This document shows, piece after piece, positions 1-64,000 of a stretch of DNA of 64,000 bases. Under the pieces are notes generated by a model. The model worked only from the letters and a program-made list of their open reading frames with translations. It did no database searches and was not told the origin of the DNA. A program made the position numbers and the translations under genes. Each line of letters starts with the position of its first letter. Positions within the stretch are counted from its first letter, which is position 1. This DNA is from Flavobacterium sp. ASV13. GTDB lineage: Bacteria; Bacteroidota; Bacteroidia; Flavobacteriales; Flavobacteriaceae. The stretch is taken from contig NZ_KN050752.1 of assembly GCF_000745775.1 (NCBI RefSeq), positions 233,074-297,073 of the forward strand, written 5' to 3'.

Positions 1-356
1 ACAATTAAGCTTGTTTCAGGAACGATTCCTTTAATTGCCGAGAAAATAATTTTGTCTGATAAAGAAACCGTCATGTTTTTCATTTCGGCATCTAAGAAGG
101 CAGATGGGATAGCGAAGATTAAATAATCGGCATATTCAATTGCTTCGTTGATATTGTTTGTTAATTTAAGTTTTTTAGTGTCAAACTCTACTGAACTTAA
201 ATAGTTTGGGTTGTGTTTGTATTTTTGAATGTGCTCGATTGCAGCATCGTTGCGCATGTACCATGCAATCTCAGATTGATTTACGCATAACATTTTTGCA
301 ATTGCAGTTGCCCAGCTTCCTCCACCAATTACTGCAAATTTTAAATTTTCGCTCAT
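1..356 (-). CDS. gpsA: NAD(P)-dependent glycerol-3-phosphate dehydrogenase (5' part; 3' end outside window)
   Basis: This enzyme reduces dihydroxyacetone phosphate to sn-glycerol 3-phosphate for phospholipid synthesis in the cytosol. The first ~118 residues are present. They begin MSENLKFAVIGGGSWATA, a Rossmann-fold dinucleotide-binding loop with the GpsA-specific GGGSWATA form (residues 11-18). A later SAIKG segment matches the conserved lysine-glycine region of the family. The ATG is preceded by a good TTG-N21-TACTTTTG promoter, which supports this start. The catalytic C-terminal half lies beyond the left window edge, so completeness cannot be judged. The identification rests on the N-terminal domain only but is distinctive. 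Confidence 0.9.
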   Translation of the reverse strand, partial: MSENLKFAVIGGGSWATAIAKMLCVNQSEIAWYMRNDAAIEHIQKYKHNPNYLSSVEFDTKKLKLTNNINEAIEYADYLIFAIPSAFLDAEMKNMTVSLSDKIIFSAIKGIVPETSLI

Positions 357-374
357 TATTTTAATAATTTAAAA

Positions 375-408
375 CAAAAGTACTTAATAATGTAGTAATA
401 ATACAAAA
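375..408 (-). promoter_or_regulatory. Bacteroidota promoter of gpsA
   Basis: On the minus strand a TTTTG box (404-408) is followed after 21 bases by TACTTTTG (375-382). This matches the Flavobacterium consensus TTG-N17-23-TAnnTTTG. The predicted transcript starts about 10 bases upstream of the gpsA ATG. Confidence 0.6.
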
Positions 409-594
409 TCTGATTTAAGAAATTTGAAAAACCCCTTTAAATACCACGGTTTTTCAAGTGGTTAGAAAAAAAATAAAAAAATATTTTACGTTGTGCACAA
501 TAAAACAACTAACCTTACGTTGTAACTGTTTATAAATTAAAATTTTAATGAGTTTAATAAAAATTGAGTTAGTTAGTTTTGTTTTAGTATTGTG

Positions 595-631
595 AAAAGG
601 CGTTCCTAAAGTTACTTTAAGAACGCCTTTT
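595..631 (-). terminator. Hairpin terminator downstream of the yqhD-like gene
   Basis: The 17-base arms (AAAAGGCGTTCCTAAAG and its near-perfect complement, one mismatch) flank a TTA loop. The hairpin begins about 24 bases after the stop codon of the iron alcohol dehydrogenase gene. Confidence 0.7.
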
Positions 632-654
632 CTGATTTAATTAATTTTGAAAGT

Positions 655-1812
655 TTAATAACTCAATTCTACGATTGATTTTACTTTTTCTAACGTAACC
701 AATTGATTTTCGCCTAAACCTTTCCAGCCTCTTTCGTCAAAACGATTTACAATAAAATCAGCTGTATTTGAATATTCTGTTGTGTATTGCGAAAGTTTGG
801 TGTCCATTCCCATTGTGTGGAAGAACTCAACGGTTTTGTTGATTGCTTCTTTTGCCACTTCGTCATCTGAACCTGTTAGATTGAAAATACGTCTTCCGTA
901 TTGAGCCAGTTTTCCTTTTTTAGTTTCAAACATCACTGTATACAAACTTGGGCCAATAATTGCCAAAGTTCTTGCATGGTCAATTTCGTATAAAGCAGTC
1001 AATTCGTGACCAATCATATGTGTTGCCCAATCGCTTGGAACACCTTTTTGAATTAATCCGTTTAAAGCCATTGTACAGCTCCACATAAAGTTAGAAGCCA
1101 AAGTATAATCCGTTGGATTCTTGACTACACCAGGACCAACCTGAATTAAGGTCTGTAAAATTCCTTCTGCAATTCTGTCTTGAAGAAAAGCATCATGCGG
1201 ATACGTCAAGTATTGCTCCATAACATGGGTATAAGCATCTACAACACCGTTTTCGATTTGTCTTTTTGGTAAAGAAGCTATCACAGTTGGGTCGCAAATG
1301 GAGAATTGAGGAAATAAAGCGCTTCCGCCAGAAGCTAATTTTTCCTGAGTTGCTTCAATAGTTATCACGTAGCCAGAATTCATTTCACTTCCTGTTGCCG
1401 GAAGTGTCAAAACGGTTCCAAAAGGCATTGCGTTTTCTTTAATCAAAATTCTTTTTTGAAGAATATCAAGCGGATTTCCTTCGAAATTAACAGCGCCAGA
1501 AATAAATTTCACTCCATCAATTACAGATCCACCACCAACAGCAAGAATAAAATCGATTTTTTCTGTTTTTATTACGTCAACAGCTTTCATTAAAGTTTCA
1601 AATCGTGGATTTGGTTCGATTCCGCCAAATTCCACAATTTCAAAGCCTTTCAGATTTTGGATTACCTGATCGTAAATTCCGTTTTTAAAAATACTTCCGC
1701 CACCATAAGCCAATAATATTTTAGCATTTTTTGGAACTAAAGTCGAAAGCTTTTCTATTTGCCCTTTTCCGAAAATTAAATTTGTCGGATTATATAATTC
1801 AAAGTTTAGCAT
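655..1812 (-). CDS. yqhD: Iron-containing alcohol dehydrogenase, YqhD/BdhA type (NADPH-dependent aldehyde reductase)
   Basis: This 385-residue cytosolic protein is nearly co-linear with E. coli YqhD (387 aa), which reduces short-chain and toxic aldehydes with NADPH. The N-terminal nucleotide-binding half carries YGGGS (36-40) and GGGSVIDG (93-100). The helical half carries the metal ligands D192, H196, H265 and H279 in VVDAYTH, DWATHMIGHE and IDHARTL. The gene lies next to a DJ-1/Hsp31-like gene and a divergent LysR regulator, which fits a role in aldehyde or glyoxal detoxification. A butanol-dehydrogenase annotation would also be possible. Family assignment is secure; the in vivo substrate is inferred. 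Confidence 0.88.
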   Translation of the reverse strand: MLNFELYNPTNLIFGKGQIEKLSTLVPKNAKILLAYGGGSIFKNGIYDQVIQNLKGFEIVEFGGIEPNPRFETLMKAVDVIKTEKIDFILAVGGGSVIDGVKFISGAVNFEGNPLDILQKRILIKENAMPFGTVLTLPATGSEMNSGYVITIEATQEKLASGGSALFPQFSICDPTVIASLPKRQIENGVVDAYTHVMEQYLTYPHDAFLQDRIAEGILQTLIQVGPGVVKNPTDYTLASNFMWSCTMALNGLIQKGVPSDWATHMIGHELTALYEIDHARTLAIIGPSLYTVMFETKKGKLAQYGRRIFNLTGSDDEVAKEAINKTVEFFHTMGMDTKLSQYTTEYSNTADFIVNRFDERGWKGLGENQLVTLEKVKSIVELSY

Positions 1813-1817
1813 TTTTT

Positions 1818-2000
1818 TTAAGGTTCTAAGATGCTAAGCTACTAAGGTTCTAAGGTTTTTTCTTTGAACTTATTTAATAAACTTAGCATGGTTGTTTGTT
1901 TAATTTTGTTACTCATCTATTTGCTTATAGGACATTAGCCTTTTAAAATTACTAAGGGAATAACCTTAGAACCTTAGCATCTCAGTCCCTTAGCACCTTA
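1818..2000. repeat. Inverted repeat made of TAAGGTTCTAAG/CTTAGAACCTTAG words
   Basis: The spacer between the DJ-1-like and yqhD-like genes holds a left arm (1818-1855) of chained words TAAGGTTCTAAG and GATGCTAAG. A right arm (1964-2000) carries the complementary words and overlaps the DJ-1 stop codon. The arms could pair into a long imperfect hairpin across ~108 bases. The same word family recurs at 46272-46306. Confidence 0.7.
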
Positions 2001-2762
2001 TTTATCCAATTTTTTCAACAATTTTCCAGCAACTAATTTAGACGAAGCTGGATTTTGTCCTGTGATTAAAAGTCCGTCTTCAACTGCGTATGGTTGCCAG
2101 TTTGGTCCTTTTGAAAAAATTCCGCCGTTTGATGCTAAAGCATCTTCTAATAAAAACGGAACCACTTTTGTCAATCCAACTGCTTCTTCCTCTTCATTGG
2201 TAAAACCAGTTATTTTTTTTCCTTTTACCAAATATTGACCATCAACTTTTACATTTTTCAAAACGGCAGGAGCGTGACAAACAAAAGCAACTGGTTTTTT
2301 ATGATTATAAAAAGATTCGATTAAAGTGATCGAATTTCTGTCTTCAACTAAATCCCAAAGCGGGCCGTGACCTCCTGGATAAAAAACAGCATCATAATCT
2401 TTTTGATTTACTGTTGAAAGTTTTAGCGTATGTTTTAGTTTTTCTTGTAAAACTTTATCTGCATCAAAACGTTTTGTGTCTTCAGTTGCTGATGCTGGAT
2501 CAGAACTTTTAGGATCAATTGGTGGTTGTCCTCCAAGTGGAGATGCAATTGTAATTTCAACTCCCTGATCTAATAATTCGTAATAAGGCGCCGCTAATTC
2601 CTCTGACCAGAATCCGGTTTTTTCTCCTGTGTTGCCCAGTTTATCATTACTGGTCACAACAAATAATACTTTTTTCATCCCTTTTTTATTTGATTTTTGT
2701 GCCAATGCAGAAATGCTTGTGGCTGTAATTGCAATTATTGCGAGTAGTGCTATTTTTTTCAT
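1998..2762 (-). CDS. Exported DJ-1/PfpI (Hsp31-like) family protein
   Basis: This 254-residue protein has a signal peptide (MKKIALLAIIAITATSISALAQ), so it is probably periplasmic or secreted, unusual for a normally cytosolic family. The DJ-1/PfpI domain carries the nucleophile elbow AFVCHAP (C162, H163), the upstream YPGGHG (128-133) and a TGFWSEELAAPYY segment supplying the conserved acidic residue. Hsp31-type members act as glyoxalase III, deglycase or chaperone; which applies here is not shown by the sequence. It is co-oriented with the YqhD-like aldehyde reductase and divergent from a LysR regulator. Confidence 0.85.
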   Translation of the reverse strand: MKKIALLAIIAITATSISALAQKSNKKGMKKVLFVVTSNDKLGNTGEKTGFWSEELAAPYYELLDQGVEITIASPLGGQPPIDPKSSDPASATEDTKRFDADKVLQEKLKHTLKLSTVNQKDYDAVFYPGGHGPLWDLVEDRNSITLIESFYNHKKPVAFVCHAPAVLKNVKVDGQYLVKGKKITGFTNEEEEAVGLTKVVPFLLEDALASNGGIFSKGPNWQPYAVEDGLLITGQNPASSKLVAGKLLKKLDK

Positions 2763-2778
2763 AAGATTAAATTTTTGA

Positions 2779-2786
2779 CAAATTTA
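2779..2786 (-). promoter_or_regulatory. -7 box of the DJ-1-like gene
   Basis: TAAATTTG on the minus strand, 17 bases before the ATG, is a perfect TAnnTTTG match. A TTTT tract 19 bases upstream is an imperfect -33 box. It sits back to back with the LysR promoter. Confidence 0.5.
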
Positions 2787-2820
2787 CGTCTTAAGTGATA
2801 TCAGTAAAAATAAAATAAAC

Positions 2821-2828
2821 TATGTTTG
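2821..2828 (+). promoter_or_regulatory. -7 box of the LysR regulator gene
   Basis: TATGTTTG is a perfect TAnnTTTG match 19 bases before the LysR ATG. No convincing -33 TTG is present, as expected for an activator- or self-regulated promoter. Confidence 0.45.
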
Positions 2829-2847
2829 TTATAAATAAATTTATGTC

Positions 2848-3753
2848 ATGGTCAATTTAGAATGGTACAGAACATTTAAGGCAGTTTATAAAAACGGAAA
2901 TTTTTCGATCGCTGCAAAAGAGTTATTTATGAGCCAGCCTGCCGTTAGTCAGCAAATTTCTATGCTTGAAGCACATGTTGGTAATAAATTATTTAATCGA
3001 AAGTCAAAAGGCGTAGAACCAACTGAATACGCTAAGTTACTGAATAATTTGATAATAGACGCGCTGGACAGACTCGAAAGTGTCGAAACCGGTTTCCGGG
3101 CAAAGGCAGAAGATGCAAACCGATTAATTTCGATTGGAATTTCAAAGCATTTATTTGACTGCGTTGGAGCTCTTTTAATTTCAAAATTTGATTTGATCGA
3201 TTTTACTTTTGCAGAAAATGATGAGCTTTTTGATTTAGTAAATTCTAAAAAACTTGATTTTGCGATTACGACAAAACGATTTGACACATTTGATACCATT
3301 TACGAAATTGTTGGTAAAATAAAACTGATATTGGTTGCACCGACAAGTTTAGATATAACCGAATTTCGTCAAAGATTAAAAACAGACAATTTTGCCGAAA
3401 TCGAACAATGGCTGAATGCTCAAAAATGGTACAGTCATGATGCTCGTATTCCGCATATAAAATTATTTTGGCTTCATGCTTTTAATAAAAAGAGACCATC
3501 GATGATTCCTAATTATATTATCCCTTCAGAATCTGAAATGCTAAGACTATTGTCTAAAAATGATGGTATAGCTGCAACATGGAATTGCAATGCAAGAAAT
3601 TATATTAAAGAAAATAAACTGCAATTGGTTTGGAACAGTTTTCATGTTCCGGAAGAGTTTGTGTATTTATTAGCGCCAAAAAACAATAGTGTAAAGTCGA
3701 TTTTTGAAGTTATTGAGAAAGAACTTAAATTGTTTTTTGGAAATAGGTTGTAG
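2848..3753 (+). CDS. LysR-family transcriptional regulator
   Basis: The 301-residue length is typical of LysR regulators. The N-terminal winged helix-turn-helix (about residues 3-62) contains FSIAAKELFMSQPAVSQQIS followed by LEAHVGNKLFNR, the standard LysR recognition-helix pattern. The remaining ~230 residues form the effector-binding domain. It is transcribed away from the DJ-1-like gene across an 85-base intergenic region that holds a -7 box for each direction, so it probably controls that gene and perhaps the yqhD-like gene. The ligand is unknown; a reactive carbonyl is a guess from neighbours. Confidence 0.9.
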   Translation: MVNLEWYRTFKAVYKNGNFSIAAKELFMSQPAVSQQISMLEAHVGNKLFNRKSKGVEPTEYAKLLNNLIIDALDRLESVETGFRAKAEDANRLISIGISKHLFDCVGALLISKFDLIDFTFAENDELFDLVNSKKLDFAITTKRFDTFDTIYEIVGKIKLILVAPTSLDITEFRQRLKTDNFAEIEQWLNAQKWYSHDARIPHIKLFWLHAFNKKRPSMIPNYIIPSESEMLRLLSKNDGIAATWNCNARNYIKENKLQLVWNSFHVPEEFVYLLAPKNNSVKSIFEVIEKELKLFFGNRL

Positions 3754-3877
3754 TTTGATAATGTGTATTTTATGTTTTTTTGTTATTCATAAAACATATG
3801 AAAATTCTGCTGTTTTGTTTTGATTTTGTTTTTTTAAGGGATAATTTTGAGAAACGAACCGCTAAAAGTTTCCAATT

Positions 3878-4231
3878 ATGAAAAAAATTTTGACAATTTC
3901 AGTGTTTGCTTTAGTATTTTTTATTTCTAATTCCTGTAGTAAAGCAGAAGAATCTATCGTAGATTGTGCTTTTGAATCTGCTTATGTACAAATACATAAT
4001 TCTACAGATGGCACTAATCCAAAATTAATGAATTATTCAATTGAATATACTGGATCTGGTACTTTACAAAGTGTAACATGGACATTTGGAGATGGGAAAA
4101 CAGGAACTGGTGCAGTTGTTACTCATACTTATGCTGCTGCTGGGACCTATGAAGCGGTAGCAACTGTTACGGTTAAAAAAGATGGTTCAGAATGTGGTAC
4201 AACTAAGAAGCGTACTGTTACAGTGAATTAA
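3878..4231 (+). CDS. PKD-domain lipoprotein
   Basis: This 117-residue protein starts with a lipoprotein signal ending at C20 (FFISNSC). The rest is essentially one PKD/Ig-like domain: a hydrophobic strand region, then VTWTFGDGKTG and THTYAAAGTYEAVATVTV, the diagnostic WxFGDG and HxYxxxGxY motifs. Two further cysteines (DCAFES and ECGTTK) could form a disulfide. PKD domains usually mediate extracellular protein or carbohydrate contacts. It is a single-gene unit ending in a strong bidirectional terminator. No partner is evident from context. Confidence 0.8.
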   Translation: MKKILTISVFALVFFISNSCSKAEESIVDCAFESAYVQIHNSTDGTNPKLMNYSIEYTGSGTLQSVTWTFGDGKTGTGAVVTHTYAAAGTYEAVATVTVKKDGSECGTTKKRTVTVN

Positions 4232-4250
4232 TGCTAAAGCATAAAAATAA

Positions 4251-4283
4251 ATATGGCCTGATTTTTTTAAAATCAGGCCATAT
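4251..4283. terminator. Bidirectional terminator between the PKD lipoprotein gene and nadD
   Basis: This is a perfect 15-base inverted repeat (ATATGGCCTGATTTT and complement) with a TTT loop. It sits between convergent genes, directly against the nadD stop codon, with T-runs on both strands. Confidence 0.8.
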
Positions 4284-4865
4284 TTATTTTTTGTAAAAAT
4301 TATTGTGATCAATATATTCCCAAACCTTCGGAGGAAGTAAAGGCTGAATATTTTTTCCTTCTTTAATATTGTTTCTAATGAAAGTGGAAGAAATCTCTAC
4401 AATAGGTGCATCGATTACATGAATTTTTGGATGCGATTTTAATTCCGTGTTTTCAGGTTCATTAGAAATTCTTGGATAGACATAAATATCATGATTTTCA
4501 AGAATCACTTCATAATTTCTCCATTTATGAAACGTTTTCAGATTGTCTTCACCCATAATTAATGAAAACTCATGATTTGGATATTTTTCCTGTAAATGAG
4601 CGAGCGTGATTACGGTATAACTCGGCTGAGGCAATTTAAACTCAATATCTGATGGTTTTATCTTTGGATAATCTTCTGTTGCCAGAAAAACCATTTGCAA
4701 GCGTTGTTGATCGTCTAATAAAGTTGCTTTCTTCTTTAATGGATTATGCGGTGTAACAACCATCCAAATTTGGTCTAAACCAGCATATTCTGCCATATGA
4801 TTGGCAATAATCAAATGACCAACGTGAATGGGATTATAAGTTCCGAAATATAGACCTATTTTCAT
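4284..4865 (-). CDS. nadD: Nicotinate-nucleotide adenylyltransferase
   Basis: NadD joins nicotinate mononucleotide and ATP to give deamido-NAD in the cytosol. The 193-residue protein has the nucleotidyltransferase signature GTYNPIHVGH (8-17, with H14 and H17 of the HxGH motif). The family's second motif appears as ISSTFIRNNI near residue 157. Length and both motifs fit NadD rather than CoaD. It is the last gene of the yicC-gmk-nadD run. A spacer with an inverted repeat separates it from gmk. Confidence 0.93.
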   Translation of the reverse strand: MKIGLYFGTYNPIHVGHLIIANHMAEYAGLDQIWMVVTPHNPLKKKATLLDDQQRLQMVFLATEDYPKIKPSDIEFKLPQPSYTVITLAHLQEKYPNHEFSLIMGEDNLKTFHKWRNYEVILENHDIYVYPRISNEPENTELKSHPKIHVIDAPIVEISSTFIRNNIKEGKNIQPLLPPKVWEYIDHNNFYKK

Positions 4866-4877
4866 TTTTTATAGTTT

Positions 4878-4945
4878 CACAGAGATTCGCTAAGATAGCA
4901 CAAAGATTCGCAAAGTTTAAAATAATACTTTTGCGAATCTCTGTG
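4878..4945. repeat. Inverted repeat CACAGAGATTCGC between gmk and nadD
   Basis: A perfect 13-base pair of arms (4878-4890 and 4933-4945) encloses a diverged internal copy (CACAAAGATTCGCAAAG). The element lies inside the operon spacer, so a transcript could fold in two alternative ways. Confidence 0.7.
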
Positions 4946-4975
4946 TTTTTTCTTGTGTATTTCTGCGGAATAAAA

Positions 4976-5548
4976 TTATTTATTTACGAAAGCCTTCACT
5001 AATTGATAAGCTTCTTCCTTAGCAGTATCTAAATCGTAATTTTTAATAATAGTATCAAATTGAGGCGCTGTTGCTAATTCAACAGAAGCTTTAGCAATTC
5101 GCATATTGATTTTGTCATCACTTTCTGTTGATCTTTGCTTTAAGCGACGTTTAAGCTCGTCAACACTTGGAGGCTTTACAAAAACAGCTAAAGTTTGTTC
5201 TGGAAATTTATGTTTGATTCGAAGACCGCCGGCAACATCAATATCAAAAATCACATTTTTTCCTAAAGCCCAGATTCTTTCAATTTCGGCTTTCAAAGTT
5301 CCGTAGAAATTATCGCGGTAAACTTCTTCCCATTCCAGGAATTCTTCCGCTTTAATGTGTTTTTTGAATTGTTCCAGCGAAATAAAATAATAATCTTTTC
5401 CGTGTTCTTCTTCTCCGCGTGGGTCGCGTGAAGCCGCTGAGATTGAAAATTCTAAGTTTAAATCTTCTTTCCCTAGTAAATGTTTTACTATAGTTGTTTT
5501 TCCTGATCCTGAAGGTGCTGAAAAAACAATTAATTTTCCTTTGTTCAT
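4976..5548 (-). CDS. gmk: Guanylate kinase
   Basis: Guanylate kinase phosphorylates GMP to GDP using ATP. The 190-residue protein opens MNKGKLIVFSAPSGSGKTT with the P-loop at residues 11-18. It continues with the GMP-binding segment SRDPRGEEEHGKDYYF and EFLEWEEVYRDNFYGT, all standard for Gmk. It lies between yicC and nadD, an arrangement familiar in Flavobacteria. A spacer of GCTTTAAGC-like words precedes it. Confidence 0.95.
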   Translation of the reverse strand: MNKGKLIVFSAPSGSGKTTIVKHLLGKEDLNLEFSISAASRDPRGEEEHGKDYYFISLEQFKKHIKAEEFLEWEEVYRDNFYGTLKAEIERIWALGKNVIFDIDVAGGLRIKHKFPEQTLAVFVKPPSVDELKRRLKQRSTESDDKINMRIAKASVELATAPQFDTIIKNYDLDTAKEEAYQLVKAFVNK

Positions 5549-5554
5549 TGTGTA

Positions 5555-5590
5555 TGCTTTAGGCTTTAAGCAATACGCTTTAAGCTTTAA
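5555..5590. repeat. GCTTTAAGC-type word repeats between yicC and gmk
   Basis: Three diverged copies of GCTTTA(A/G)GC(TTTAA) occur head to tail, one self-complementary. This is a short instance of the intergenic word-repeat style seen elsewhere in the window. Confidence 0.5.
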
Positions 5591-5603
5591 TTTTGTGTGG
5601 TAT

Positions 5604-6464
5604 TTACAAGACGTTCAAAACTTGCTCTTTAATCTTCTCTAATTCATCTTTCATCATCACAACCAATTTCTGCATTTGAGCATGATTTGATTTTGAACCC
5701 ATTGTATTGATTTCACGGCCCATTTCCTGAGTAATGAAACCAAGTTTACGGCCGTTTGCTTCAGTTCCGTTTAAAGTTTCCAGGAAATAGTCCAAATGAT
5801 TCGTCAAACGTACTTTTTCCTCAGTGATATCTAATTTCTCTAAATAATAGATTAATTCCTGCTCAAAACGATTTTCATCGACATTTACTTGTAATTCTGA
5901 AATCGCAGTTTGCAAACGGTCTTTGATAGCTTGTACACGTTCCGGGTCAAGTGCTAAAGCGTCATCCATATATTGACGAATATTTCCAATTCGTAAGTTG
6001 AATTCTTTTTCAAGAGATGCTCCTTCGTCTTTTCTAAAACTTAAAATGTTTTGGAGTGCTTCGTCAATTGTAACCTGAATTTGATCCCAGTCATTTTCAT
6101 CAATTTCCTCACGTTCTGTTTTTAATGTATCCGGCATACGAACAGCCATTTTCATTAATTCAGTCACGTCAGCATCAGGATAAACTTCTTGCAATTGCGC
6201 AATATAATTTTTTACAACAGGAACATTTACTTTAGTTGAAGTCTGTTCAGCTGTGCTTTCAATATAAATACCGAAATCTATTTTACCTCTTTCAAGTTTC
6301 GTCGAAATCAAAGTTCTTAAACCTAATTCCATTTCGCGGTAAACCGATGGCATTCGCACATTTAAATCTAAACCTTTGCTGTTTAGAGATTTTACTTCAA
6401 CCGTAATTTTTTTTGTAGGCAATTGCAAAGAAGCTTTGCCAAACCCTGTCATAGAATGTATCAT
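5604..6464 (-). CDS. yicC: YicC-family endoribonuclease
   Basis: The 286-residue protein starts MIHSMTGFGKAS, the hallmark N-terminus of YicC. It continues with VEVKSLNSKGLDLNVRMP (YicC N domain) and ends with a DUF1732-type C-terminus (GRKLGFITQEMGREINTMGSK). YicC proteins are cytosolic RNases that act on small RNAs in E. coli; the target here is unknown. A TATCTTTG box about 20 bases upstream of the ATG makes this the likely first gene of yicC-gmk-nadD. A start 12 bases downstream (MTGFGK) is possible but less typical. Confidence 0.92.
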   Translation of the reverse strand: MIHSMTGFGKASLQLPTKKITVEVKSLNSKGLDLNVRMPSVYREMELGLRTLISTKLERGKIDFGIYIESTAEQTSTKVNVPVVKNYIAQLQEVYPDADVTELMKMAVRMPDTLKTEREEIDENDWDQIQVTIDEALQNILSFRKDEGASLEKEFNLRIGNIRQYMDDALALDPERVQAIKDRLQTAISELQVNVDENRFEQELIYYLEKLDITEEKVRLTNHLDYFLETLNGTEANGRKLGFITQEMGREINTMGSKSNHAQMQKLVVMMKDELEKIKEQVLNVL

Positions 6465-6483
6465 ATAATTGAGTATAAAGGCG

Positions 6484-6491
6484 CAAAGATA
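6484..6491 (-). promoter_or_regulatory. -7 box of the yicC-gmk-nadD operon
   Basis: TATCTTTG on the minus strand is a perfect TAnnTTTG match placed about 20 bases before the yicC ATG. The -33 element is weak. Confidence 0.5.
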
Positions 6492-6557
6492 ATTAAAAGT
6501 TTGCTGCTTTGTGTTCTAAATTGTTAATCAGTTTCGTACAGAAAGGTTTTTATTTTC

Positions 6558-6905
6558 TTACGATAATGCTTTGATAACTTCAGCAACATTTTTTTGGCTG
6601 TTGCCAATGTAAATTTTGCCGTCAATTATAAAAACCGGACGACTTAAAAAAGTGTAATGTTCCAGAATATATTTTTTAAAATCAGCTTCCGTCAGATTTT
6701 TGTTTTTTAAATCCATTGATTTGTACAATTGCGCTTTCTTGCTAAATAAAAGTTCATAGCTTCCAGAGAGTTTGTACATTTCTTCAAGTTCCGTTTCCGT
6801 AATCGGATTTTGTCTGATGTCTTGAAAAACCAGATTGTTTTCCGGCAAGCTTTTGATGATTTTGCGGCAAGTATCGCAAGAAGCTAAGTAATATATTTTG
6901 TTCAT
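6558..6905 (-). CDS. ArsC/Spx-like thioredoxin-fold protein (arsenate reductase family)
   Basis: This 115-residue protein has the ArsC-family redox motif near the N-terminus, LASCDTCRK (C10 and C13), then ENNLVFQDIRQNPITETEL. It ends with the conserved FLSRPVFIIDGKIYIGN strand-turn containing the arginine and cis-proline. The family includes glutaredoxin-dependent arsenate reductases, YffB and Spx regulators. Nothing here, such as a neighbouring arsR or arsB, argues for arsenic resistance, so the exact role is open. It is transcribed singly, divergent from the DinB-like gene. Confidence 0.82.
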   Translation of the reverse strand: MNKIYYLASCDTCRKIIKSLPENNLVFQDIRQNPITETELEEMYKLSGSYELLFSKKAQLYKSMDLKNKNLTEADFKKYILEHYTFLSRPVFIIDGKIYIGNSQKNVAEVIKALS

Positions 6906-6984
6906 TTTTTGTGAATTTTGTTAGAATGCAAAGAAAATCCATTTAAAGCTTAAAATTGATTAATTTTAGAAAAAAAATATAATT

Positions 6985-7440
6985 ATGAACTCAGTTTTTG
7001 AAGTACAAAAAACCATTAGAGAAAATCTTTTGAAGGTTTTAGACAATCATTCATTAGAGCAATTAAATAAAATTCCGGAAGGATTTAGCAATAATCTGAT
7101 TTGGAACATTGCACATTGTGTCTCATCACAGCAAGTTTTAGTGTACAAATTATCAGGTTTGCCAACATTGGTTTCTGAAGAATTTATTGCGAAGTACAAA
7201 AAAGGGACAAAACCTGAAGGCGATGTTTCTCAAGCCGAAGTTGATGAAATCAGGAATTTGCTTTCAGCTACATTAACGCAAACAGAAAAAGATTTTGAAG
7301 CAAATGTTTTTGTTAGTTACAATGAATATTTAACAAGCATGGGATTTACATTACGCAATGTTGAAGATGCTTTGAATTTTAATAATTATCACGAGGGCAT
7401 TCACACCGGAATTGTGTGGAGCATTAGAAAATTTGTTTAA
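6985..7440 (+). CDS. DinB-family (four-helix, metal-binding) protein
   Basis: The 151-residue all-helical protein has the DinB-like histidine pattern: NIAHCVSSQQVLVYKLSGLP in helix 2 and NYHEGIHTGIVWSIRK near the C-terminus, giving three potential metal-ligand histidines. DinB/YfiT-superfamily members include thiol-S-transferases and proteins of unknown function. The gene stands alone, with a short hairpin terminator just after it, and precedes the lanthipeptide locus on the opposite strand. The function cannot be stated more closely. Confidence 0.8.
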   Translation: MNSVFEVQKTIRENLLKVLDNHSLEQLNKIPEGFSNNLIWNIAHCVSSQQVLVYKLSGLPTLVSEEFIAKYKKGTKPEGDVSQAEVDEIRNLLSATLTQTEKDFEANVFVSYNEYLTSMGFTLRNVEDALNFNNYHEGIHTGIVWSIRKFV

Positions 7441-7469
7441 AAATAAAAGCCGTAAGTTAGGTTTTATAT

Positions 7470-7493
7470 AACACCAGTTTTTAAGCTGGTGTT
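7470..7493. terminator. Terminator between the DinB-like gene and the lanthipeptide locus
   Basis: The arms AACACCAG and CTGGTGTT enclose an 8-base loop and are followed by eight T residues on the plus strand. The site separates convergent genes and could serve both. Confidence 0.75.
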
Positions 7494-7513
7494 TTTTTTG
7501 TCTAATATGGATT

Positions 7514-8374
7514 TTACAAACCTCGGCTAATTTTAGATTTATAAAATTTCCATAAAACATCGTAGCATACTAATTCATGGATTCGATTATTAGAATAATA
7601 TAATCTGTTAAGGGACATATGCACGAAGCTTGAGATTAAATAAGTCAATTTGTTCTCTGGTATCGATTCCTGTTTTATAACTTTTAGGATTTCGTCTATA
7701 TTATATTTTATTGCAGTATTTGTTATGATATTATTAGTATCCAATAATTGCTTATGGATTGATTCTTTATGATTGTTATAGACTTTTTCAATTTGTTTTT
7801 TATTTTCTTTGTTAATGTCAAATTCTTTGTTGAATGAATTTCTAAGTCTTTCCATAAAACTTAATTTTTGAGAATCTGTTAATTCAAAATGAGTCAAATA
7901 AAAATCTATTAGTTTTAGACTGAAGATAGGTTTAGACTCTGGAACAATATCAGGGCCGTCATTTTTTGTTGTAGCTAGAAAATTAATTATTTCGACGCTA
8001 TCATTAAAAAAAACTTCTTCTGCTAATTCCATTGTATTTAAACCATATCGTTCGATTTCTCTATCGTAACAATCTATTTGTAGAGACCAAACCGATTTAG
8101 ACTCTAAGTATTCTTGTAACAAATTGTTGAATTCATTTATTACGTGTCCGATATTTTTTTTATCTGTAAGTTCAAGCCGGAATCTGATGTGATAATTTGG
8201 ATCATTATATCTAATAAAAAACCATTTTTTTATATAATTTTCTCTGATAAGTTGTTCTGTAAGAGGATTAATGATTTCAGTTAATAAAACATCAGATACT
8301 TTGTAGCCACAATATATTTTAAAGTATAGCCAATCGTCGCCAGGAAAAAAGCGATTTTTTATTTTTTCAACCAT
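7514..8374 (-). CDS. lanB_C: Thiopeptide-type / SpaB_C lanthipeptide dehydratase elimination subunit (split LanB C-terminal domain)
   Basis: The 286-residue protein matches the SpaB C-terminal (elimination) domain of LanB dehydratases, which removes glutamate from glutamylated Ser/Thr to give dehydroamino acids. The visible motifs are WFFIRYNDPNYHIRFRL (51-67) and CYDREIERYG (102-111) followed by TME. These correspond to the family's RY.D...HIR and Y..E.ERYG...M signatures. It is a free-standing protein directly downstream of the glutamylation subunit, with a 5-base gap that implies translational coupling. It is the last gene of the locus. The gene symbol is descriptive. Confidence 0.85.
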   Translation of the reverse strand: MVEKIKNRFFPGDDWLYFKIYCGYKVSDVLLTEIINPLTEQLIRENYIKKWFFIRYNDPNYHIRFRLELTDKKNIGHVINEFNNLLQEYLESKSVWSLQIDCYDREIERYGLNTMELAEEVFFNDSVEIINFLATTKNDGPDIVPESKPIFSLKLIDFYLTHFELTDSQKLSFMERLRNSFNKEFDINKENKKQIEKVYNNHKESIHKQLLDTNNIITNTAIKYNIDEILKVIKQESIPENKLTYLISSFVHMSLNRLYYSNNRIHELVCYDVLWKFYKSKISRGL

Positions 8375-8379
8375 TATGA

Positions 8380-10611
8380 TTAGTTTGTGTGGTTTTTATA
8401 AATTGAAATGATTACTTGATTGGTGAAATTATTTTCTCCTCTTTGTACTATTTGATTTTCATCTGAGAAGAGAAATTCTTCAAGGCTTATTTTTTCTTTT
8501 TTGGAAACGATATCAAGCATAACATTAATCGATCTTTTGTTTTCGAGATCGATTAATAGTTCATTGTCTGCTTCAATTAAATTAATATATCGAGGAATTT
8601 TCCATTCTGTTCTTAGATCTTTTATCGTTTCTTTTAGGCTATTATAATTGTCCGTTTTAAAAAGAGACACTAAGTCTTCTTTGTTGAAATTCCATGTTGC
8701 CTTTCTAAAAATAATGTCTTTATATTCTACTCTTGGAACAAACTTATATAGTTTAGAAATATTCCCTAAGTCAAGCCGAATTCCTTTTCTTTTATCTGCT
8801 AATTGCAAATCACATAAAAATCTATATATAGGCGTATTGTTAAATCCATAGTTGTGGGCGTTGATTAATCGTGGGATTACTTTTTTGTTCTTTGAAACAG
8901 AACGAAGCATTATTTTTCCGGTATCACTAACAGAAACGACTAAATCAGTAATAGGAATTTGATTGTCTATTTTTTTTATAGATTTTGCGAGATAAGGGAT
9001 TTCATAATCGTATAAGGATGATCTCGAAGTAATATTTCCAACTCTTGCTTCTGATAAATGGACAATTTCAGCTAAAACCACATCTTTATTAAATTTTTTG
9101 TCAATCGCGCTTATTTGCTCTGCATAATTTCGAATTTCCGGATCAGCGATTGTGAACCTTCCGATTAGATTTGCTGCAGTTGAACCTCCGCCACCTGTTA
9201 GTAATATTTTTTGTTTGCCATCTGTAAAAATAAATTCGGTAATAAAAGACATTGTTTCCGGAAGATTATCCCAATTGTCATTAGTTCGCGGTAATTTATC
9301 CTTGTCCAGAATAATGCTGTATTCATTTCTTCTATAGGCGTCAGTAATTTTTTCGTGTAAATGAATATCTGTACTGTTTAGTTTAATATCAGGCAATGAA
9401 TTTCTTTTTTTTAATACCATATGATTAATAAAAGAGTCATCAGGTAATATATTATGGTACATGCTTTCATTATAAGCAATTCCGAATTCAGAATCTAATG
9501 CTATGGACAAAGGAATTTCTGACTCACCAAATTTTTCACCAAATTGCTTTTTAAAATGTTGTAAAGAGTGATTCTCGTAAATTGGTGATACATGATTTAA
9601 GATCATTATTCCCTCTCTTATATCTTTAATTATAGTTTTGCTGAGAGTGTTTTCTTTTGTTGCAATTTTTAAATCAGTTTGGAATAGAAATTTAGGATCA
9701 AATCTGGTTTTGAATTCACGCAATAGTTCGTGTATATCATTGTATTTAGAGATTTGATTTCCAATTCTTGTATCTAATTTTTCAATTTTGTCGGCTATAG
9801 AGTCGATGATAATTCTAATGTCCTCTATGCCCTCATTTTTTTTGATTATTTGCTGGAGCAGCACAAAATAATCCTCACCTATTAATAATGGTTCAAGCTC
9901 GCTGATAAGTAATTGGTTATCGGCTAGCTCTGTTATAAATCCTATAGCGTCATCATAATCTACATCAGTAAATTTATTTATTAATTCGCTGGCGATTTCA
10001 GAAATCAGGTGTCCATTTTTTGAAAATGATAAAACAAAATCCAATACTTCTGTTTTTTCAACAGAAACAATTTCGTGGAATCTTTTTAGACCAAAATACT
10101 TGTACTCAATATAACGTAACTCATTATTTACATTGTACAAAGTTGAATTAGAGAAAAAACGAATGTTGTTTTTAATTCGAGGATCTTTAACCAAATCATT
10201 AACAAGAGAAACTAAATAAAACATATCCAGTTTAGTGTGCCTTGTATGATTCTTGTAATCACTAATCGAGATGTTGTTTTGCTCTGCAAAAGATCCAATA
10301 GAGTAACCGGCATATAGCCCAAAAGGAGTGCACCTTGAAGACATACGGGTTAAGTATTTTGTAAGTGAGTTTTTTAATTTTTCGATTTTTTTCGGATCAA
10401 CCAGTTCTCCATCCAGCCATTGTTTTAAGGTGAAATAAAGGCTGGGGGAAGATATAAAAAGGGCTTCCTGTATAAGAGTGTTATTAAATTTTTTTTTAAA
10501 AGCTGATTCATTTTCTTCTATGTCATTGTAAAAAGCAAATAAATCTGAAATGGGATATAAAGGCGTTCGTAAAATATATTTTGTAAATAATTTATAAGGA
10601 AAGTTACTCAT
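8380..10611 (-). CDS. lanB: Class I lantibiotic dehydratase, glutamylation subunit (split LanB N-terminal part)
   Basis: At 743 residues this protein covers the LanB N-terminal region that uses glutamyl-tRNA to glutamylate Ser/Thr of the precursor. It lacks the ~280-residue elimination domain, which is encoded by the next gene; fused LanB proteins such as NisB are near 1000 aa. Visible signatures are the early RTPLYP (15-20), [10 protein letters not shown] (50-59) and [14 protein letters not shown] (89-102), typical of the family. A LanC gene lies 97 bases upstream. Dehydratase assignment is strong; tRNAGlu dependence is inferred from the family. Confidence 0.9.
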
Positions 10612-10708
10612 TGTATTTAGGTTGTATAAAATTAAATACTTTATATATGGTGTCTAGAAGAGAAATTGTTGATATAATTTTAGAACTTAAAGGGGGTGGG
10701 AAATAAAT

Positions 10709-11866
10709 CTATTGTAGAAATAAACATTCATCCCATTTAAGTCTTTCCGAGCTGAAAGTTTCAAGTAATGTAAGACCAATGCCTGATAATCCATATAAGA
10801 TTGATAAGTCATTATTATCCTTTATGGTTAGATTTTCTAAACCTAATTTTAACCAAAATTGGCTTGTTTTGTCGAGGTCTTTGTCTTTAGTTATTCTATA
10901 GGCATCTGAGAAAATTTTAGAAGCACCAAAGTATCCATGACAAAAACCATTTGTTTGTAATAATGATTGTTCTAAATTCATTCTATAAGCTGATTTTTTT
11001 AAAATTCTGATTCCTTCATCTTTGTGCTTTTCCTTTTGATTATAATTGATAGAGGTGTTTAGAAGATTTATTCCGATGCCTAAGTCTCCAGAACACCAGG
11101 AAAGAGCACTAGAGTATTTAACAATTCCTTCCGAATCTAGATAATTTGGAAATATTGAAATTCCGGTATTTTTTGTGTCTTTGTATTTAAATAAATAATC
11201 TGCATAACAATCTGCTAATATCAATGATTCTTTCTGAAGCTTTGATATTTTTGATATTTTGTTGAGAATGAATATAATGCTGGAAATACCATGAGCTAAT
11301 CCAAAGGCTACTCTGTTTTGAAAACTCATTTTAACTGTAATCTCTTTTTCTTTAGCGAATAATTCTATGTCAGTAAAGAGGTGTTTCAGATTTTCAACCA
11401 GCATAAGAAGATGATCTTCGATTAATTCTTTACTTTTAAACACGGTAGATTGTTCCCATCGATCAACAAAATAATGTGCATACCCTATGGCCCCATGTAA
11501 AGCATCAATGTTTTTTTCAAGTAATGATTCTTGGATGTAATAAGAAGCGTAGGTGTCAATATCTGATAAAACTTCATTATTTGAAGAATCTATAAACTTT
11601 TCTTTTATTAAATGATTTATAACCCAACCTAATCCTATTATTCCATTACAATAAGTAGGCTTTGAATATCCTTCGTTAATTTTATCAATACACTTTTCTA
11701 AAATTTGCTGTCCAGTCTTATTTTCTGTTTTAAAATTTTTGGAGTAATAGAAATTAAACAATGCTAAACCAGATAGACCGTTTAAAACTCCAATGTCTTC
11801 CATATTATGAAAACCATAACTTATTCTCTCATTAATTGAGTGAATTTTTGATTCTATTAAGGTCAT
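10709..11866 (-). CDS. lanC: LanC-family lanthionine cyclase
   Basis: LanC joins Cys thiols to dehydroamino acids to form (methyl)lanthionine rings, using a zinc ion. The 385-residue protein carries the repeating helical-barrel motifs GLSGLALF (30-37), CNGIIGLGW (73-81), LHGAIGYAHYF (123-133) and AHGISSIIF (191-199). Its predicted zinc ligands are C258 (LSWCSGDLG), C309 and H310 (GFCHGYFG). All the residues expected for a catalytic cyclase are therefore present. It follows the precursor gene after a ~300-base leader containing two hairpins, so its expression may be decoupled from the precursor. Confidence 0.92.
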   Translation of the reverse strand: MTLIESKIHSINERISYGFHNMEDIGVLNGLSGLALFNFYYSKNFKTENKTGQQILEKCIDKINEGYSKPTYCNGIIGLGWVINHLIKEKFIDSSNNEVLSDIDTYASYYIQESLLEKNIDALHGAIGYAHYFVDRWEQSTVFKSKELIEDHLLMLVENLKHLFTDIELFAKEKEITVKMSFQNRVAFGLAHGISSIIFILNKISKISKLQKESLILADCYADYLFKYKDTKNTGISIFPNYLDSEGIVKYSSALSWCSGDLGIGINLLNTSINYNQKEKHKDEGIRILKKSAYRMNLEQSLLQTNGFCHGYFGASKIFSDAYRITKDKDLDKTSQFWLKLGLENLTIKDNNDLSILYGLSGIGLTLLETFSSERLKWDECLFLQ

Positions 11867-11888
11867 GATTTTCTAAAAGGTTAATAAA

Positions 11889-11916
11889 AAATCCAAAACT
11901 TTTCCGTTTTGGATTT
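11889..11916 (-). terminator. Intrinsic terminator just upstream of lanC (possible attenuator)
   Basis: On the minus strand, perfect 11-base arms AAATCCAAAAC/GTTTTGGATTT with a 6-base loop are followed by a run of T. The hairpin ends 22 bases before the lanC start, so transcripts reaching lanC must read through it. Confidence 0.7.
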
Positions 11917-12078
11917 ATTTGGATTGATACATGTTTATTTATTGAGGTTGTCTGATTGGCCATTACCGATAATGATAATTGTCTTGCAAACTTCATAATT
12001 TAAGATTTTAGTGCTATTTAATCATTAAATGATGTTACATTAAAACCGATAAGATTGCAGAAATCATATTAATAAACT

Positions 12079-12086
12079 CAAAAATA
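12079..12086 (-). promoter_or_regulatory. Candidate internal -7 box ahead of lanC
   Basis: TATTTTTG on the minus strand fits TAnnTTTG. No -33 TTG is visible at the right distance, so this is tentative. Initiation here would give a ~155-base leader ending at the 11889-11916 terminator. Confidence 0.3.
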
Positions 12087-12115
12087 TATTAGCATAAGTT
12101 TTATTTAATAATGAA

Positions 12116-12159
12116 AAGAAATTAGTATCCAAAATTATTATTTTAGATACTAATTTCTT
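12116..12159 (-). terminator. Hairpin directly after the lanthipeptide precursor gene
   Basis: The arms (14 bases, then one mismatch, then 4 more) lie 9 bases beyond the precursor stop codon. Such hairpins commonly allow partial read-through so that precursor mRNA exceeds enzyme mRNA. Confidence 0.7.
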
Positions 12160-12167
12160 CGAGAGCA

Positions 12168-12416
12168 TTAGGATTGTCTGCTGATACAATTTCCGTAATC
12201 ATTATTGCCGTCGTCACCAATACCATATTCGCAACTTGAAAGATGTGTTGTGTCATTATACGGAGCAGTTACAGTTGGAGAACCTGGGAATTTTATGGGA
12301 ACACCATCTCCACCACCACCTTTGACATTGGCTAACTGTTCATTTTCTAAAGCATTGAAATTAAGATTGTCTAATTTTGAAATAGTAATTTTCGATAATT
12401 TAAGATTAGTTTTCAT
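12168..12416 (-). CDS. lanA: Class I lanthipeptide precursor peptide
   Basis: The 82-residue peptide has the Bacteroidota class I leader pattern: LKLSKITISKLDNL (6-19) and ENEQLANVKGG ending in a GGGG run (33-36). A core of ~46 residues follows. The core has nine Ser/Thr (S46, T48, T50, T56, T57, S60, S61, S79, S82) and two cysteines (C62, C77), so at most two (methyl)lanthionine rings. It is acidic and glycine-rich near the C-terminus (GIGDDGNNDYGN). LanC and split LanB genes follow on the same strand. Cleavage after a glycine of the GG run is inferred. Confidence 0.9.
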   Translation of the reverse strand: MKTNLKLSKITISKLDNLNFNALENEQLANVKGGGGDGVPIKFPGSPTVTAPYNDTTHLSSCEYGIGDDGNNDYGNCISRQS

Positions 12417-12446
12417 AATTTTTCTTTTTAATTAAGATAAGTATTA

Positions 12447-12477
12447 CGAATATAAAAAAGAAATTATTCTTTCCAAA
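12447..12477 (-). promoter_or_regulatory. Candidate promoter of the lanthipeptide precursor
   Basis: On the minus strand TTTG (12474-12477) is separated by 19 bases from TATATTCG (12447-12454), one mismatch from TAnnTTTG. The -33 box overlaps the end of the upstream nucleotidyltransferase gene, so the precursor can be transcribed separately from it. Confidence 0.5.
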
Positions 12478-13204
12478 TTATTTTGTAGTTTTTTTCGTTA
12501 AATTTTATTATTTTATTTTCTAAGTAATGAAATATTTCTGAAAGATTTTGTTTACTAATGTCAGATATACAACTTTGCCAAAGAACTACAAATTTTCTAT
12601 CTGGAAATTCGATCCAGCCAGATTTTTCTCTATATGATGAATTTGTGAATAGTTTTTCAGTTTTTAAATCAGTTACTTGTTCAGAATTTAAAAATTCAGA
12701 ATAAGATTTTAAACATAATTTCATAAATGACATATAAGTATAAATGAAAAATGGAGAATTTTGATCTAAAGACAGTAAATAACTTTTATAATTATATAGT
12801 AAATACATGTCTGTTTTTAATTTATTACGGTCTTTGTCTTTTACTAAAAAGGCACTTTGTTGATAATAAGTTGCTATTTGTTTTAATTCGTTCACTTTAG
12901 AATTTTTTTCCAATAAAACTTTTCCAATACGAATTACGTTTGCTTCAAACTTGTAGTTTATTAAGAATTCTTTTTTAATTCTATTTTCTATTTTATCATA
13001 ACTTCTTCCTAAGTAGGAAAATTTAAAACCATCAATTTCTATTAATCCTTTAACCGTGTCACAATCTTTGTCAAATATAATTCTAATGTCTACGTCAGAA
13101 TTTTTATGATTCATGTTAACGGCATAACTTCCTGTTAAAAGTATTCCAATTACATTTGTGTTATTTTGCCAGCTTTCTAAAAACTTTTCAAGAGCTTTTT
13201 CCAT
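12464..13204 (-). CDS. Nucleotidyltransferase-superfamily protein next to the lanthipeptide precursor
   Basis: The 246-residue protein has the Pol-beta-type nucleotidyltransferase core: ILLTGSYAVNM with the GS motif at G25-S26, then KNSDVDIRI with the D37/D39 metal-binding pair. Small-molecule (antibiotic) nucleotidyltransferases and MNT antitoxins share this core. No HEPN-toxin gene is adjacent, and the ~200-residue C-terminal part is not recognised. The gene lies 47 bases upstream of the precursor on the same strand. It may be a tailoring or self-resistance enzyme of the locus, or an unrelated neighbour. Only the superfamily is certain. Confidence 0.72.
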   Translation of the reverse strand: MEKALEKFLESWQNNTNVIGILLTGSYAVNMNHKNSDVDIRIIFDKDCDTVKGLIEIDGFKFSYLGRSYDKIENRIKKEFLINYKFEANVIRIGKVLLEKNSKVNELKQIATYYQQSAFLVKDKDRNKLKTDMYLLYNYKSYLLSLDQNSPFFIYTYMSFMKLCLKSYSEFLNSEQVTDLKTEKLFTNSSYREKSGWIEFPDRKFVVLWQSCISDISKQNLSEIFHYLENKIIKFNEKNYKIIWKE

Positions 13205-13383
13205 TTTTATTTACTTAATATAATACTAAAGTAAAGTAAATTTAAAAAAAATAAGGAGCGAAGTTGGAATATTTTCCTACTATTTTGTAAGTTTTAAAAT
13301 TGAAAATATAAATCTTTTGATCAGTTAAATTATTATCTGTATTAAAAAGGAAATTTACAATGAATTAGTTTGTAGAATGAAAA

Positions 13384-13410
13384 ACCCGACAGTTTTAAAA
13401 TGTGTCGGGT
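13384..13410 (-). terminator. Terminator of the rlpA-like gene
   Basis: The arms ACCCGACA/TGTCGGGT flank an 11-base loop and are followed by T residues on the minus strand. It sits 16 bases after the rlpA-like stop. Confidence 0.75.
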
Positions 13411-13426
13411 CTGAATGTTGAATATA

Positions 13427-13909
13427 TTATTCTATAATAGTCTCAATGGTTACCTTCATAGCGCCGGCACCTTTACTTTTTGTAATCTCCATAAATGCTC
13501 GTTTTGAAAGGTCAATTTCGCGAGTTTTGACAAAAGGACCACGATCGGTGATTTTTACAATTACAAACTTTCCATTGGCTTCGTTTGTTACTTTAACACG
13601 TGTCCCGAAAGGAAGTTTTTTGTGTGCTGCGGTATATTTGCTATTATTAAAACGGCTTCCATCAGCGGTTTTTTTACCATTAAAACGATCTGCATAGTAG
13701 GAGGCATGAGCGTTTTTTTTGTAGGTTTTCAATTTTAATCCTTTGTCCGTAAAAATGGAGTCTGTCGGTATTGGAATTAAATTTGGTTTTGTCAGGGAGT
13801 CTTGAGCTTTTGGCTCAATTACTGGCTTGGTTTGGCTTATAACGTAGGTAAAACAACTTATAAAAGCTGCCGTAAGCATTGTGAGTATATAGTTTTTCTT
13901 ATTTCTCAT
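13427..13909 (-). CDS. rlpA: RlpA-family double-psi beta-barrel protein (septal ring lytic transglycosylase-like)
   Basis: The 160-residue protein has an N-terminal hydrophobic signal or anchor and a C-terminal RlpA-like double-psi beta-barrel. The domain runs from HASYYADRFNGKKTADG through AAHKKLPFGTRVKVTN to VKITDRGPF and REIDLSKRAF, the standard RlpA/DPBB sequence landmarks. RlpA acts on denuded peptidoglycan glycan strands during cell separation. No SPOR domain is present, so septal targeting is uncertain. It appears monocistronic, with its own terminator. Confidence 0.88.
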   Translation of the reverse strand: MRNKKNYILTMLTAAFISCFTYVISQTKPVIEPKAQDSLTKPNLIPIPTDSIFTDKGLKLKTYKKNAHASYYADRFNGKKTADGSRFNNSKYTAAHKKLPFGTRVKVTNEANGKFVIVKITDRGPFVKTREIDLSKRAFMEITKSKGAGAMKVTIETIIE

Positions 13910-13960
13910 GGGTTATTTTTTTCAGACTTGGGGAGTTTGTACAAATAATGTGCCATTATA

Positions 13961-13990
13961 AAAAAAGTCCTACAAATTTAGGACTTTTTT
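13961..13990 (-). terminator. Terminator of the small membrane protein gene
   Basis: The perfect 12-base arms AAAAAAGTCCTA/TAGGACTTTTTT have a 6-base loop and abut the stop codon of the upstream gene on the minus strand. Confidence 0.75.
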
Positions 13991-13991
13991 A

Positions 13992-14414
13992 TTAGAACCA
14001 AAGGTTCCATGGAATTCTGCTTAAAATAAGCAATAAACCTAAACCATAAAAAATAGCAAACGTCTTAAACTTTGCTTCGCTATTGATTAGTTTTTTATGT
14101 TTAGACCATCCGATAGTAATCAGAATGATAGCTATAATATTAATAAGAGGGTGTTCAAGTGATGTAAGTCTAAGTTCAGCATTAGACATTTGCCCGAAAG
14201 CTGCTTTCCCTAAAGGAGATACAAAGTAAAGAATAAGACCAATCAATAATTGTGTGTGAGTTCCAATTAAGGCAAATAACGAAATTTTGCGGTCTTTGGC
14301 AGTAAATTCTTTTTTAGAATTGAGGCCAATTAGCGCATTCACGACAGCAACTAAAAGAAGCAATAATGCTAAGTAAGCCCAGCCCGAGTGAAGTTCTTTT
14401 AAAAAATGATCCAT
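13992..14414 (-). CDS. Conserved four-TM membrane protein (cytochrome b-like)
   Basis: The 140-residue protein has four hydrophobic stretches: about residues 12-30 (LALLLLLVAVVNALIGL), 46-66, 89-102 (INIIAIILITIGW) and 118-135. Histidines lie near membrane edges (LHSGW, GTHTQLL, LEHPLIN), which is why relatives are often labelled cytochrome b-like. No full haem-binding pattern can be demonstrated from sequence alone. It is followed by its own terminator, and its start lies downstream of the TonB-receptor terminator. The function is unknown. Confidence 0.7.
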   Translation of the reverse strand: MDHFLKELHSGWAYLALLLLLVAVVNALIGLNSKKEFTAKDRKISLFALIGTHTQLLIGLILYFVSPLGKAAFGQMSNAELRLTSLEHPLINIIAIILITIGWSKHKKLINSEAKFKTFAIFYGLGLLLILSRIPWNLWF

Positions 14415-14462
14415 AAATTATGTTTTTTGTTTTAAACAAATATAGAAAAAAAGGCCATAAAA

Positions 14463-14496
14463 AAAACGGCATTAAACTAAAAGTCAATGCCGTTTT
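14463..14496 (-). terminator. Terminator of the TonB-dependent receptor gene
   Basis: The perfect 11-base arms AAAACGGCATT/AATGCCGTTTT enclose a 12-base loop. T-rich sequence follows on the minus strand, 24 bases after the receptor stop codon. Confidence 0.75.
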
Positions 14497-14519
14497 ATTA
14501 TTTATTAAGATTCTAAATT

Positions 14520-17366
14520 TTAGAAATCGTAACGTAGTGAGAAGTTCCAAGTTCTTCCGAATCCGAAGAATACTTGGTTAGCATCAGCTACTCCTTTGTA
14601 CAATCTGTTATTTGAAGCGTAAGTTCCTAAAGCTGCATTTGTTGAGCTTACATTGTCATCAGCGAAAATGTTTGTTCTTGATTCAGCAATATACGTTCTG
14701 TCAAATACGTTGTTGATGTTTAATCTGAAGTTTACAGATTTATCTTTGTTTTGACCAACTAACATTTTGTATGACCAACCAGCATCAACTAAACCGTAAG
14801 CAGGTAACTGTAATGAACCTTTGTTCGTTGCAGAAGTAAAGCTCACTGGGTTAATTCCAGCATACAAATTATCATTATAGTTAATGTTAGCATCTAAAAA
14901 GAATCTTGTCAAAACTTCGTAAGAAGCTCCTAAAGATGCTGTCATTTGAGCTGCATCACCAACTTTTACTCCATCCATGTAGATCGTAGCTCCAGTATAT
15001 CCAGGAACTGGTGTGTTGTCAGCTGTATAATAAGCATTTGCAGTAGCATTTCCTTTGTATTCCCAGATTCCGTAAGAGAACATACCAGTAACTTTTAATC
15101 TGTCAGTAATGTTTGAACTACCTTCAAATTCAACTCCTGAGTGAACCTCGTTAAGACCTACGTACTCTGTGTACGTTGTGTTAGCAGGAAGACCAGGAAT
15201 GGCATTAGCTGGTAAAGCATTTCCTTTTAAGTATCTGTCATCCCAGTTTGTGTTGTAAAGGTTTACGTTTGCAGTAAAGTATTTAGAACGGAATCCGTAA
15301 CCAGCTTCAAATCCTAAGATTTTCTCATTAGTTAAGTTAGGGTTAACTGTAGATCTGTTGTTAGGGTAAACTGAGTTAAAGAAAGGTTGTTTTGAGTAGT
15401 ATCCAGCATTAACGAATACATTGTGTTTTTCGTTGATGTTGTAATTTACACCCGCTTTAGCATTTCCTCCTAGTACATTTTCGTATGGAGTAGATCTTAA
15501 TGGATCGTTAGCTGTGTAAACGAAATCATCTTCTCTTTTGTATCCTTGTTGAGAAATAGCTCCTTGTACAAAGGCACTTAAATTATCTTTAGAGTACTCT
15601 AATTGAGTAAACAAACCGTACCATTTTACGTTACCTGTACTATTGAAAGAGATTTTCTCATAGTTTTTCTTGTCAAATGGGTTCCATTGAACGCTTGTAT
15701 CGTAAGTAGTTGTAAGGTGTCTTCCAGCTGGTTTTAAATCAGCGATAAAGTTATCGTAATATTCTCCACCACCTAATAAATCATTTAATACTGTATAGTG
15801 GTATCCTTTGTAAGTTCTTCCGTCAAAACCGAAATCTAATGTTAAAGTATTAGACAGTTTTTTGTTTAAGTTGATTACAGCACCATACCAGTCATGAGAG
15901 TTGATAGATGAAGTTTGTGAAATACCTGATGTATTAATGTTCGTTTGCGGGTTATAATCGGCTATATTTGAGCCTGTATTGAAATAAGAACTGTTTTGGT
16001 AAACTCCACCAATTTTTGTTCTTGTTTGAGGACCAGTAAGACCTCCAATTGTAACAGTTTGTCCAGAGTTGTAATCGTAGATTTTATCATAATCGATTAA
16101 ACCGTCAGCTCTTCTGAAAGCCAATACGTCATTGTATGCTTTTCCTTTAATACCTCCAGTTGCACTAGCTCCAGCACCACGTCCCCAAGAAGCGTACAAT
16201 ACTGTAGAAAGTTTTGTAGTCTCATTGATTGCATAATCCCAGTTAAGAGATGCAATTGGCTTATGGTAGTAGTTTTTTCTGATGTTGTATTGCTCACCAT
16301 TCAAGTACCCTGTATCAGCATTGTATCTTGTGTTTGGATCTTCTTTAGTTCCATACTGTTGGTAAGTTGCAATAGTAGATGCAGTAGATCTTTGGTTGTG
16401 CCATTGTGGCGCACCAGTTACTGTTAACTGAAGATCGTGTTTGTTATTTTTAGTAGTATATCCTAAAGCAGCGAAGTAATTTGATCCTTCAAATTGTGTG
16501 CCTTGAACATATCCGTCTCCCATTGTTTGAGATAACAAAATAGATGCAGAAAATCCGTTGCTTAATTTTCCTGTGCTGTATGAACCTTGAATTTTGAAAT
16601 TTCTAGCGTTTCCAAATCCAGAAGAGAAAGATCCACCTTCTTTTCTGTCAGAAGTTCTTGTGATAACATTGATTGTACCCCCTACAGAAGGTGTAGCAAG
16701 TTTAGAAGCTCCTAAACCTCTTTGAACTTGGATAACAGATGCAACATCTGATAAACCAGCCCAGTTACTCCAGTAAACAGAACCATTTTCCATGTCGTTA
16801 ACTGGCATACCGTTGATCATAACCGCAATGTTGTTTTGGTTAAAACCACGAATGTTTACTCTAGAATCTCCAAAACCACCACCTGATTTAGTTGCATAAA
16901 CTGAAGGAGTGTTTTTTAAGATCTCTGGAAATTCTTGAGTTCCAAGTTTTTGCTGAATTTCAGCTGCTTTAATTGTAGACACAGCAACCGGAGTTTTTCT
17001 GTCTTTAGCAACGTCAATTACTGTACTTTTTACTACAATCTCACTTAATTCGTTTGAGTTAGATGCTAAAGTAATCTCACCTAAGTTTGTAGTTGAGCCA
17101 TTTGATACTGTAAATTTTACAGTTTTGTTGTCATAACCGATGAAAGAGACAACAATCTCTCCTGAACCCGTTGTTGAAGTAATGGTAAATTTACCATCAA
17201 AATCTGTTGAAGTAGCTGTAGATGATCCTTTGATCGCTACGTTTGCTCCTGGTAATGAACCGCCCGTTGCGTCGGTAATTGTACCAGTAACTTTTCCTTG
17301 AGAAAATACGGTTGAAACTATCATAAAAAATAGTCCAGTAAGTAACCAATTTTTCATTTTCTTCAT
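14520..17366 (-). CDS. TonB-dependent receptor with carboxypeptidase-like regulatory domain
   Basis: This 948-residue outer-membrane transporter has a signal peptide (ending VSTVFSQ). A carboxypeptidase-regulatory-like beta-sandwich follows (about 24-115, GKVTGTITDATGGSLPGANV). The TonB plug (about 125-240) contains NIRGFNQNNIAVMINGMPVND and GGTINVITRT. A long beta-barrel ends in the aromatic FSLRYDF. No SusD-like partner gene is adjacent, so this is not a standard SusCD glycan system. A siderophore, cofactor or peptide substrate is possible but not shown. It is monocistronic, with its own promoter box and terminator. Confidence 0.92.
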   Translation of the reverse strand: MKKMKNWLLTGLFFMIVSTVFSQGKVTGTITDATGGSLPGANVAIKGSSTATSTDFDGKFTITSTTGSGEIVVSFIGYDNKTVKFTVSNGSTTNLGEITLASNSNELSEIVVKSTVIDVAKDRKTPVAVSTIKAAEIQQKLGTQEFPEILKNTPSVYATKSGGGFGDSRVNIRGFNQNNIAVMINGMPVNDMENGSVYWSNWAGLSDVASVIQVQRGLGASKLATPSVGGTINVITRTSDRKEGGSFSSGFGNARNFKIQGSYSTGKLSNGFSASILLSQTMGDGYVQGTQFEGSNYFAALGYTTKNNKHDLQLTVTGAPQWHNQRSTASTIATYQQYGTKEDPNTRYNADTGYLNGEQYNIRKNYYHKPIASLNWDYAINETTKLSTVLYASWGRGAGASATGGIKGKAYNDVLAFRRADGLIDYDKIYDYNSGQTVTIGGLTGPQTRTKIGGVYQNSSYFNTGSNIADYNPQTNINTSGISQTSSINSHDWYGAVINLNKKLSNTLTLDFGFDGRTYKGYHYTVLNDLLGGGEYYDNFIADLKPAGRHLTTTYDTSVQWNPFDKKNYEKISFNSTGNVKWYGLFTQLEYSKDNLSAFVQGAISQQGYKREDDFVYTANDPLRSTPYENVLGGNAKAGVNYNINEKHNVFVNAGYYSKQPFFNSVYPNNRSTVNPNLTNEKILGFEAGYGFRSKYFTANVNLYNTNWDDRYLKGNALPANAIPGLPANTTYTEYVGLNEVHSGVEFEGSSNITDRLKVTGMFSYGIWEYKGNATANAYYTADNTPVPGYTGATIYMDGVKVGDAAQMTASLGASYEVLTRFFLDANINYNDNLYAGINPVSFTSATNKGSLQLPAYGLVDAGWSYKMLVGQNKDKSVNFRLNINNVFDRTYIAESRTNIFADDNVSSTNAALGTYASNNRLYKGVADANQVFFGFGRTWNFSLRYDF

Positions 17367-17391
17367 TTGTTATTTAGTTTATTGTTTTTGG

Positions 17392-17399
17392 CAAAATTA
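17392..17399 (-). promoter_or_regulatory. -7 box of the TonB-dependent receptor gene
   Basis: TAATTTTG on the minus strand matches TAnnTTTG 25 bases before the start. A TTTTG lies 25 bases further upstream, slightly beyond the usual spacing. Confidence 0.45.
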
Positions 17400-17623
17400 T
17401 AACAATAAAATCAGATAATGTTATCAAAATGTTAAGAAAAATTAGTTTTACGTTTTCTGTTGCGCATTAAAATGATTTTTTCTTTTTTCATTAAATTAAA
17501 TAACGCTTTTGTAAATTTTATGCACTGTATTTTGTTAAAATGATAATAATTTCAACAGTGCTGTAGCTGTAAACTTTCAAATAAACCTTTTTTGAAGGCT
17601 GTAATAGTACTTTTTGTATGAAA

Positions 17624-17656
17624 AAACGCCTTAATTTTAAGTAAATTAAGGCGTTT
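17624..17656 (-). terminator. Terminator of pgi
   Basis: The perfect 14-base arms AAACGCCTTAATTT/AAATTAAGGCGTTT with a 5-base loop lie 22 bases after the pgi stop. A T-run follows on the minus strand. Confidence 0.8.
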
Positions 17657-17678
17657 CAGTTGGTTGTAAATTTGTGAT

Positions 17679-19322
17679 TTACTTATTCTTCAAAAAGTGA
17701 TTTAGCAAAAATGTTGTCGAGCTGTCGTGAGTCTTAACAGTTTTAGAATTTATTTCATCCAGAATTGAATTTGCTAATTGTTTTCCTAATTCAACTCCCC
17801 ATTGATCAAAACTGAAAATGTTCCAGATAATTCCCTGAACGAAAATTTTGTGTTCATATAATGCAATTAACGAACCTAAACTTTTTGGCGTTAACTTTTC
17901 AATCAAAATTGTGTTCGTTGGTTTGTTTCCTGTGAAAACTTTAAATGGCAATAAGTAAGATGCTTTTTCTGCTGAAAGTCCTTGCTTGTCAAATTCTGCC
18001 TGAACTTGTGCCGGAGTTTTTCCATTCATTAAAGCTTCTGTCTGAGCGAAAAAGTTTGACATTAATTTATCGTGGTGATCTTCGTTTCCGTAAAGTGGTT
18101 TTACAAATCCGATGAAATCAGTTGGGATTCTTTTTGTTCCCTGATGAATTAATTGGAAAAATGCATGTTGCGAGTTTGTTCCTGGCTCTCCCCAGATTAT
18201 TGTTCCAGTTTGGTAGTTCACAGGTTTTCCGTCACGGCCAACACTTTTTCCGTTACTTTCCATAGTTGCCTGTTGCAAGTACGGAGCCAGTTTTGATAAA
18301 TATTGTGTGTAAGGAATCAAAGCTTCACTTTCAGCACCATAAAAATTATTGTACCAAACGCTTAATAAAGCTAAAATTACGGGAATGTTTTCGTCAAATT
18401 CTGCCGATTTGAAATGGTTATCCATATCATGAGCTCCAACTAATAATTGGTTGTAATTGTCAAAACCAATTGCCAAAGCAATACTTAAACCAACTGCACT
18501 CCAAAGAGAAAATCTTCCTCCAACCCAGTCCCACATCGGGAAAACGTTGTCTGGATTAATTCCGAATTCTGTTACTTTCTGGATGTTTGTAGAAACCGCA
18601 ACGAAATGTTTTGCAATATCTTCCTGAGAAGCTGATTTCAAAAACCATTCTTTAATAGTTTCCGAATTTGAAAGCGTTTCCTGAGTGGTAAAAGTTTTAG
18701 AAACAATTAAAAATAAAGTTGTTTCAGGATTTAACTTTTTGATTATTTCGTTTACGTGATCGCCGTCAACATTAGAAACGAAATGTAAATTCAAATGATT
18801 TTTGTAGAATTGCAAAGCTTCAACCGCCATAACCGGACCAAGATCTGAACCTCCAATTCCAATATTTACAACGTCTGTAAAAGCTTTTCCTGTAAAACCT
18901 TTTCTTTCTCCAGAAATTACTTCGTTTGTAAAATTTTTGATTTTATTTTTTACTTCATAAACTTCCGGAATTACATTTTCTCCGTCAACATTAATTATTG
19001 CCGATTCCGGAGCGCGCAAAGCTGTGTGTAAAACAGCGCGGTTTTCAGTTTTGTTGATTAATTCTCCTCCAAAATAATCAGCTATTGCATTTTTTAATCC
19101 AATAGAATTTGCCAATTCTAATAAAAGTGAAATTGTTTCCTGACTAATATTGTTCTTAGAATAATCAACTAAAAAGTCATTCCATTGCAAGTTGAATTTT
19201 TCAGCACGTGCATTATCTTGCTGAAATAATTCTTGTATCGTAGTTTCGTGAATTGCGTTATAGTGGTTTTGGAGATTTTTCCACGCCTCAGTCCCAGTAG
19301 GGTTTGTTGTGTTTAAAGCCAT
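17679..19322 (-). CDS. pgi: Glucose-6-phosphate isomerase
   Basis: Pgi interconverts glucose 6-phosphate and fructose 6-phosphate. The 547-residue length matches the E. coli-type enzyme. It contains both family signatures: [19 protein letters not shown] near the middle and the C-terminal [20 protein letters not shown]. The [10 protein letters not shown] phosphate-binding segment is also present. It is monocistronic. A TATTTTTG box lies ~38 bases upstream, and a palindromic 16-base word shared with the gdhA upstream region lies ~94 bases upstream. Confidence 0.97.
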
Positions 19323-19359
19323 TTTTATTTTATTATGTGGTTTGTTTTTTTTAGAAACA

Positions 19360-19367
19360 CAAAAATA
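19360..19367 (-). promoter_or_regulatory. -7 box of pgi
   Basis: TATTTTTG on the minus strand matches TAnnTTTG perfectly. The -33 region is only T-rich. The shared palindrome at 19416-19431 lies some 50 bases further upstream. Confidence 0.5.
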
Positions 19368-19415
19368 CTGAAATAACTTTTAAAAGGGTAACGGTTCACG
19401 ATTATATAACAATTA

Positions 19416-19431
19416 GTTACGAAAACGTTTT
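19416..19431. promoter_or_regulatory. Palindromic word GTTACGAAAACGTTTT upstream of pgi
   Basis: This 16-base word has the self-complementary core AAAACGTTTT. It is identical to 49507-49522 upstream of gdhA. It resembles a LacI/cre-type operator in form, but no regulator is identified. Confidence 0.4.
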
Positions 19432-19459
19432 ATGAATGTTATTTGAAAATGGCCAGTTT

Positions 19460-20122
19460 TTAAAATTTATCAGAGGTCAGGATTTTGACTAAAAGTGCCA
19501 AAGGAAAAATTATCGTTCCAAGAATAAAAATAGTTTTCCCGTGTTTTCGATCGTCCTCATTATAAGAATAAATACGTTCGCCGTTTGGTAATGTTTTTTT
19601 AGAAGTCCAAAGAAGATATCCAATAATGATTCCAAGGAAACCACCTAAAAGAGAAAATATATAACCAACAGTAATCCAAGATTTTTGAGGTTCTTCTGGT
19701 TTTGCTAAAATTTGTAAGCGCTCTTTTTTTAAGGAAGCAAGCACTTCTGAATCAATATTTTTGCCTCGTTCGATTAAAAGTTTTTGAGCCAATTTGTAAT
19801 CAAAAACATTCCATTCATCCGATTTTAAAAGAACATCGTACAATTCTTCATCTGAAAAATTTAAAAGGTAATAATCTTTGTCAACTTCATTTAGAATGCT
19901 TTCAGTGTCTTTTTCCAAAATAGCTTCGGCTTTTGCAAAATCTGCTGGGTCAATTTTTATTTCGTATTGATTTTGTAAAGTACTTCCTGAAAAAGTAATG
20001 TCAACGGGAGCAATATTATCGGCTAAAACAGATTTAATATTATTTCTGTCCAATAATATTTCAAGTTCTTTGGCCTGGATGCGTGTTGGGAAATTCTTAA
20101 AAGCGATAAAATGTTCAGTCAT
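19460..20122 (-). CDS. DUF2007-like protein with two C-terminal membrane segments
   Basis: The 220-residue protein begins with a DUF2007-type 'putative signal transducing' domain (about residues 1-72: FIAFKNFPTRIQAKELEILLDRNNIKSVLADN). A charged linker follows. Two hydrophobic segments come next (about 150-168, VGYIFSLLGGFLGIIIGYLL, and 194-213, FILGTIIFPLALLVKIL). DUF2007 often sits at the N-terminus of small membrane proteins of unknown role. It lies 45 bases after a small lipoprotein gene on the same strand. No function can be given. Confidence 0.7.
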   Translation of the reverse strand: MTEHFIAFKNFPTRIQAKELEILLDRNNIKSVLADNIAPVDITFSGSTLQNQYEIKIDPADFAKAEAILEKDTESILNEVDKDYYLLNFSDEELYDVLLKSDEWNVFDYKLAQKLLIERGKNIDSEVLASLKKERLQILAKPEEPQKSWITVGYIFSLLGGFLGIIIGYLLWTSKKTLPNGERIYSYNEDDRKHGKTIFILGTIIFPLALLVKILTSDKF

Positions 20123-20167
20123 TATTTGGGGTTGGTTTTTAATGTTTTTTATTTTATTCTTAAAAGT

Positions 20168-20596
20168 TTAATTTTCACAGAAGCAAAAGATTTCATGTGT
20201 AGATTTCTTTCTAGCAATATCATACCTATCGGTTTTTATAATTTCAAAATCGGTGTTATTTATTTCATTATAATCTGGGAACCAATTTGGTTTTAGCTCG
20301 TCGTATTTTTTTATTTTTTGTTGAAATGAAAATAGAGGAACTTTTGTACTGTTGAAGAATAAGGAGTCGTAACTCTTATTATTAGAGTAGTTGAATTTTA
20401 CAAAGTTGCAAGAGCCAAGGTGAGAACCACTTTTTAGATTGTAAGAATCGGATTTAATGATATTTGGAAACCAAACCTTTAATCTCAAATTAGTTTCTTT
20501 TTTATAATCATTATATGTGTCGAAACTAATTTCAAACGGTTTGGTTTGGCATGAAATAAAAGCAAAAAAGAGAAAATATTTTAGCAGTTTTTTCAT
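20168..20596 (-). CDS. Putative lipoprotein of unknown function
   Basis: This 142-residue protein has a lipoprotein signal ending at the cysteine of FFAFISC (about C16). The mature part is polar and tyrosine-rich, with three more cysteines (GSCNF and FCFC at the C-terminus) and no recognised domain. It starts only 8 bases after the upstream gene, so the two are probably co-transcribed and may work together. Export to the envelope is the only supported statement. Confidence 0.6.
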   Translation of the reverse strand: MKKLLKYFLFFAFISCQTKPFEISFDTYNDYKKETNLRLKVWFPNIIKSDSYNLKSGSHLGSCNFVKFNYSNNKSYDSLFFNSTKVPLFSFQQKIKKYDELKPNWFPDYNEINNTDFEIIKTDRYDIARKKSTHEIFCFCEN

Positions 20597-20604
20597 AAGT
20601 CAGA

Positions 20605-21225
20605 TTACCAAACCTTCCACCAAGGTTTTTTATTAACTTCAATAGTTTTCTTTTCTATGTCAATTTTAATTCTTTTTGGCGATTCCATTTTAATTTTAGA
20701 ATCATCAAAAAACAGTTCTCCAATTTCATTCATTCCTATTGGAGATTTAGTTCTTTCCTTCCAATTTTCAGTTTGTAATTCAGGAATTAAAGCAATATTG
20801 ATTTTGTCACTGAATTTTTTTCTTGCTTTTTCTATAATTTCTTCTTCCAGATTTGAAGAGGAGTTTTTGAAAAGTGAAATTGAATTGTCAGGAATGTTCA
20901 AGAGAAAAACCTGAGTTTTATCTCCGATTTTATAAATATCCAAAACTTTAAAATAAGTAATTGTGTCCAAAAGAAAGTGACCAATTTTTGCCGAATCAGG
21001 ATTGAATTTTGATAAGTCTTTGGGATGAGAGCTTGCAATTAAATATCTGAAATTTCCAGAAAGACCTCCGCCAATAGAAGTCATATCAGTAAAACCTCTT
21101 TCCTGAATTATCTGCCCGACTTTGTAATTTGAAATTAAGCTTTCAGAGAGATTGGTGTCTCTATAAAATAATTTTAAACCTGAAAAAGTTTCATTGTAAA
21201 TCGCCTTAAGCCGAGCGTTTTTCAT
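20605..21225 (-). CDS. Hypothetical protein (ends KPWWKVW)
   Basis: The 206-residue protein shows no signal peptide or membrane segment. It has an alternating alpha/beta look and a notable tryptophan-rich C-terminal tail. I do not recognise the family. It sits between the M23 peptidase gene (32 bases upstream) and the small lipoprotein gene (8 bases downstream) on the same strand, so it is likely part of that transcription unit. Confidence 0.6.
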   Translation of the reverse strand: MKNARLKAIYNETFSGLKLFYRDTNLSESLISNYKVGQIIQERGFTDMTSIGGGLSGNFRYLIASSHPKDLSKFNPDSAKIGHFLLDTITYFKVLDIYKIGDKTQVFLLNIPDNSISLFKNSSSNLEEEIIEKARKKFSDKINIALIPELQTENWKERTKSPIGMNEIGELFFDDSKIKMESPKRIKIDIEKKTIEVNKKPWWKVW

Positions 21226-21257
21226 GTTTTTTCTATTTTAAAAGTCAATTTTGAATT

Positions 21258-22478
21258 TTATAAATTTCCAATACTATCCAATTCTCTCTTTAAAGGTTCG
21301 ATTTGTTTTGCAAAACGGGTTTTATCATTTCCAGTCAGAGATTCTCCGGTTGGTAAATTCAAACGAAGCGCATCAACCTGAACGCCATTTTTCCAGAAAC
21401 GGTAACAAACGTGAGGTCCAGAAGCTAAACCGGTACTTCCTACTAATCCAATAGTTTGTCCTTGAGTAACGCGCTGACCTCGGCGAACCAAGATTTTGGA
21501 CATATGTAAATATTGAGTAGAGTAGGTTCCGTTATGTTTTACTTTTACAAAGTTCCCGTTTCCTGCGGTATATCCAGTTGCTTCAACAACTCCAGATGCA
21601 GTCGTAGAAATTGGAGTTCCTGTTGGAGCGGCATAATCGGTTCCTTTGTGCGCTTTCCAGGTATGTTGCACAGGATGGAATCTGTTCATTGTGAATCTTG
21701 AAGTGATTCGGCTGAATTTGATTGGTGTTTTTAGAAAGAAATTTTTAAGCGTTCTTCCTTGATCGTCATAATATTCGATTTTTCCTGAAAGCGTATCTTT
21801 TTCAAAAGGGAAAGCATAAACGATTTTACCTTTATATTCAAAAAATGCAGCTTCAAGTTCTTCAACGCCGTCATACGTTTTTCCGTTGATAAATCTTTCG
21901 GTGAAAATTAATCCGTAACGATCACCTTTTTTAAGTTTGAAGAAGTCAATCGACCATGAAAATACTTTTGTAATTCTGCTCGCAAGTGCTGTTTCGACAC
22001 TTTCATTTCCTAAAGTTTCTGAAAGAGAGCTTTTTAAAACACCGCCAATAATTTTTCTTTTTAAGGTTACTGGTTTTATTTTTTTATAAGCTTTTGCAAT
22101 ACTGTCTCTTAAGTCAATAATATAATACGTTAGTGCATCTGGCTGATAAATAAAAACCTGAAGATTGTTGGTTTTGTTTTTTGAACGAAGTAATGTAAAA
22201 GGTTTGCCATAACGAATAGTTCTGACATTAAAAGAGTCTTTAACTTGTTCCACTATGTCGAATACTTTTTTGTCGCCAATATTCTGACTTTGAAAAATGG
22301 ATCCAAAAGAATCTCCTTTTGAAAAGGTATCATTTACAACATTATAGTCTGCGTAATTAAACCCGAATTCTATTTTTTTGGTTTTAGGTTTGGTAATTTT
22401 GTTTTCAACTATTTCCTCTTTTTTATTACATGAGAAAACAGAAAACAAGACTATTAAAATTACGACTGCTCTTTTCAA
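21258..22478 (-). CDS. M23-family metallopeptidase, lipoprotein (peptidoglycan endopeptidase-like)
   Basis: The 406-residue protein has a lipoprotein signal (LFSVFSCN). A ~230-residue N-terminal region follows, then an M23 (LytM) domain in the C-terminal third. Zinc-site motifs are present: AHKGTDYAAPTGTPI (HxxxD), QYLHMSKI and SGPHVCYRFW (HxH-type position). A complete metal site suggests an active peptidoglycan DD-endopeptidase rather than a degenerate EnvC-like activator. It lies 33 bases downstream of the tryptophan dioxygenase gene, probably in one transcript. Confidence 0.88.
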   Translation of the reverse strand: MKRAVVILIVLFSVFSCNKKEEIVENKITKPKTKKIEFGFNYADYNVVNDTFSKGDSFGSIFQSQNIGDKKVFDIVEQVKDSFNVRTIRYGKPFTLLRSKNKTNNLQVFIYQPDALTYYIIDLRDSIAKAYKKIKPVTLKRKIIGGVLKSSLSETLGNESVETALASRITKVFSWSIDFFKLKKGDRYGLIFTERFINGKTYDGVEELEAAFFEYKGKIVYAFPFEKDTLSGKIEYYDDQGRTLKNFFLKTPIKFSRITSRFTMNRFHPVQHTWKAHKGTDYAAPTGTPISTTASGVVEATGYTAGNGNFVKVKHNGTYSTQYLHMSKILVRRGQRVTQGQTIGLVGSTGLASGPHVCYRFWKNGVQVDALRLNLPTGESLTGNDKTRFAKQIEPLKRELDSIGNL

Positions 22479-22511
22479 ACTTTTTAAATTTTTCTGGGAA
22501 ACTAAAATATT

Positions 22512-23444
22512 CTATTCATTTCCCCAATTGGACAATTCTTCTTCGGTCCACAATTTAGGAAAAAAGATGCGTCTTTGGTATTTTGGATGCATATATTTTT
22601 GCCAGTCACTTCCTCCGGTCGCTTCTCCGTTGCCTTTTCCGCTTTCCAAAATATATTTTCTCGCAGTATTAAGATGCTGCATTACCCAGGTAATATTTAC
22701 CGTTTTATCATAATGGCGCATTGCAGTAATTAGTTCCGTATTTTGTTGATCTTCAATAGGAAGTTGTGTGAATTTTTGCCAAATATTTTTTGTTTTAAAC
22801 GATGACATTTGTCTTAAAAACTGCTCTTTGTATTTTTTCTCAAACTCGTTAAGCAAGTATGATTTTTCTCCAGTTTGATAATCTTTTCCAGCTGCTTGCC
22901 AATACAAATGTTCGAAACTGGTTTCTAAATCTGTATTTTCATCAAAATTTGCTTTGTACCTTCTATCAGTTAAATTGATAACATCAGTCGATGCAAATTC
23001 GATCATTCGATATTGTGCGCTCTGAAAACCACTTGCAGGAGTAAGTGTATTTCTGAATTTCATGTATTGATCTACATCCATTCCGTTTTCCATAATGCTG
23101 AACGAATTGGTAAGCATGTCAAAATAACGCGTGATTCTTGAAAGTCTTTCACTGAAAAAATCAACCTGAATATTTTCTGTTTCAGCAATTTGATCAATTT
23201 CCCACAAAATCATTTTAAAGATTAATTCATTGACTTGATGGTACATAATGAAGACCATTTCGTCAGGAAGTGTGGTGCGTTGTATTTGTAAATTTAAAAG
23301 GGCGTCTGTTTGAATATAATCCCAATATGTAATTGGTTTTGACCAAAGCAATCCTTCTAACTGAACATCAGTTTTTTGATTTATAGCTTGGAATTTTTGA
23401 TCAATTTCTTTTAAAATTGATTCTGAATGATCAGTAAGGTTCAT
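22512..23444 (-). CDS. kynA: Tryptophan 2,3-dioxygenase
   Basis: This haem enzyme opens the indole ring of L-tryptophan to N-formylkynurenine, the first step of the kynurenine pathway. The 310-residue protein shows TDO signatures: TYWDYIQTDALLNLQ, MVFIMYHQVNELIFKMILWE (distal histidine region), PASGFQSAQYRMIEF and the proximal-side WVMQHLNTARKYI. Its ATG overlaps the stop codon of the preceding DUF3108 gene (TAATG), so the two are translationally coupled. Other kynurenine-pathway genes are not in the window. Confidence 0.93.
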   Translation of the reverse strand: MNLTDHSESILKEIDQKFQAINQKTDVQLEGLLWSKPITYWDYIQTDALLNLQIQRTTLPDEMVFIMYHQVNELIFKMILWEIDQIAETENIQVDFFSERLSRITRYFDMLTNSFSIMENGMDVDQYMKFRNTLTPASGFQSAQYRMIEFASTDVINLTDRRYKANFDENTDLETSFEHLYWQAAGKDYQTGEKSYLLNEFEKKYKEQFLRQMSSFKTKNIWQKFTQLPIEDQQNTELITAMRHYDKTVNITWVMQHLNTARKYILESGKGNGEATGGSDWQKYMHPKYQRRIFFPKLWTEEELSNWGNE

Positions 23445-24214
23445 TATTTTTTTGCTTTAAATGGATTTTTTAATCCTTTATATTCATCAAGATCTGCTTT
23501 GAGTGATCCAACTGCAAGATCTGCTTTAATTCTAATAGGAACTTTGTTGTCGTCGTCTGTAATCCAGAGTGTTAAACTTTCTTCTTCTTTGAAAACCCTT
23601 CCTTTTTGTACAGATGGTCTAAAAACCATCGTAGAAACGGTGCCAAATTTAGTTGTAATATCTTGACGACCTATATATTTTAACTTAAATTTTGTGATTT
23701 CATCATCAAAAAACATGTCAATTATTATGGCTTCACCTGATTTTAATTTATCAATATTCGGATGATTTCTTAAGTAGTAAAATGAAGAAACAATATCTTG
23801 TACATTATCAGTAGTTACAATGGTTTTTTCAGATTTTCGCTTGTAATCTTTTACCAAAACTCTGTTTTCTGCCTGATTAAAAAAGCCTTCCTGATTTTTG
23901 GTATAACCGCCTTCATCAATTTTTCTCACATAACGATAGGGACTTCCGGTTTCTCTGTCAAAATAGCTTTCGTATAAATCTTCGACTTTAAAGAAAAATT
24001 TAGACATGCCAGTTGTGTAACCTTTTCCCACCGCATGGAAAACTTTTTTGTTATTTATTGTTGCATCTTTGATTTCGAGTGTAGCATATCCTGCGTTTAT
24101 AATTCCGTAGTGAATTCTGAATTTAAAAAACTCTCCTGTATCGAAAGCGTCTTCTTTTTGTGAATCAAAACTAAAGGCTGTGAGGATGAATATAGTGAGG
24201 ATTAATTTTTTCAT
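23444..24214 (-). CDS. DUF3108-domain protein (exported)
   Basis: The 256-residue protein has an N-terminal signal sequence (MKKLILTIFILTAFSF). The rest matches the DUF3108 pattern: FKFRIHYGIINAGYATLEI, a VEDLYESYFDRETGSPYRYVRKIDEGGY segment, and LTLWITDDDNKVPIRIKADLAVGSLKADL near the end. The role of this periplasmic or outer-membrane-associated family is unknown. Its stop overlaps the kynA start by one base. A TTG-N20-TACATTTG promoter lies upstream, with its -33 box inside the neighbouring terminator hairpin. Confidence 0.82.
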   Translation of the reverse strand: MKKLILTIFILTAFSFDSQKEDAFDTGEFFKFRIHYGIINAGYATLEIKDATINNKKVFHAVGKGYTTGMSKFFFKVEDLYESYFDRETGSPYRYVRKIDEGGYTKNQEGFFNQAENRVLVKDYKRKSEKTIVTTDNVQDIVSSFYYLRNHPNIDKLKSGEAIIIDMFFDDEITKFKLKYIGRQDITTKFGTVSTMVFRPSVQKGRVFKEEESLTLWITDDDNKVPIRIKADLAVGSLKADLDEYKGLKNPFKAKK

Positions 24215-24260
24215 AGTACTGTTTTACAAATATTTATGAGGATAATTGCAAATTCTATTC

Positions 24261-24291
24261 CAAATGTACCAAAACAAAAAAACTCAGTCAA
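24261..24291 (-). promoter_or_regulatory. Promoter of the DUF3108-kynA unit
   Basis: On the minus strand TTG (24289-24291) and TACATTTG (24261-24268) are separated by 20 bases, a full consensus match. The -33 box lies in the loop-proximal part of the preceding terminator hairpin. Confidence 0.6.
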
Positions 24292-24386
24292 GTAATGACT
24301 GAGTTTTTATGCTATTAACTAACCAAAAAACTATAAATTATGAAATTTATATCAATCCAAAAGGAAACCACCCCTTTTGTTTTGCG
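24276..24386 (-). ncRNA. Candidate small structured RNA (~110 nt) between hppD and the DUF3108 gene
   Basis: On the minus strand a TATCTTTG box (24391-24398) is followed by three stem-loops. The first is CAAAAGG/CCTTTTG (24358-24379), the second is ATAAATT/AATTTAT with a tetraloop (24333-24350), and the third is an intrinsic terminator (24278-24308). No protein of useful length is encoded on this strand. The -33 box is 25 bases away, slightly long. An alternative reading is the 3' tail of the hppD mRNA. On the plus strand a 19-codon frame begins at 24340, which I consider unlikely to be a gene. Confidence 0.45.
24278..24308 (-). terminator. Terminator downstream of hppD / the candidate small RNA
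   Basis: The perfect 13-base arms AAAAACTCAGTCA/TGACTGAGTTTTT have a 5-base loop. A T-run follows on the minus strand. Confidence 0.8.
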
Positions 24387-24390
24387 AGTG

Positions 24391-24398
24391 CAAAGATA
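24391..24398 (-). promoter_or_regulatory. -7 box of the candidate small RNA
   Basis: TATCTTTG followed by GCACTCGC on the minus strand. It is a perfect TAnnTTTG match located ~110 bases after the hppD stop, where no protein gene follows directly. Confidence 0.45.
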
Positions 24399-24507
24399 GA
24401 TAGAAAGTTCAAAAAAGAAATAGCAAAAGGCAAGTTTAACATAACATTTGCATAAAAATCAACGTTTTACAGAGAATTTTTCTGCATAATGTAAAAAATC
24501 AGCGTTT

Positions 24508-25668
24508 TTATAATGTTCCTCTCAATTCTTGTTCTCTTTCAATCGACTCAAAAAGGGCTTTAAAGTTCCCTGCACCGAATCCTTTTGCTCCCATTCTTTG
24601 AATAATTTCGAAGAAAAGGGTAGGTCGGTCCTGAACAGGTTTCGTAAAAATTTGTAAAAGATAACCATCTTCATCGGCATCAACCATAATTGCTAATTTT
24701 TCAATTTCGTTAATGTCTTCTTTCATCATATCCATATGAACGCCCAATCTTTCAGGAATTGCTTGGTAGTATGTATGTGGGGGAGCTGATAAAAATTCAA
24801 CACCACGTGCTCTTAATTGTGATACGGTTTTAATAATATCATCTGTTGCGATGGCAATATGCTGAATTCCAGGTCCGCCGTAGAAATCTAAATATTCTTC
24901 AATTTGAGATTTTTTCTTTCCTTCGGCTGGTTCGTTGATTGGGAATTTTATTCTTCCGTTTCCGTTTGACATTACTTTACTCATCAAAGCAGAATATTCT
25001 GTGGTAATTTGTTTGTCATCAAAAGATAAGAAATTCACAAATCCCATAACGTCTTCGTAGAATTTTACCCAAGTATTCATTTCATTCCAACCTACATTTC
25101 CAACCATGTGGTCAATATATTTTAATCCGGTTGGTTCTGGATTGTAATCTGATTTCCATTCTTTATAACCTGGCAAGAAAACTCCATTGTAGTTTTTTCT
25201 TTCTACGAAAATATGAACGGTTTCTCCGTAAGTGTAAATTCCAGAACGGATAACTTGACCAAACTCATCTTCTTCAATAGTTGGCTCCATAAAAGAACGC
25301 GCGCCACGTTTCATTGTTTCTTCGTAAGATTTTGTAGCATCTTCAACCCAAAGTGCCGCAACTTTTACTCCATCGCCATGTTTTTTCAAATGTTCGTTGA
25401 TTGGAGAATCAGCTGTTAAAGGCGTAGTCAAAACAATTCTGATTTTGTCTTGTTTCAAAACATACGATGCTCTGTCTTTAACTCCGGTTTCTAATCCGGC
25501 ATAAGCCAATGACTGATATCCGAAAGCTGTTTTATAATAATGTGCAGATTGTTTAGCATTTCCAACGTAGAATTCTACATAATCTGTTCCTAATAATGGA
25601 AGGAAATCTTGTGCTCCTTCAAATATTTTTTCTAATCCGTATTCTACTGATTTAACTTCTTTGCTCAT
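24508..25668 (-). CDS. hppD: 4-hydroxyphenylpyruvate dioxygenase
   Basis: HPPD converts 4-hydroxyphenylpyruvate to homogentisate in tyrosine catabolism. The 386-residue protein has two vicinal-oxygen-chelate domains. Its Fe(II) ligands are visible as the histidines of YIDHMVGNVG and GIQHIAIATDD and the glutamate of TLFFEIIQR. The C-terminal MGAKGFGAGNFKALFESIE region is also conserved. It lies downstream of hmgA on the same strand, separated by a small four-helix-bundle gene and word-repeat spacers. The next step of the pathway (HmgA) is therefore encoded alongside. Confidence 0.95.
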   Translation of the reverse strand: MSKEVKSVEYGLEKIFEGAQDFLPLLGTDYVEFYVGNAKQSAHYYKTAFGYQSLAYAGLETGVKDRASYVLKQDKIRIVLTTPLTADSPINEHLKKHGDGVKVAALWVEDATKSYEETMKRGARSFMEPTIEEDEFGQVIRSGIYTYGETVHIFVERKNYNGVFLPGYKEWKSDYNPEPTGLKYIDHMVGNVGWNEMNTWVKFYEDVMGFVNFLSFDDKQITTEYSALMSKVMSNGNGRIKFPINEPAEGKKKSQIEEYLDFYGGPGIQHIAIATDDIIKTVSQLRARGVEFLSAPPHTYYQAIPERLGVHMDMMKEDINEIEKLAIMVDADEDGYLLQIFTKPVQDRPTLFFEIIQRMGAKGFGAGNFKALFESIEREQELRGTL

Positions 25669-25677
25669 GATATTTTT

Positions 25678-25764
25678 AATTAGAAAATGAGTTAATTAGA
25701 AAATTAGATAATGAGCATTCTGATAAAAATTATCACATTGGCTCATTGACAAATGATCTAATTA
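25678..25764. repeat. AATTAGAAAATTAGATAATGAG word-repeat hairpin (hppD side)
   Basis: The left arm (25678-25715) chains AATTAGA/AAATGAG words. The right arm (25734-25764) carries the complements (CTCATTGACAAATGATCTAATTA). It lies between hppD and the four-helix-bundle gene. Confidence 0.6.
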
Positions 25765-26121
25765 TTTCCTTTTTGATGTTGATATTATTTTATTTAAAAT
25801 TTTTAAAATTTCTGATAATTCATTTAATAAATATTTGCAATCTGGATAGTCTTTGTGTGCATCACATAAAAACAACCAATATTCTGATTCATCTGCTTCT
25901 TTAATTGCAATTTTTAATTTATGAATAAAATCGGCTTTACTTTCTGCGTTTTGTGATTCTTTTGAATTTGCTCCAATTGATGTTCCGCTTTTTAATAACT
26001 GATTTGCAATTACGAATTTCTTTTGATCTTGAAGTTCGGTTGTGTAGTCAATTATATTTAATGCAAAATTGAATGTTTTTATTAAAAGAGCATTGTCTTT
26101 ATATTTCTCGTTGAAAGTCAT
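25762..26121 (-). CDS. Four-helix-bundle protein (23S rRNA intervening-sequence protein family)
   Basis: The 119-residue helical protein matches the S23/IVP family: FNFALNIIDYTTEL, FVIANQLLKSGTSIGANSKESQNAESKADFIHKLKIAIKEADE (the hallmark QLLRSGTSIGAN..EA motif) and YWLFLCD. Founding members are encoded inside intervening sequences of 23S rRNA genes. This copy is not in an rRNA gene but between hmgA and hppD, flanked on both sides by related inverted repeats. The biochemical role is unknown; the context suggests insertion into the operon. Confidence 0.85.
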   Translation of the reverse strand: MTFNEKYKDNALLIKTFNFALNIIDYTTELQDQKKFVIANQLLKSGTSIGANSKESQNAESKADFIHKLKIAIKEADESEYWLFLCDAHKDYPDCKYLLNELSEILKILNKIISTSKRK

Positions 26122-26126
26122 TTTTT

Positions 26127-26264
26127 AATTAGATAATTAGGAAATTTGATAATGAGATAATTTTTTGTAGGTTTAAAATTACAAATAAATTATTTAATTT
26201 TCTCATTTTCTAATTGCCACATTCTCTAATTGACTAATTATCAAATTGGCACATTGACTAATTA
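26127..26264. repeat. AATTAGATAATTAG word-repeat hairpin (hmgA side)
   Basis: The left arm at 26127-26156 and the right arm at 26202-26264 are built of the same words as the element on the other side of the four-helix-bundle gene. The right arm overlaps the hmgA stop codon. Confidence 0.6.
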
Positions 26265-27419
26265 TTCACACCAAGATTTGTAGTACTGACCATCATCTAA
26301 TCCCATAGCTTCTTCCGTTACCATTAATGGTCTGAAAGTATCAACCATAACGGCTAATTCTTGAGTTTCTTTGTGACCAATACTGCGTTCCATTGCACCT
26401 GGCGCCGGACCGTGCGGAATTCCTTTTGGATGTAAAGTGATATGACCTTGCTCAATATTATTACGGCTCATAAAATCGCCATCTACATAATATAGAACTT
26501 CGTCAGAATCTATATTGCTGTGATTATATGGCGCCGGAATTGCTTTCGGATGGTAATCGTAAAGTCTTGGGCAGAATGAACAAACGACAAAAGTTGCCGT
26601 TTCAAAAGTTTGATGTACCGGAGGCGGTTGGTGAACACGTCCCGTTATAGGTTCGAAATTGTGAATTGAAAACCCGTATGGAAAGTTGTAACCGTCCCAG
26701 CCCACAACGTCAAAAGGATGAGTAGCATAAACCACTTCGTGTAGCATGCCTTCTTTTTTGATTTTAATTAAAAAATCACCTTTTTCGTCGTGTGTTTCCA
26801 ATTCATTTGGCAAAATAAAATCACGCTCGCAAAATGGAGAATGTTCTAAATGCTGACCTGATTGGTTTTTATATCGTTTTGGTGTATAAAATGGAGAATA
26901 TGATTCTACATAAAATAGACGATTGTCTTCTGTTTCAAAATCAATTTGATAAATGATGCCACGCGGAATAATTAAATAATCACCATATTCGAAAGGAATA
27001 TTTCCTAACATGGTTCTTAATTTTCCTTTTCCTCTATGGATGAAAAGCATTTCATCGGCATCGGCATTTTTGTAGAAATAATTTCGAAGCGATTCTTTCG
27101 GCGCAGCTAAACCAATGATACAATCTTTGTTGACTAACATTGCTTTTCGGCTATCCAAAAAGTCATTTTCAGGTTTTAATTCAAAACCTTTAAAAAGTAA
27201 TGATTTTATATTTTTTCCGATTGCAATTTTTGGTTCAACCGAATAAGAGTTTAAAATTTCTTTTACCTGCGTTGGTCTGTGAACATGATAGGATAAAGAC
27301 GAATGTCCGTGAAAACCTTCAGTTCCAAATAATTGTTCGTAGTAAAAACCCCCGTTTGGTTTTTCGAATTGGGTGTGTCTCTTTTGAGGAAAATCTCCAA
27401 GTTTATGATATAATGGCAT
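26262..27419 (-). CDS. hmgA: Homogentisate 1,2-dioxygenase
   Basis: HmgA opens the homogentisate ring to maleylacetoacetate using Fe(II). The 385-residue protein is shorter than the ~440-residue proteobacterial and human enzymes but has the cupin landmarks. The N-terminus contains GGFYYEQLFGTEGFHGHSSL. The centre contains ADEMLFIHRGKGKLRTMLG. The likely iron ligands lie in PYNHSNIDSDEVLYYVDG (His, Glu) and HPKGIPHGP (His). Downstream genes on the strand are the four-helix-bundle gene and hppD. A TTG-N17-TAAATTTG promoter lies ~285 bases upstream. Confidence 0.93.
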   Translation of the reverse strand: MPLYHKLGDFPQKRHTQFEKPNGGFYYEQLFGTEGFHGHSSLSYHVHRPTQVKEILNSYSVEPKIAIGKNIKSLLFKGFELKPENDFLDSRKAMLVNKDCIIGLAAPKESLRNYFYKNADADEMLFIHRGKGKLRTMLGNIPFEYGDYLIIPRGIIYQIDFETEDNRLFYVESYSPFYTPKRYKNQSGQHLEHSPFCERDFILPNELETHDEKGDFLIKIKKEGMLHEVVYATHPFDVVGWDGYNFPYGFSIHNFEPITGRVHQPPPVHQTFETATFVVCSFCPRLYDYHPKAIPAPYNHSNIDSDEVLYYVDGDFMSRNNIEQGHITLHPKGIPHGPAPGAMERSIGHKETQELAVMVDTFRPLMVTEEAMGLDDGQYYKSWCE

Positions 27420-27428
27420 GGCTTTTTC

Positions 27429-27518
27429 AATTAGATAATTTGTGAATTAGATAATTAGAAAATGTGAATTGCAGAGTTAATAATTAGTTCAATTTTTTAA
27501 TTGACCAATTATTTCAAT
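27429..27518. repeat. AATTAGATAATTAG word repeats upstream of hmgA
   Basis: Direct words (AATTAGATAATT, GAATTAGATAATTAGAAAAT) are followed by complementary words (CAATTTTTTAATTGACCAATTATT). This is the third copy of the family in 1.9 kb. Confidence 0.55.
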
Positions 27519-27704
27519 TCGATAGAGCCATTATTCAGGATTTCTCTTGATAAGGAATTGAAGATACTCTAATAAACCTGTCCAATTTGTTTTCATTATA
27601 ACAAATGTCGTAATTTTTGACGAGTAAAATTAAAAATTATATTATTTATAACACTAATTATTTTGATTTTTTTGATATAATTTTTTGATAACAAAAAAAT
27701 ACCT

Positions 27705-27732
27705 CAAATTTATTGAACAATTCATGATTCAA
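27705..27732 (-). promoter_or_regulatory. Candidate promoter of the hmgA-hppD operon
   Basis: TTG (27730-27732) and TAAATTTG (27705-27712) on the minus strand have a 17-base spacer, a full consensus match. It implies a ~280-base 5' leader before hmgA. Confidence 0.45.
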
Positions 27733-27735
27733 TTC

Positions 27736-30018
27736 TTAAAATAAAAAGCCAATGCTGAACCATGTATAGCTTTTTGACATTTCTGGCGACCAAGATTGTT
27801 TAATTTCGATTGGGCCAATAATGGTTTCTAAACCATAACCAAAAGCGTAACCAGAATATTTTGGCATAGAAATCCAGTCAACTGTTGTGAAAATATCGTC
27901 ACCCAGATTGGCAAAATTGGCTGAAAAATTCAGGTGGTTTTTTTTGATGATTTCGTAATCAAGCGTAATATCTGTTTTTATATAACTATTGCCAGAGATA
28001 CTCAGGAAATCATAACCATAGAAATAATTAAAATTGTTGATTTTATTATAACCATATCCTCCTAAAATATAATCGAAATAAGGAACACTATCGCTTCCTA
28101 TATTAAATCCGGCATCGGCACCAATTTTGACAGTTGCTCTTCTAAATAATGTTTTAGCAAATGCGATTTCGGCTTTTGCCATAGAAAACGGCTTAAAAGT
28201 ATTGGTGTAATCAGAAGAAGCCAAATAGGTTTGTATGTCGCTGGAGAAATATAAGCCAGAACGAGGAAAAGTTTTTTTGTCAAAAGAGTCGTATTTTAAG
28301 TATCCAAAAACACTCATGTAATTACTTTTGTCAATAATGTTTCCTTCATTTGCCAGTGTTGGCGAATTGATTTTTAAATATTTATATTCTAAACCACCAC
28401 CCATTAAAAATTTCTGAACAAAAATAGTTTGAAAATAAGCCTGATTGGTAAGATCAAAAAAATCAACATTAATAAGGTTTACATTTGGATTTGATTGTTC
28501 CAGTCGACTTATACTTGTTGTAACATTTCGGTTAAATTGATTTAATCTTGAACGAAATCCAAAGCTGATATTAAATCCGTTTTCGATATAATAATTAAAA
28601 TCATACCTGAAATTATCTCCTAAAATAATATCTAAGGAAGTAACGTCATTTTTTAGAAATGTTTTTTTATGGGTTAGATTTAATAAGATGGCACTTTTGT
28701 AAAGTCCGTCATAATGCAAACCAAGCTTTAGATATGTTTGGGTTGGATTTTCTTTTAAAACAAGATCCAAATTGTCACCGTTTTTATCTCCAGGTTGCAG
28801 GCAATATGAAATTGTGCTAAAGTTTTGAGTGGCATCCAAATTGTTCATTCCGGTTTTTAAATCATCATATGTGATGGTACTTCCGGGTTTGAAACGCAGT
28901 TTTCCGTTAATATATTCTTTGGTAAAATTATCTAGTTTATCGACATTAATTTTTTCTATTTCTAAAGTATCACTGCTGACTTTAAGTTTTGGCTTTTTAT
29001 AAAAAGTTTCTTCCGTTACTAATGTTTTGATTTTTTCGTAAACAGCAAAAGTAGCTTCTTCACCTTTTCTGATGATCTCTTCGCCACGGTCAAATGAAAT
29101 TACGCCAAAATCGCGAATATCCGGTTTTATATAAATATCGGTTTCTTTTCTTTTGGTTTTCATTTTCTCAATCGACTGCAGATTGGTAATCTGAACTAAA
29201 ATTCGGGTTGCATTTTTCAGTCCTTTTCTTGTCTGTAAATCATCTTGTACATCAACGCCAATAATGATGTCGGCACCGAGATTACGTACTTCCTGAATCG
29301 GATAATTGTTTGCTACACCACCATCGACCAAAAGTTTTCCGTCAATTTCAACCGGTGTAAATAACGAAGGAAAAGCAGCACTAGCCATCATAGCCTGCAC
29401 CAGATTGCCTTTGTTAAGTAACACTTCTTCACCAGTTTCAATATTTGTTCCGATGCACAAAAATGGAGTTGGCAATTTATTGAAGTCGCGAACATGACGT
29501 ACATTTCTGGTCAGACTGCTTAATAGATTGTAATTGTACATTCCTTTTGAAAGCGCTTCTGGAATGCCAATTTTGAAATTACTGAAAGGCAAAGTAATGG
29601 CATATAATTCGTCATTTTTTTTGCCGTAAAAATTTTTAGAAGAACGCGGAATGTAATCGTTGATCAATTCGTCAAAATTTGTTTTTTTGAAAATCGAATC
29701 AATTTGTGATGCATTATAGCCAGTGGCATAAAGTCCGCCAATTACAGATCCCATGCTGGTTCCTCCAATATAATCGATTTTGATGCCGGCTTCTTCCAAA
29801 ACTTTTAGAACACCAATATGTGCAAATCCTTTTGCGCCGCCACCGCTTAAAACTAAACCAATTTTTGGTCTCTTAACACTGTCTTGTTTTATGTCCTGCG
29901 AAAATGATTTCTCCGGAAGAAGAAACAATATAAAAAGTACGACTGCAACTTTCCAGATTGAATTGGAAAAAAAACCTTTCGACAGAGTATGTGAAATGAA
30001 CACTTTTTTTAAGTACAT
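27736..30018 (-). CDS. Patatin-like phospholipase fused to an outer-membrane beta-barrel
   Basis: The 760-residue protein has a signal sequence, then a patatin domain (about 52-245): oxyanion loop GLVLSGGGAKGFAHIGVL, nucleophile elbow GGTSMGS (GxSxG) and the catalytic aspartate in LLVDGGVANNYP. A POTRA-like segment follows (about 345-430). The Omp85/surface-antigen-like barrel ends in SWSPEMSKSYTWFSIGFLF. This architecture resembles type Vd autotransporters (PlpD/FplA) and predicts a lipase presented at or across the outer membrane. Only 9 bases separate it from uvrC upstream, so the two are probably co-transcribed. Confidence 0.9.
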   Translation of the reverse strand: MYLKKVFISHTLSKGFFSNSIWKVAVVLFILFLLPEKSFSQDIKQDSVKRPKIGLVLSGGGAKGFAHIGVLKVLEEAGIKIDYIGGTSMGSVIGGLYATGYNASQIDSIFKKTNFDELINDYIPRSSKNFYGKKNDELYAITLPFSNFKIGIPEALSKGMYNYNLLSSLTRNVRHVRDFNKLPTPFLCIGTNIETGEEVLLNKGNLVQAMMASAAFPSLFTPVEIDGKLLVDGGVANNYPIQEVRNLGADIIIGVDVQDDLQTRKGLKNATRILVQITNLQSIEKMKTKRKETDIYIKPDIRDFGVISFDRGEEIIRKGEEATFAVYEKIKTLVTEETFYKKPKLKVSSDTLEIEKINVDKLDNFTKEYINGKLRFKPGSTITYDDLKTGMNNLDATQNFSTISYCLQPGDKNGDNLDLVLKENPTQTYLKLGLHYDGLYKSAILLNLTHKKTFLKNDVTSLDIILGDNFRYDFNYYIENGFNISFGFRSRLNQFNRNVTTSISRLEQSNPNVNLINVDFFDLTNQAYFQTIFVQKFLMGGGLEYKYLKINSPTLANEGNIIDKSNYMSVFGYLKYDSFDKKTFPRSGLYFSSDIQTYLASSDYTNTFKPFSMAKAEIAFAKTLFRRATVKIGADAGFNIGSDSVPYFDYILGGYGYNKINNFNYFYGYDFLSISGNSYIKTDITLDYEIIKKNHLNFSANFANLGDDIFTTVDWISMPKYSGYAFGYGLETIIGPIEIKQSWSPEMSKSYTWFSIGFLF

Positions 30019-30027
30019 AAAAAGCAG

Positions 30028-31821
30028 CTAGTTGGTTTTGTAAAAGTCGACAATTTTTTTGGCTTTTGAAACTCCAATTACATCTGAAATTTCTTTTTCG
30101 GATGCTAATTTTAATCTTTTAACACTTTTAAAATGCTGAATCAAAGTCAGCATTGTTTTTTCGCCAATTCCCGGAATACTTTCAACCGAAGAATTTAGCG
30201 CTGCTTTGCTTCGTTTGTCGCGGTGAAATGTGATTCCAAATCGGTGCGCTTCATTACGCAATTGCTGAATCACTTTCAGTGTTTCCGATTTTTTGTCCAG
30301 ATATAATGGAATCGAATCGCCAGGATAAAAAAGTTCTTCAAGACGTTTTGCAATTCCAATTATTGCAATTTTTCCTCGTAAACCTAATTCATCAATACTT
30401 TTTAATGCAGCAGATAATTGCCCTTTTCCACCATCAATAATAATTAATTGAGGCAAAGGTTCATTTTCTTCCAGCAATCTTTTATAGCGTCGGCCCACAA
30501 TTTCTGTCATCGAGGCAAAATCGTCAGGACCTTCAACCGTTTTCACATTAAAATGACGGTAATCTTTTTTGCTTGGTTTCCCGTCTTTAAAAACAACGCA
30601 GGCCGCAACTGGATTTGTTCCCTGAATGTTCGAGTTATCAAAACATTCAATATGTCGTGGTTCAACAGGTAGTCGCAAATCTTTTTGCATTTGCGCCATA
30701 ATTCGGTTGGTATGTCGATCTGGATCTACAATTTGCAATTGTTTTAATTGTTCGATTCGGTAAAATTTGGCATTTCGAATCGACAAATCCAAAATCTGTT
30801 TTTTATCACCAAGTTGCGGAACAGTTGTTTTGATGTTTTCGCCCAAATCAATTTCAAACGGAACAATAATTTCTTTTGATAATAATTGAAAACGTTCACG
30901 AAGTTCGACGATTGCTAATTCTAGTAATTCTTCATCGGTTTCGTCCAATTTCTTTTTCATTTCCAAAGTATGCGAACGAATAATAGAACCATGCGAAATT
31001 TGTAGAAAGTTTACAAAAGCAGCACTTTCGTCAGAAACAATGGAGAAAACGTCAATATTTGTAATCTTCGGATTGATGATAGTAGATTTGGATTGATAGT
31101 TCTCCAAAACTTCAATTTTTTCTTTGATTTTTTGCGCTTCTTCAAATTGCAGGTTTTGGGCATAATTGTTCATCAATTTCTTGAAATCCTTTAAACTTTC
31201 TTTGAAGTTCCCTTTCAAAATTTCACGAATTGCATCGACTTGTCTTTGGTATTCTTCCAAAGGTTCCAAACCTTCGCACGGACCTTTGCAATTGCCAATA
31301 TGATATTCCAGACAAACTTTGAATTTTCCAGAATCAATATTGGATTTGCTTAAATCATAATTGCAGGTTCGCAACGGATATAATTCTTTGATTAATTCCA
31401 AAATCGTATGAACCGTTTTGAAATTAGTGTATGGTCCAAAATATTCAGAGCCGTCTTTAACCATTCTTCGGGTAGAAAAAATTCTCGAAAAAGGTTCTTT
31501 TTTTATACAAATCCAAGGATAACTTTTGTCATCACGAAGTAGTACATTATATCGTGGCTGAAGTGTTTTGATTAAATTGTTTTCCAATAAAAGCGCGTCG
31601 GTTTCTGTTGGAACGACGATGTGTTTTATCGTCACAATTTTTTTGACCAAAACATTCGTTTTAGCCGTATCATGAATTTTATTGAAATAGGAGGAAACCC
31701 TTTTTTTTAAGTTTTTGGCTTTTCCAACATATAAAATTTTTCCGTCTTTATCATAATATTGATATACACCAGGATTGTCTGGCAAGGTTAGAATTTGAAG
31801 ATCTAAGGACGGTTTTTGCAT
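30028..31821 (-). CDS. uvrC: UvrABC excinuclease subunit C
   Basis: UvrC makes the dual incisions in nucleotide excision repair. From the preferred ATG (MQKPSLDLQ) the protein has 597 residues. The GIY-YIG nuclease comes first (GVYQYYDKDGKILYVGKA). Next are a UVR motif (NLQFEEAQKIKEKIEVLE), the RNase-H-like domain with ECFDNSNIQGT and IIDGGKGQLSAA, and C-terminal helix-hairpin-helix repeats (IPGIGEKTM, VIGVSKAKKIV). A TTG codon at 31860 would add 13 non-conserved residues and is rejected as the start. Confidence 0.95.
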   Translation of the reverse strand: MQKPSLDLQILTLPDNPGVYQYYDKDGKILYVGKAKNLKKRVSSYFNKIHDTAKTNVLVKKIVTIKHIVVPTETDALLLENNLIKTLQPRYNVLLRDDKSYPWICIKKEPFSRIFSTRRMVKDGSEYFGPYTNFKTVHTILELIKELYPLRTCNYDLSKSNIDSGKFKVCLEYHIGNCKGPCEGLEPLEEYQRQVDAIREILKGNFKESLKDFKKLMNNYAQNLQFEEAQKIKEKIEVLENYQSKSTIINPKITNIDVFSIVSDESAAFVNFLQISHGSIIRSHTLEMKKKLDETDEELLELAIVELRERFQLLSKEIIVPFEIDLGENIKTTVPQLGDKKQILDLSIRNAKFYRIEQLKQLQIVDPDRHTNRIMAQMQKDLRLPVEPRHIECFDNSNIQGTNPVAACVVFKDGKPSKKDYRHFNVKTVEGPDDFASMTEIVGRRYKRLLEENEPLPQLIIIDGGKGQLSAALKSIDELGLRGKIAIIGIAKRLEELFYPGDSIPLYLDKKSETLKVIQQLRNEAHRFGITFHRDKRSKAALNSSVESIPGIGEKTMLTLIQHFKSVKRLKLASEKEISDVIGVSKAKKIVDFYKTN

Positions 31822-31958
31822 TCTTTTTTGTTTCTGAAGAGAGATGACAAGCAGTTTCAAAAATCATTCCGATTTATCAAAAAAAGCTTACTATCGATTT
31901 AGTTTCAAATTTACAAAATCAAAAGAATAATTTCTATATTTAGCTTTTATAATTCTAC

Positions 31959-32936
31959 ATGAAAAATAGCAAGCCCTTAGTTATCTTCGATGAAGCAATT
32001 TTGCCTGGAGAAAGCAGAACAATCAATGTTGAAATCGCAAGATTGCATACGACTACAAAACTTAATATTCCGGTAATTGTTCGCCGTTCAAAAATTGAAG
32101 GCCCTGTTGTTTTATTTTCGGCAGGAATTCATGGCGATGAAATAAACGGCGTTGAAATTGTGCGACAAATTATCAGCAAAAAAATCAATAAACCAGCTTG
32201 CGGAACCATAATTTGTATTCCAATTATCAATATGTATGGTTTTGTAAACAAATCGCGCGAGTTTCCTGATGGACGTGATTTAAACCGGGTTTTTCCAGGA
32301 AGCAAAAAAGGTTCTCTTGCCAGCCGATTCGCATTTCACATCGTCGAAGAAATTTTGCCAATTTTAGATTATGCAGTAGATTTTCATGCGGGAGGTGCAA
32401 GCCGATTTAACGCTCCGCAAATCAGAATTACAGAGAATAATCCCGAATTGAAAGTGTTGGCTGATGTTTTTAATGCGCCATTTACTTTGTACTCTAAAAA
32501 TATTGGCGGTTCTTTTAGAAATACATCTGAAAAAGCAAATGTAAAAATGCTGCTTTTTGAAGGCGGAAAATCGTTGGACATCAATAACGATATTGCCAAT
32601 GAAGGCGTTATGGGAACAAAACGATTGTTGAATTATCTTGGAATGCTTGATCCAAAACAACTTGTCGAAGCGGCTCCGATGCCTTCAATTTATATTAAAA
32701 ATTCCGTTTGGCTTCGAGCAAAATGTTCTGGTTTGCTCCATGATTTTAATTTAATTGGGAGATTTGTGACAAAAGGAACTATTCTGGCGATTATTACAGA
32801 TCCTTTTGGGAAATTTGAACAAAAGGTAAAAGCACCTCATGACGGATTTATAATTAATGCCAATCATTCGCCAATTGTTTACGAAGGTGATGCTATTTAC
32901 CATATTTCTAAAAACCCTGAAAATGCCGACGAATAA
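31959..32936 (+). CDS. Succinylglutamate desuccinylase/aspartoacylase-family zinc hydrolase
   Basis: The 325-residue cytosolic protein has the M14-like zinc site of the AstE/AspA family. GIHGDEINGVEIVR supplies a histidine and glutamate, and YAVDFHAGG supplies the second histidine. The GRDLNRVFPG substrate loop is also present. The C-terminal ~100 residues form a beta domain. Such enzymes cleave N-acyl amino acids or related amides. It overlaps the 5-formyl-THF cyclo-ligase gene by 14 bases, so the two are coupled. The precise substrate is not evident. Confidence 0.87.
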   Translation: MKNSKPLVIFDEAILPGESRTINVEIARLHTTTKLNIPVIVRRSKIEGPVVLFSAGIHGDEINGVEIVRQIISKKINKPACGTIICIPIINMYGFVNKSREFPDGRDLNRVFPGSKKGSLASRFAFHIVEEILPILDYAVDFHAGGASRFNAPQIRITENNPELKVLADVFNAPFTLYSKNIGGSFRNTSEKANVKMLLFEGGKSLDINNDIANEGVMGTKRLLNYLGMLDPKQLVEAAPMPSIYIKNSVWLRAKCSGLLHDFNLIGRFVTKGTILAIITDPFGKFEQKVKAPHDGFIINANHSPIVYEGDAIYHISKNPENADE

Positions 32937-33492
32937 AAAAGAACTTCGATTATATTACAAAAATTTGCGCACAGCACTTTCTGAAGAGGAAATCGAAGAA
33001 AAAAGTCTGGCTGTTGCTAATAATTTAATTCCGCTACCGATTTGGGATAAAACATACTTTCATGTTTTTCTTCCAATTGTCGAACATAAAGAAGTCGATA
33101 CAGAGTTTGTTTTGCATTTGCTTTCTGGAAAAGATAAAGAAATTGTGATTTCAAAAAGTGATTTTGAAACGCGTGCAATGACACATTTTTTATTGACGGA
33201 TAATACTAAAATAAAAAAAAACGAATACAATATTCCTGAACCAGTAAACGGTCTTCAAGTTCAGAGTTCAAATATTGATGTTGTTTTTGTTCCGCTTTTA
33301 GCTTTTGATATTCGTGGAAACCGAATTGGTTATGGAAAAGGGTTTTACGATAAATTCTTAGCAGAATGCCGACCAGAAACAATAAAAATTGGACTTTCAT
33401 TTTTTGAAGCCGTAAATCAGATCGATGATGTTTTTGAATCTGATGTAAAATTGGATTATTGCGTAACGCCTTTAAAAATATACACTTTTTAA
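32923..33492 (+). CDS. fau: 5-formyltetrahydrofolate cyclo-ligase
   Basis: This enzyme uses ATP to convert 5-formyl-THF to 5,10-methenyl-THF, rescuing an inhibitory folate. From MPTNKKELRLYYKNLR the protein is 189 residues, the usual family length. It has the conserved N-terminal basic helix and the C-terminal signature GNRIGYGKGFYDKFLA after VFVPLLAFD. An upstream in-frame ATG at 32857 would overlap the previous gene by 80 bases and add a non-conserved extension, so the 32923 start is preferred. Confidence 0.9.
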   Translation: MPTNKKELRLYYKNLRTALSEEEIEEKSLAVANNLIPLPIWDKTYFHVFLPIVEHKEVDTEFVLHLLSGKDKEIVISKSDFETRAMTHFLLTDNTKIKKNEYNIPEPVNGLQVQSSNIDVVFVPLLAFDIRGNRIGYGKGFYDKFLAECRPETIKIGLSFFEAVNQIDDVFESDVKLDYCVTPLKIYTF

Positions 33493-33597
33493 ATTTTCAT
33501 ACTTGAATTGGTATAAGATATCTGATATTAAAACTTGTTTTGTTATAAAATTTATTATACTACAACTGTATTTAATGGAATAATTTAAGAACAAAAT

Positions 33598-33641
33598 AAA
33601 AATCCCAAACTCCAGTTTAAGAATTGGAATTTGGGATTTTT
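33598..33641. terminator. Bidirectional terminator with AAATCCCAAA arms
   Basis: The arms AAAAATCCCAAACTCCA and TGGAATTTGGGATTTTT (one mismatch) lie between convergent genes, with T-runs on both sides. Nearly the same stem recurs at 48410-48456. Confidence 0.8.
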
Positions 33642-33663
33642 TTATTGTATTATTTTTAGAAAT

Positions 33664-34407
33664 TTATTTTACTTCTTTAATAGTCGAAGCATCAATCCAA
33701 CCTTCGGTTCCATCGGTTAATTCGATTTTTTTCCATTGGCCTAAAACTTCGGTTACATAAACTTTTGCACCTTCGTGTAATAAGAAAATGGCAGAACCAC
33801 CTTTTTGAGGTTCGCTTCGAACTTCGCTCATTTCAGCAAATACAATTGCCGGACGATCATTATCAAAATGACTTTTTTCAGACATTCCTGCCGAAACACT
33901 CAATCCTAAAGCAACCAAAAGAACAAACATTCCAATGAAATAAATTCTTTTTGTAAGTGTCAGTTGTGAAAAGTAATAACCGATAAAACTCAACAAGAAA
34001 AGAAATGCAAATCCAACTGAAATTTTTGCCCAAATATTATAATCGAAAATACCGGTAAAATTCTGAATCAGTTTTGCAAAACCCACTTTTGGAACTTCTT
34101 TAATTTCATCGATTGTTAGTTTTTTGGCAAATTTTAAATTGTTCAGTGTTTCCGGATCATGAGGTTTTAAAACTAAAGCTTTCTCATAATTGTAAATTGC
34201 CGGAGCAACTTTATTTAGCTTATAATAACTATTAGCCAAATTGAAATACAACTCAGCCGATTCTTGTTTGTTTTCTTTAATGACACCTTCATAAGCTTGA
34301 ATAGCTTCCTGATAATTGCCTCTTTGATACATGGCATTTCCTTTTTCAAAGCTTTGAGCAAAGAAAACCTGTGTGATGAATAAAAAGAGATAGACTATAT
34401 TTTTCAT
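33664..34407 (-). CDS. batE: BatE: TPR and SH3-like domain membrane protein
   Basis: The 247-residue protein has a signal sequence and TPR repeats (about 20-90: FEKGNAMYQRGNYQEAIQAY, AELYFNLANSYYKLNKVAPAI). Two membrane helices follow (about 127-147 and 155-175). The C-terminal bacterial SH3-like domain runs from SEVRSEPQKGGSAIFLLHEG to DGTEGWIDAS. This matches BatE of the Bacteroides aerotolerance (bat) operon. It is the last gene of the run and ends at the convergent terminator. Its function in envelope or stress physiology is unresolved in the family. Confidence 0.88.
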   Translation of the reverse strand: MKNIVYLFLFITQVFFAQSFEKGNAMYQRGNYQEAIQAYEGVIKENKQESAELYFNLANSYYKLNKVAPAIYNYEKALVLKPHDPETLNNLKFAKKLTIDEIKEVPKVGFAKLIQNFTGIFDYNIWAKISVGFAFLFLLSFIGYYFSQLTLTKRIYFIGMFVLLVALGLSVSAGMSEKSHFDNDRPAIVFAEMSEVRSEPQKGGSAIFLLHEGAKVYVTEVLGQWKKIELTDGTEGWIDASTIKEVK

Positions 34408-34422
34408 TTTATTTTCTTTAAA

Positions 34423-36171
34423 CTAAACGATCTGTTTTTCTAATTCTGAAATAATTAAAACAGCTTTATCAAAATCTTGCTGAATCGAAGCGCTAGAGGC
34501 CGGAGCATAACGTGCAAATTCGCAGTTTTCAGTCAAATCAATAAAACTCTTAACCGATTCTGGATTTGCATTTCTTGATAAAAGCAATTCACGAATATTG
34601 TCTTTACTCATCTCTGAAGTTTCAATATGTAGTTTCGCTTTCAGGAAGTTATGCATTGCTTTTTCCAGCGCGATATAAAATGCTTCTTTGTTGTTAAGCT
34701 GTTTTTTAGCTTCTGATAAATATTTCTTAGCCAGCTTATTATTCATTTTGATTCGGTTTCCAGCCACATCGCCATCAATTGCTTCTTTTTTCTTCTTAGC
34801 AATGATTATAATTGGCAAAATGATGAAAGGTGCAAACAACAAGGCATAATACAAATCAGAACCATAAAAATCATCTTTTTCGACAGAAACTAATGTCGTT
34901 CTTGATTTGATATATTTAAACTGATCTGTTTTCGAAATAACATTTTTAGCTGCATTTGCTGTACTATTTGCTTCAGCCTGCATTGGACCGTCTAAAACGT
35001 CAATCGCAATTTCCTGCGAAGTAATCGTTTTGTATGAACCAGTACTTAAATCAAAGTACGAAAACTGCATTGGTTTAATAATGTATTTTCCTTTGTATTG
35101 TGGTACAATAGTATATTTATCTGAAATTCTTCCTGACATGCCAGTTAAAGAAGTTGTCACTTTTTCATCATGAACCGGATCATACATTTCCAGTGCATTT
35201 GGCACAACTGGTTTTGGCAAAGTAAACAGTTTCATGTTTCCAGTTCCATTTGCGCTCACGATTAAATCAAGACCTTCGCCACTTTTTACGCTTGTTTTTG
35301 AAGGCGTAACAACGAAATTAAATTTACCAACTGCACCGCTGAAACCTTCTGGTTTTCCAGTTTCAGGAAGCGGTCTTACGTTTATTGTTTTGGCTCCGGC
35401 CGAAACTACTTTATTGTCATCCGTAATAATCATTTGACCAAACATATCGCGACGATTTGTTGGCAATTGTACACCAATATCCAATGAAAGTGGTTCGATC
35501 GTTAATTTGCCTGATTTTTGAGGATACAGGATTGTTTTTTTCAAAATTACAAAATAGCATCTTTGACCCTGAAAACTTCCTTCTTCAATTGATAATTGTT
35601 TAATATCAATGTTTTGATTCCAAAAATCATTGTATTTTGGTTTTGCCAATTCTTTAAAACCAGTAACCCCAATATTATTGAAATACAATTTGTAAACAAC
35701 CGTGATTGGTTCGTTCAGATACGGATTTGTTTTTGAAATTTCAGCAACCAAATTAAGCGTTTCACTTCCTTGTCCTTGTGGTCTTTCATTTGGATCTCTT
35801 TCTTGAGCAACGGCATTTGTAACAACAATTTTTATAGGCGAAGTTTTGTAAATCTGTCCGTTAAATTCAATTGCAGCCTGACGAATTGTTACATTTCCTT
35901 TTCTATCAGGTTGTAAAATATAAGAATATATTTTTTGAAAAGAGCTTCGTCCATTAACCCATGACTGGCTTATTTGCTGACTTGGTCCGGCTACGATTTT
36001 AAATCCATCAAAATTAGGCTGTTCAAAGTTGTCTCCATCAACATTCATGATGAAGTCAATTCGAAGTCTTTCGTTGAGACCAAGCGTGTTTTTGCTTACT
36101 CTGGCTTCAAACTGAACTTGAGCCAAAAGTCCTTGAAAAGTGAATAGAAATAAAATTAAAAATCTTTTCAT
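34423..36171 (-). CDS. batD: BatD-family oxygen-tolerance membrane protein
   Basis: The 582-residue protein has a signal peptide ending LLAQ. It carries a large periplasmic region with repeated beta-sandwich segments characteristic of BatD (VSKNTLGLNERLRIDFIMNVDG, QSWVNGRSSFQKIYSYILQP, FNFVVTPSKTSVKSGEGLDLIVSANGTGN). A single membrane helix near residue 440 (ALLFAPFIILPIIIIAK) precedes a ~130-residue cytosolic tail. It lies between batC and batE with short spacers. It probably assembles with the von Willebrand A proteins BatA and BatB at the inner membrane, by analogy to the family. Confidence 0.9.
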   Translation of the reverse strand: MKRFLILFLFTFQGLLAQVQFEARVSKNTLGLNERLRIDFIMNVDGDNFEQPNFDGFKIVAGPSQQISQSWVNGRSSFQKIYSYILQPDRKGNVTIRQAAIEFNGQIYKTSPIKIVVTNAVAQERDPNERPQGQGSETLNLVAEISKTNPYLNEPITVVYKLYFNNIGVTGFKELAKPKYNDFWNQNIDIKQLSIEEGSFQGQRCYFVILKKTILYPQKSGKLTIEPLSLDIGVQLPTNRRDMFGQMIITDDNKVVSAGAKTINVRPLPETGKPEGFSGAVGKFNFVVTPSKTSVKSGEGLDLIVSANGTGNMKLFTLPKPVVPNALEMYDPVHDEKVTTSLTGMSGRISDKYTIVPQYKGKYIIKPMQFSYFDLSTGSYKTITSQEIAIDVLDGPMQAEANSTANAAKNVISKTDQFKYIKSRTTLVSVEKDDFYGSDLYYALLFAPFIILPIIIIAKKKKEAIDGDVAGNRIKMNNKLAKKYLSEAKKQLNNKEAFYIALEKAMHNFLKAKLHIETSEMSKDNIRELLLSRNANPESVKSFIDLTENCEFARYAPASSASIQQDFDKAVLIISELEKQIV

Positions 36172-36179
36172 TTATTCGT

Positions 36180-36290
36180 TTAATCAGTTTTTGTTTGTTG
36201 TTTAATTGTTTAATTGTGAAATCGTTTAATCGGTTTTTTATCTAACGGATACTTTCCGAATAAACAAATTAACAATTAAACGATTAAACT
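36180..36290. repeat. GTTTAATTGTTTAATTG inverted word repeat between batC and batD
   Basis: The left words (36200-36216 and a diverged copy after) pair with CAATTAAACGATTAAAC-type words at 36265-36289, enclosing ~50 bases. It is an operon-internal spacer of the same style as others in the window. Confidence 0.6.
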
Positions 36291-36294
36291 TTTA

Positions 36295-37062
36295 TTACCA
36301 GTCTTTTTCTGTTTTTTTAGGACTTCCTTTTACTTTTTGAGCGTTTACTTTATCCTGAACTTTCTTCTCTTCATTGTTAACCGCATCTAATAAATTTTGA
36401 ACACGATCTTTAGATATTCCTCCAGGTTGTGGTTTTGGCTGTCCGTTATTGTCAGATTTATCATCTTTCTTCGGATCATTTTTGCCGTCTTTTTTATCCT
36501 TGTCTTTATCGCCTTTATCGTCTTTTTTATCTTTATCCTTGTCCTTGTTTTTATCTTTGTCCTTGTCTTTGTCTTTATTTTTATCCTTATCCTTGTCTTT
36601 GTCTTTATTCTTGTCTTTGTTGTCGTTTTTAGGCGGATTTTCTTTTAGCTTTTGTTTCGCCAAGGCATAATTGTAACGGGTTTCATCATCAGTTGGATCA
36701 TTTCGCAATGCTTGCTTGTATGCCTCAACAGCCTGCGTATAATCTTTCTCTTTCATGAAAACATTTCCTAAATTGTGATAAGCAGTATGTTTTTCGGGTC
36801 TTGTTTTAGCATTTTTTATCGCTTTTGCGTAAGCATATTTGGCTTCCGAAATTTGATTTTGCTTATAAATGGTGTTTCCTAAGTTGTACGAAGCAGCTGC
36901 TTTTTTTGGAAATTTTGACTGTGAAATTCTATAATTCGCTTCGGCATCAACAAATTTATTCTGTTTATATTCTTCGTTCCCGTTTGGCAATGTTTTGTCT
37001 TTCTCCTGAGCAGAAACTGCTAAGGAAAACGTTAGTAAAATATAAAGAAGTAAATTTTTCAT
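36295..37062 (-). CDS. batC: BatC: TPR protein with a long lysine/aspartate tract
   Basis: From the preferred ATG (MKNLLLYILLTFSLAVSAQ, a clean signal peptide) the protein has 255 residues. Three or so TPR units span about residues 27-140 (AAASYNLGNTIYKQNQISEA, AYHNLGNVFMKEKDYTQA). A ~65-residue tract of alternating Lys and Asp (KDKDKDKNKDK type) and a short C-terminal basic tail follow. An ATG at 37119 would overlap batB by 14 bases and put 19 charged residues before the signal peptide, so it is less likely. It is encoded between batB and batD. Confidence 0.87.
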   Translation of the reverse strand: MKNLLLYILLTFSLAVSAQEKDKTLPNGNEEYKQNKFVDAEANYRISQSKFPKKAAASYNLGNTIYKQNQISEAKYAYAKAIKNAKTRPEKHTAYHNLGNVFMKEKDYTQAVEAYKQALRNDPTDDETRYNYALAKQKLKENPPKNDNKDKNKDKDKDKDKNKDKDKDKDKNKDKDKDKKDDKGDKDKDKKDGKNDPKKDDKSDNNGQPKPQPGGISKDRVQNLLDAVNNEEKKVQDKVNAQKVKGSPKKTEKDW

Positions 37063-37105
37063 TCTAAATTTTTTATTTTTTTGTTCCGGGAATTTTACGG
37101 AACAA

Positions 37106-38140
37106 TTATTTCTTTTCATTAAATAAATTCAACTCTTTTATCCAGTTTGTTTTTCTTTCCAAAAGGAAAATATCTAAGAATAATAATAGAAAAGCGAAAC
37201 CAAGAAACCATTGAAACTGCGATTGGAATTCGGCCATTTGCGTTGCTTCAAACTCTGTTTTCTGAATGTTGTTCAAAGCATTTTTCACATAATCCAAAAC
37301 TTCTTTGGTATTGCCGCCGTAAACATAACCGCCTTTTGTTGCTTTTGCAATAGTTTTTAAACCTTCCTGATTTAATTTAGTTATAACAATTTCTCCGTTT
37401 TGATCTTTCTGATGATTTCTAACAATGCCATTTTCTTTTAACGGAATTGTTCCTCCTTTTTCAGTTCCAACTCCAATCGTAATGATTTTCATTCCCAATT
37501 TATTGGCTTCTTCCGCAGCTGCAGAAGCGCCTTCAGAATGATCTTCTCCATCAGAAATCAGAATCAGTAATTTGCTTGTTTTACTTTTTTCGTCAAAATA
37601 AGTTGACGATAAACGAATTGCCTCATCAAGTGAAGTTCCCTGAGAAGAAACCATATCTGGAGTCATACTTTGCAGGAACATTTTGGCAACACTATAATCA
37701 GTAGTAATTGGTAAAACCGGGAAAGCACTTCCAGCGTAAGCTACAATTCCAATTCGGTCACTTCCTAACTGGTTGATGATTTGCGAAACAATTTGTTTGC
37801 TTTTTTCAAGACGATTTGGCGCCACATCTTCGGCCAGCATACTTTTAGAAACATCGACAGCAAAAACAATATCGATTCCTTCGCGTTTAACGGTTTCCAT
37901 TTTTGTTCCAATTTTTGGATTTACAAGTCCAATAATCAAACAAGCAAGGGCCAACAGGATAATCGATAATTTTAATACTGGTTTAAAAACAGAACTTTCC
38001 GGGCTCAGTTTTTTGACCATTTCTATATCACCAAATTCGCGCTGTTTTTTTCGTTTCCAATATACATTGAAAAGAAAAATACACACCAAAATTGGTAGTA
38101 AAAATAAAAGGTATAAATATTTTTTTTCGTCTAATTCCAT
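37106..38140 (-). CDS. batB: BatB: von Willebrand factor A domain membrane protein
   Basis: The 344-residue protein has an N-terminal membrane helix (YLYLLFLLPILVCIFLFNVYW) and a second (LKLSIILLALACLIIGLV). A VWA domain follows with an intact metal-ion-dependent adhesion site: DIVFAVDVSKSM (DxSxS), the threonine loop of SQGTSLDEAI and ILISDGEDHSEG. A C-terminal helix (FLGFAFLLLFLDIFLL) anchors the end. It is paired with BatA upstream. The paralogue pair is a constant feature of the bat operon. Confidence 0.92.
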   Translation of the reverse strand: MELDEKKYLYLLFLLPILVCIFLFNVYWKRKKQREFGDIEMVKKLSPESSVFKPVLKLSIILLALACLIIGLVNPKIGTKMETVKREGIDIVFAVDVSKSMLAEDVAPNRLEKSKQIVSQIINQLGSDRIGIVAYAGSAFPVLPITTDYSVAKMFLQSMTPDMVSSQGTSLDEAIRLSSTYFDEKSKTSKLLILISDGEDHSEGASAAAEEANKLGMKIITIGVGTEKGGTIPLKENGIVRNHQKDQNGEIVITKLNQEGLKTIAKATKGGYVYGGNTKEVLDYVKNALNNIQKTEFEATQMAEFQSQFQWFLGFAFLLLFLDIFLLERKTNWIKELNLFNEKK

Positions 38141-38191
38141 TTTAAATTTTAGATTTCTGAATTTAGATTTTAGATTTTTTTTAATCCAAAA

Positions 38192-39193
38192 TTAAATGAA
38201 GCTTCTGTAAACCGTATTTCTTAAACCAACTTCCAACAATAATAAAAAGACTGCCAATGAAACAAAAAATCGGTATTTCTCGTCATAATCGTAGAATTTC
38301 AATTCCTGTATTTCTGTTGTTTCTAATTTGTTGATTGCATTATAAATTTGAGCTAATCTATCATTGCTTGTTGCTCTAAAATATGTTCCGTCCGTTTTGC
38401 GGGCAATGCTTTTCATTAATTGCTCGTCAATTTCTACTTTTTGCATTTTGAATAAGAAACCGCCATTTGGTCCGTATGCATATGGAGATTCTGCCATTCC
38501 ATTTGTTCCTAAACCAATAGTGTAAACTTTGATGCCATATTGTTTTGCGATGTCTGCAGCAGTTTCAGGTTCAATAAATCCGGCGTTATTTACACCGTCT
38601 GTCAATAATATGATAACGCGACTTTTTGCTTTACTGTCTTTTAATCGGTTAACTGCTGTTGCCAATCCCATCCCAATTCCAGTTCCATCTTGTAAAGCAG
38701 TGTCATATTTTATTTCCTTTATTGCTTCCAAAATAATGGCTTTATCGCTCGTAACAGGTGTTTTGGTATAAGCTTCTGATGCGTATAAAACCAATCCAAT
38801 TCGGTCATTTGGTCTTTCACCAACAAAATCTGCAGCTACTCTTTTTAAAGCTTCCATACGGTTTGGCTTCAAATCTTTTGCCAGCATACTTCCAGAAACG
38901 TCAATTGCCATTACAATATCAATTCCTTTCGTTGTTTTGGTCTGATTGCTGATGTCAACTGTTCTTGGTCTTGCTAAAGCAATAATTAATGAACATAAAG
39001 CAAGAATCCTGAAAACATATAAACATGGTTTTAGTTTCGTCAACAGTGATTCGCTGTTTTTAAAACCTACCGTTGAACTCATTTTTAAAGTTGCAGATTG
39101 TTGGTTTCGTTTCCAAAAGTACCAAGCAATCACAATCGGAATCAAAAGAAACAGCCAAAAGAATTCTGGATTTAAAAAAGTGATCTTTCCCAT
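38192..39193 (-). CDS. batA: BatA: von Willebrand factor A domain membrane protein
   Basis: The 333-residue protein has two N-terminal membrane helices (FFWLFLLIPIVIAWYFW and VFRILALCSLIIALA). The VWA domain has a complete MIDAS: DIVMAIDVSGSMLAKD, DGTGIGMGLATAV and ILLTDGVNNAG. A C-terminal helix closes the protein. It resembles BatB in layout and follows the BatD-like gene with a one-base stop/start overlap (TAATG), indicating coupled translation. It probably senses or scaffolds envelope partners with the MoxR ATPase encoded upstream. Confidence 0.92.
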   Translation of the reverse strand: MGKITFLNPEFFWLFLLIPIVIAWYFWKRNQQSATLKMSSTVGFKNSESLLTKLKPCLYVFRILALCSLIIALARPRTVDISNQTKTTKGIDIVMAIDVSGSMLAKDLKPNRMEALKRVAADFVGERPNDRIGLVLYASEAYTKTPVTSDKAIILEAIKEIKYDTALQDGTGIGMGLATAVNRLKDSKAKSRVIILLTDGVNNAGFIEPETAADIAKQYGIKVYTIGLGTNGMAESPYAYGPNGGFLFKMQKVEIDEQLMKSIARKTDGTYFRATSNDRLAQIYNAINKLETTEIQELKFYDYDEKYRFFVSLAVFLLLLEVGLRNTVYRSFI

Positions 39194-40824
39194 TAGTTAC
39201 TAGCTTTTCTAAGTTCAACAGAATTTAAAATTCGGTCTGTAATCGTATTTCCGTAGCTGTCGCCTTCTTCGTGCGAAATAATAATTTGCTGCAATCCTTG
39301 TTCTTGTTTAAACAAAAGAATTTCATAATACACTTTTGTACTGCTTTTGGTAAGAGGATTTATAACTGTCATCGTTCCATATCCTTTTAAGCCCTGAACA
39401 CCTTCGTTTGTTTGGTAATCTTCTTGTTTTACAATTATATTTTGTCCGCCTTGGGCTTCAATAACTTTTAATGAACCTTCTAATGTTTTGGCCAAATCGA
39501 TTTCAGTTGGCGTTTTAAATTTGCTTGTAGAAACCGCAATGTAAAAATTGTCAGTCATGCCTCCATAAACAAAAAGCTGCATTTCCTTAATCAAAGCCAT
39601 TGCATCTTTCGGAAGGACTTTTAGCGGATCCACTCGTTTTAAAACTTGCGGCGTTTCAAGTAAAACTCCTGGATTTCCGTATTCACTTTTTACCCATTCG
39701 CTTTCCAAAAGGCGTTTTGTTGGGTTCATTAAAACGGTATCTTTTACATTAGTGAAACCTTTTACAGCAATTAAAACAGCTGTCGTTACAATCAATAAAC
39801 CAAAAACAGCTGCGACAGCAATCGTAATTCGTTTATTTCTTTGTTTCTTTAATTGAAGTTTAATCTGTTTTTGTCTTTGAGCTTCGTTCAATAATTCATC
39901 TTCTTCAGATGGAATTTCCGTCGGAATTGCATTATCAAGTGTTAAAATTACTTTCTGAATTTTGTTTCGGTCTTCAGTAATTTCAAAATCCAATGGTTTT
40001 GATTTTGCAAACTTTACTAAATCGGCCTGACGTAAAACGCGTTCTAAATTTTCAACCGTTTCTGGTGTTAAAGTCATTTTCTTTTTAGTAGAAGCGGTTC
40101 TGATTGCCTGAATTAATTCAGAAGTTGTGCTTTCCATTGCCGGAATGTGAATGGCTTCTTCAATATAATTTCTTGCAATATCAGTAAGTTCACTATAATA
40201 TTCTTTGATTTCACCTTTTTGAACAAGTTCTTTTTGTTCCAGATTGTTTAATAAGCTCGTTGCTTTTTCAATTGGTGTTTTATAAACTTCTTCTTCGATT
40301 TTCTTTTGTTGGCGTTTTTTTACATACCAATACACAAATGCTCCAATACCAAGAATAATCAATAATGCTAAAACATATTTCCACCAACTTCCAAGACCTT
40401 CGTCAGCAGTGCTGATGTCTTTGATATCGTACATTTTTTGTTGTAAAGTATCGACTTTTACATTGGCAACTTCAACTTTGATAGAGTCAGATAAAAAAGG
40501 TTTTTTGTCGATTAAAATCGTAACACTCGGAATTACATATTTTCCAGAATCAAATTGTGTTAGTCCATATTTTTTGATCAGCTCATAATTGCCGTCTTTC
40601 TTTACTGTATCAACTGGATACGACTGAATAACTTCTAAAGCCCCAAAGGTTTTTTGTTTAGGAAAAACAACTTTCGATTTTGAACTTACAACCGTTTTCA
40701 GCGTAAGCTTGAACTCAGCGCCAATTTTGTTTTTTGTAGTATCAATACTAGTTTCGACTTGTTTTTGCTGTGCAAAAACCGCCGATGTAAGCAAAAATAG
40801 AAATATGTAAAATTTTAATTTCAT
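39193..40824 (-). CDS. BatD-like membrane protein of the moxR-bat operon
   Basis: The 543-residue protein starts with a signal peptide (FLFLLTSAVFAQQ). A ~110-residue beta-rich periplasmic domain resembling the BatD N-terminus follows (VETSIDTTKNKIGAEFKLTLKT). It has a membrane helix near 150-168 (YVLALLIILGIGAFVYW) and a cytosolic helical region, including a segment found in DUF4381-like partners (EIKEYYSELTDIARNYIEE). A second membrane helix lies near 335-353 (TIAVAAVFGLLIVTTAVLIAV), followed by a C-terminal domain. Genomic position between the DUF58 gene and batA is typical. The exact role is unknown. Confidence 0.75.
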   Translation of the reverse strand: MKLKFYIFLFLLTSAVFAQQKQVETSIDTTKNKIGAEFKLTLKTVVSSKSKVVFPKQKTFGALEVIQSYPVDTVKKDGNYELIKKYGLTQFDSGKYVIPSVTILIDKKPFLSDSIKVEVANVKVDTLQQKMYDIKDISTADEGLGSWWKYVLALLIILGIGAFVYWYVKKRQQKKIEEEVYKTPIEKATSLLNNLEQKELVQKGEIKEYYSELTDIARNYIEEAIHIPAMESTTSELIQAIRTASTKKKMTLTPETVENLERVLRQADLVKFAKSKPLDFEITEDRNKIQKVILTLDNAIPTEIPSEEDELLNEAQRQKQIKLQLKKQRNKRITIAVAAVFGLLIVTTAVLIAVKGFTNVKDTVLMNPTKRLLESEWVKSEYGNPGVLLETPQVLKRVDPLKVLPKDAMALIKEMQLFVYGGMTDNFYIAVSTSKFKTPTEIDLAKTLEGSLKVIEAQGGQNIIVKQEDYQTNEGVQGLKGYGTMTVINPLTKSSTKVYYEILLFKQEQGLQQIIISHEEGDSYGNTITDRILNSVELRKASN

Positions 40825-40974
40825 TTGATTTTTGATTTCAGATTTTAGTCTAAAACGATGCTTAAAAATGGAACACTAATTACACAGATTTAAGCAGATT
40901 ATATTTTTTATAATTGAAAAACGATATTTTAAAATCTAATATTCTAACCCTCTAATCCCGAAGTTTCGGGATAA

Positions 40975-41838
40975 TTATCTAGACTTGAAATAGCCTAATA
41001 ATTTAGTTACATAATTTTCATCGACTCTTGTGTTTACCACGCCAGCGCCAGATTTGCTGAAAGTTTCCTTAAAATAATTTACTCTTTCGTGATAATGTTT
41101 TTCATAGTTCATTCGAACTGTTTTTGAACCTGTATCAACCAAAATTGTTTTTCCAGTCTCAGCATCCAGCATGTTTACCATTCCCAAATTTGGAATTTTT
41201 TCCTCACGGATATCATACACGCGAACTCCGGTAAGGTCATGTTTTTTTGAAGCAATTTTTAAAGTTTGCTCATAATTTTCAGACATGAAATCTGAAATCA
41301 TAAAAACAATGGCTTTCTTTTTCTGAGTTCCTGATAAAAATTTTAAAGCTTCAGAAATATCAGTTTTGTGGCTCTTTGGTTCAAATTCGATTAATTCACG
41401 AATAATTCTTAAAACGTGTGAACGGCCTTTTTTTGGTGGAATATACAACTCAACATTATCAGAAAATAAAATCAATCCAATTTTATCGTTGTTTTGTGTA
41501 GCCGAAAAAGCCATCGTTGCCGCAATTTCGGTTACGATGTCTTTTTTAAACTGAGTTTTTGAACCAAAACCTTCAGAACCCGAAATGTCAACCATTAAAA
41601 CCATGGTCAATTCGCGTTCTTCTTCAAATACTTTAACGTGAGCTTCGTTGTAGCGTGCGGTTACGTTCCAATCGATGTTACGAATATCATCTCCGTATTG
41701 GTATTGACGCACCTCGCTAAACGTCATTCCTCGTCCTTTAAATGAAGAGTGGTATTCTCCTGAAAAGATGTGATTGCTCAATCTTTTGGTCTTGATTTCT
41801 ATTTTCCGTACTTTTTTTAAAAGCTCTTTTGTATCCAT
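40975..41838 (-). CDS. DUF58-domain protein of the moxR-bat operon
   Basis: The 287-residue soluble protein has the DUF58 signature GRGMTFSEVRQYQYGDDIRNIDWNVTAR around residues 36-63. A VWA-like fold follows with VLMVDISGSEGFGS (MIDAS-like DxSxS) and VFMISDFMSENYE. DUF58 proteins are the regular partners of MoxR AAA+ ATPases. This gene follows moxR on the same strand, separated by an 80-base word-repeat spacer. Unlike many DUF58 members, it lacks N-terminal membrane helices. Confidence 0.9.
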   Translation of the reverse strand: MDTKELLKKVRKIEIKTKRLSNHIFSGEYHSSFKGRGMTFSEVRQYQYGDDIRNIDWNVTARYNEAHVKVFEEERELTMVLMVDISGSEGFGSKTQFKKDIVTEIAATMAFSATQNNDKIGLILFSDNVELYIPPKKGRSHVLRIIRELIEFEPKSHKTDISEALKFLSGTQKKKAIVFMISDFMSENYEQTLKIASKKHDLTGVRVYDIREEKIPNLGMVNMLDAETGKTILVDTGSKTVRMNYEKHYHERVNYFKETFSKSGAGVVNTRVDENYVTKLLGYFKSR

Positions 41839-41842
41839 TCTA

Positions 41843-41915
41843 TTTGTTTAAAGTTTAAAGTTTAAAAGTTTCAAGTTTGTCTTGCAACAACCTGAAACTT
41901 GAAACTTGAAACAAA
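41843..41915. repeat. GTTTAAAGTTT / GAAACTTGAAAC inverted word repeat between moxR and the DUF58 gene
   Basis: The left arm (41843-41878) consists of four diverged TTTAAAGT/TTTCAAGT words. The right arm (41894-41915) is two GAAACTT words ending in GAAACAAA. They can pair over about 20 bases with a short loop. Confidence 0.65.
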
Positions 41916-41918
41916 TTT

Positions 41919-42923
41919 TTAAGGTACCTCAATCTCGTTAACGATTTTGTTGATAATGTCTACAGAAGTAATGTTTTCTGCTTCTGCTTCGTAAGTGATT
42001 CCAACTCTGTGACGTAAAACATCGTGAACAACTGCACGAACGTCTTCTGGAATTACATAACCACGACGTTTGATGAAAGCATAACATTTAGCAGCATTAG
42101 CCAAGTTGATACTTCCACGAGGAGAAGCTCCAAAACTGATAAGCGGTTTTAAATCGGCTAATTTGTATTTTTCTGGGTAACGTGTAGCAAAAATGATATC
42201 TAAGATATATTTCTCAATTTTTTCATCCATATAAACTTCACGAACAGCTTCTTGTGCACGTAAAATTTGTTCTACAGAAACCACTGGGTTTACTTTTTCG
42301 TAAGATCCTTTTAAGTTTTGGCGAATTACAAAACGCTCTTCGTCAATTTTTGGATAATCGATAACAGTTTTTAGCATGAAACGGTCAACCTGAGCTTCAG
42401 GAAGCTGGTATGTTCCTTCTTGTTCAACTGGGTTTTGAGTTGCTAATACTAAAAATGGACGATCTAATTTGAAAGTTGTATCACCAATTGTTACTTGTTT
42501 TTCCTGCATCGCCTCAAGAAGTGCAGATTGTACTTTTGCAGGAGCACGGTTGATCTCATCCGCAAGTACGAAATTAGCAAAGATCGGTCCTTTTTTAATA
42601 GAGAATTCGTTTGCTTTAATATTGTAAATCATCGTTCCGATAACATCGGCAGGCAATAAATCGGGCGTAAACTGGATACGGCTGAAAGAACCCTGAACCG
42701 CTTGAGATAGCGTGTTAATAGCTAAAGTCTTGGCCAAACCAGGAACTCCTTCAAGTAAAATGTGACCTTGTCCTAAAAGACCAATTAATAAACGTTCGAC
42801 CATGTGTTTCTGGCCCACAATAACTTTGTTCATTTCCATTGTAAGAAGGTCTATAAAAGCACTTTCTCTTTCAATTTTTTCATTGATCGCTCTAATGTCT
42901 AAAGTCGTTGTATTTTCTTCCAT
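41919..42923 (-). CDS. moxR: MoxR-family AAA+ ATPase
   Basis: From the preferred ATG (MEENTTTLDIRAINEK) the protein has 334 residues, the usual MoxR length. Walker A is LLEGVPGLAKTLA, Walker B is FVLADEINRAPAKVQSALLEAM, and sensor 1 is LVLATQNPVEQEGTYQLPEAQ with the following RF. A C-terminal lid domain completes it. MoxR ATPases act as chaperones for VWA-domain partners; here these are DUF58, BatA and BatB, encoded directly downstream. A GTG at 43043 would add 40 non-conserved residues and is rejected. Confidence 0.94.
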   Translation of the reverse strand: MEENTTTLDIRAINEKIERESAFIDLLTMEMNKVIVGQKHMVERLLIGLLGQGHILLEGVPGLAKTLAINTLSQAVQGSFSRIQFTPDLLPADVIGTMIYNIKANEFSIKKGPIFANFVLADEINRAPAKVQSALLEAMQEKQVTIGDTTFKLDRPFLVLATQNPVEQEGTYQLPEAQVDRFMLKTVIDYPKIDEERFVIRQNLKGSYEKVNPVVSVEQILRAQEAVREVYMDEKIEKYILDIIFATRYPEKYKLADLKPLISFGASPRGSINLANAAKCYAFIKRRGYVIPEDVRAVVHDVLRHRVGITYEAEAENITSVDIINKIVNEIEVP

Positions 42924-43147
42924 ATAAATGTTTTTAAAAGCTTTTTTAAACTCTTGATTTTTACGTCCGGTTTTTGAGAGTGCAAATTGAATATTTTTTG
43001 AGAAGTAAGATGTTAAAGAATGGTTAAAACTTCGACCAAACACCTAATTTTAAGGACGAATTGTGAATCTATTTTTATATTTTTAAGAACTTTGATGGAT
43101 ATGTTTTTAAAAAGCATATTTATTACCAAAAATAACGCAATATAACC

Positions 43148-44020
43148 ATGAGCAAAACAACATTATCGCCTATTATTTCAGGCACTATGAATTGGGGAAT
43201 CTGGGACAAAAACCTTTCGGCTAAAGAAATGGAAAACTTGATACAAATTAGTATCGAAAACAAAATTACCACTTTTGATCACGCCGATATTTATGGCGAC
43301 TATACCACCGAAGCTGAATTTGGAAAAGCATTTAAAGCAAGTAAAATTTCCCGCGAAAAAGTACAATTAATTACAAAATGCGGTATTCAGTTGGTGAATG
43401 AAAACCGCAACACAAAAATCAAACATTATGATTATTCTAAAGACTATATAATTTGGTCTGTAGAAGAATCACTGAAGAAACTCAAAACAGATTTTATCGA
43501 CGTTTTTTTATTGCACAGACCAAGTCCGCTGATGCAGGCTGATGAAATTGCTGAAGCAGTTGAAAAATTAAAATCGGAAGGAAAAATTATTGATTTCGGA
43601 CTTTCGAATTTTACAAGTTCTCAAACCGAATTAATTCGCCAGAAAACAGAAGTAAGTTTTAACCAAGTGCAATTTTCGGCAACGCATTTTGAAGCAATGA
43701 CCGACGGAAGTTTGGATTATATGCAAACGCATGGAATTCGTCCGTTGTCTTGGAATCCGCTTGGAACTGTTTTTAGAGAAGATACCAAAAAAACACGCCG
43801 ATTGAAAAAACTGTTTTCAGTGCTTTTGGAAAAATATCATTTAGGTGCAGATACACTTTTATTAGCTTGGATTTTAAAACATCCGGCAGGAGTTATTCCA
43901 ATTGCAGGAACTGTTAACGTTGCCAGAATTCAATCTTTATTAAAAGCGGTTGAATTGGATATGGACAAAGAAGACTGGTTCGCCATCTGGACAGAAAGTA
44001 TGGGCGACGATGTGCCTTAA
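43148..44020 (+). CDS. Aldo/keto reductase (YdhF-like)
   Basis: The 290-residue TIM-barrel oxidoreductase carries the AKR catalytic elements: TTFDHADIYGDY (Asp and Tyr), LITKCGIQL (Lys) and VFLLHRPSP (His). Further down are the NADPH-binding SWNPLGTVF and VIPIAGTVNVARI segments. YdhF-type AKRs reduce carbonyl compounds; the substrate is unknown. It is followed at ~130 bases by an SDR oxidoreductase gene on the same strand, with a long perfect inverted repeat in the spacer. Confidence 0.88.
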   Translation: MSKTTLSPIISGTMNWGIWDKNLSAKEMENLIQISIENKITTFDHADIYGDYTTEAEFGKAFKASKISREKVQLITKCGIQLVNENRNTKIKHYDYSKDYIIWSVEESLKKLKTDFIDVFLLHRPSPLMQADEIAEAVEKLKSEGKIIDFGLSNFTSSQTELIRQKTEVSFNQVQFSATHFEAMTDGSLDYMQTHGIRPLSWNPLGTVFREDTKKTRRLKKLFSVLLEKYHLGADTLLLAWILKHPAGVIPIAGTVNVARIQSLLKAVELDMDKEDWFAIWTESMGDDVP

Positions 44021-44060
44021 TTTTTAGTATTCAGCTAAAATGCCATTAAAAAAATATTGG

Positions 44061-44127
44061 CCACAGATTTTACAGATTAAACGGATTTGCACAGATATAA
44101 AATTATTGTAATCTGTAAAATCTGTGG
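44061..44127. repeat. 19-base perfect inverted repeat CCACAGATTTTACAGATTA
   Basis: The arms 44061-44079 and 44109-44127 are exact complements. The 29-base loop contains another diverged word (GGATTTGCACAGAT). It ends 20 bases before the SDR gene's ATG and could act as an attenuating hairpin. Confidence 0.75.
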
Positions 44128-44147
44128 TTAAAAAATAAAAAACAAGA

Positions 44148-44903
44148 ATGAAAAAAACAGCCCTAATTACTGGAGCAACAAGCGGAATTGGAAAAGCAAC
44201 CGCACAAATATTGGCAAAAAACAATTATAAAGTTATCCTTTGCGGAAGACGCAAGGACCGTTTAGAAGAATTGGAAAAAGAACTTTCGGCTTTTACAGAA
44301 GTACATTCTTTATCTTTTGATGTTCGGGATAAAGATGCCGTTTTCTTAGAAATTAATTCTTTGCCAGAAGATTTTTCAACAATTGATGTTTTAATCAATA
44401 ATGCTGGAAATGCACACGGTTTAGATCCGATTCAGAATGGAGATATTGATGATTGGGATGCCATGATTGATATTAATGTAAAAGGTCTTTTGTATGTTTC
44501 TAAAGCAATTATTCCACAGATGATTGAAAGAAAAGCGGGACATATTATCAATATCGGATCAATTGCAGGGAAAGAAGTTTATCCAAACGGGAACGTTTAT
44601 TGTGCTTCAAAACATGCTGTAGATGCCATCAACAACGGAATGCGAATGGATTTGAATCCGTACGGAATTAGAGTTGGTGCAATTCATCCAGGAATGGTAG
44701 AAACTGAATTTAGTGAAGTTCGTTTTAAAGGCGATGCCGACAGAGCGTCAAATGTGTATAAAGGTTTAGATGCGCTTCAGGCAGAAGATATTGCAGATAT
44801 TATTCATTTTGTAGTTTCAAGAAAGTATCATGTTAATATTGCAGATTTAATTGTTTTCCCTACGGCTCAAGCCTCAGCGACAATTGTCAAGAAAAATATT
44901 TGA
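44148..44903 (+). CDS. Short-chain dehydrogenase/reductase (YdfG-like)
   Basis: The 251-residue classical SDR opens with the cofactor motif TGATSGIGKA. RRKD after the second strand favours NADP(H). NNAGNAHG and the catalytic serine in NIGSIAGKEVYP follow, then YxxxK as YCASKHAVD and the PGMVETEFSEVRF loop. The EFSEVRFKGD segment is characteristic of YdfG-type 3-hydroxy-acid (serine/3-hydroxypropionate) dehydrogenases. It is followed closely by a GC-richer hairpin that probably terminates transcription. Confidence 0.9.
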   Translation: MKKTALITGATSGIGKATAQILAKNNYKVILCGRRKDRLEELEKELSAFTEVHSLSFDVRDKDAVFLEINSLPEDFSTIDVLINNAGNAHGLDPIQNGDIDDWDAMIDINVKGLLYVSKAIIPQMIERKAGHIINIGSIAGKEVYPNGNVYCASKHAVDAINNGMRMDLNPYGIRVGAIHPGMVETEFSEVRFKGDADRASNVYKGLDALQAEDIADIIHFVVSRKYHVNIADLIVFPTAQASATIVKKNI

Positions 44904-44921
44904 TAGAAAATTTTATTGTAG

Positions 44922-44941
44922 AGACGCACAGCAGTGCGTCT
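44922..44941 (+). terminator. AGACGCACAGCAGTGCGTCT hairpin terminator
   Basis: Perfect 8-base arms around AGCA are followed by a T-run, 18 bases after the SDR stop codon. The word GTAGAGACGCAC..GTGCGTC recurs as a damaged copy at 46229-46244, so this may be a dispersed repeat acting as a terminator. Confidence 0.65.
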
Positions 44942-45032
44942 TTTTTACGTTTTAAGGTTATGGATTGGAATTAAAATGATTACGAGTTTTTAATTAGTGT
45001 AAATTAGTGTAGCGACAGAAAAAAATTAGATC

Positions 45033-46178
45033 ATGATTAATAAGCGCCTTTTGATAAAGAATTTACTTGCTCACAATGACGAGAGTAGTTTTTATGATAA
45101 AAAAAGGCAGCTGAATTTGCATACGCGCGAAGGAAAAGGAAAGTTCCTGAAGCATATTTGCGCATTGTCAAATTCAAATCCAACGAATAACTCTTATATT
45201 GTTGTTGGTGTTGAAGATCAGGATAATGAAATTGTTGGCGACGATTTTTTCGATGACAGCCGAATTCAGAATCTGGTAAATGCTTTTTTGGAAAATCCAC
45301 CAAAAATTCAATATGAAAATGTACCGTTTCCAAATCTTCCCAAAGATAAAGTAATCGGATTGGTTACCATTAAGCCGAAAAGCAAAATCTCTTATTTTAA
45401 AAAAGGTATTCATACGATTCTTGCAAATAGCATTTTTGTTAGGCGCGGAAGTAATTCAATTCCTTTAGAAAATCATGAAGAAGTAGAGAAGAATTATCAA
45501 AATACCGAAACCGTAATTGGTATCGAAAATAATTCCCGAAACAGTATTCAGTATACACTTGACGGCGTTATTGATTTTATGAATTTCAGGCACAAAGATA
45601 TGTCGCCGAAATATCGTGTTTTTAAAGAATTATTTGTGATTTGCTGGGCAGGAGTTCCTAAAAAATCCCGTGATAAAACCTTTCTTTCCCGTGTTGATAT
45701 TGAGTTAATCAACGAGCAAATTAAACTTTTTTACTCGGCTCAGGATGTTGTAACGATAATTTTTGACGATGATAGTTTTACGATTACAGAGTATGTTCCG
45801 CTTGGATTAAATGACAAAACAAGTTACTATCCGCTAGAAGAACAAACCATTCGTTTTTTTGATAATGGTTATTATAAAATCGATCGAAAAATACTTTTTC
45901 ATCCTCCCGAATTCAATCGCAAAATGCTTTATCATATTTACAATTCAAATATGGCATTGCTTCAAAAATTGCAAAAAGGAATAGTTTTGTCTGAACGAGA
46001 ATTGATCGATCTGGAAAATCTTCCTTCTACTTTTATGATTTGTTATCTGAATGGTTTTGATGAAGCCAAACAAAAACTGATCGATTCAAAATTACTTTTA
46101 AAACCTTTTCCGCAAGTCTATTTGTCTTTTAAAGAAGCGCTCCGAATTCTGCGAAAAATGAAATATGATGTTCAGTAA
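45033..46178 (+). CDS. Schlafen AlbA_2 domain protein
   Basis: The 381-residue protein has an N-terminal AlbA_2/Schlafen-type domain (about 18-150). EGKGKFLKHICALSNSN matches the family's 'K.I.AfaNt.GG' helix. NSYIVVGVEDQDNEIVGDD and TILANSIFVRRGSNSIPL are the other conserved strands. The ~230-residue C-terminal part is not recognised. Such proteins are often labelled ATP-binding or putative DNA-binding and occur in defence and regulatory contexts. It is a lone gene here, preceded by a terminator and followed by repeat debris. Function unknown. Confidence 0.75.
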   Translation: MINKRLLIKNLLAHNDESSFYDKKRQLNLHTREGKGKFLKHICALSNSNPTNNSYIVVGVEDQDNEIVGDDFFDDSRIQNLVNAFLENPPKIQYENVPFPNLPKDKVIGLVTIKPKSKISYFKKGIHTILANSIFVRRGSNSIPLENHEEVEKNYQNTETVIGIENNSRNSIQYTLDGVIDFMNFRHKDMSPKYRVFKELFVICWAGVPKKSRDKTFLSRVDIELINEQIKLFYSAQDVVTIIFDDDSFTITEYVPLGLNDKTSYYPLEEQTIRFFDNGYYKIDRKILFHPPEFNRKMLYHIYNSNMALLQKLQKGIVLSERELIDLENLPSTFMICYLNGFDEAKQKLIDSKLLLKPFPQVYLSFKEALRILRKMKYDVQ

Positions 46179-46183
46179 AAAAA

Positions 46184-46310
46184 AGGCACAAAGGTACAAA
46201 GTAACAGAGGTGCAAAGGTTTTCTATAGAGACGCACTGCAGTGCAATAAACTTTTAAATTTGAGTAAAAAAACTTAGAATCTTAGCAACTTAGAACCTTA
46301 GAATCTTTTT
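46184..46310. repeat. Composite of three intergenic word-repeat families
   Basis: The region downstream of the AlbA_2 gene strings together CAAAGGTACAAAG-type words (46185-46219), a truncated AGACGCACTGCAGTGC element (46229-46244) and CTTAGAATCTTAG-type words (46272-46306). The last family is shared with 1818-2000. Confidence 0.6.
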
Positions 46311-47052
46311 AATGATATTTCAAATATTGGTTTATTTCATCATACGGAAATAAGATTTCTTTTGGGCCATCAGCATAAGAAGCGGCTTCATAGGAGTTGT
46401 AGTATAACAGAAGGCCTTCTTCAGTATAAAAAATATTTTGTGGCAATTGAAATTTGTCGTTTTCAAACATTAAACCTGTTGCATTGATATTTGCTTTAGC
46501 AGGAATTTTATATTTCTCTCTGAATTTTTTTTCGGCGAAAGCCTTAAATGCTTTTTCTTTTTTGAATAATTGATCGTTAAAAATTGTTTTTCCGGTTTTT
46601 GGATCAAATAATAACGATTTAAAGCCTTGATAACCATGTGCGCCGCCGGTAAAAGTGTAGTGGTCAATTTTAATGTTTAAAATTTCTTCAGAATGAAATT
46701 CGACATTTCCTATAATTTTTCCTTCCCAACCAAAAGTCTCAGTTGGAAATTTTTTATGCATTTCTTCATAAGAAGAAATAAATGATTCTGTGAGGATATT
46801 GTAATTGGTTGCTTTTGCAGGATTTTCGTCAAAATAAACAATCTCTTTTATGACTTTGAAAACTTTTTTATTGATACTGTCTGCAGTAATTTTTACATTT
46901 TTTGCAATTGGAACTTCAATAGTGATTACAGGACAATCGCTTTTGCAGGGAATAGTAGATTTTTTTTCAAACGTCTCATTTTCAAATGAAAGCTCTTTGT
47001 TACAACTTGTGAATATCAAAAACAAAAAGACTAAAGAAGTATAATGTTTCAT
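46309..47052 (-). CDS. DUF3298-domain lipoprotein
   Basis: The 247-residue protein has a lipoprotein signal ending at the cysteine of LIFTSC. The mature part resembles DUF4163/DUF3298 (RsiV-like) proteins. The N-terminal half contains CPVITIEVPIAKN. The DUF3298 half contains YTFTGGAHGYQGFKSLLFDPKTGKTI and a terminal LLLYYNSYEAASYADGPKEILFPY. Some members bind lysozyme (RsiV); here only envelope location is supported. It is an isolated gene on the minus strand. Confidence 0.82.
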   Translation of the reverse strand: MKHYTSLVFLFLIFTSCNKELSFENETFEKKSTIPCKSDCPVITIEVPIAKNVKITADSINKKVFKVIKEIVYFDENPAKATNYNILTESFISSYEEMHKKFPTETFGWEGKIIGNVEFHSEEILNIKIDHYTFTGGAHGYQGFKSLLFDPKTGKTIFNDQLFKKEKAFKAFAEKKFREKYKIPAKANINATGLMFENDKFQLPQNIFYTEEGLLLYYNSYEAASYADGPKEILFPYDEINQYLKYH

Positions 47053-47212
47053 ATATGTGAAAGTTATTTGTTAGCAGACATAAAAGGTAGTACTTTTTTT
47101 GGAAATGAAATTTTAATTTCGCAAAAGTCTGACAGACAGTAGTTTTATGTCGAAAAGTGTTAATTATATACAAAGGTAAGAACTTGTTTCAGGATTAGAA
47201 TAAATTAAACGG

Positions 47213-47220
47213 TAAATTTG
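47213..47220 (+). promoter_or_regulatory. -7 box of the cystathionine gamma-synthase-type gene
   Basis: TAAATTTG is a perfect TAnnTTTG match 33 bases before the preferred ATG. Its last three bases form an in-frame TTG that could be mistaken for a start codon. Confidence 0.55.
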
Positions 47221-47253
47221 TACAGCATTTATAGAATTAAAATTTGTAACTAT

Positions 47254-48396
47254 ATGAAATTCAATACTAAAGTAATACATGGTGGTCAACATCATGATCC
47301 AAGTACAGGTGCAGTAATGCCTCCGGTATATCAAACTTCAACTTTTATTCAGACTAGTCCAGGAAAACCTTTGGCGGATTATGAATATAGCCGAGCTTCA
47401 AATCCAACTCGTACAGCTTTAGAAAACGCTTTGGCAAGTATTGAGAATGGAACTCGCGGACTTGCTTTTTCGTCTGGTTTAGCAGCAACAGACTGTATTT
47501 TAAGATCATTTAAAGCTGGTGATGAAATCATTGCAATGGATGATTTATATGGTGGAACATACCGAATGTTTTCTAGAATTTATAAAGATTCTGGAATTAA
47601 ATTCCACTTTGTTGACATGACCGATTTGGAGAAATTGAAATCGCTGATTAATGAAAACACAAAACTGATTTGGGTTGAAACGCCAACAAATCCGTTAATG
47701 AAATTGGCAGATATCGAAGAAGTTGCCAAAATCACAAAAGCGCATAAAATTTTATTTGCAGTAGATAATACTTTTGCAACACCTTATTTGCAAAAGCCAC
47801 TAGATTTGGGAGCTGACATTGTGATGCACTCAGCGACAAAATATTTAGGTGGACATTCTGATGTTATTGCCGGAGCTTTAATTGTAAAAGATGAAGCTTT
47901 AGGAGATCAATTGCATTTTCAACAATTTGCAACTGGTGCAACGTTAGGGCCAATGGATAGTTTTTTAGTTTTAAGAGGAATTAAAACACTTTCGTTAAGA
48001 GTTCAAAGACATTGTGAAAATGGAGAAAAAGTAGTAGAATTTTTGAGTAATCATCCTAAAATTAAAACGGTTTATTATCCAGGATTAAAAAATCATCCTT
48101 TTCACGAAATTGCTAAAAAGCAAATGAAAGCTTTTGGCGGAATGGTTTCGTTTACTTTTGTTTCAGGTAAAAAAGAAGATTCGATTGCATTTTTAGAGAA
48201 ACTAAAGGTATTTACTTTGGCAGAATCTTTAGGCGGAGTAGAATCTTTGGCAAATCATCCGGCTTTAATGACGCATGCATCGATTCCTGCAGATAAAAGA
48301 GCTGAGGTTGGTATAACTGATGATTTAGTTAGATTAAGCGTTGGTATTGAAGATGCAGAAGATTTAATCGCCGATTTAGAGCAGGCTTTATCATAA
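47254..48396 (+). CDS. metB: Cystathionine gamma-synthase/lyase-type PLP enzyme
   Basis: The trans-sulfuration-family enzyme has 380 residues from MKFNTKVIHGG. Landmarks are PPVYQTSTF, the DYEYSRASNPTR cofactor-binding loop, FSSGLAATDCIL, WVETPTNPLMKLADI, and the PLP lysine in VMHSATKYLGGHSDVIAG. The C-terminal ESLGGVESLANHPALMTHASIP is also conserved. The sequence cannot decide between gamma-synthase and gamma-lyase activity. A TTG start at 47218 is rejected because it is part of the -7 box. A terminator follows directly. Confidence 0.9.
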   Translation: MKFNTKVIHGGQHHDPSTGAVMPPVYQTSTFIQTSPGKPLADYEYSRASNPTRTALENALASIENGTRGLAFSSGLAATDCILRSFKAGDEIIAMDDLYGGTYRMFSRIYKDSGIKFHFVDMTDLEKLKSLINENTKLIWVETPTNPLMKLADIEEVAKITKAHKILFAVDNTFATPYLQKPLDLGADIVMHSATKYLGGHSDVIAGALIVKDEALGDQLHFQQFATGATLGPMDSFLVLRGIKTLSLRVQRHCENGEKVVEFLSNHPKIKTVYYPGLKNHPFHEIAKKQMKAFGGMVSFTFVSGKKEDSIAFLEKLKVFTLAESLGGVESLANHPALMTHASIPADKRAEVGITDDLVRLSVGIEDAEDLIADLEQALS

Positions 48397-48409
48397 AAGA
48401 ATAGCAATA

Positions 48410-48456
48410 AAAAATCCCAAATTCCAATTTTGATTATTTTGGAATTTGGGATTTTT
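48410..48456. terminator. Bidirectional terminator with AAATCCCAAATTCCAA arms
   Basis: The arms (18 bases, perfect) lie between convergent genes. The stem is almost the same as the one at 33598-33641. Confidence 0.8.
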
Positions 48457-48473
48457 TCTATTTTGGGATTTCT

Positions 48474-49265
48474 CTAGAATTCTAAATAATAGATGTATCC
48501 AAAGTTAAACCATACTTGCCAGTCGTTTGACTTGTTTTCTTTATAAATGTCTTTGTTAGGATTTAGACCATCAATCCAGTCATTACTGTACATCTTAAAA
48601 CGAGTTTCAAACATTAAATCATCCATTTTTGTTAGTTTGTAATGAACTCCAATTCCTCCGGTTGCGGCTAAAACAATTCCGGTTTCAGTAGAAAACCCGT
48701 GTGCTCTTCCGTCTGATGGAGTTAAATATTTTCCTATCGTTACATTTGGAAGTGTCAGGTCTCCTAAATTAGAGCCTACTTTCGCAGAATAATAATCTAC
48801 CTGAAATCCAAGACTCAAATACGGACTGAAGCTACCAACTGTGTTTTCGAAGTCATGTATTTTAATAAAAGAAAATTCTAATTGAGATCCAATCCCTACC
48901 GTAGTTGAACTTGCCTTCATGTTTTTAAGCATGTTGACAAATACCGTTTCTGGCTTTTTGTCAACCCATCTTCCAAAATGTTTAAGTTCAGTATGGCTAA
49001 ATGAAAGTTCGGATCTTACTTTAAAGTGTTCAGTAAAAAAACTTTCATGGTTATTGGCGGCTGAAAAGTTGATGAAATGCATAACTCCAATCCCAAATCC
49101 GGTGTTTCCGACGTTAGTGTCAAAGTTGTTTCTCTGACCAAAATCAGATTGCAGTGTTACAGGTCCTGCGAATATTCCTATTTCTTGAGCGAGATCAGAT
49201 TGGGCGTTTACTGCAGTACTGATACCAAGAATGGTAAATAGCGTGATAATTACGGGTTTGAGCAT
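48474..49265 (-). CDS. Outer-membrane beta-barrel protein (THC0290_0291-like)
   Basis: From MLKPVIITLFTILGISTAVNA, a clean signal peptide, the mature protein is ~243 residues. It has alternating hydrophobic strands and ends WQVWFNFGYIYYLEF, typical of an 8-12 strand outer-membrane barrel. Similar Flavobacterial proteins carry the THC0290_0291 family name, without assigned function. The upstream in-frame ATG at 49292 would prefix nine residues before the signal peptide and is not favoured. It converges with the metB-type gene across the terminator. Confidence 0.75.
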   Translation of the reverse strand: MLKPVIITLFTILGISTAVNAQSDLAQEIGIFAGPVTLQSDFGQRNNFDTNVGNTGFGIGVMHFINFSAANNHESFFTEHFKVRSELSFSHTELKHFGRWVDKKPETVFVNMLKNMKASSTTVGIGSQLEFSFIKIHDFENTVGSFSPYLSLGFQVDYYSAKVGSNLGDLTLPNVTIGKYLTPSDGRAHGFSTETGIVLAATGGIGVHYKLTKMDDLMFETRFKMYSNDWIDGLNPNKDIYKENKSNDWQVWFNFGYIYYLEF

Positions 49266-49492
49266 AGTATTTGGGCTTTCAAATCTTGGCAAATATATAA
49301 AAAAGGTTGTCTAATCAAAATAATAAATTCTTGTATTAAAAATTTAGTAACAAAACACTTAATTTTCTGACTTTAAGTGCAATGATTTGATGTAAAATCA
49401 GAGGTGTAAAATTGTATTTTAATTTTTGTTTAGAAATTACACAATTCTTCTCTAAAAACGAAAAAAAATAACAATTCATGATTGTTTTGCCT

Positions 49493-49500
49493 TATCTTTG
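49493..49500 (+). promoter_or_regulatory. -7 box of gdhA
   Basis: TATCTTTG is a perfect TAnnTTTG match. It lies 91 bases before the gdhA ATG. The palindrome at 49507-49522 begins right at the expected transcription start. Confidence 0.55.
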
Positions 49501-49506
49501 CATGTT

Positions 49507-49522
49507 GTTACGAAAACGTTTT
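49507..49522. promoter_or_regulatory. Palindromic word GTTACGAAAACGTTTT at the gdhA promoter
   Basis: This copy is identical over 16 bases to 19416-19431 upstream of pgi. Here the palindrome extends to GAAAACGTTTTC. It sits at the probable transcription start, a position typical of a repressor operator. Confidence 0.4.
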
Positions 49523-49591
49523 CTTTAAGGCGTTTTTCTTATTATAATTGATTTTAAGCTAAAAACTATTATTTGAATAATTTATTTAAAA

Positions 49592-50935
49592 ATGGAACAA
49601 AAAATAAATGAATTTATGGCTCTGGTTGAGTCAAAAAATCCAAACGAACCAGAATTTCTTCAGGCAGTCAGAGAATTTGCAGAAACTGTAATTCCGTTTA
49701 TATCTGAGCGTAAAAAATATGATGGAAAGAATATTCTTTTAAGAATTGCTGAACCGGAAAGATCAATAATATTTAGAGTTCCGTGGGTAGATGATAAAGG
49801 AGAAATTATTGTAAACCGCGGATTTAGAATTCAGATGAACTCTGCAATCGGACCTTATAAAGGAGGTATTAGATTTCATCACACTGTAAACCTATCAGTT
49901 TTAAAATTTCTTGCTTTCGAACAAGTTTTTAAAAATAGTTTGACAACACTTCCAATGGGTGGAGGAAAAGGTGGTTCTGATTTTGATCCAGAAGGAAAAT
50001 CGGATGCTGAAATTATGCGTTTTTGCCAATCATTTATGACAGAATTATGTCGTCATATTGGTCCAGATCTTGACGTTCCTGCAGGAGATATTGGAGTAGG
50101 TGCAAGAGAAATTGGTTATTTGTTTGGACAATATAAAAGAATCAGAAATGAATTTACTGGAGTTTTAACTGGAAAAGGTTTGGCTTACGGAGGTTCATTA
50201 ATCAGACCAGAAGCTACAGGTTATGGTGTGGTATATTTTACAGATCAAATGCTTCGCACTATCGGACATGAGATTAAAGGTAAAAAAGTAGCTATTTCAG
50301 GATTTGGAAATGTGGCTTGGGGAGTAGCGTTAAAAGTAAATGAATTAGGAGGTAAAGTAGTTACAATTTCTGGACCTGACGGTTATATTTATGATGAAGA
50401 CGGAATTTCTGGAGAAAAAATCGACCATATGGTTGAAATGAGAGCTACCGGAGATAACAGAGCAGAAAGATATTTAGAGAAATATCCAAATGCGATTTTC
50501 CATAAAGGAAAAAGTCCTTGGGAAGTAAAAGTAGATATCGCAATTCCATGCGCAACGCAAAATGAGTTAACAGGAGAAGATGCTAAGAAATTGATTGATA
50601 ATGGCGTTTTATGTGTAACTGAAGCGGCTAATATGCCTTCGACATTAGATGCAATTAAACTTTTCTTAGATAATAAAGTGCTTTTTGCTCCAGGAAAAGC
50701 AGCTAATGCCGGTGGTGTTGCTGCATCTGGATTGGAAATGACACAAAACTCTATTCGTCTAAACTGGACAAGTGAGGAAGTGGATTTAAGATTAAAAGAC
50801 ATTATGGTTGGAATTCACAACCAATGTAAAAAATATGGCGCTGAAGAAGACGGCTATGTGAACTACGTAAAAGGAGCAAACATTGCAGGATTTGTTAAAG
50901 TTGCCGATGCTATGCTCGCTCAAGGTGTAGTGTAA
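49592..50935 (+). CDS. gdhA: Glutamate dehydrogenase (NADP-specific, hexameric type)
   Basis: GdhA aminates 2-oxoglutarate to glutamate. The 447-residue protein matches the E. coli-type enzyme in length. The substrate site IGPYKGGIRFH, the active-site LPMGGGKGGSDFDP (catalytic lysine), DVPAGDIGVGAREIGYLFGQY, the Rossmann VAISGFGNVAWG and the C-terminal FAPGKAANAGGVAASGLEM are all present. It is monocistronic with its own terminator. A TATCTTTG box and a palindromic operator-like word lie upstream, suggesting regulated transcription. Confidence 0.96.
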   Translation: MEQKINEFMALVESKNPNEPEFLQAVREFAETVIPFISERKKYDGKNILLRIAEPERSIIFRVPWVDDKGEIIVNRGFRIQMNSAIGPYKGGIRFHHTVNLSVLKFLAFEQVFKNSLTTLPMGGGKGGSDFDPEGKSDAEIMRFCQSFMTELCRHIGPDLDVPAGDIGVGAREIGYLFGQYKRIRNEFTGVLTGKGLAYGGSLIRPEATGYGVVYFTDQMLRTIGHEIKGKKVAISGFGNVAWGVALKVNELGGKVVTISGPDGYIYDEDGISGEKIDHMVEMRATGDNRAERYLEKYPNAIFHKGKSPWEVKVDIAIPCATQNELTGEDAKKLIDNGVLCVTEAANMPSTLDAIKLFLDNKVLFAPGKAANAGGVAASGLEMTQNSIRLNWTSEEVDLRLKDIMVGIHNQCKKYGAEEDGYVNYVKGANIAGFVKVADAMLAQGVV

Positions 50936-50960
50936 TTTTTAGTTATAGTTTTTTGAAATG

Positions 50961-50988
50961 CCTTCATTTGTCTCCGGACATTTGAAGG
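50961..50988 (+). terminator. Terminator of gdhA
   Basis: The arms CCTTCA/TGAAGG, with an inner TGTC/GACA pair, form a stem 25 bases after the stop codon. Nine T residues follow. Confidence 0.7.
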
Positions 50989-51037
50989 TTTTTTTTTATT
51001 TATAAAAAGAACAAAAAACAAATAATTCCGTTTGTAG

Positions 51038-51045
51038 TATATTTG
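51038..51045 (+). promoter_or_regulatory. -7 box of porZ
   Basis: TATATTTG is a perfect TAnnTTTG match 21 bases before the preferred ATG. Its terminal TTG is in frame with porZ. Confidence 0.55.
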
Positions 51046-51066
51046 TTTATTCGAATACGTAAAATA

Positions 51067-53349
51067 ATGAAAAGAAAGTTTCTGTATATTTTGTTTTTGC
51101 TCTTGTCTCAATTTAGTTTTTCACAGAACAAATTGTCATGGCAAGGTTATTTTTCGTTCAACGAAATAAAAGATATTTCAGAATCTTCTACTGCGGTTTT
51201 TGCAGCCTCAGAAAATGCTTTGTTTACAAAAGGTGCAACAACAAATACAACAAAAACCATTACGACTGTCGATGGACTTTCAGGTCAGACTATTTCGGCT
51301 ATGTATTATAGTGAAGCCTTTAAGAAAACAATTGTAGGTTATGAAAATGGTTTGATGATTGTAATTAATGAATCGGACGGAAGCATGCTTAAAATTGTGG
51401 ATATCATCAATAAACAATTGGCTCCTAATCTTAAAAAAATAAATCATTTTATGGAGCATAACGGTTTGGTTTATGTTTCCTGCGATTTTGGAATTGTACA
51501 GTTTAATTTGGCAACCCTGAAATTTGGTGATACGTATTTTATAGGAGATAATGGCGCCGAAATCAGTGTTAAACAAACTACTTTTTTTAACGGATTTATT
51601 TATGCTGCAACTTCAAGCGGAATAAGGCGTGCCGATATTACAAATCCAAATTTAAATGATTTTAAGCAATGGTCTGTTGTAAATACGGGCGATTGGTCAA
51701 GTGTTGAAAGTTTAGATGCAGAACTGATCGCGATTAATTCTTCGGGTTATATTCATCGATTTAACGCTAACAATTTTGTTGGATTTTCGCAACTTCCACA
51801 AGCTTCGGTTGATATGCGGGCAAAAAATCATAATTTGTTTATAACCATAAAAAATGCTGTTTATGTGTATAACAATCAAATGGTTTTGATTCGTCAAATT
51901 TCTAATACTCAGGTATTGGATAATACTCTAAATTTTACCTGTGCAACTTCGGTAGGGAATGTGATTTTTATTGGAACAAAAGAAAAAGGTTTGTTTTCAT
52001 CATCGCTTTCAAGTAGTTCTGCATTTGTAAATAATACTCCTTCAGGTCCGGCCCGAAATAATATTTTTTCAATGGATGTAACTCCAAGTGTTCTTTGGGC
52101 CGTTTATGGCGATTATGACACCTATTACAATCCATATGATTTAGATAGTTATGGCGTTAGTAAATACAATACTTCTGGTTGGTTGAATATTCCCTATTCT
52201 GATGTTTATAATGCAAAATCGATGACAAGAGTTATTGTTAATCCAAAGAATGAGAAACAAGTTTATGCAAGTTCATTTTTTTCAGGTTTATTGCGAATAG
52301 AAAATGATGTTCCGAATCTTTTGTATAATGAAAAAAATAGCGGTTTAGAATCGATTACGACTGAAGGTCCAAATTATATTGATGTCCGTATTAATGCGAC
52401 AGCTTTTGACAAAACAGGAAATCTCTGGATAACTAATAGCCGAATTAAAAACGGATTGAAGGTTTTAAAATCGAATAATCAATGGGGAAGTTATGCGATG
52501 ACTTCAATTTTAGATGATGCTCAAGCTAGCAGTTATGCCAGTATTTTGGTAGATAAAAACAGTGTAAAATGGATTGCAACAAATCGTGACGGTGTTGTGG
52601 GTTTTAATGAAACGAATAATACTTTCAAAAAAATGACTTTTGGTGCCGATGCCGGAAATCTCCCAGTTGCTGATGTCAGAGCGCTTGCGATTGATACTAA
52701 AAATCAGCTTTGGATTGGGACAACAAAAGGATTGCGTGTTTTATCCAATGTTGGAAATTTTCAGAATGATAGTCAGCTAAAGGCAAATCCGATAATTATT
52801 ATGGAAGATAATTTGGCTCAGGAACTTCTTTACGAGCAATTTATAACCACAATTGCGGTTGATGGAGCCAATAATAAATGGATTGGAACAAGTGATTCTG
52901 GAGTTTTTATGGTTTCTCCAAATGGTCAGGAAACGAAATATCATTTTACAATCAGTAATTCGCCTTTGCCGAGCAACGCCATAAATGAAATTAAAATCAA
53001 TAGCACAACGGGCGAAGTTTTTATAGCAACCAATAAAGGCTTGATTTCTTTTGGCGGAATTGCCACTGAAGCCAACGAAGATTTGAGTAATGTTTATGTG
53101 TATCCAAATCCAGTTCGGCCAACATATTCGGGAACTGTAAAAGTTGCGGGATTATTAGATAAAGCCAATATAAAAATTACAGACATAGAAGGTAATTTGG
53201 TTTACGAAACAACATCTGAAGGTGGAACAATTGAATGGGATACAACCGCTTTTGGAAAATATAAAGTTTCTTCGGGAGTTTATATGATTTTTATTTCTGC
53301 GCAAGATGGAGGAGAAACCAAAGTGAAGAAAGTAATGATTATTCGATAA
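51067..53349 (+). CDS. porZ: Type IX secretion system protein PorZ (two-component-regulator-propeller)
   Basis: PorZ is a surface component of the type IX secretion attachment machinery that delivers the sugar anchor for cargo. From MKRKFLYILFLLLSQFSFSQ the protein has 760 residues. It has a PorZ N-terminal domain (WQGYFSFNEIKDISESSTAVFAASENALF), two seven-bladed propellers with repeated 'WIATNRDGVVGF' and 'LWIGTTKGLRVL' blades, and a C-terminal T9SS-type domain (VYVYPNPVRP.. to VKKVMIIR). The TTG at 51043 is part of the -7 box, so the ATG at 51067 is chosen. An MBOAT/SGNH pair follows. Confidence 0.92.
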   Translation: MKRKFLYILFLLLSQFSFSQNKLSWQGYFSFNEIKDISESSTAVFAASENALFTKGATTNTTKTITTVDGLSGQTISAMYYSEAFKKTIVGYENGLMIVINESDGSMLKIVDIINKQLAPNLKKINHFMEHNGLVYVSCDFGIVQFNLATLKFGDTYFIGDNGAEISVKQTTFFNGFIYAATSSGIRRADITNPNLNDFKQWSVVNTGDWSSVESLDAELIAINSSGYIHRFNANNFVGFSQLPQASVDMRAKNHNLFITIKNAVYVYNNQMVLIRQISNTQVLDNTLNFTCATSVGNVIFIGTKEKGLFSSSLSSSSAFVNNTPSGPARNNIFSMDVTPSVLWAVYGDYDTYYNPYDLDSYGVSKYNTSGWLNIPYSDVYNAKSMTRVIVNPKNEKQVYASSFFSGLLRIENDVPNLLYNEKNSGLESITTEGPNYIDVRINATAFDKTGNLWITNSRIKNGLKVLKSNNQWGSYAMTSILDDAQASSYASILVDKNSVKWIATNRDGVVGFNETNNTFKKMTFGADAGNLPVADVRALAIDTKNQLWIGTTKGLRVLSNVGNFQNDSQLKANPIIIMEDNLAQELLYEQFITTIAVDGANNKWIGTSDSGVFMVSPNGQETKYHFTISNSPLPSNAINEIKINSTTGEVFIATNKGLISFGGIATEANEDLSNVYVYPNPVRPTYSGTVKVAGLLDKANIKITDIEGNLVYETTSEGGTIEWDTTAFGKYKVSSGVYMIFISAQDGGETKVKKVMIIR

Positions 53350-53403
53350 GAAAATTTTATAAAATTAATTAACAACCAAAATACAAAATCACAAATCTAC
53401 CGA

Positions 53404-54852
53404 ATGCTTTTTAATTCCCTAAATTTTGCAATTTTTTTGCCATTAGTTTTTATATGTTATTGGTTTGTGTTAAATAAATCACTGAGATCTCAAAATATTT
53501 TACTGCTTTTGTCAAGCTATTTTTTTTATGCTTGTTGGGATTGGAGGTTTTTATTTCTATTAATCTTTTCTACTACGCTAGACTATTTTTCAGGTATAAA
53601 GATATTTGAATCTAGTAATCAAACCACGCGAAAATTTTGGTTTTGGCTTAGTATATCTTTAAATCTCGGTTTTCTGGCAGTTTTTAAATACTATAATTTT
53701 TTTGTGGAATCTTTTGCAGAAGGAGTTGCTAATTTTGGTTTCCATATAAATCCTTTAACATTAGATGTGTTACTCCCTGTAGGGATTTCATTTTATACTT
53801 TTCATGGTTTGTCATATGTAATTGATGTTTACAAGGAAAGGATAGTTGCAGAAAAGAATATTGTTGATTATTCGGTATTTGTAAGTTTCTTTCCTTTGCT
53901 TGTTGCGGGGCCTATTGAACGCGCTACGCATCTTCTTCCTCAAATTCAGAAAAAGAGAATTTTCGATTATGCTAAAGCTATAGATGGGTTGAGGCAGATT
54001 TTATGGGGATTATTTAAGAAAGTTGTAATTGCAGATATATGCGCTCAATATGCGAATGATATTTTTAATAATTCTAATGAATATTCAGGAAGCACGCTTG
54101 TTTTAGGGGCAGTATTTTTTGCATTTCAGATTTATGGTGATTTTTCAGGGTATTCAGACATTGCAATAGGAACAGCGCGTCTTTTTGGTATAGATTTACT
54201 AAGAAATTTTGCTTTCCCTTATTTTTCCAGAGATATTGCTGAGTTTTGGAGAAGGTGGCATATTTCGCTTTCAACATGGTTTAGAGATTATTTATATATT
54301 CCGTTAGGGGGAAGTAAAGGAGGAGTTTGGGTCAAGATTAGAAATACATTCATTATTTTCTTAGTGAGTGGATTTTGGCACGGAGCAAATTGGACATTCA
54401 TTGTATGGGGGCTTCTGCATGCATTGTATATTATGCCTTCTATTATTTTTGGTACAAATAGAAAAAACTTGAATATTGTAGCCCAAGGTAGATTAGTGCC
54501 TAGTGTAAAAGAAACTCTTCAAATGTTGTTAACATTTAGTTTGACTGTTTTTGCATGGATATTCTTTAGAGCAAATAATTTAGAACATGCTTTACATTAT
54601 GTTTCGAGAATTTTTTCGAGTTCATTATTTACTTCTCCCAAATATGACGGAGATGATTTACTAAAAATAATGTTCCTATTGTTAACTGTTTTTATGATTA
54701 TTGAGTGGTTAGGAAGAGAAAATCAATTTGCAATAGCTAAATTAGGTTTAAAATGGAAGCCTGTTTTTAGATATTTATTTTATTATATGATTATCATTGC
54801 AATTTTTTGTTTTAGTGGTAAAAAACAGCAATTTATTTATTTTCAGTTTTAG
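53404..54852 (+). CDS. MBOAT-family O-acyltransferase (AlgI-like)
   Basis: The 482-residue polytopic membrane enzyme moves acyl groups across or within the inner membrane onto a polysaccharide or other polymer. It begins MLFNSLNFAIFLPLVFICYW and has YFFYACWDWRFLFLL, LPVGISFYTFHGLSYVIDVY and FWRRWHISLSTWFRDYLYIPLGG. The catalytic histidine lies in VSGFWHGANWTFIVWG. All are AlgI/DltB hallmarks. The next gene, only 3 bases away, encodes an SGNH-like partner. The substrate is unknown. Confidence 0.93.
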   Translation: MLFNSLNFAIFLPLVFICYWFVLNKSLRSQNILLLLSSYFFYACWDWRFLFLLIFSTTLDYFSGIKIFESSNQTTRKFWFWLSISLNLGFLAVFKYYNFFVESFAEGVANFGFHINPLTLDVLLPVGISFYTFHGLSYVIDVYKERIVAEKNIVDYSVFVSFFPLLVAGPIERATHLLPQIQKKRIFDYAKAIDGLRQILWGLFKKVVIADICAQYANDIFNNSNEYSGSTLVLGAVFFAFQIYGDFSGYSDIAIGTARLFGIDLLRNFAFPYFSRDIAEFWRRWHISLSTWFRDYLYIPLGGSKGGVWVKIRNTFIIFLVSGFWHGANWTFIVWGLLHALYIMPSIIFGTNRKNLNIVAQGRLVPSVKETLQMLLTFSLTVFAWIFFRANNLEHALHYVSRIFSSSLFTSPKYDGDDLLKIMFLLLTVFMIIEWLGRENQFAIAKLGLKWKPVFRYLFYYMIIIAIFCFSGKKQQFIYFQF

Positions 54853-54855
54853 TGT

Positions 54856-55818
54856 ATGAAAAGATTTATTCTCAAAATGTTTTATTTTTTTGTACTGCCT
54901 GCTGTAGTTATTTCATATCCTATTGATTATGGAATTTCATATTTCCTAAAAAAATCAAATCAATATCCAGGCGAATTTGAAGTAATGAATGATGTATATA
55001 ATTCAAAAGCAAATTGTGATATTGCAATTTATGGATCGTCCAGAGCATGGGTACATGTTGATCCTAAGATAATGAGTGATTCATTAAATTTGTCAGTGTA
55101 TAATTTTGGAAACGACGGGCATTCATTTGATTTGCAATATTTACGCCATTTGGAATTTCTGAAACATAATAATAAACCAAAAACAATAGTCCTTTCAGTT
55201 GATATGTTTTCTTTGAAAAAGGAAGTTGGGTTGTATGCTTCAGATCAATATCTCCCATATATGTTGTGGAATAAGAATATTAAAAATTATACAAGTTCAT
55301 ATATTAGCTATACAGTTTGGGATTATTATATTCCTGCAGTAAGGTATATTGGTAAAACAGAAGTGTTGCGAGAAAGTTTGAAATATTTGATGAATGGATC
55401 TCCTAGAGAGAAATATAGGCGCAATGGATTTTTGGGTATGGATCAGGAATGGAATGCAGATTTTGAAAAGCTTAAGGCTAAACAAAAGTTTTACAAAGTA
55501 AAAGTGAATATAGATAATAGAAATCTTCTTGAAGTTTTTATTAAAGAATGTAAAGAGATGAATATAAATTTGATTTTGTTATATACTCCTGAATTTATAG
55601 AAGGACAAGAATTTGTAGTAAACAGAAAAGAAGTAATTGATATTTATAAAGAATTTTCTAAACGTTATAACTTGAATTTTTACGATTTTTCTAGTGATAA
55701 AATATGCTATGATAAAACGCTTTTCTATAATGCAAGTCATCTAAATAGAAGAGGTGCGGAGATATTTACAAAGAAATTTGCGAGTATTTTAAAATCAAAT
55801 AAAAATATATATAATTAA
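54856..55818 (+). CDS. SGNH-hydrolase-like partner of the MBOAT acyltransferase
   Basis: The 320-residue protein has an N-terminal membrane anchor (FILKMFYFFVLPAVVISYPI). An SGNH-like domain follows: CDIAIYGSSRAWVHVDP (candidate nucleophile serine in GSSR), YNFGNDGHSFDLQYL, and NASHLNRRGAEIFTKKF near the C-terminus with the expected histidine. Such DUF1574/AlgX-J-like proteins complete O-acetylation with MBOAT enzymes. The family assignment is tentative, but the 3-base spacing to the MBOAT gene is strong contextual support. Confidence 0.7.
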   Translation: MKRFILKMFYFFVLPAVVISYPIDYGISYFLKKSNQYPGEFEVMNDVYNSKANCDIAIYGSSRAWVHVDPKIMSDSLNLSVYNFGNDGHSFDLQYLRHLEFLKHNNKPKTIVLSVDMFSLKKEVGLYASDQYLPYMLWNKNIKNYTSSYISYTVWDYYIPAVRYIGKTEVLRESLKYLMNGSPREKYRRNGFLGMDQEWNADFEKLKAKQKFYKVKVNIDNRNLLEVFIKECKEMNINLILLYTPEFIEGQEFVVNRKEVIDIYKEFSKRYNLNFYDFSSDKICYDKTLFYNASHLNRRGAEIFTKKFASILKSNKNIYN

Positions 55819-55864
55819 TTCTGGAAATAATATCATCCTCCTTTAGCAATTAGAGAATAAAAAA

Positions 55865-56578
55865 ATGCTCGTTAAAACAAAAGCCATAGTGATCTCTTCT
55901 TTAAAATTTCAGGAAAAAAGCTTGATCGTAAAATGTTTTACGCTTTCAAGCGGACTGAAATCGTATTTTGTGCGCGATGCTTTTTCGAGTAGGAAAGCGA
56001 GCCAGAAGATTGCTTATTTTCAGCCTTTTTCGATTTTAGAAATTGAAGCCGTTCATAAAAACAAAGGAACGTTGGAAAATTTCAAAGAAATAAAAAGTGC
56101 TGTTCCATTTCAGAGCATCCATACGGATATTGTAAAAAGTACAATGGTGATGTTTTTGTCTGAAATGCTTCATTATTCTATTCAGGAAGAAGAAAAAAAT
56201 GAACAGCTTTTTCTTTTTTTAGAAACCGCTCTGACCTGGCTGGATCATCATGAAGAAATTTCCAATTTTCATTTGATTTTACTTTTAGAAATCACAAAAT
56301 ATTTAGGTTTTTATCCCGATGTTTCAGAAATAGATTTGCCTCATTTTGAAATGATTGATGGTGTTTTTACGCATTTTTCTGGAGTAAATACGCTTTCAGA
56401 ACACGAAACCAGTTTACTTAGAAAACTACTCGATTTAAAATTCGATAACGATCAAAAAATCTTTCATGTTTTAGAAAGGCAAATTCTGCTAAAAATCTTA
56501 ATTGATTATTACAGTTTCCATTTGGACGGATTCAAAAAACCTAAATCTTTAGAGATTTTAAAAGAAGTTTTCTCTTAA
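55865..56578 (+). CDS. recO: DNA repair protein RecO
   Basis: RecO helps load RecA onto SSB-coated single-stranded DNA. The 237-residue protein has the N-terminal OB-fold pattern MLVKTKAIVISSLKFQEKSLIVKCFTLSSGLKSYFVR. Its helical C-terminal half includes LILLLEITKYLGFYPD and a terminal LKILIDYYSFHLDGFKKPKSLEILKEVF. The four zinc-binding cysteines seen in some RecO proteins are absent, as in many Bacteroidota. It starts 46 bases after the SGNH gene and precedes ileS. Confidence 0.9.
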   Translation: MLVKTKAIVISSLKFQEKSLIVKCFTLSSGLKSYFVRDAFSSRKASQKIAYFQPFSILEIEAVHKNKGTLENFKEIKSAVPFQSIHTDIVKSTMVMFLSEMLHYSIQEEEKNEQLFLFLETALTWLDHHEEISNFHLILLLEITKYLGFYPDVSEIDLPHFEMIDGVFTHFSGVNTLSEHETSLLRKLLDLKFDNDQKIFHVLERQILLKILIDYYSFHLDGFKKPKSLEILKEVFS

Positions 56579-56676
56579 ATAGGTTAAAATCGTATTTTTT
56601 GTTGCGGAATCTACCTGAAATTCCCTCAAATGAGTCTTTTTTCCGTTATCTTTTCTCTAATTTCCTCAAAATTCAT

Positions 56677-56684
56677 TACTTTCG
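56677..56684 (+). promoter_or_regulatory. Candidate -7 box of ileS
   Basis: TACTTTCG is one base from TAnnTTTG and lies 24 bases before the ileS ATG. The same TTCG variant occurs ahead of the lanthipeptide precursor. Confidence 0.35.
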
Positions 56685-56708
56685 CACCTCGTTTAAGAAA
56701 AGGATAAA

Positions 56709-59700
56709 ATGAGTACAAAATTTACTGAATACAAAGGACTTGACTTGCCAACAGTAGCGTCAGAAGTTCTTGATTTTTGGAAGAAAGAAAATATATTTGA
56801 AAAGAGTGTAACAACTCGCGAAGGTGCTGAACCTTTCGTATTTTTTGAAGGTCCGCCTTCAGCAAACGGATTGCCAGGAATTCACCACGTAATGGCGCGT
56901 GCGATTAAAGATATTTTTTGCAGATATAAAACTCAAAAAGGTTTTCAGGTAAAAAGAAAAGCCGGATGGGATACTCACGGTTTGCCTGTAGAATTGGGTA
57001 CTGAAAAAGAATTAGGAATTACAAAAGAAGATATTGGCAAAACGATTTCGATCGAAGAATATAACGAGGCGTGTAAAAAAACCGTTATGCGTTATACCGA
57101 CGTATGGAATGATTTGACCGAAAAAATGGGATATTGGGTTGATATGGAAGATCCATATGTGACTTATAAACCAAAATACATGGAGTCTGTTTGGTGGCTT
57201 TTGAAACAAATCTATGATAAAGGTTTGTTGTACAAAGGTTACACGATTCAGCCGTATTCTCCAAAAGCAGGAACTGGATTATCTTCTCACGAAGTAAATC
57301 AGCCTGGAGCTTACAGAGATGTTACAGATACTACAATTGTTGCGCAGTTTAAAACTTTGCCAGAAACATTGCCAAGCTTTTTACAAGGTTTTGGAGATAT
57401 TCACATTTTAGCTTGGACAACAACACCTTGGACGCTTCCTTCAAATACAGCTTTGACAGTTGGTCCAAAAATCGATTATGTTTTAGTAAAAACATTCAAT
57501 CAATATACTTTTGAGCCAATCAATGTTGTTTTGGCTAAAAACTTAGTTGGAAAACAATTCGGAAAAGGATTTTTCTTAAGTGAAGATGACGCTGATTTTG
57601 ATAATGTTAAAAACGGAGACAAAAAGCTTCCATATAAAATCTTAACCGAAGCAAAAGGAAAAGATTTGGTAGAAATCCGTTACGAGCAATTATTACCTTA
57701 TGTATTGCCATATCAAAATGCTGAAAATGCATTTAGAGTAATTGCCGGAGATTTCGTTACAACTGAAGATGGAACGGGAATTGTGCATACAGCGCCGACT
57801 TTTGGTGCTGATGATGCTAAAGTTGCTAAGGAAGCAAAACCAGAAGTTCCGCCAATGTTGGTTTTGGATGAAGAAGGAAATGCAGTTCCATTAGTTGATT
57901 TACAAGGAAAATTCACTTCACATGTTGGTGAACTTGCTGGTAAATACGTGAAAAACGAATATTACGATGCAGGACAAGCGCCAGAGAAATCTGTAGATGT
58001 TGAAATCGCAATTCGTCTAAAAGAAGAAAACAAAGCTTTTAAAGTTGAAAAATACGTGCACAGTTACCCACACAGCTGGAGAACTGACGAGCCGTTATTA
58101 TATTATCCCCTAGATTCATGGTTCATCAAAGTAACCGATGTAAAAGATAGAATGTTCGACCTGAACGAAACTATCAATTGGAAGCCTAAATCTACTGGTG
58201 AAGGACGTTTTGGAAACTGGCTTAAAAATGCCAACGACTGGAATTTATCTCGTTCTAGATATTGGGGAATTCCGTTGCCAATTTGGAGAACTGAAGACAA
58301 AAAAGAAGAAGTTCTTATTGGTTCTGTTGAAGAATTATACAATGCGATCGAGAAATCTATCGAAGCTGGTTTTCAAAAAGAAAATCCGTTTAAAGGTTTC
58401 GAAATCGGAAATATGTCTGAATCAAATTATGATTTAATTGATTTGCACAAAAATGTAGTGGATCAAATTACGTTGGTTTCGGCTTCAGGCCAGCCAATGA
58501 AACGCGAAAGCGATTTGATCGACGTTTGGTTTGATTCTGGAGCAATGCCTTATGCACAATGGCATTATCCTTTTGAAAATCAAGATAAAATTGATGGGAA
58601 CAAAGATTTTCCTGCGAATTTCATCGCAGAAGGAGTAGATCAAACACGTGGATGGTTTTATACATTACATGCTATCGGAACTTTGGTTTTTGATAAAGTA
58701 GCGTATAAAAACGTAGTTTCAAACGGTTTGGTTTTAGATAAAAATGGAATTAAAATGTCTAAGAGTAAAGGAAATACGATAGACCCATTTAAAACCATTG
58801 AAGAATACGGTCCTGATGCCACACGTTGGTACATGATTATGAATGCAAATCCGTGGGACAACTTAAAGTTTGACCTTGAAGGAATTGCTGAGGTTCGCCG
58901 TAAATTCTTCGGAACTTTATACAACACTTATTCTTTCTTTTCGTTATATGCTAACATCGACGGATTTAAATATGTTGAAGCTGAAATTCCGTTAAACGAA
59001 AGACCAGAAATCGATCAATGGATTATTTCTGAATTGAATACTTTAGTGAAGTTTGTTGACGAATGTTATGAAGATTATGAGCCAACAAAAGCAACAAGAG
59101 CAATTTCTGAATTCGTTCAGGAAAATTTAAGTAACTGGTATGTTCGTTTATGTCGTCGTCGTTTCTGGAAAGGAGAATATGCAAAAGATAAAATTGCAGC
59201 TTACCAAACGCTTTATACTTGCTTGTTAACAATCAGTAAATTGAGCGCTCCGGTTGCTCCATTTTTTATGGATAAATTGTATCGCGATTTGACTGCTTCG
59301 ACAGGAACCGAGGATTTTGCTAGTGTTCACTTGGCTGAATTCCCGAAATTTGTCGAAAACTTTGTTAATAAAACGTTAGAGAGCAAAATGCAGAAGGCGC
59401 AAACGATCTCTTCTTTGGTTTTATCACTTAGAAAAAAGGAAATGATTAAAGTGCGTCAACCTTTGCAAAAGGTAATGATTCCGGTACTTGACGAGAATCA
59501 GAGGGCTGAAATTGAAGCGATTTCTGACCTTGTAAAAGCCGAAGTAAACGTGAAAGAAATTGAACTTTTAGACGATGCTTCTGGTATTTTGGTTAAACAG
59601 ATTAAGCCTAATTTTAAAGCTCTTGGGCCACGTTTTGGAAAAGATATGGGTCTGATTTCTAGGGAAATACAAGGTTTTACAGCTGAACAAATCAATGAGT

Positions 59701-60110
59701 TGGACAAGCAGGGGACGCTAGATATTGTTATTTCTGGAAATAATGTAACTTTATCACTAGAAGACGTCGAAATAACATCTCAGGATATTGAAGGATGGCT
59801 GGTTGCAAATTCAAATGGAATTACAGTTGCGCTTGACATTACAATTTCTGAAGAGTTGAAAAATGAAGGTATCGCGAGAGAATTGGTAAACAGAATTCAG
59901 AATATCCGTAAAGATTCAGGATTTGAAGTTACTGATAAGATTAAGGTACAGATAAAGAGAGACGGCATTTTAGAAGATGCAGTTTTGAAAAACTTAGACT
60001 ATATTAAGTCTGAGACACTAACAGATGATTTGGTTTTTGTGGATGCTTTAGAAAACGGCACAGAAATTGAGTTTGATGATATTAAAACAATGATATTAAT
60101 TTCAAAATAA
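56709..60110 (+). CDS. ileS: Isoleucyl-tRNA synthetase
   Basis: IleS charges tRNA-Ile. The 1133-residue protein is longer than the ~940-residue E. coli enzyme, consistent with the eukaryote-like/type-2 group. It has the class I HIGH region FEGPPSANGLPGIHHVMAR (47-65). The CP1 editing domain includes AWTTTPWTLPSNTAL and GTGIVHTAPTFG, and KMSKS lies near residue 682 (NGIKMSKSKGN). The anticodon-binding domain follows. Type-2 IleS proteins are often less sensitive to mupirocin; that is family knowledge, not shown here. Downstream are dksA-like and lspA. Confidence 0.96.
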   Translation: MSTKFTEYKGLDLPTVASEVLDFWKKENIFEKSVTTREGAEPFVFFEGPPSANGLPGIHHVMARAIKDIFCRYKTQKGFQVKRKAGWDTHGLPVELGTEKELGITKEDIGKTISIEEYNEACKKTVMRYTDVWNDLTEKMGYWVDMEDPYVTYKPKYMESVWWLLKQIYDKGLLYKGYTIQPYSPKAGTGLSSHEVNQPGAYRDVTDTTIVAQFKTLPETLPSFLQGFGDIHILAWTTTPWTLPSNTALTVGPKIDYVLVKTFNQYTFEPINVVLAKNLVGKQFGKGFFLSEDDADFDNVKNGDKKLPYKILTEAKGKDLVEIRYEQLLPYVLPYQNAENAFRVIAGDFVTTEDGTGIVHTAPTFGADDAKVAKEAKPEVPPMLVLDEEGNAVPLVDLQGKFTSHVGELAGKYVKNEYYDAGQAPEKSVDVEIAIRLKEENKAFKVEKYVHSYPHSWRTDEPLLYYPLDSWFIKVTDVKDRMFDLNETINWKPKSTGEGRFGNWLKNANDWNLSRSRYWGIPLPIWRTEDKKEEVLIGSVEELYNAIEKSIEAGFQKENPFKGFEIGNMSESNYDLIDLHKNVVDQITLVSASGQPMKRESDLIDVWFDSGAMPYAQWHYPFENQDKIDGNKDFPANFIAEGVDQTRGWFYTLHAIGTLVFDKVAYKNVVSNGLVLDKNGIKMSKSKGNTIDPFKTIEEYGPDATRWYMIMNANPWDNLKFDLEGIAEVRRKFFGTLYNTYSFFSLYANIDGFKYVEAEIPLNERPEIDQWIISELNTLVKFVDECYEDYEPTKATRAISEFVQENLSNWYVRLCRRRFWKGEYAKDKIAAYQTLYTCLLTISKLSAPVAPFFMDKLYRDLTASTGTEDFASVHLAEFPKFVENFVNKTLESKMQKAQTISSLVLSLRKKEMIKVRQPLQKVMIPVLDENQRAEIEAISDLVKAEVNVKEIELLDDASGILVKQIKPNFKALGPRFGKDMGLISREIQGFTAEQINELDKQGTLDIVISGNNVTLSLEDVEITSQDIEGWLVANSNGITVALDITISEELKNEGIARELVNRIQNIRKDSGFEVTDKIKVQIKRDGILEDAVLKNLDYIKSETLTDDLVFVDALENGTEIEFDDIKTMILISK

Positions 60111-60121
60111 AGTATAATACC

Positions 60122-60502
60122 ATGATAGATGAAATTACAAGATACTCTGACGCTGATTTGGCGGAGTTCAAAGAAATAATCCAAGCAAAAATTAAAAAAG
60201 CACAAGAAGATCTTGATTTGATCAAAAGTGCCTATATGAATGATTTGAATAACGGAACAGACGATACATCTCCAACTTTCAAAGCTTTTGAAGAAGGAAG
60301 TGAAACAATGTCTAAAGAAGCAAACTCTCAATTGGCAATTCGTCAGGAGAAGTTTATCCGCGACTTAAAAAACGCATTATTCCGTGTTGAAAACAAAACA
60401 TATGGTATTTGCAAAGTAACAGGTAAATTAATCAGCAAAGAAAGGCTTAAAATTGTTCCTCATGCTACAATGAGTATCGAAGCTAAAAACTTGCAGAGAT
60501 AA
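60122..60502 (+). CDS. DksA/TraR-family protein with reduced zinc finger
   Basis: The 126-residue protein has an N-terminal coiled-coil (YSDADLAEFKEIIQAKIKKA, then LNNGTDDTSPTFKAFEEGSETMSKEA). The DksA-like C-terminal globule reads YGICKVTGKLISKERLKIVPHATMSIEA. Only one of the four zinc cysteines of E. coli DksA remains (YGIC); the others are replaced by T, T and S/A type residues. DksA-type proteins bind RNA polymerase's secondary channel with ppGpp. It lies 11 bases after ileS, ends at its own terminator and precedes lspA. Confidence 0.88.
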   Translation: MIDEITRYSDADLAEFKEIIQAKIKKAQEDLDLIKSAYMNDLNNGTDDTSPTFKAFEEGSETMSKEANSQLAIRQEKFIRDLKNALFRVENKTYGICKVTGKLISKERLKIVPHATMSIEAKNLQR

Positions 60503-60519
60503 TAATATTATCATTCTTA

Positions 60520-60550
60520 AAAAAAGCGTCCCATTTTGGGGCGCTTTTTT
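60520..60550 (+). terminator. Terminator of the ileS-dksA-like unit
   Basis: The arms AAAAAAGCGTCCC and GGGGCGCTTTTTT (one G-T pair) with a 5-base loop lie 18 bases after the stop codon. Confidence 0.8.
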
Positions 60551-60697
60551 CTTTAATACGACTTCCTAAGTTTTAATTTCGGTAAATTATATTGCGAGAA
60601 AGCATTTCTGACACATACAAAAAGCGAATCCGTTTGATTTCGATTTATTACGAAACAATTAACGTTACTTAAAAAGTGCTTTTTTGATTTAATTAGT

Positions 60698-60705
60698 TAT
60701 TTTTG
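60698..60705 (+). promoter_or_regulatory. -7 box of lspA
   Basis: TATTTTTG matches TAnnTTTG, 19 bases before the lspA ATG, downstream of the preceding terminator. The -33 box is unclear. Confidence 0.45.
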
Positions 60706-60724
60706 CGCATCAAAATTTTATAAA

Positions 60725-61321
60725 ATGTCATTACGAAAAGCGTATTTCCTTATATTTTTAGTTTTAATTGTTGATCAACTATCAAAAATCTACGTAAAAA
60801 CAAACTTTGTTCTTGGTGAAGAGGTTGTTTTATTTGATTGGTTTAAGATTCATTTTATAGAAAATGAAGGAATGGCATGGGGAACAAAAATACCTGGTGA
60901 ATACGGAAAATTAATTTTGACTGTTTTTAGAATTTTTGCTGTCTTTGGAATTGGATGGTGGCTTTCGGATGTGATTAAAAAACGTCATTCTACTTATTTA
61001 GTAGTGGCGATTGCATTAATTTTTGCTGGAGCTGCTGGTAATATCTTAGATTCGGTTTTTTACGGAGTTATTTTTGATGACAGCACGCACACTATGGCAA
61101 CACTTTTTTCTCCTAATCCATACGGAACTTGGTTTCACGGTTTAGTAGTTGATATGTTTTATTTTCCTATCTGGGAAGGGAATTTGCCAACTTGGCTGCC
61201 AATTTTTGGAGGAAAACATTTTGCTTTTTTCAATGCTATTTTTAATGTTGCCGATATAGCTATTTCTACAGGAGTTGGAATATTATTGGTTTTCAATAAA
61301 AGAGCTTTTCCAAAGCACTAA
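60725..61321 (+). CDS. lspA: Lipoprotein signal peptidase (signal peptidase II)
   Basis: LspA cleaves the signal peptide of diacylglyceryl-modified prolipoproteins in the inner membrane. The 198-residue protein has four membrane helices. The conserved LspA motifs are LVLIVDQLSKIYVK (box A), the active-site aspartates in GAAGNILDSVFYG and FNVADIAISTGVGIL, and NEGMAWG. It is somewhat longer than the ~165-residue E. coli protein owing to an insert between the two aspartate motifs. The many lipoproteins in this window would be its substrates. Confidence 0.94.
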   Translation: MSLRKAYFLIFLVLIVDQLSKIYVKTNFVLGEEVVLFDWFKIHFIENEGMAWGTKIPGEYGKLILTVFRIFAVFGIGWWLSDVIKKRHSTYLVVAIALIFAGAAGNILDSVFYGVIFDDSTHTMATLFSPNPYGTWFHGLVVDMFYFPIWEGNLPTWLPIFGGKHFAFFNAIFNVADIAISTGVGILLVFNKRAFPKH

Positions 61322-61406
61322 ATTCTGTCGATTTCTCAGATTCTTTAGATTTTTCAATGGATAGTATTTTATAAATACTATTTTTACCATACAAAAAAAT
61401 CGAATT

Positions 61407-64000
61407 ATGCAAAGTCCGTCTTTCTCTATTTATGATGCTTCTGCAGGCTCAGGAAAGACTTATACTTTGGTTAAAGAATATCTCAAAATTATTCTTTCTT
61501 CACCAAAAAACGATGCATATCGAAATATACTAGCGATTACTTTTACGAACAAAGCGGTTCACGAAATGAAAAGCCGTATTGTTGGTAGTCTTTCTGAATT
61601 TGCTAAAGATGAACCTTCTGAAAAAGCATCTGCATTAATGGAAGATTTGGCTCGGGAAACTGGGCTTTCAATCATTAAAATCAAAATTAAATCGCAAAGT
61701 ATTATTAAGCACTTAATTCATAATTATGCGGCTTTTGATATTTCGACAATTGATAAATTCACCCACAAAGTAATTCGGGCTTTTGCGCACGATCTAAATC
61801 TTCCAATGACTTTTGAAGTCACTTTGGATACTGAAAATTTATTGATTGAGGCGGTTGATGCAATAATTGCACAAGCAGGTCAGGATGAAACGTTGACCAA
61901 TTTACTTATCGATTTTACGATGGAGAAAACCGATGATGATAAAAGTTGGGACGTTTCTCGTGAAATCTTGGAAACCGGAAGATTGGTGCTCAATGAAAAT
62001 AATCGGAATGAAATTTTGCATTTTCACGATAAATCTATTGAAGAGTTTATCGAGATTAAAAAGAAAATGCTTGCGCTTTGCAAAGATTTGGAATCTGAAA
62101 ATGAAAGTTGGGCAATTGATGCGCTTTCGTTAATTGATAAAAACGGAATCGATTTGAAATCATTTTCACGTGGTACTTTTCCAAATCATCTAGAAAGTAT
62201 TCGTGACGGAAAATTCAATCCAAGAAATAAAACTTTTCATGAGTTTGATGACATTGCAATTAATAAAACGGCTAAAGATCGAGCTTTAATTGAAAATATT
62301 ATTCCAGATTTGCTTCAGATTTTGAGTAAGATTTACAAGAATTTCGAAAAAAGAGATTTTTATAAAGCTTTCCTGAAAAATATAACGCCACTTTCTTTGT
62401 TGAATACGGTAAGTAATGAATTGGCAAAAATACAGTCGGAACAAAATATTCTTTCTATTTCAGAATTTAATGCCATTATTCATCGCGAAATTCAGAATCA
62501 GCCTGCGCCTTTTATATATGAGCGTTTGGGCGAAAAGTATCGTCATTTTTTTATAGATGAATTTCAGGATACTTCTGAAATGCAGTGGCAAAATTTGATT
62601 CCGCTGATTGACAATTCACTTTCAGGTCAGGATGATTTAGGGAATAAAGGAACGCTAATGATTGTGGGCGATCCAAAACAATCAATCTATCGCTGGCGCG
62701 GAGGAAAAGCAGAGCAATTTATTGAGCTTAGTAAAGATGTAAATCCCTTTAATAATCCGGATAAAGAAATAAAGCATTTAAATACCAATTATAGAAGTTA
62801 TAGTGAGGTTATTGATTTTAATAATGCTTTTTTTAAATTAATTTCTTCTGAATTTTCAAACGAAGATTATAAGGATTTGTACGAAAATCATAGTTTTCAG
62901 AATTCAAATGCAAAAAAAGGAGGATATGTAAATATTTCATTTCTTCCAATTATTGAAAAGACTGATGCTGTAGAAGAAGACGAAGTTGTTGAAAAATCAG
63001 ATTTATATGTTTTAGCAACTTTAAATACAATTCTGAAAGTTGTTAATCAGGGTTTTCAGTACAGAGACATTGTGATTTTGACTCGAAAAAGAGGTCAGGG
63101 AATTGCAATTGCAAATTATTTAACGGAGCAAAATATTCCGCTTTTGTCTTCAGAAACTTTAATGATTCAGAATGCCACTGAAGTTCGTTTGATAATTCAT
63201 CTTCTAAAATATTTGAATAATAGCGCCGATTTAGAATCCAAAGCTAATTTTCTTCATTTTTTAGCTTCTAATATAAATCATGAAATGCCAATTCATGATT
63301 TTATCGAAAAAGGAATGTCAAATAGAGTAGAAGCCGATTTTGAAAAATGGCTTTTGACTTTTGATGTTTCATTAAATTTTGAGGATGTTAGAAAAAAATC
63401 ATTGTACGAAGCAGTTGAAATTATCATTTCTAAATTTATTCCTTCAGAAGGGACTGCTTATGTGCAGTTTTTTCTAGATATTGTTTTAGAAAGAGATATG
63501 AGGAGTCAGGCTGGTATAGCCGATTTTTTAAGTTACTGGGATAAAAATGCTGAAAAATTCAGTATTCCGTCTCCGGAAGGAAATAATGCTGTTCGGATCA
63601 TGACAATTCATAAATCGAAAGGTTTGGAATTTCCAGTTGTGATTATGCCGTTTGCTGAAGAAGATTATAATCGAAAGCCAAAAGATAAATTATGGCTCGA
63701 TGCTGAAAATGAAGATTTAGGAGTTCCAAAGGCTTTGATCGATAATAGTAGCGCGGTAGAAGGTTTTGGTGAAAGTGCTTCGGCGGTTTTTAATGTGAAA
63801 AAGCAGGAAGAATTATTAGATAATATTAATGTTTTGTATGTTGCTTTAACACGTGCTGAAGAACAATTATATGTTATCTCACAATCTTTGAACGAAAGAA
63901 AAGATGGAGAATTTCCTAGCAATATGGCGTCTTTTTTTATTAAGTATTTGATTAATCAAGGAATTTATGATTCAGGGAAATTAGAATATGAATTTGGGAA
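61407..64000 (+). CDS. UvrD/AddA (RecB)-like superfamily 1 helicase, 5' part
   Basis: The open frame runs from ATG at 61407 past the window end (864 codons visible). Superfamily 1A motifs are all in order: I (DASAGSGKTYTL, 10-21), Ia (AITFTNKAVHEMK), II (FIDEFQDTSEMQW), III (IVGDPKQSIYRWRGG), IV (NTNYRSYSEVIDF), V (MTIHKSKGLEFPVVIMP) and VI (YVALTRAEEQLYVIS). The large inserts between motifs match RecB/AddA-type exonuclease subunits rather than UvrD. A C-terminal nuclease domain, if any, lies outside the window. It probably acts in double-strand-break processing with an AddB-like partner. Confidence 0.9.
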   Translation, partial: MQSPSFSIYDASAGSGKTYTLVKEYLKIILSSPKNDAYRNILAITFTNKAVHEMKSRIVGSLSEFAKDEPSEKASALMEDLARETGLSIIKIKIKSQSIIKHLIHNYAAFDISTIDKFTHKVIRAFAHDLNLPMTFEVTLDTENLLIEAVDAIIAQAGQDETLTNLLIDFTMEKTDDDKSWDVSREILETGRLVLNENNRNEILHFHDKSIEEFIEIKKKMLALCKDLESENESWAIDALSLIDKNGIDLKSFSRGTFPNHLESIRDGKFNPRNKTFHEFDDIAINKTAKDRALIENIIPDLLQILSKIYKNFEKRDFYKAFLKNITPLSLLNTVSNELAKIQSEQNILSISEFNAIIHREIQNQPAPFIYERLGEKYRHFFIDEFQDTSEMQWQNLIPLIDNSLSGQDDLGNKGTLMIVGDPKQSIYRWRGGKAEQFIELSKDVNPFNNPDKEIKHLNTNYRSYSEVIDFNNAFFKLISSEFSNEDYKDLYENHSFQNSNAKKGGYVNISFLPIIEKTDAVEEDEVVEKSDLYVLATLNTILKVVNQGFQYRDIVILTRKRGQGIAIANYLTEQNIPLLSSETLMIQNATEVRLIIHLLKYLNNSADLESKANFLHFLASNINHEMPIHDFIEKGMSNRVEADFEKWLLTFDVSLNFEDVRKKSLYEAVEIIISKFIPSEGTAYVQFFLDIVLERDMRSQAGIADFLSYWDKNAEKFSIPSPEGNNAVRIMTIHKSKGLEFPVVIMPFAEEDYNRKPKDKLWLDAENEDLGVPKALIDNSSAVEGFGESASAVFNVKKQEELLDNINVLYVALTRAEEQLYVISQSLNERKDGEFPSNMASFFIKYLINQGIYDSGKLEYEFG

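Follow-up and report, generated by a model that had tools for sequence, protein, structure and literature searches.

What does a nucleotidyltransferase (NT) do in a lanthipeptide locus that has no exporter of its own? The question is raised by five genes of Flavobacterium sp. ASV13 in the window, the whole stretch of 64,000 nucleotides analyzed here (assembly GCF_000745775.1, contig NZ_KN050752.1, positions 233,074 to 297,073 of the forward strand). Judging from sequence and predicted structure, we consider it reasonably likely that this is a split-LanB class I lanthipeptide locus with a dedicated NT whose target would be the precursor's C-terminal Ser, and that the product would be exported by a C39 transporter encoded elsewhere. 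The NT itself is probably a RiPP tailoring enzyme acting on C-terminal Ser/Thr.

Organization of the locus

The initial annotation described a minimal class I lanthipeptide locus with a split LanB, made of five same-strand genes between a DinB-like and an RlpA-like gene. All five genes lie on the minus strand (Table 1), Pfam assigns the flanks as described, and both the Pfam domains and the zinc motifs of LanC agree with the class assignment.

Table 1. Features of the locus, with positions in the window
Feature	Position	Strand	Details
Nucleotidyltransferase (NT), putative KNTase-like fold	12464..13204	-	246 aa; PF01909; proposed modifier of precursor C-terminal Ser
Precursor (LanA)	12168..12416	-	82 aa; GG leader, two Cys, C-terminal Ser
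C-terminal Ser codon of precursor, proposed acceptor site	12171..12173	-	Computed position; Ser/Thr rule in NT partner peptides
Hairpin 1, directly past precursor stop codon, terminator- or processing-like	12115..12160	-	Folding
Hairpin 2 and T run, directly ahead of lanC, partial-terminator-like	11889..11916	-	Folding, alignment
LanC cyclase, zinc motifs intact	10709..11866	-	385 aa; PF05147
LanB glutamylation protein, first part of split LanB	8380..10611	-	743 aa; PF04738
Free-standing SpaB_C elimination protein, second part of split LanB	7514..8374	-	286 aa; PF14028, TIGR03891

The first part of LanB matches Lant_dehydr_N (PF04738) with 422.8 bits (cut-off, 28) over profile positions 2 to 647 of 649, and the separate SpaB_C protein matches Lant_dehydr_C (PF14028) over the full profile with 226.4 bits (cut-off, 24.4) and the NCBIfam model TIGR03891 with 197.4 bits. 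Glutamylation and elimination are thus assigned to two proteins in the window, as in pinensin-like split LanB systems. LanC matches LANC_like (PF05147) with 131.9 bits (cut-off, 23.2) and retains the zinc ligand motifs AHG, WCSGD, and CHG; together with the GS...SDxD motif of the NT, this bears out, for these two proteins, the earlier statement that catalytic landmarks are intact. Lanthionine rings are the predicted product.

The precursor has a leader and a core with two Cys and several Ser/Thr residues, as expected for class I, and scores below every curated cut-off, its best NCBIfam match being the GG-leader model TIGR04149 (19.0 versus 25 bits). Its leader fits LxLxKx5L, given as the leader motif of Bacteroidetes class I systems in the accessible part of PMC7268733. 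Downstream, hairpin 1 has a centroid stem of 21 pairs, a minimum free energy of -23.1 kcal/mol, and a z score of -8.75, and hairpin 2 has a z score of -3.83 in the window and of -5.75 and -5.93 in two relatives. A 54-amino-acid open reading frame at 11832-11996, considered at first as a second precursor, was rejected as a gene; it runs across the hairpin ahead of lanC and has no family match.

The five genes occur in identical order and at the same site in two other Flavobacterium genomes, where the precursor keeps its leader and diverges in its core. Gene-order conservation had been named beforehand as a test, and the recurrence implies that the order is not due to chance. In three relatives the site is empty. 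A functional tie to the SusC/TonB-receptor flank was not adopted, because these flanking genes occur in relatives without the NT.

Export

The annotation had also remarked that no peptidase-containing ABC transporter is nearby, and indeed the contig that holds the window lacks a C39 peptidase domain, all four genomic matches being on other contigs. Three C39 transporters are encoded in ASV13, all of them outside the locus. The absence is therefore real, but it is a weak point on which to build, since it is common in the genus: a full-length C39-type transporter was found near 4 of 20 sampled control Flavobacterium LanB loci, a count that rises to 6 of 20 if fragments of one are included. A C39 exporter in the locus is usual for GG leaders and not obligatory. 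As to the two outcomes originally offered, export by way of genes elsewhere or a product acting inside the cell, the transporters on other contigs suit the first, and nothing was found that favors an intracellular product.

Pinensin-type class I loci of Bacteroidota resemble this one in having separate glutamylation and elimination proteins, a LanC, and a GG-leader precursor. The window locus differs from them by a KNTase-like NT upstream of the precursor and by the lack of a C39 exporter.

The NT family

The NT matches NTP_transf_2 (PF01909) with 32.8 bits (cut-off, 21), and the GS and SDxD elements of its GS...DxD metal site are invariant in all 31 aligned NT proteins; in the window NT, the metal-site Asp residues are D37 and D39. 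The AlphaFold prediction for it is of moderate quality (mean pLDDT, 76; pTM, 0.53). In Foldseek searches with this moderate model, the best matches, over about the whole length, were ANT(4')/kanamycin nucleotidyltransferases (6p01, 1kny, and others), with E values from 1.5e-7 to 7.1e-7, a probability of 1.00, TM scores of about 0.5, rmsd of about 8, and 11 to 13% identity. LinB was also near, and AAD(9) and ANT(6) followed with lower scores. In this model, the NT resembles ANT(4') in its predicted fold; the two share the GS...DxD metal site and about 12% identity, and the window NT is found with peptide genes. Kanamycin nucleotidyltransferase acts on a hydroxyl.

Aminoglycosides and lincosamides can be inactivated by nucleotidyltransferases, and such resistance enzymes are among the nearest folds. 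The NT might accordingly protect the producer, inactivating the mature peptide inside the cell by nucleotidylating its C-terminal Ser/Thr, a reading that we regard as unlikely. A self-protection enzyme would give the same linkage between NT and peptide, and in seven loci with a fused LanB (L082, L083, L118, L119, L121, L122, and L125) the NT lies on the strand opposite to the biosynthetic genes, an arrangement that would suit an immunity gene under its own control. In the Flavobacterium loci, however, the NT comes first, on the same strand and upstream of the precursor, and an NT is kept in four loci (L051, L128, L138, and L139) in which no LanB or LanC was seen beside NT and peptide.

Other assignments scored poorly. 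The curated ANT(9) model gave 14.7 bits, far under its cut-off of 340, and the MntA equivalog model gave 28.4 bits, under its cut-off of 60; PADLOC returned weak PDC-S09 matches and nothing else, and the plasmid collection held no match. A single-protein search of genome contigs with the NT found nothing, and a search with a three-row NT alignment retrieved F. aquidurense RC62 plus two Kordia genomes. The weak matches to MntA and to MNT structures, and the one chromosomal neighborhood common to many NT loci, would be expected if an MNT-type antitoxin or another NT had merely hitchhiked at the conserved chromosomal site of a peptide locus. We consider this very improbable: the NT also occurs with GG peptides at other sites (L053, L130, L132, and L134 to L139), in several gene orders and orientations; its neighbors tested in the window are not HEPN proteins; and three relatives, as noted, have an empty site.

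Linkage to the precursor and the C-terminal Ser/Thr rule

We examined 33 NT loci from four Flavobacteriales genera; two with a broken NT (L133 and L140) were set aside, leaving 31 intact ones. Two weak order-wide matches (L087 and L088) were left out of the analysis, as were the remaining phylum-wide NT matches, mostly short NT proteins. A GG-leader peptide is present in the same locus as the intact NT in all 31 cases and adjacent to it in 22, so that linkage to precursors elsewhere, another test named in advance, is borne out. LanB is found in only 14 of the 33 loci, and LanC is intact in 20; the NT therefore accompanies the peptide rather than any single enzyme. The loci without LanB prompted the idea that the NT replaces it as the activator for dehydration; this was weakened because the three genomes with such a locus that were checked (G649, G476, and G594) each have a LanB elsewhere.

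Zinc-less LanC-like proteins were entertained as a peculiarity of NT loci, an idea dropped in this simple form, as 14 of 62 control loci also contain LanC-like proteins that lack the motifs by the motif test. A shorter kind, whose top match in the reference set is either the K. algicida or the G594 protein, occurs in 12 of 33 NT loci versus 0 of 62 controls.

The partner peptides end in Ser or Thr without exception: all 45 distinct peptides (all 47 if identical ones are counted separately), hand-picked by position as nearest the NT or within its block, in 31 of 31 loci and 15 core clusters. At positions -2 to -10 of these peptides, Ser/Thr makes up 4 to 29%. The rule was recorded before 22 of the loci (L118 to L140) were obtained. 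Among peptides at 62 LanB loci without an NT, 13 of 101 end in Ser/Thr, or 6 of 30 when restricted to a contiguous LanB block; these controls are mostly top-scoring LanB rows rather than a random sample, and the loose peptide pattern admits false ones. Non-partner GG peptides at the NT loci never do so (0 of 13); 18 were listed, five of which look false (one each at L040, L126, and L131 and two at L133); these five lack a Ser/Thr end as well. A Fisher value of 3e-26 overstates the contrast, because peptides of one locus or of near relatives are not independent, and the 15 core clusters are the safer number.

With fully automatic picking, Ser/Thr is the last residue of 45 of the 51 peptides in the block and of 27 of the 31 adjacent ones. 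The six exceptions are a false, ribosomal-protein-like peptide at L133, three peptides beyond the nearest one (one at L138 and two at L139), and two beyond LanC (L053 and L135). The L131 peptide, which lacks the usual start, was missed by the script; by eye, it ends in CDRET. At L132 and L137, another gene separates the NT block from a Ser-ending peptide. A Cys within the last 8 residues is likewise common to all 47 partner peptides, so the shared trait could be a ring close to the C terminus.

Resistance alone needs no Ser/Thr end in every core cluster, although it would explain one if that residue is the target. The initial annotation had left the NT as a tailoring or an immunity enzyme; with the linkage and the rule, the choice narrows: the peptide is the probable substrate, and its C-terminal Ser/Thr is the likely site.

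Comparison with known systems and proposed mechanism

Modification of a C-terminal Ser has parallels. In the available accounts, the substrates of the HPr-like kinases of lasso peptides (paeninodin) come from two phyla and have hardly anything in common apart from a C-terminal Ser. For the lasso peptide pseudomycoidin, the kinase PsmK and then the NT-annotated PsmN are described as acting on the C-terminal Ser, the product being reported as phosphoglycosylated. PsmN, the nearest precedent for the window NT, resembles it as an NT-annotated enzyme in a RiPP locus with a precursor ending in Ser (here Ser/Thr). That system differs in its lasso scaffold and in a kinase that acts first, and the window proteins scanned include neither a kinase nor lasso enzymes. 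It is quite unlikely, in our estimate, that the NT transfers a phosphosugar or hexose to (phospho)Ser/Thr instead of a nucleotide, even though PsmN is reported in the accessible text to add hexoses to the C-terminal Ser once this is phosphorylated and a P-loop kinase-like gene, identified by eye, adjoins the NT in one Kordia locus (L137). The complete GS...DxD site throughout the family suits nucleotidyl transfer, without proving it.

In the best explanation, in which we infer substrate, site, chemistry, and export, LanB would glutamylate Ser/Thr in the precursor core, SpaB_C would eliminate glutamate, and LanC would close one or two (methyl)lanthionine rings. For Bacteroidota LanBs, the GluRS and tRNA-Glu of the producer are reported to have been of help (PMC9993889). 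At the C-terminal Ser, the hydroxyl would receive a nucleotidyl (or other phosphate-linked) group through the action of the NT, and a C39 peptidase-transporter from elsewhere in the genome would cut at the GG site and export the peptide.

Co-location of NT and LanC in Kordia has already been published: one Discussion sentence in PMC11118758 mentions a LanC and a nucleotidyltransferase around precursors, and the Kordia loci here are probably of the same kind. The accessible text of that report does not mention the C-terminal Ser/Thr, LanB-bearing NT loci in other genera, or zinc-less LanC-like proteins, and we did not find the C-terminal Ser/Thr rule in print.

We propose, tentatively, that this KNTase-fold family of Flavobacteriales may make peptide-nucleotide conjugates, joining NMP to the C-terminal Ser/Thr hydroxyl of its own GG-leader peptide on a lanthipeptide or possibly a non-lanthipeptide scaffold. 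The likeness to microcin C would lie in a shared outcome, a nucleotide at the C terminus of a ribosomal peptide. Microcin C is a 7-residue peptide, unlike the product expected here, and is made by the ThiF-like MccB, of an enzyme family not known to be related to the window NT.

If this is true, the family would define a RiPP modification of its own, spanning lanthipeptide and possibly non-lanthipeptide scaffolds, and would add a C-terminal nucleotidyl (or phospho-linked) cap to the known lanthipeptide modifications. It would also supply a simple search rule, namely, an NT of this kind in one locus with a GG-leader peptide whose last residue is Ser/Thr. How resistance-type nucleotidyltransferases acquire activity on peptides could then be studied with this locus as an example. 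Microcin C and similar peptide-nucleotide conjugates act as Trojan-horse antibiotics, so the products of NT loci may be new antibacterials.

The window locus and its relatives

The initial annotation had read five same-strand genes, for a nucleotidyltransferase (NT), precursor, LanC, LanB and SpaB_C, between a DinB-like and an rlpA-like gene. This reading stands: all five lie on the minus strand, the four enzymes score above Pfam cut-offs, and Pfam places RlpA-like and DinB-like genes at the flanks. The arrangement is kept in two relatives, G075 and G103, with identical gene order and flanks; NT identity to the window is 58 and 55%, and LanC identity is 56 and 56%. Their precursors have a conserved leader and a divergent core.

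Features of the window locus
Feature	Positions	Strand	Remarks
NT	12464-13204	-	Pfam above cut-off
GG-leader precursor	12168-12416	-	leader ends KGGGG, core ends NCISRQS
Hairpin	12115-12160	-	directly 3′ of precursor stop codon; z -8.75
Hairpin and T run	11889-11916	-	just before lanC; z -3.83
LanC	10709-11866	-	Pfam above cut-off; zinc motifs kept
LanB glutamylation protein	8380-10611	-	Pfam above cut-off
SpaB_C elimination protein	7514-8374	-	Pfam above cut-off

The hairpin before lanC is kept in both relatives (z -5.75 and -5.93). Transcript attenuation is possible at the two hairpins, and the pair could hold the enzyme genes below the level of the precursor. A 54-aa ORF upstream of lanC (11832-11996, minus strand) is probably no gene; it runs through the conserved hairpin and matches no family.

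Among 299 sampled Flavobacterium genomes, LanB was found in 54 and the NT in 3, the window's genome included. At 3 of 12 other Flavobacterium loci (G008, G006, G004) the site is empty, with DinB directly after RlpA; DinB was absent from the fetched stretch at the other 9. The 140-aa membrane gene of the flank was found in 18/21 genomes. It, a SusC/TonB-type receptor and/or glucose-6-phosphate isomerase often lie near NT loci (L039, L040, L046, L051, L052, L081, L083, L118-L121, L123-L129, L131), and the chromosomal neighborhood is similar in two families.

Export

Consistent with the earlier claim that no peptidase-containing ABC transporter is nearby, the C39 peptidase domains of the window's genome are all on other contigs, three above the cut-off and one below. 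The three are of transporter length and, judged by eye, have an HlyD-like neighbor. One stretch of this genome (L043, 3459-10472) appears by eye to be a separate peptide-export locus, where a C39 transporter and an HlyD-like gene accompany short GG-leader-like peptides and a redox-like gene of 530 aa; in another (L042, 2402-9497), a C39 transporter lies near a 448-aa protein with a GG-leader-like start. Absence of an exporter is common: of 20 Flavobacterium LanB loci used as controls, 6 had at least a piece of a C39-type transporter in the fetched stretch and 4 had one of more than 600 aa. Six of the 33 NT loci have one (L082, L083, L118, L119, L121, L122).

Distribution and forms of NT loci

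The NT was found in 4/397 genomes family-wide and 6/395 order-wide (two of the six weak); 14/296 genomes matched phylum-wide, with strong scores only in the window's genome and G720. Eleven of 173 genomes of g241, a genus of another family, possibly Chryseobacterium, carry it, as do 10 of 11 Kordia genomes, with up to five copies each. We examined 33 loci from four genera: 3 from Flavobacterium (window, L039, L040), 1 from the genus g95 (L052), 18 from Kordia (L046, L051, L053, L126-L140) and 11 from g241 (L081-L083, L118-L125). The NT is intact in 31 and broken in L133 and L140, both decaying loci of Kordia G1430, as is L131, where LanC is broken and the precursor has no usual start.

Forms of NT loci
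Form	Content	Loci
i	split LanB	window, L039, L040; with extra zinc-less LanC-like protein: L081, L120, L123, L124
ii	fused LanB, NT on other strand, C39-type transporter in 6/7	L082, L083, L118, L119, L121, L122, L125
iii	LanB-less: NT and peptide plus zinc-less LanC-like protein	L046, L052, L126, L127, L129, decayed L131
iv	LanB-less: NT and peptides plus intact LanC	L053, L130, L132, L134-L136
v	NT and peptide, no LanC or LanB seen	L051, L128, L138, L139, L137

Within the fetched stretches, LanB is present in 14/33 NT loci and intact LanC in 20/33; LanB was found elsewhere in the genome in all three tested genomes of forms iii to v. The 62 controls (20 Flavobacterium, 39 g241, 3 Kordia/G594) are LanB loci, and none of them has the NT. 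The NT accompanies GG-leader peptides irrespective of neighboring lanthipeptide enzymes.

A short zinc-less LanC-like protein, perhaps a substrate holder, occurs at 12/33 NT loci (L046, L052, L081, L120, L123, L124, L126, L127, L129, L130, L132 and, as a fragment, L131) versus 0/62 controls, and sometimes adjoins intact LanC. By eye, LanC neighbors in L130 (12156-12716, plus strand, 186 aa) and L132 (12337-12945, minus strand, 202 aa) have a second GS...DxD NT-like motif. Lys/Gln-rich proteins of 177 to 179 aa lie between GG-peptide genes and LanC in L135 (6783-7322) and L136 (11733-12266). In L137 (8114-10563), the NT is beside genes that by eye are P-loop kinase-like and methyltransferase-like, with a divergent Ser-ending GG peptide.

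Partner peptides end in Ser or Thr

Linkage of the NT to precursors holds beyond the window: a GG-leader partner peptide, assigned by position, is present at 31/31 loci with an intact NT, adjacent to it at 22 (21 by script, plus L131), in the same block at 7 and beyond another gene at 2 (L132, L137). The rule that such peptides end in Ser or Thr was drawn from the first loci, and L118-L140 were fetched afterwards. These are 23 loci, 22 of them new (L126 had been seen as L045), and the rule held in 20/20 new loci with an intact NT (19 by script, L131 by eye), although they are partly dependent: L128 nearly repeats L051, L119 resembles L083, and L127, L129 and L131 resemble L046.

The 30 scripted loci hold 47 partner peptides, 45 of them distinct, and 45/45 end in Ser or Thr; clustering at 45% identity sorts their cores into 15 groups, every one with this ending. 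By comparison, 13/101 distinct GG-like peptides at control loci end this way (6/30 when restricted to a contiguous block), as do 0/13 non-partner GG peptides at NT loci. The Fisher value for partners versus controls, 3e-26, is too small because the peptides are kin, and partners were selected by position; an automatic rule without this selection gives 45/51. At positions -2 to -10, Ser or Thr occurs in 4 to 29%, and the last 30 residues show no enrichment (20.4% versus 19.7% in controls). Cys lies within the last 8 residues in 47/47 partners, the one set counted, so the features recognized by the NT may include a ring or disulfide close to the C terminus.

The NT fold and a possible acceptor

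Twelve positions are invariant in the 31 NT proteins (G25, S26, S36, D37, D39, A88, G94, Y168, E175, K181, D202, F205), and position 87 holds Glu in 26 of them and Gln in the other 5. NTP_transf_2 matched 10/10 members tested; at the sequence level, the profile aligns only to parts of MNT and related chains. An AlphaFold2 model from four sequences (mean pLDDT 76, pTM 0.53) has ANT(4′)/kanamycin nucleotidyltransferase as its best match, at a TM of ~0.5 along roughly the full length, followed by an uncharacterized NT-like protein (3c18), HalB, ANT(4′)-IIb and LinB.

Split LanB in Bacteroidota, called known in the initial annotation, is indeed in print, with GG leaders, for Bacteroidetes class I clusters (PMC7268733). 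Colocation of LanC and NT with Kordia precursors is remarked on in one sentence (PMC11118758), nucleotidyltransferases are among the ancillary genes of daptide clusters (PMC10036551), and one is named in a figure legend for a lasso locus (PMC13289728). Among the matches listed, covering few subscription papers and no supplements, we found neither a C-terminal Ser/Thr rule nor a nucleotidylated lanthipeptide.

PsmN, annotated as a nucleotidyltransferase, acts at the C-terminal Ser of lasso peptides, where the kinase substrates, like the NT partners here, have their last residue (Ser) in common, and little else, across two phyla (PMC8498205, PMC9266682). Because the NT tracks GG peptides and their diverse cores agree at the last residue, the simplest account of these sequences is that the C-terminal Ser or Thr would be the NT acceptor. 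The transferred group may be a nucleotide, and it could either arm the peptide or disarm it inside the producer. A hydroxyl acceptor would suit the modeled fold.
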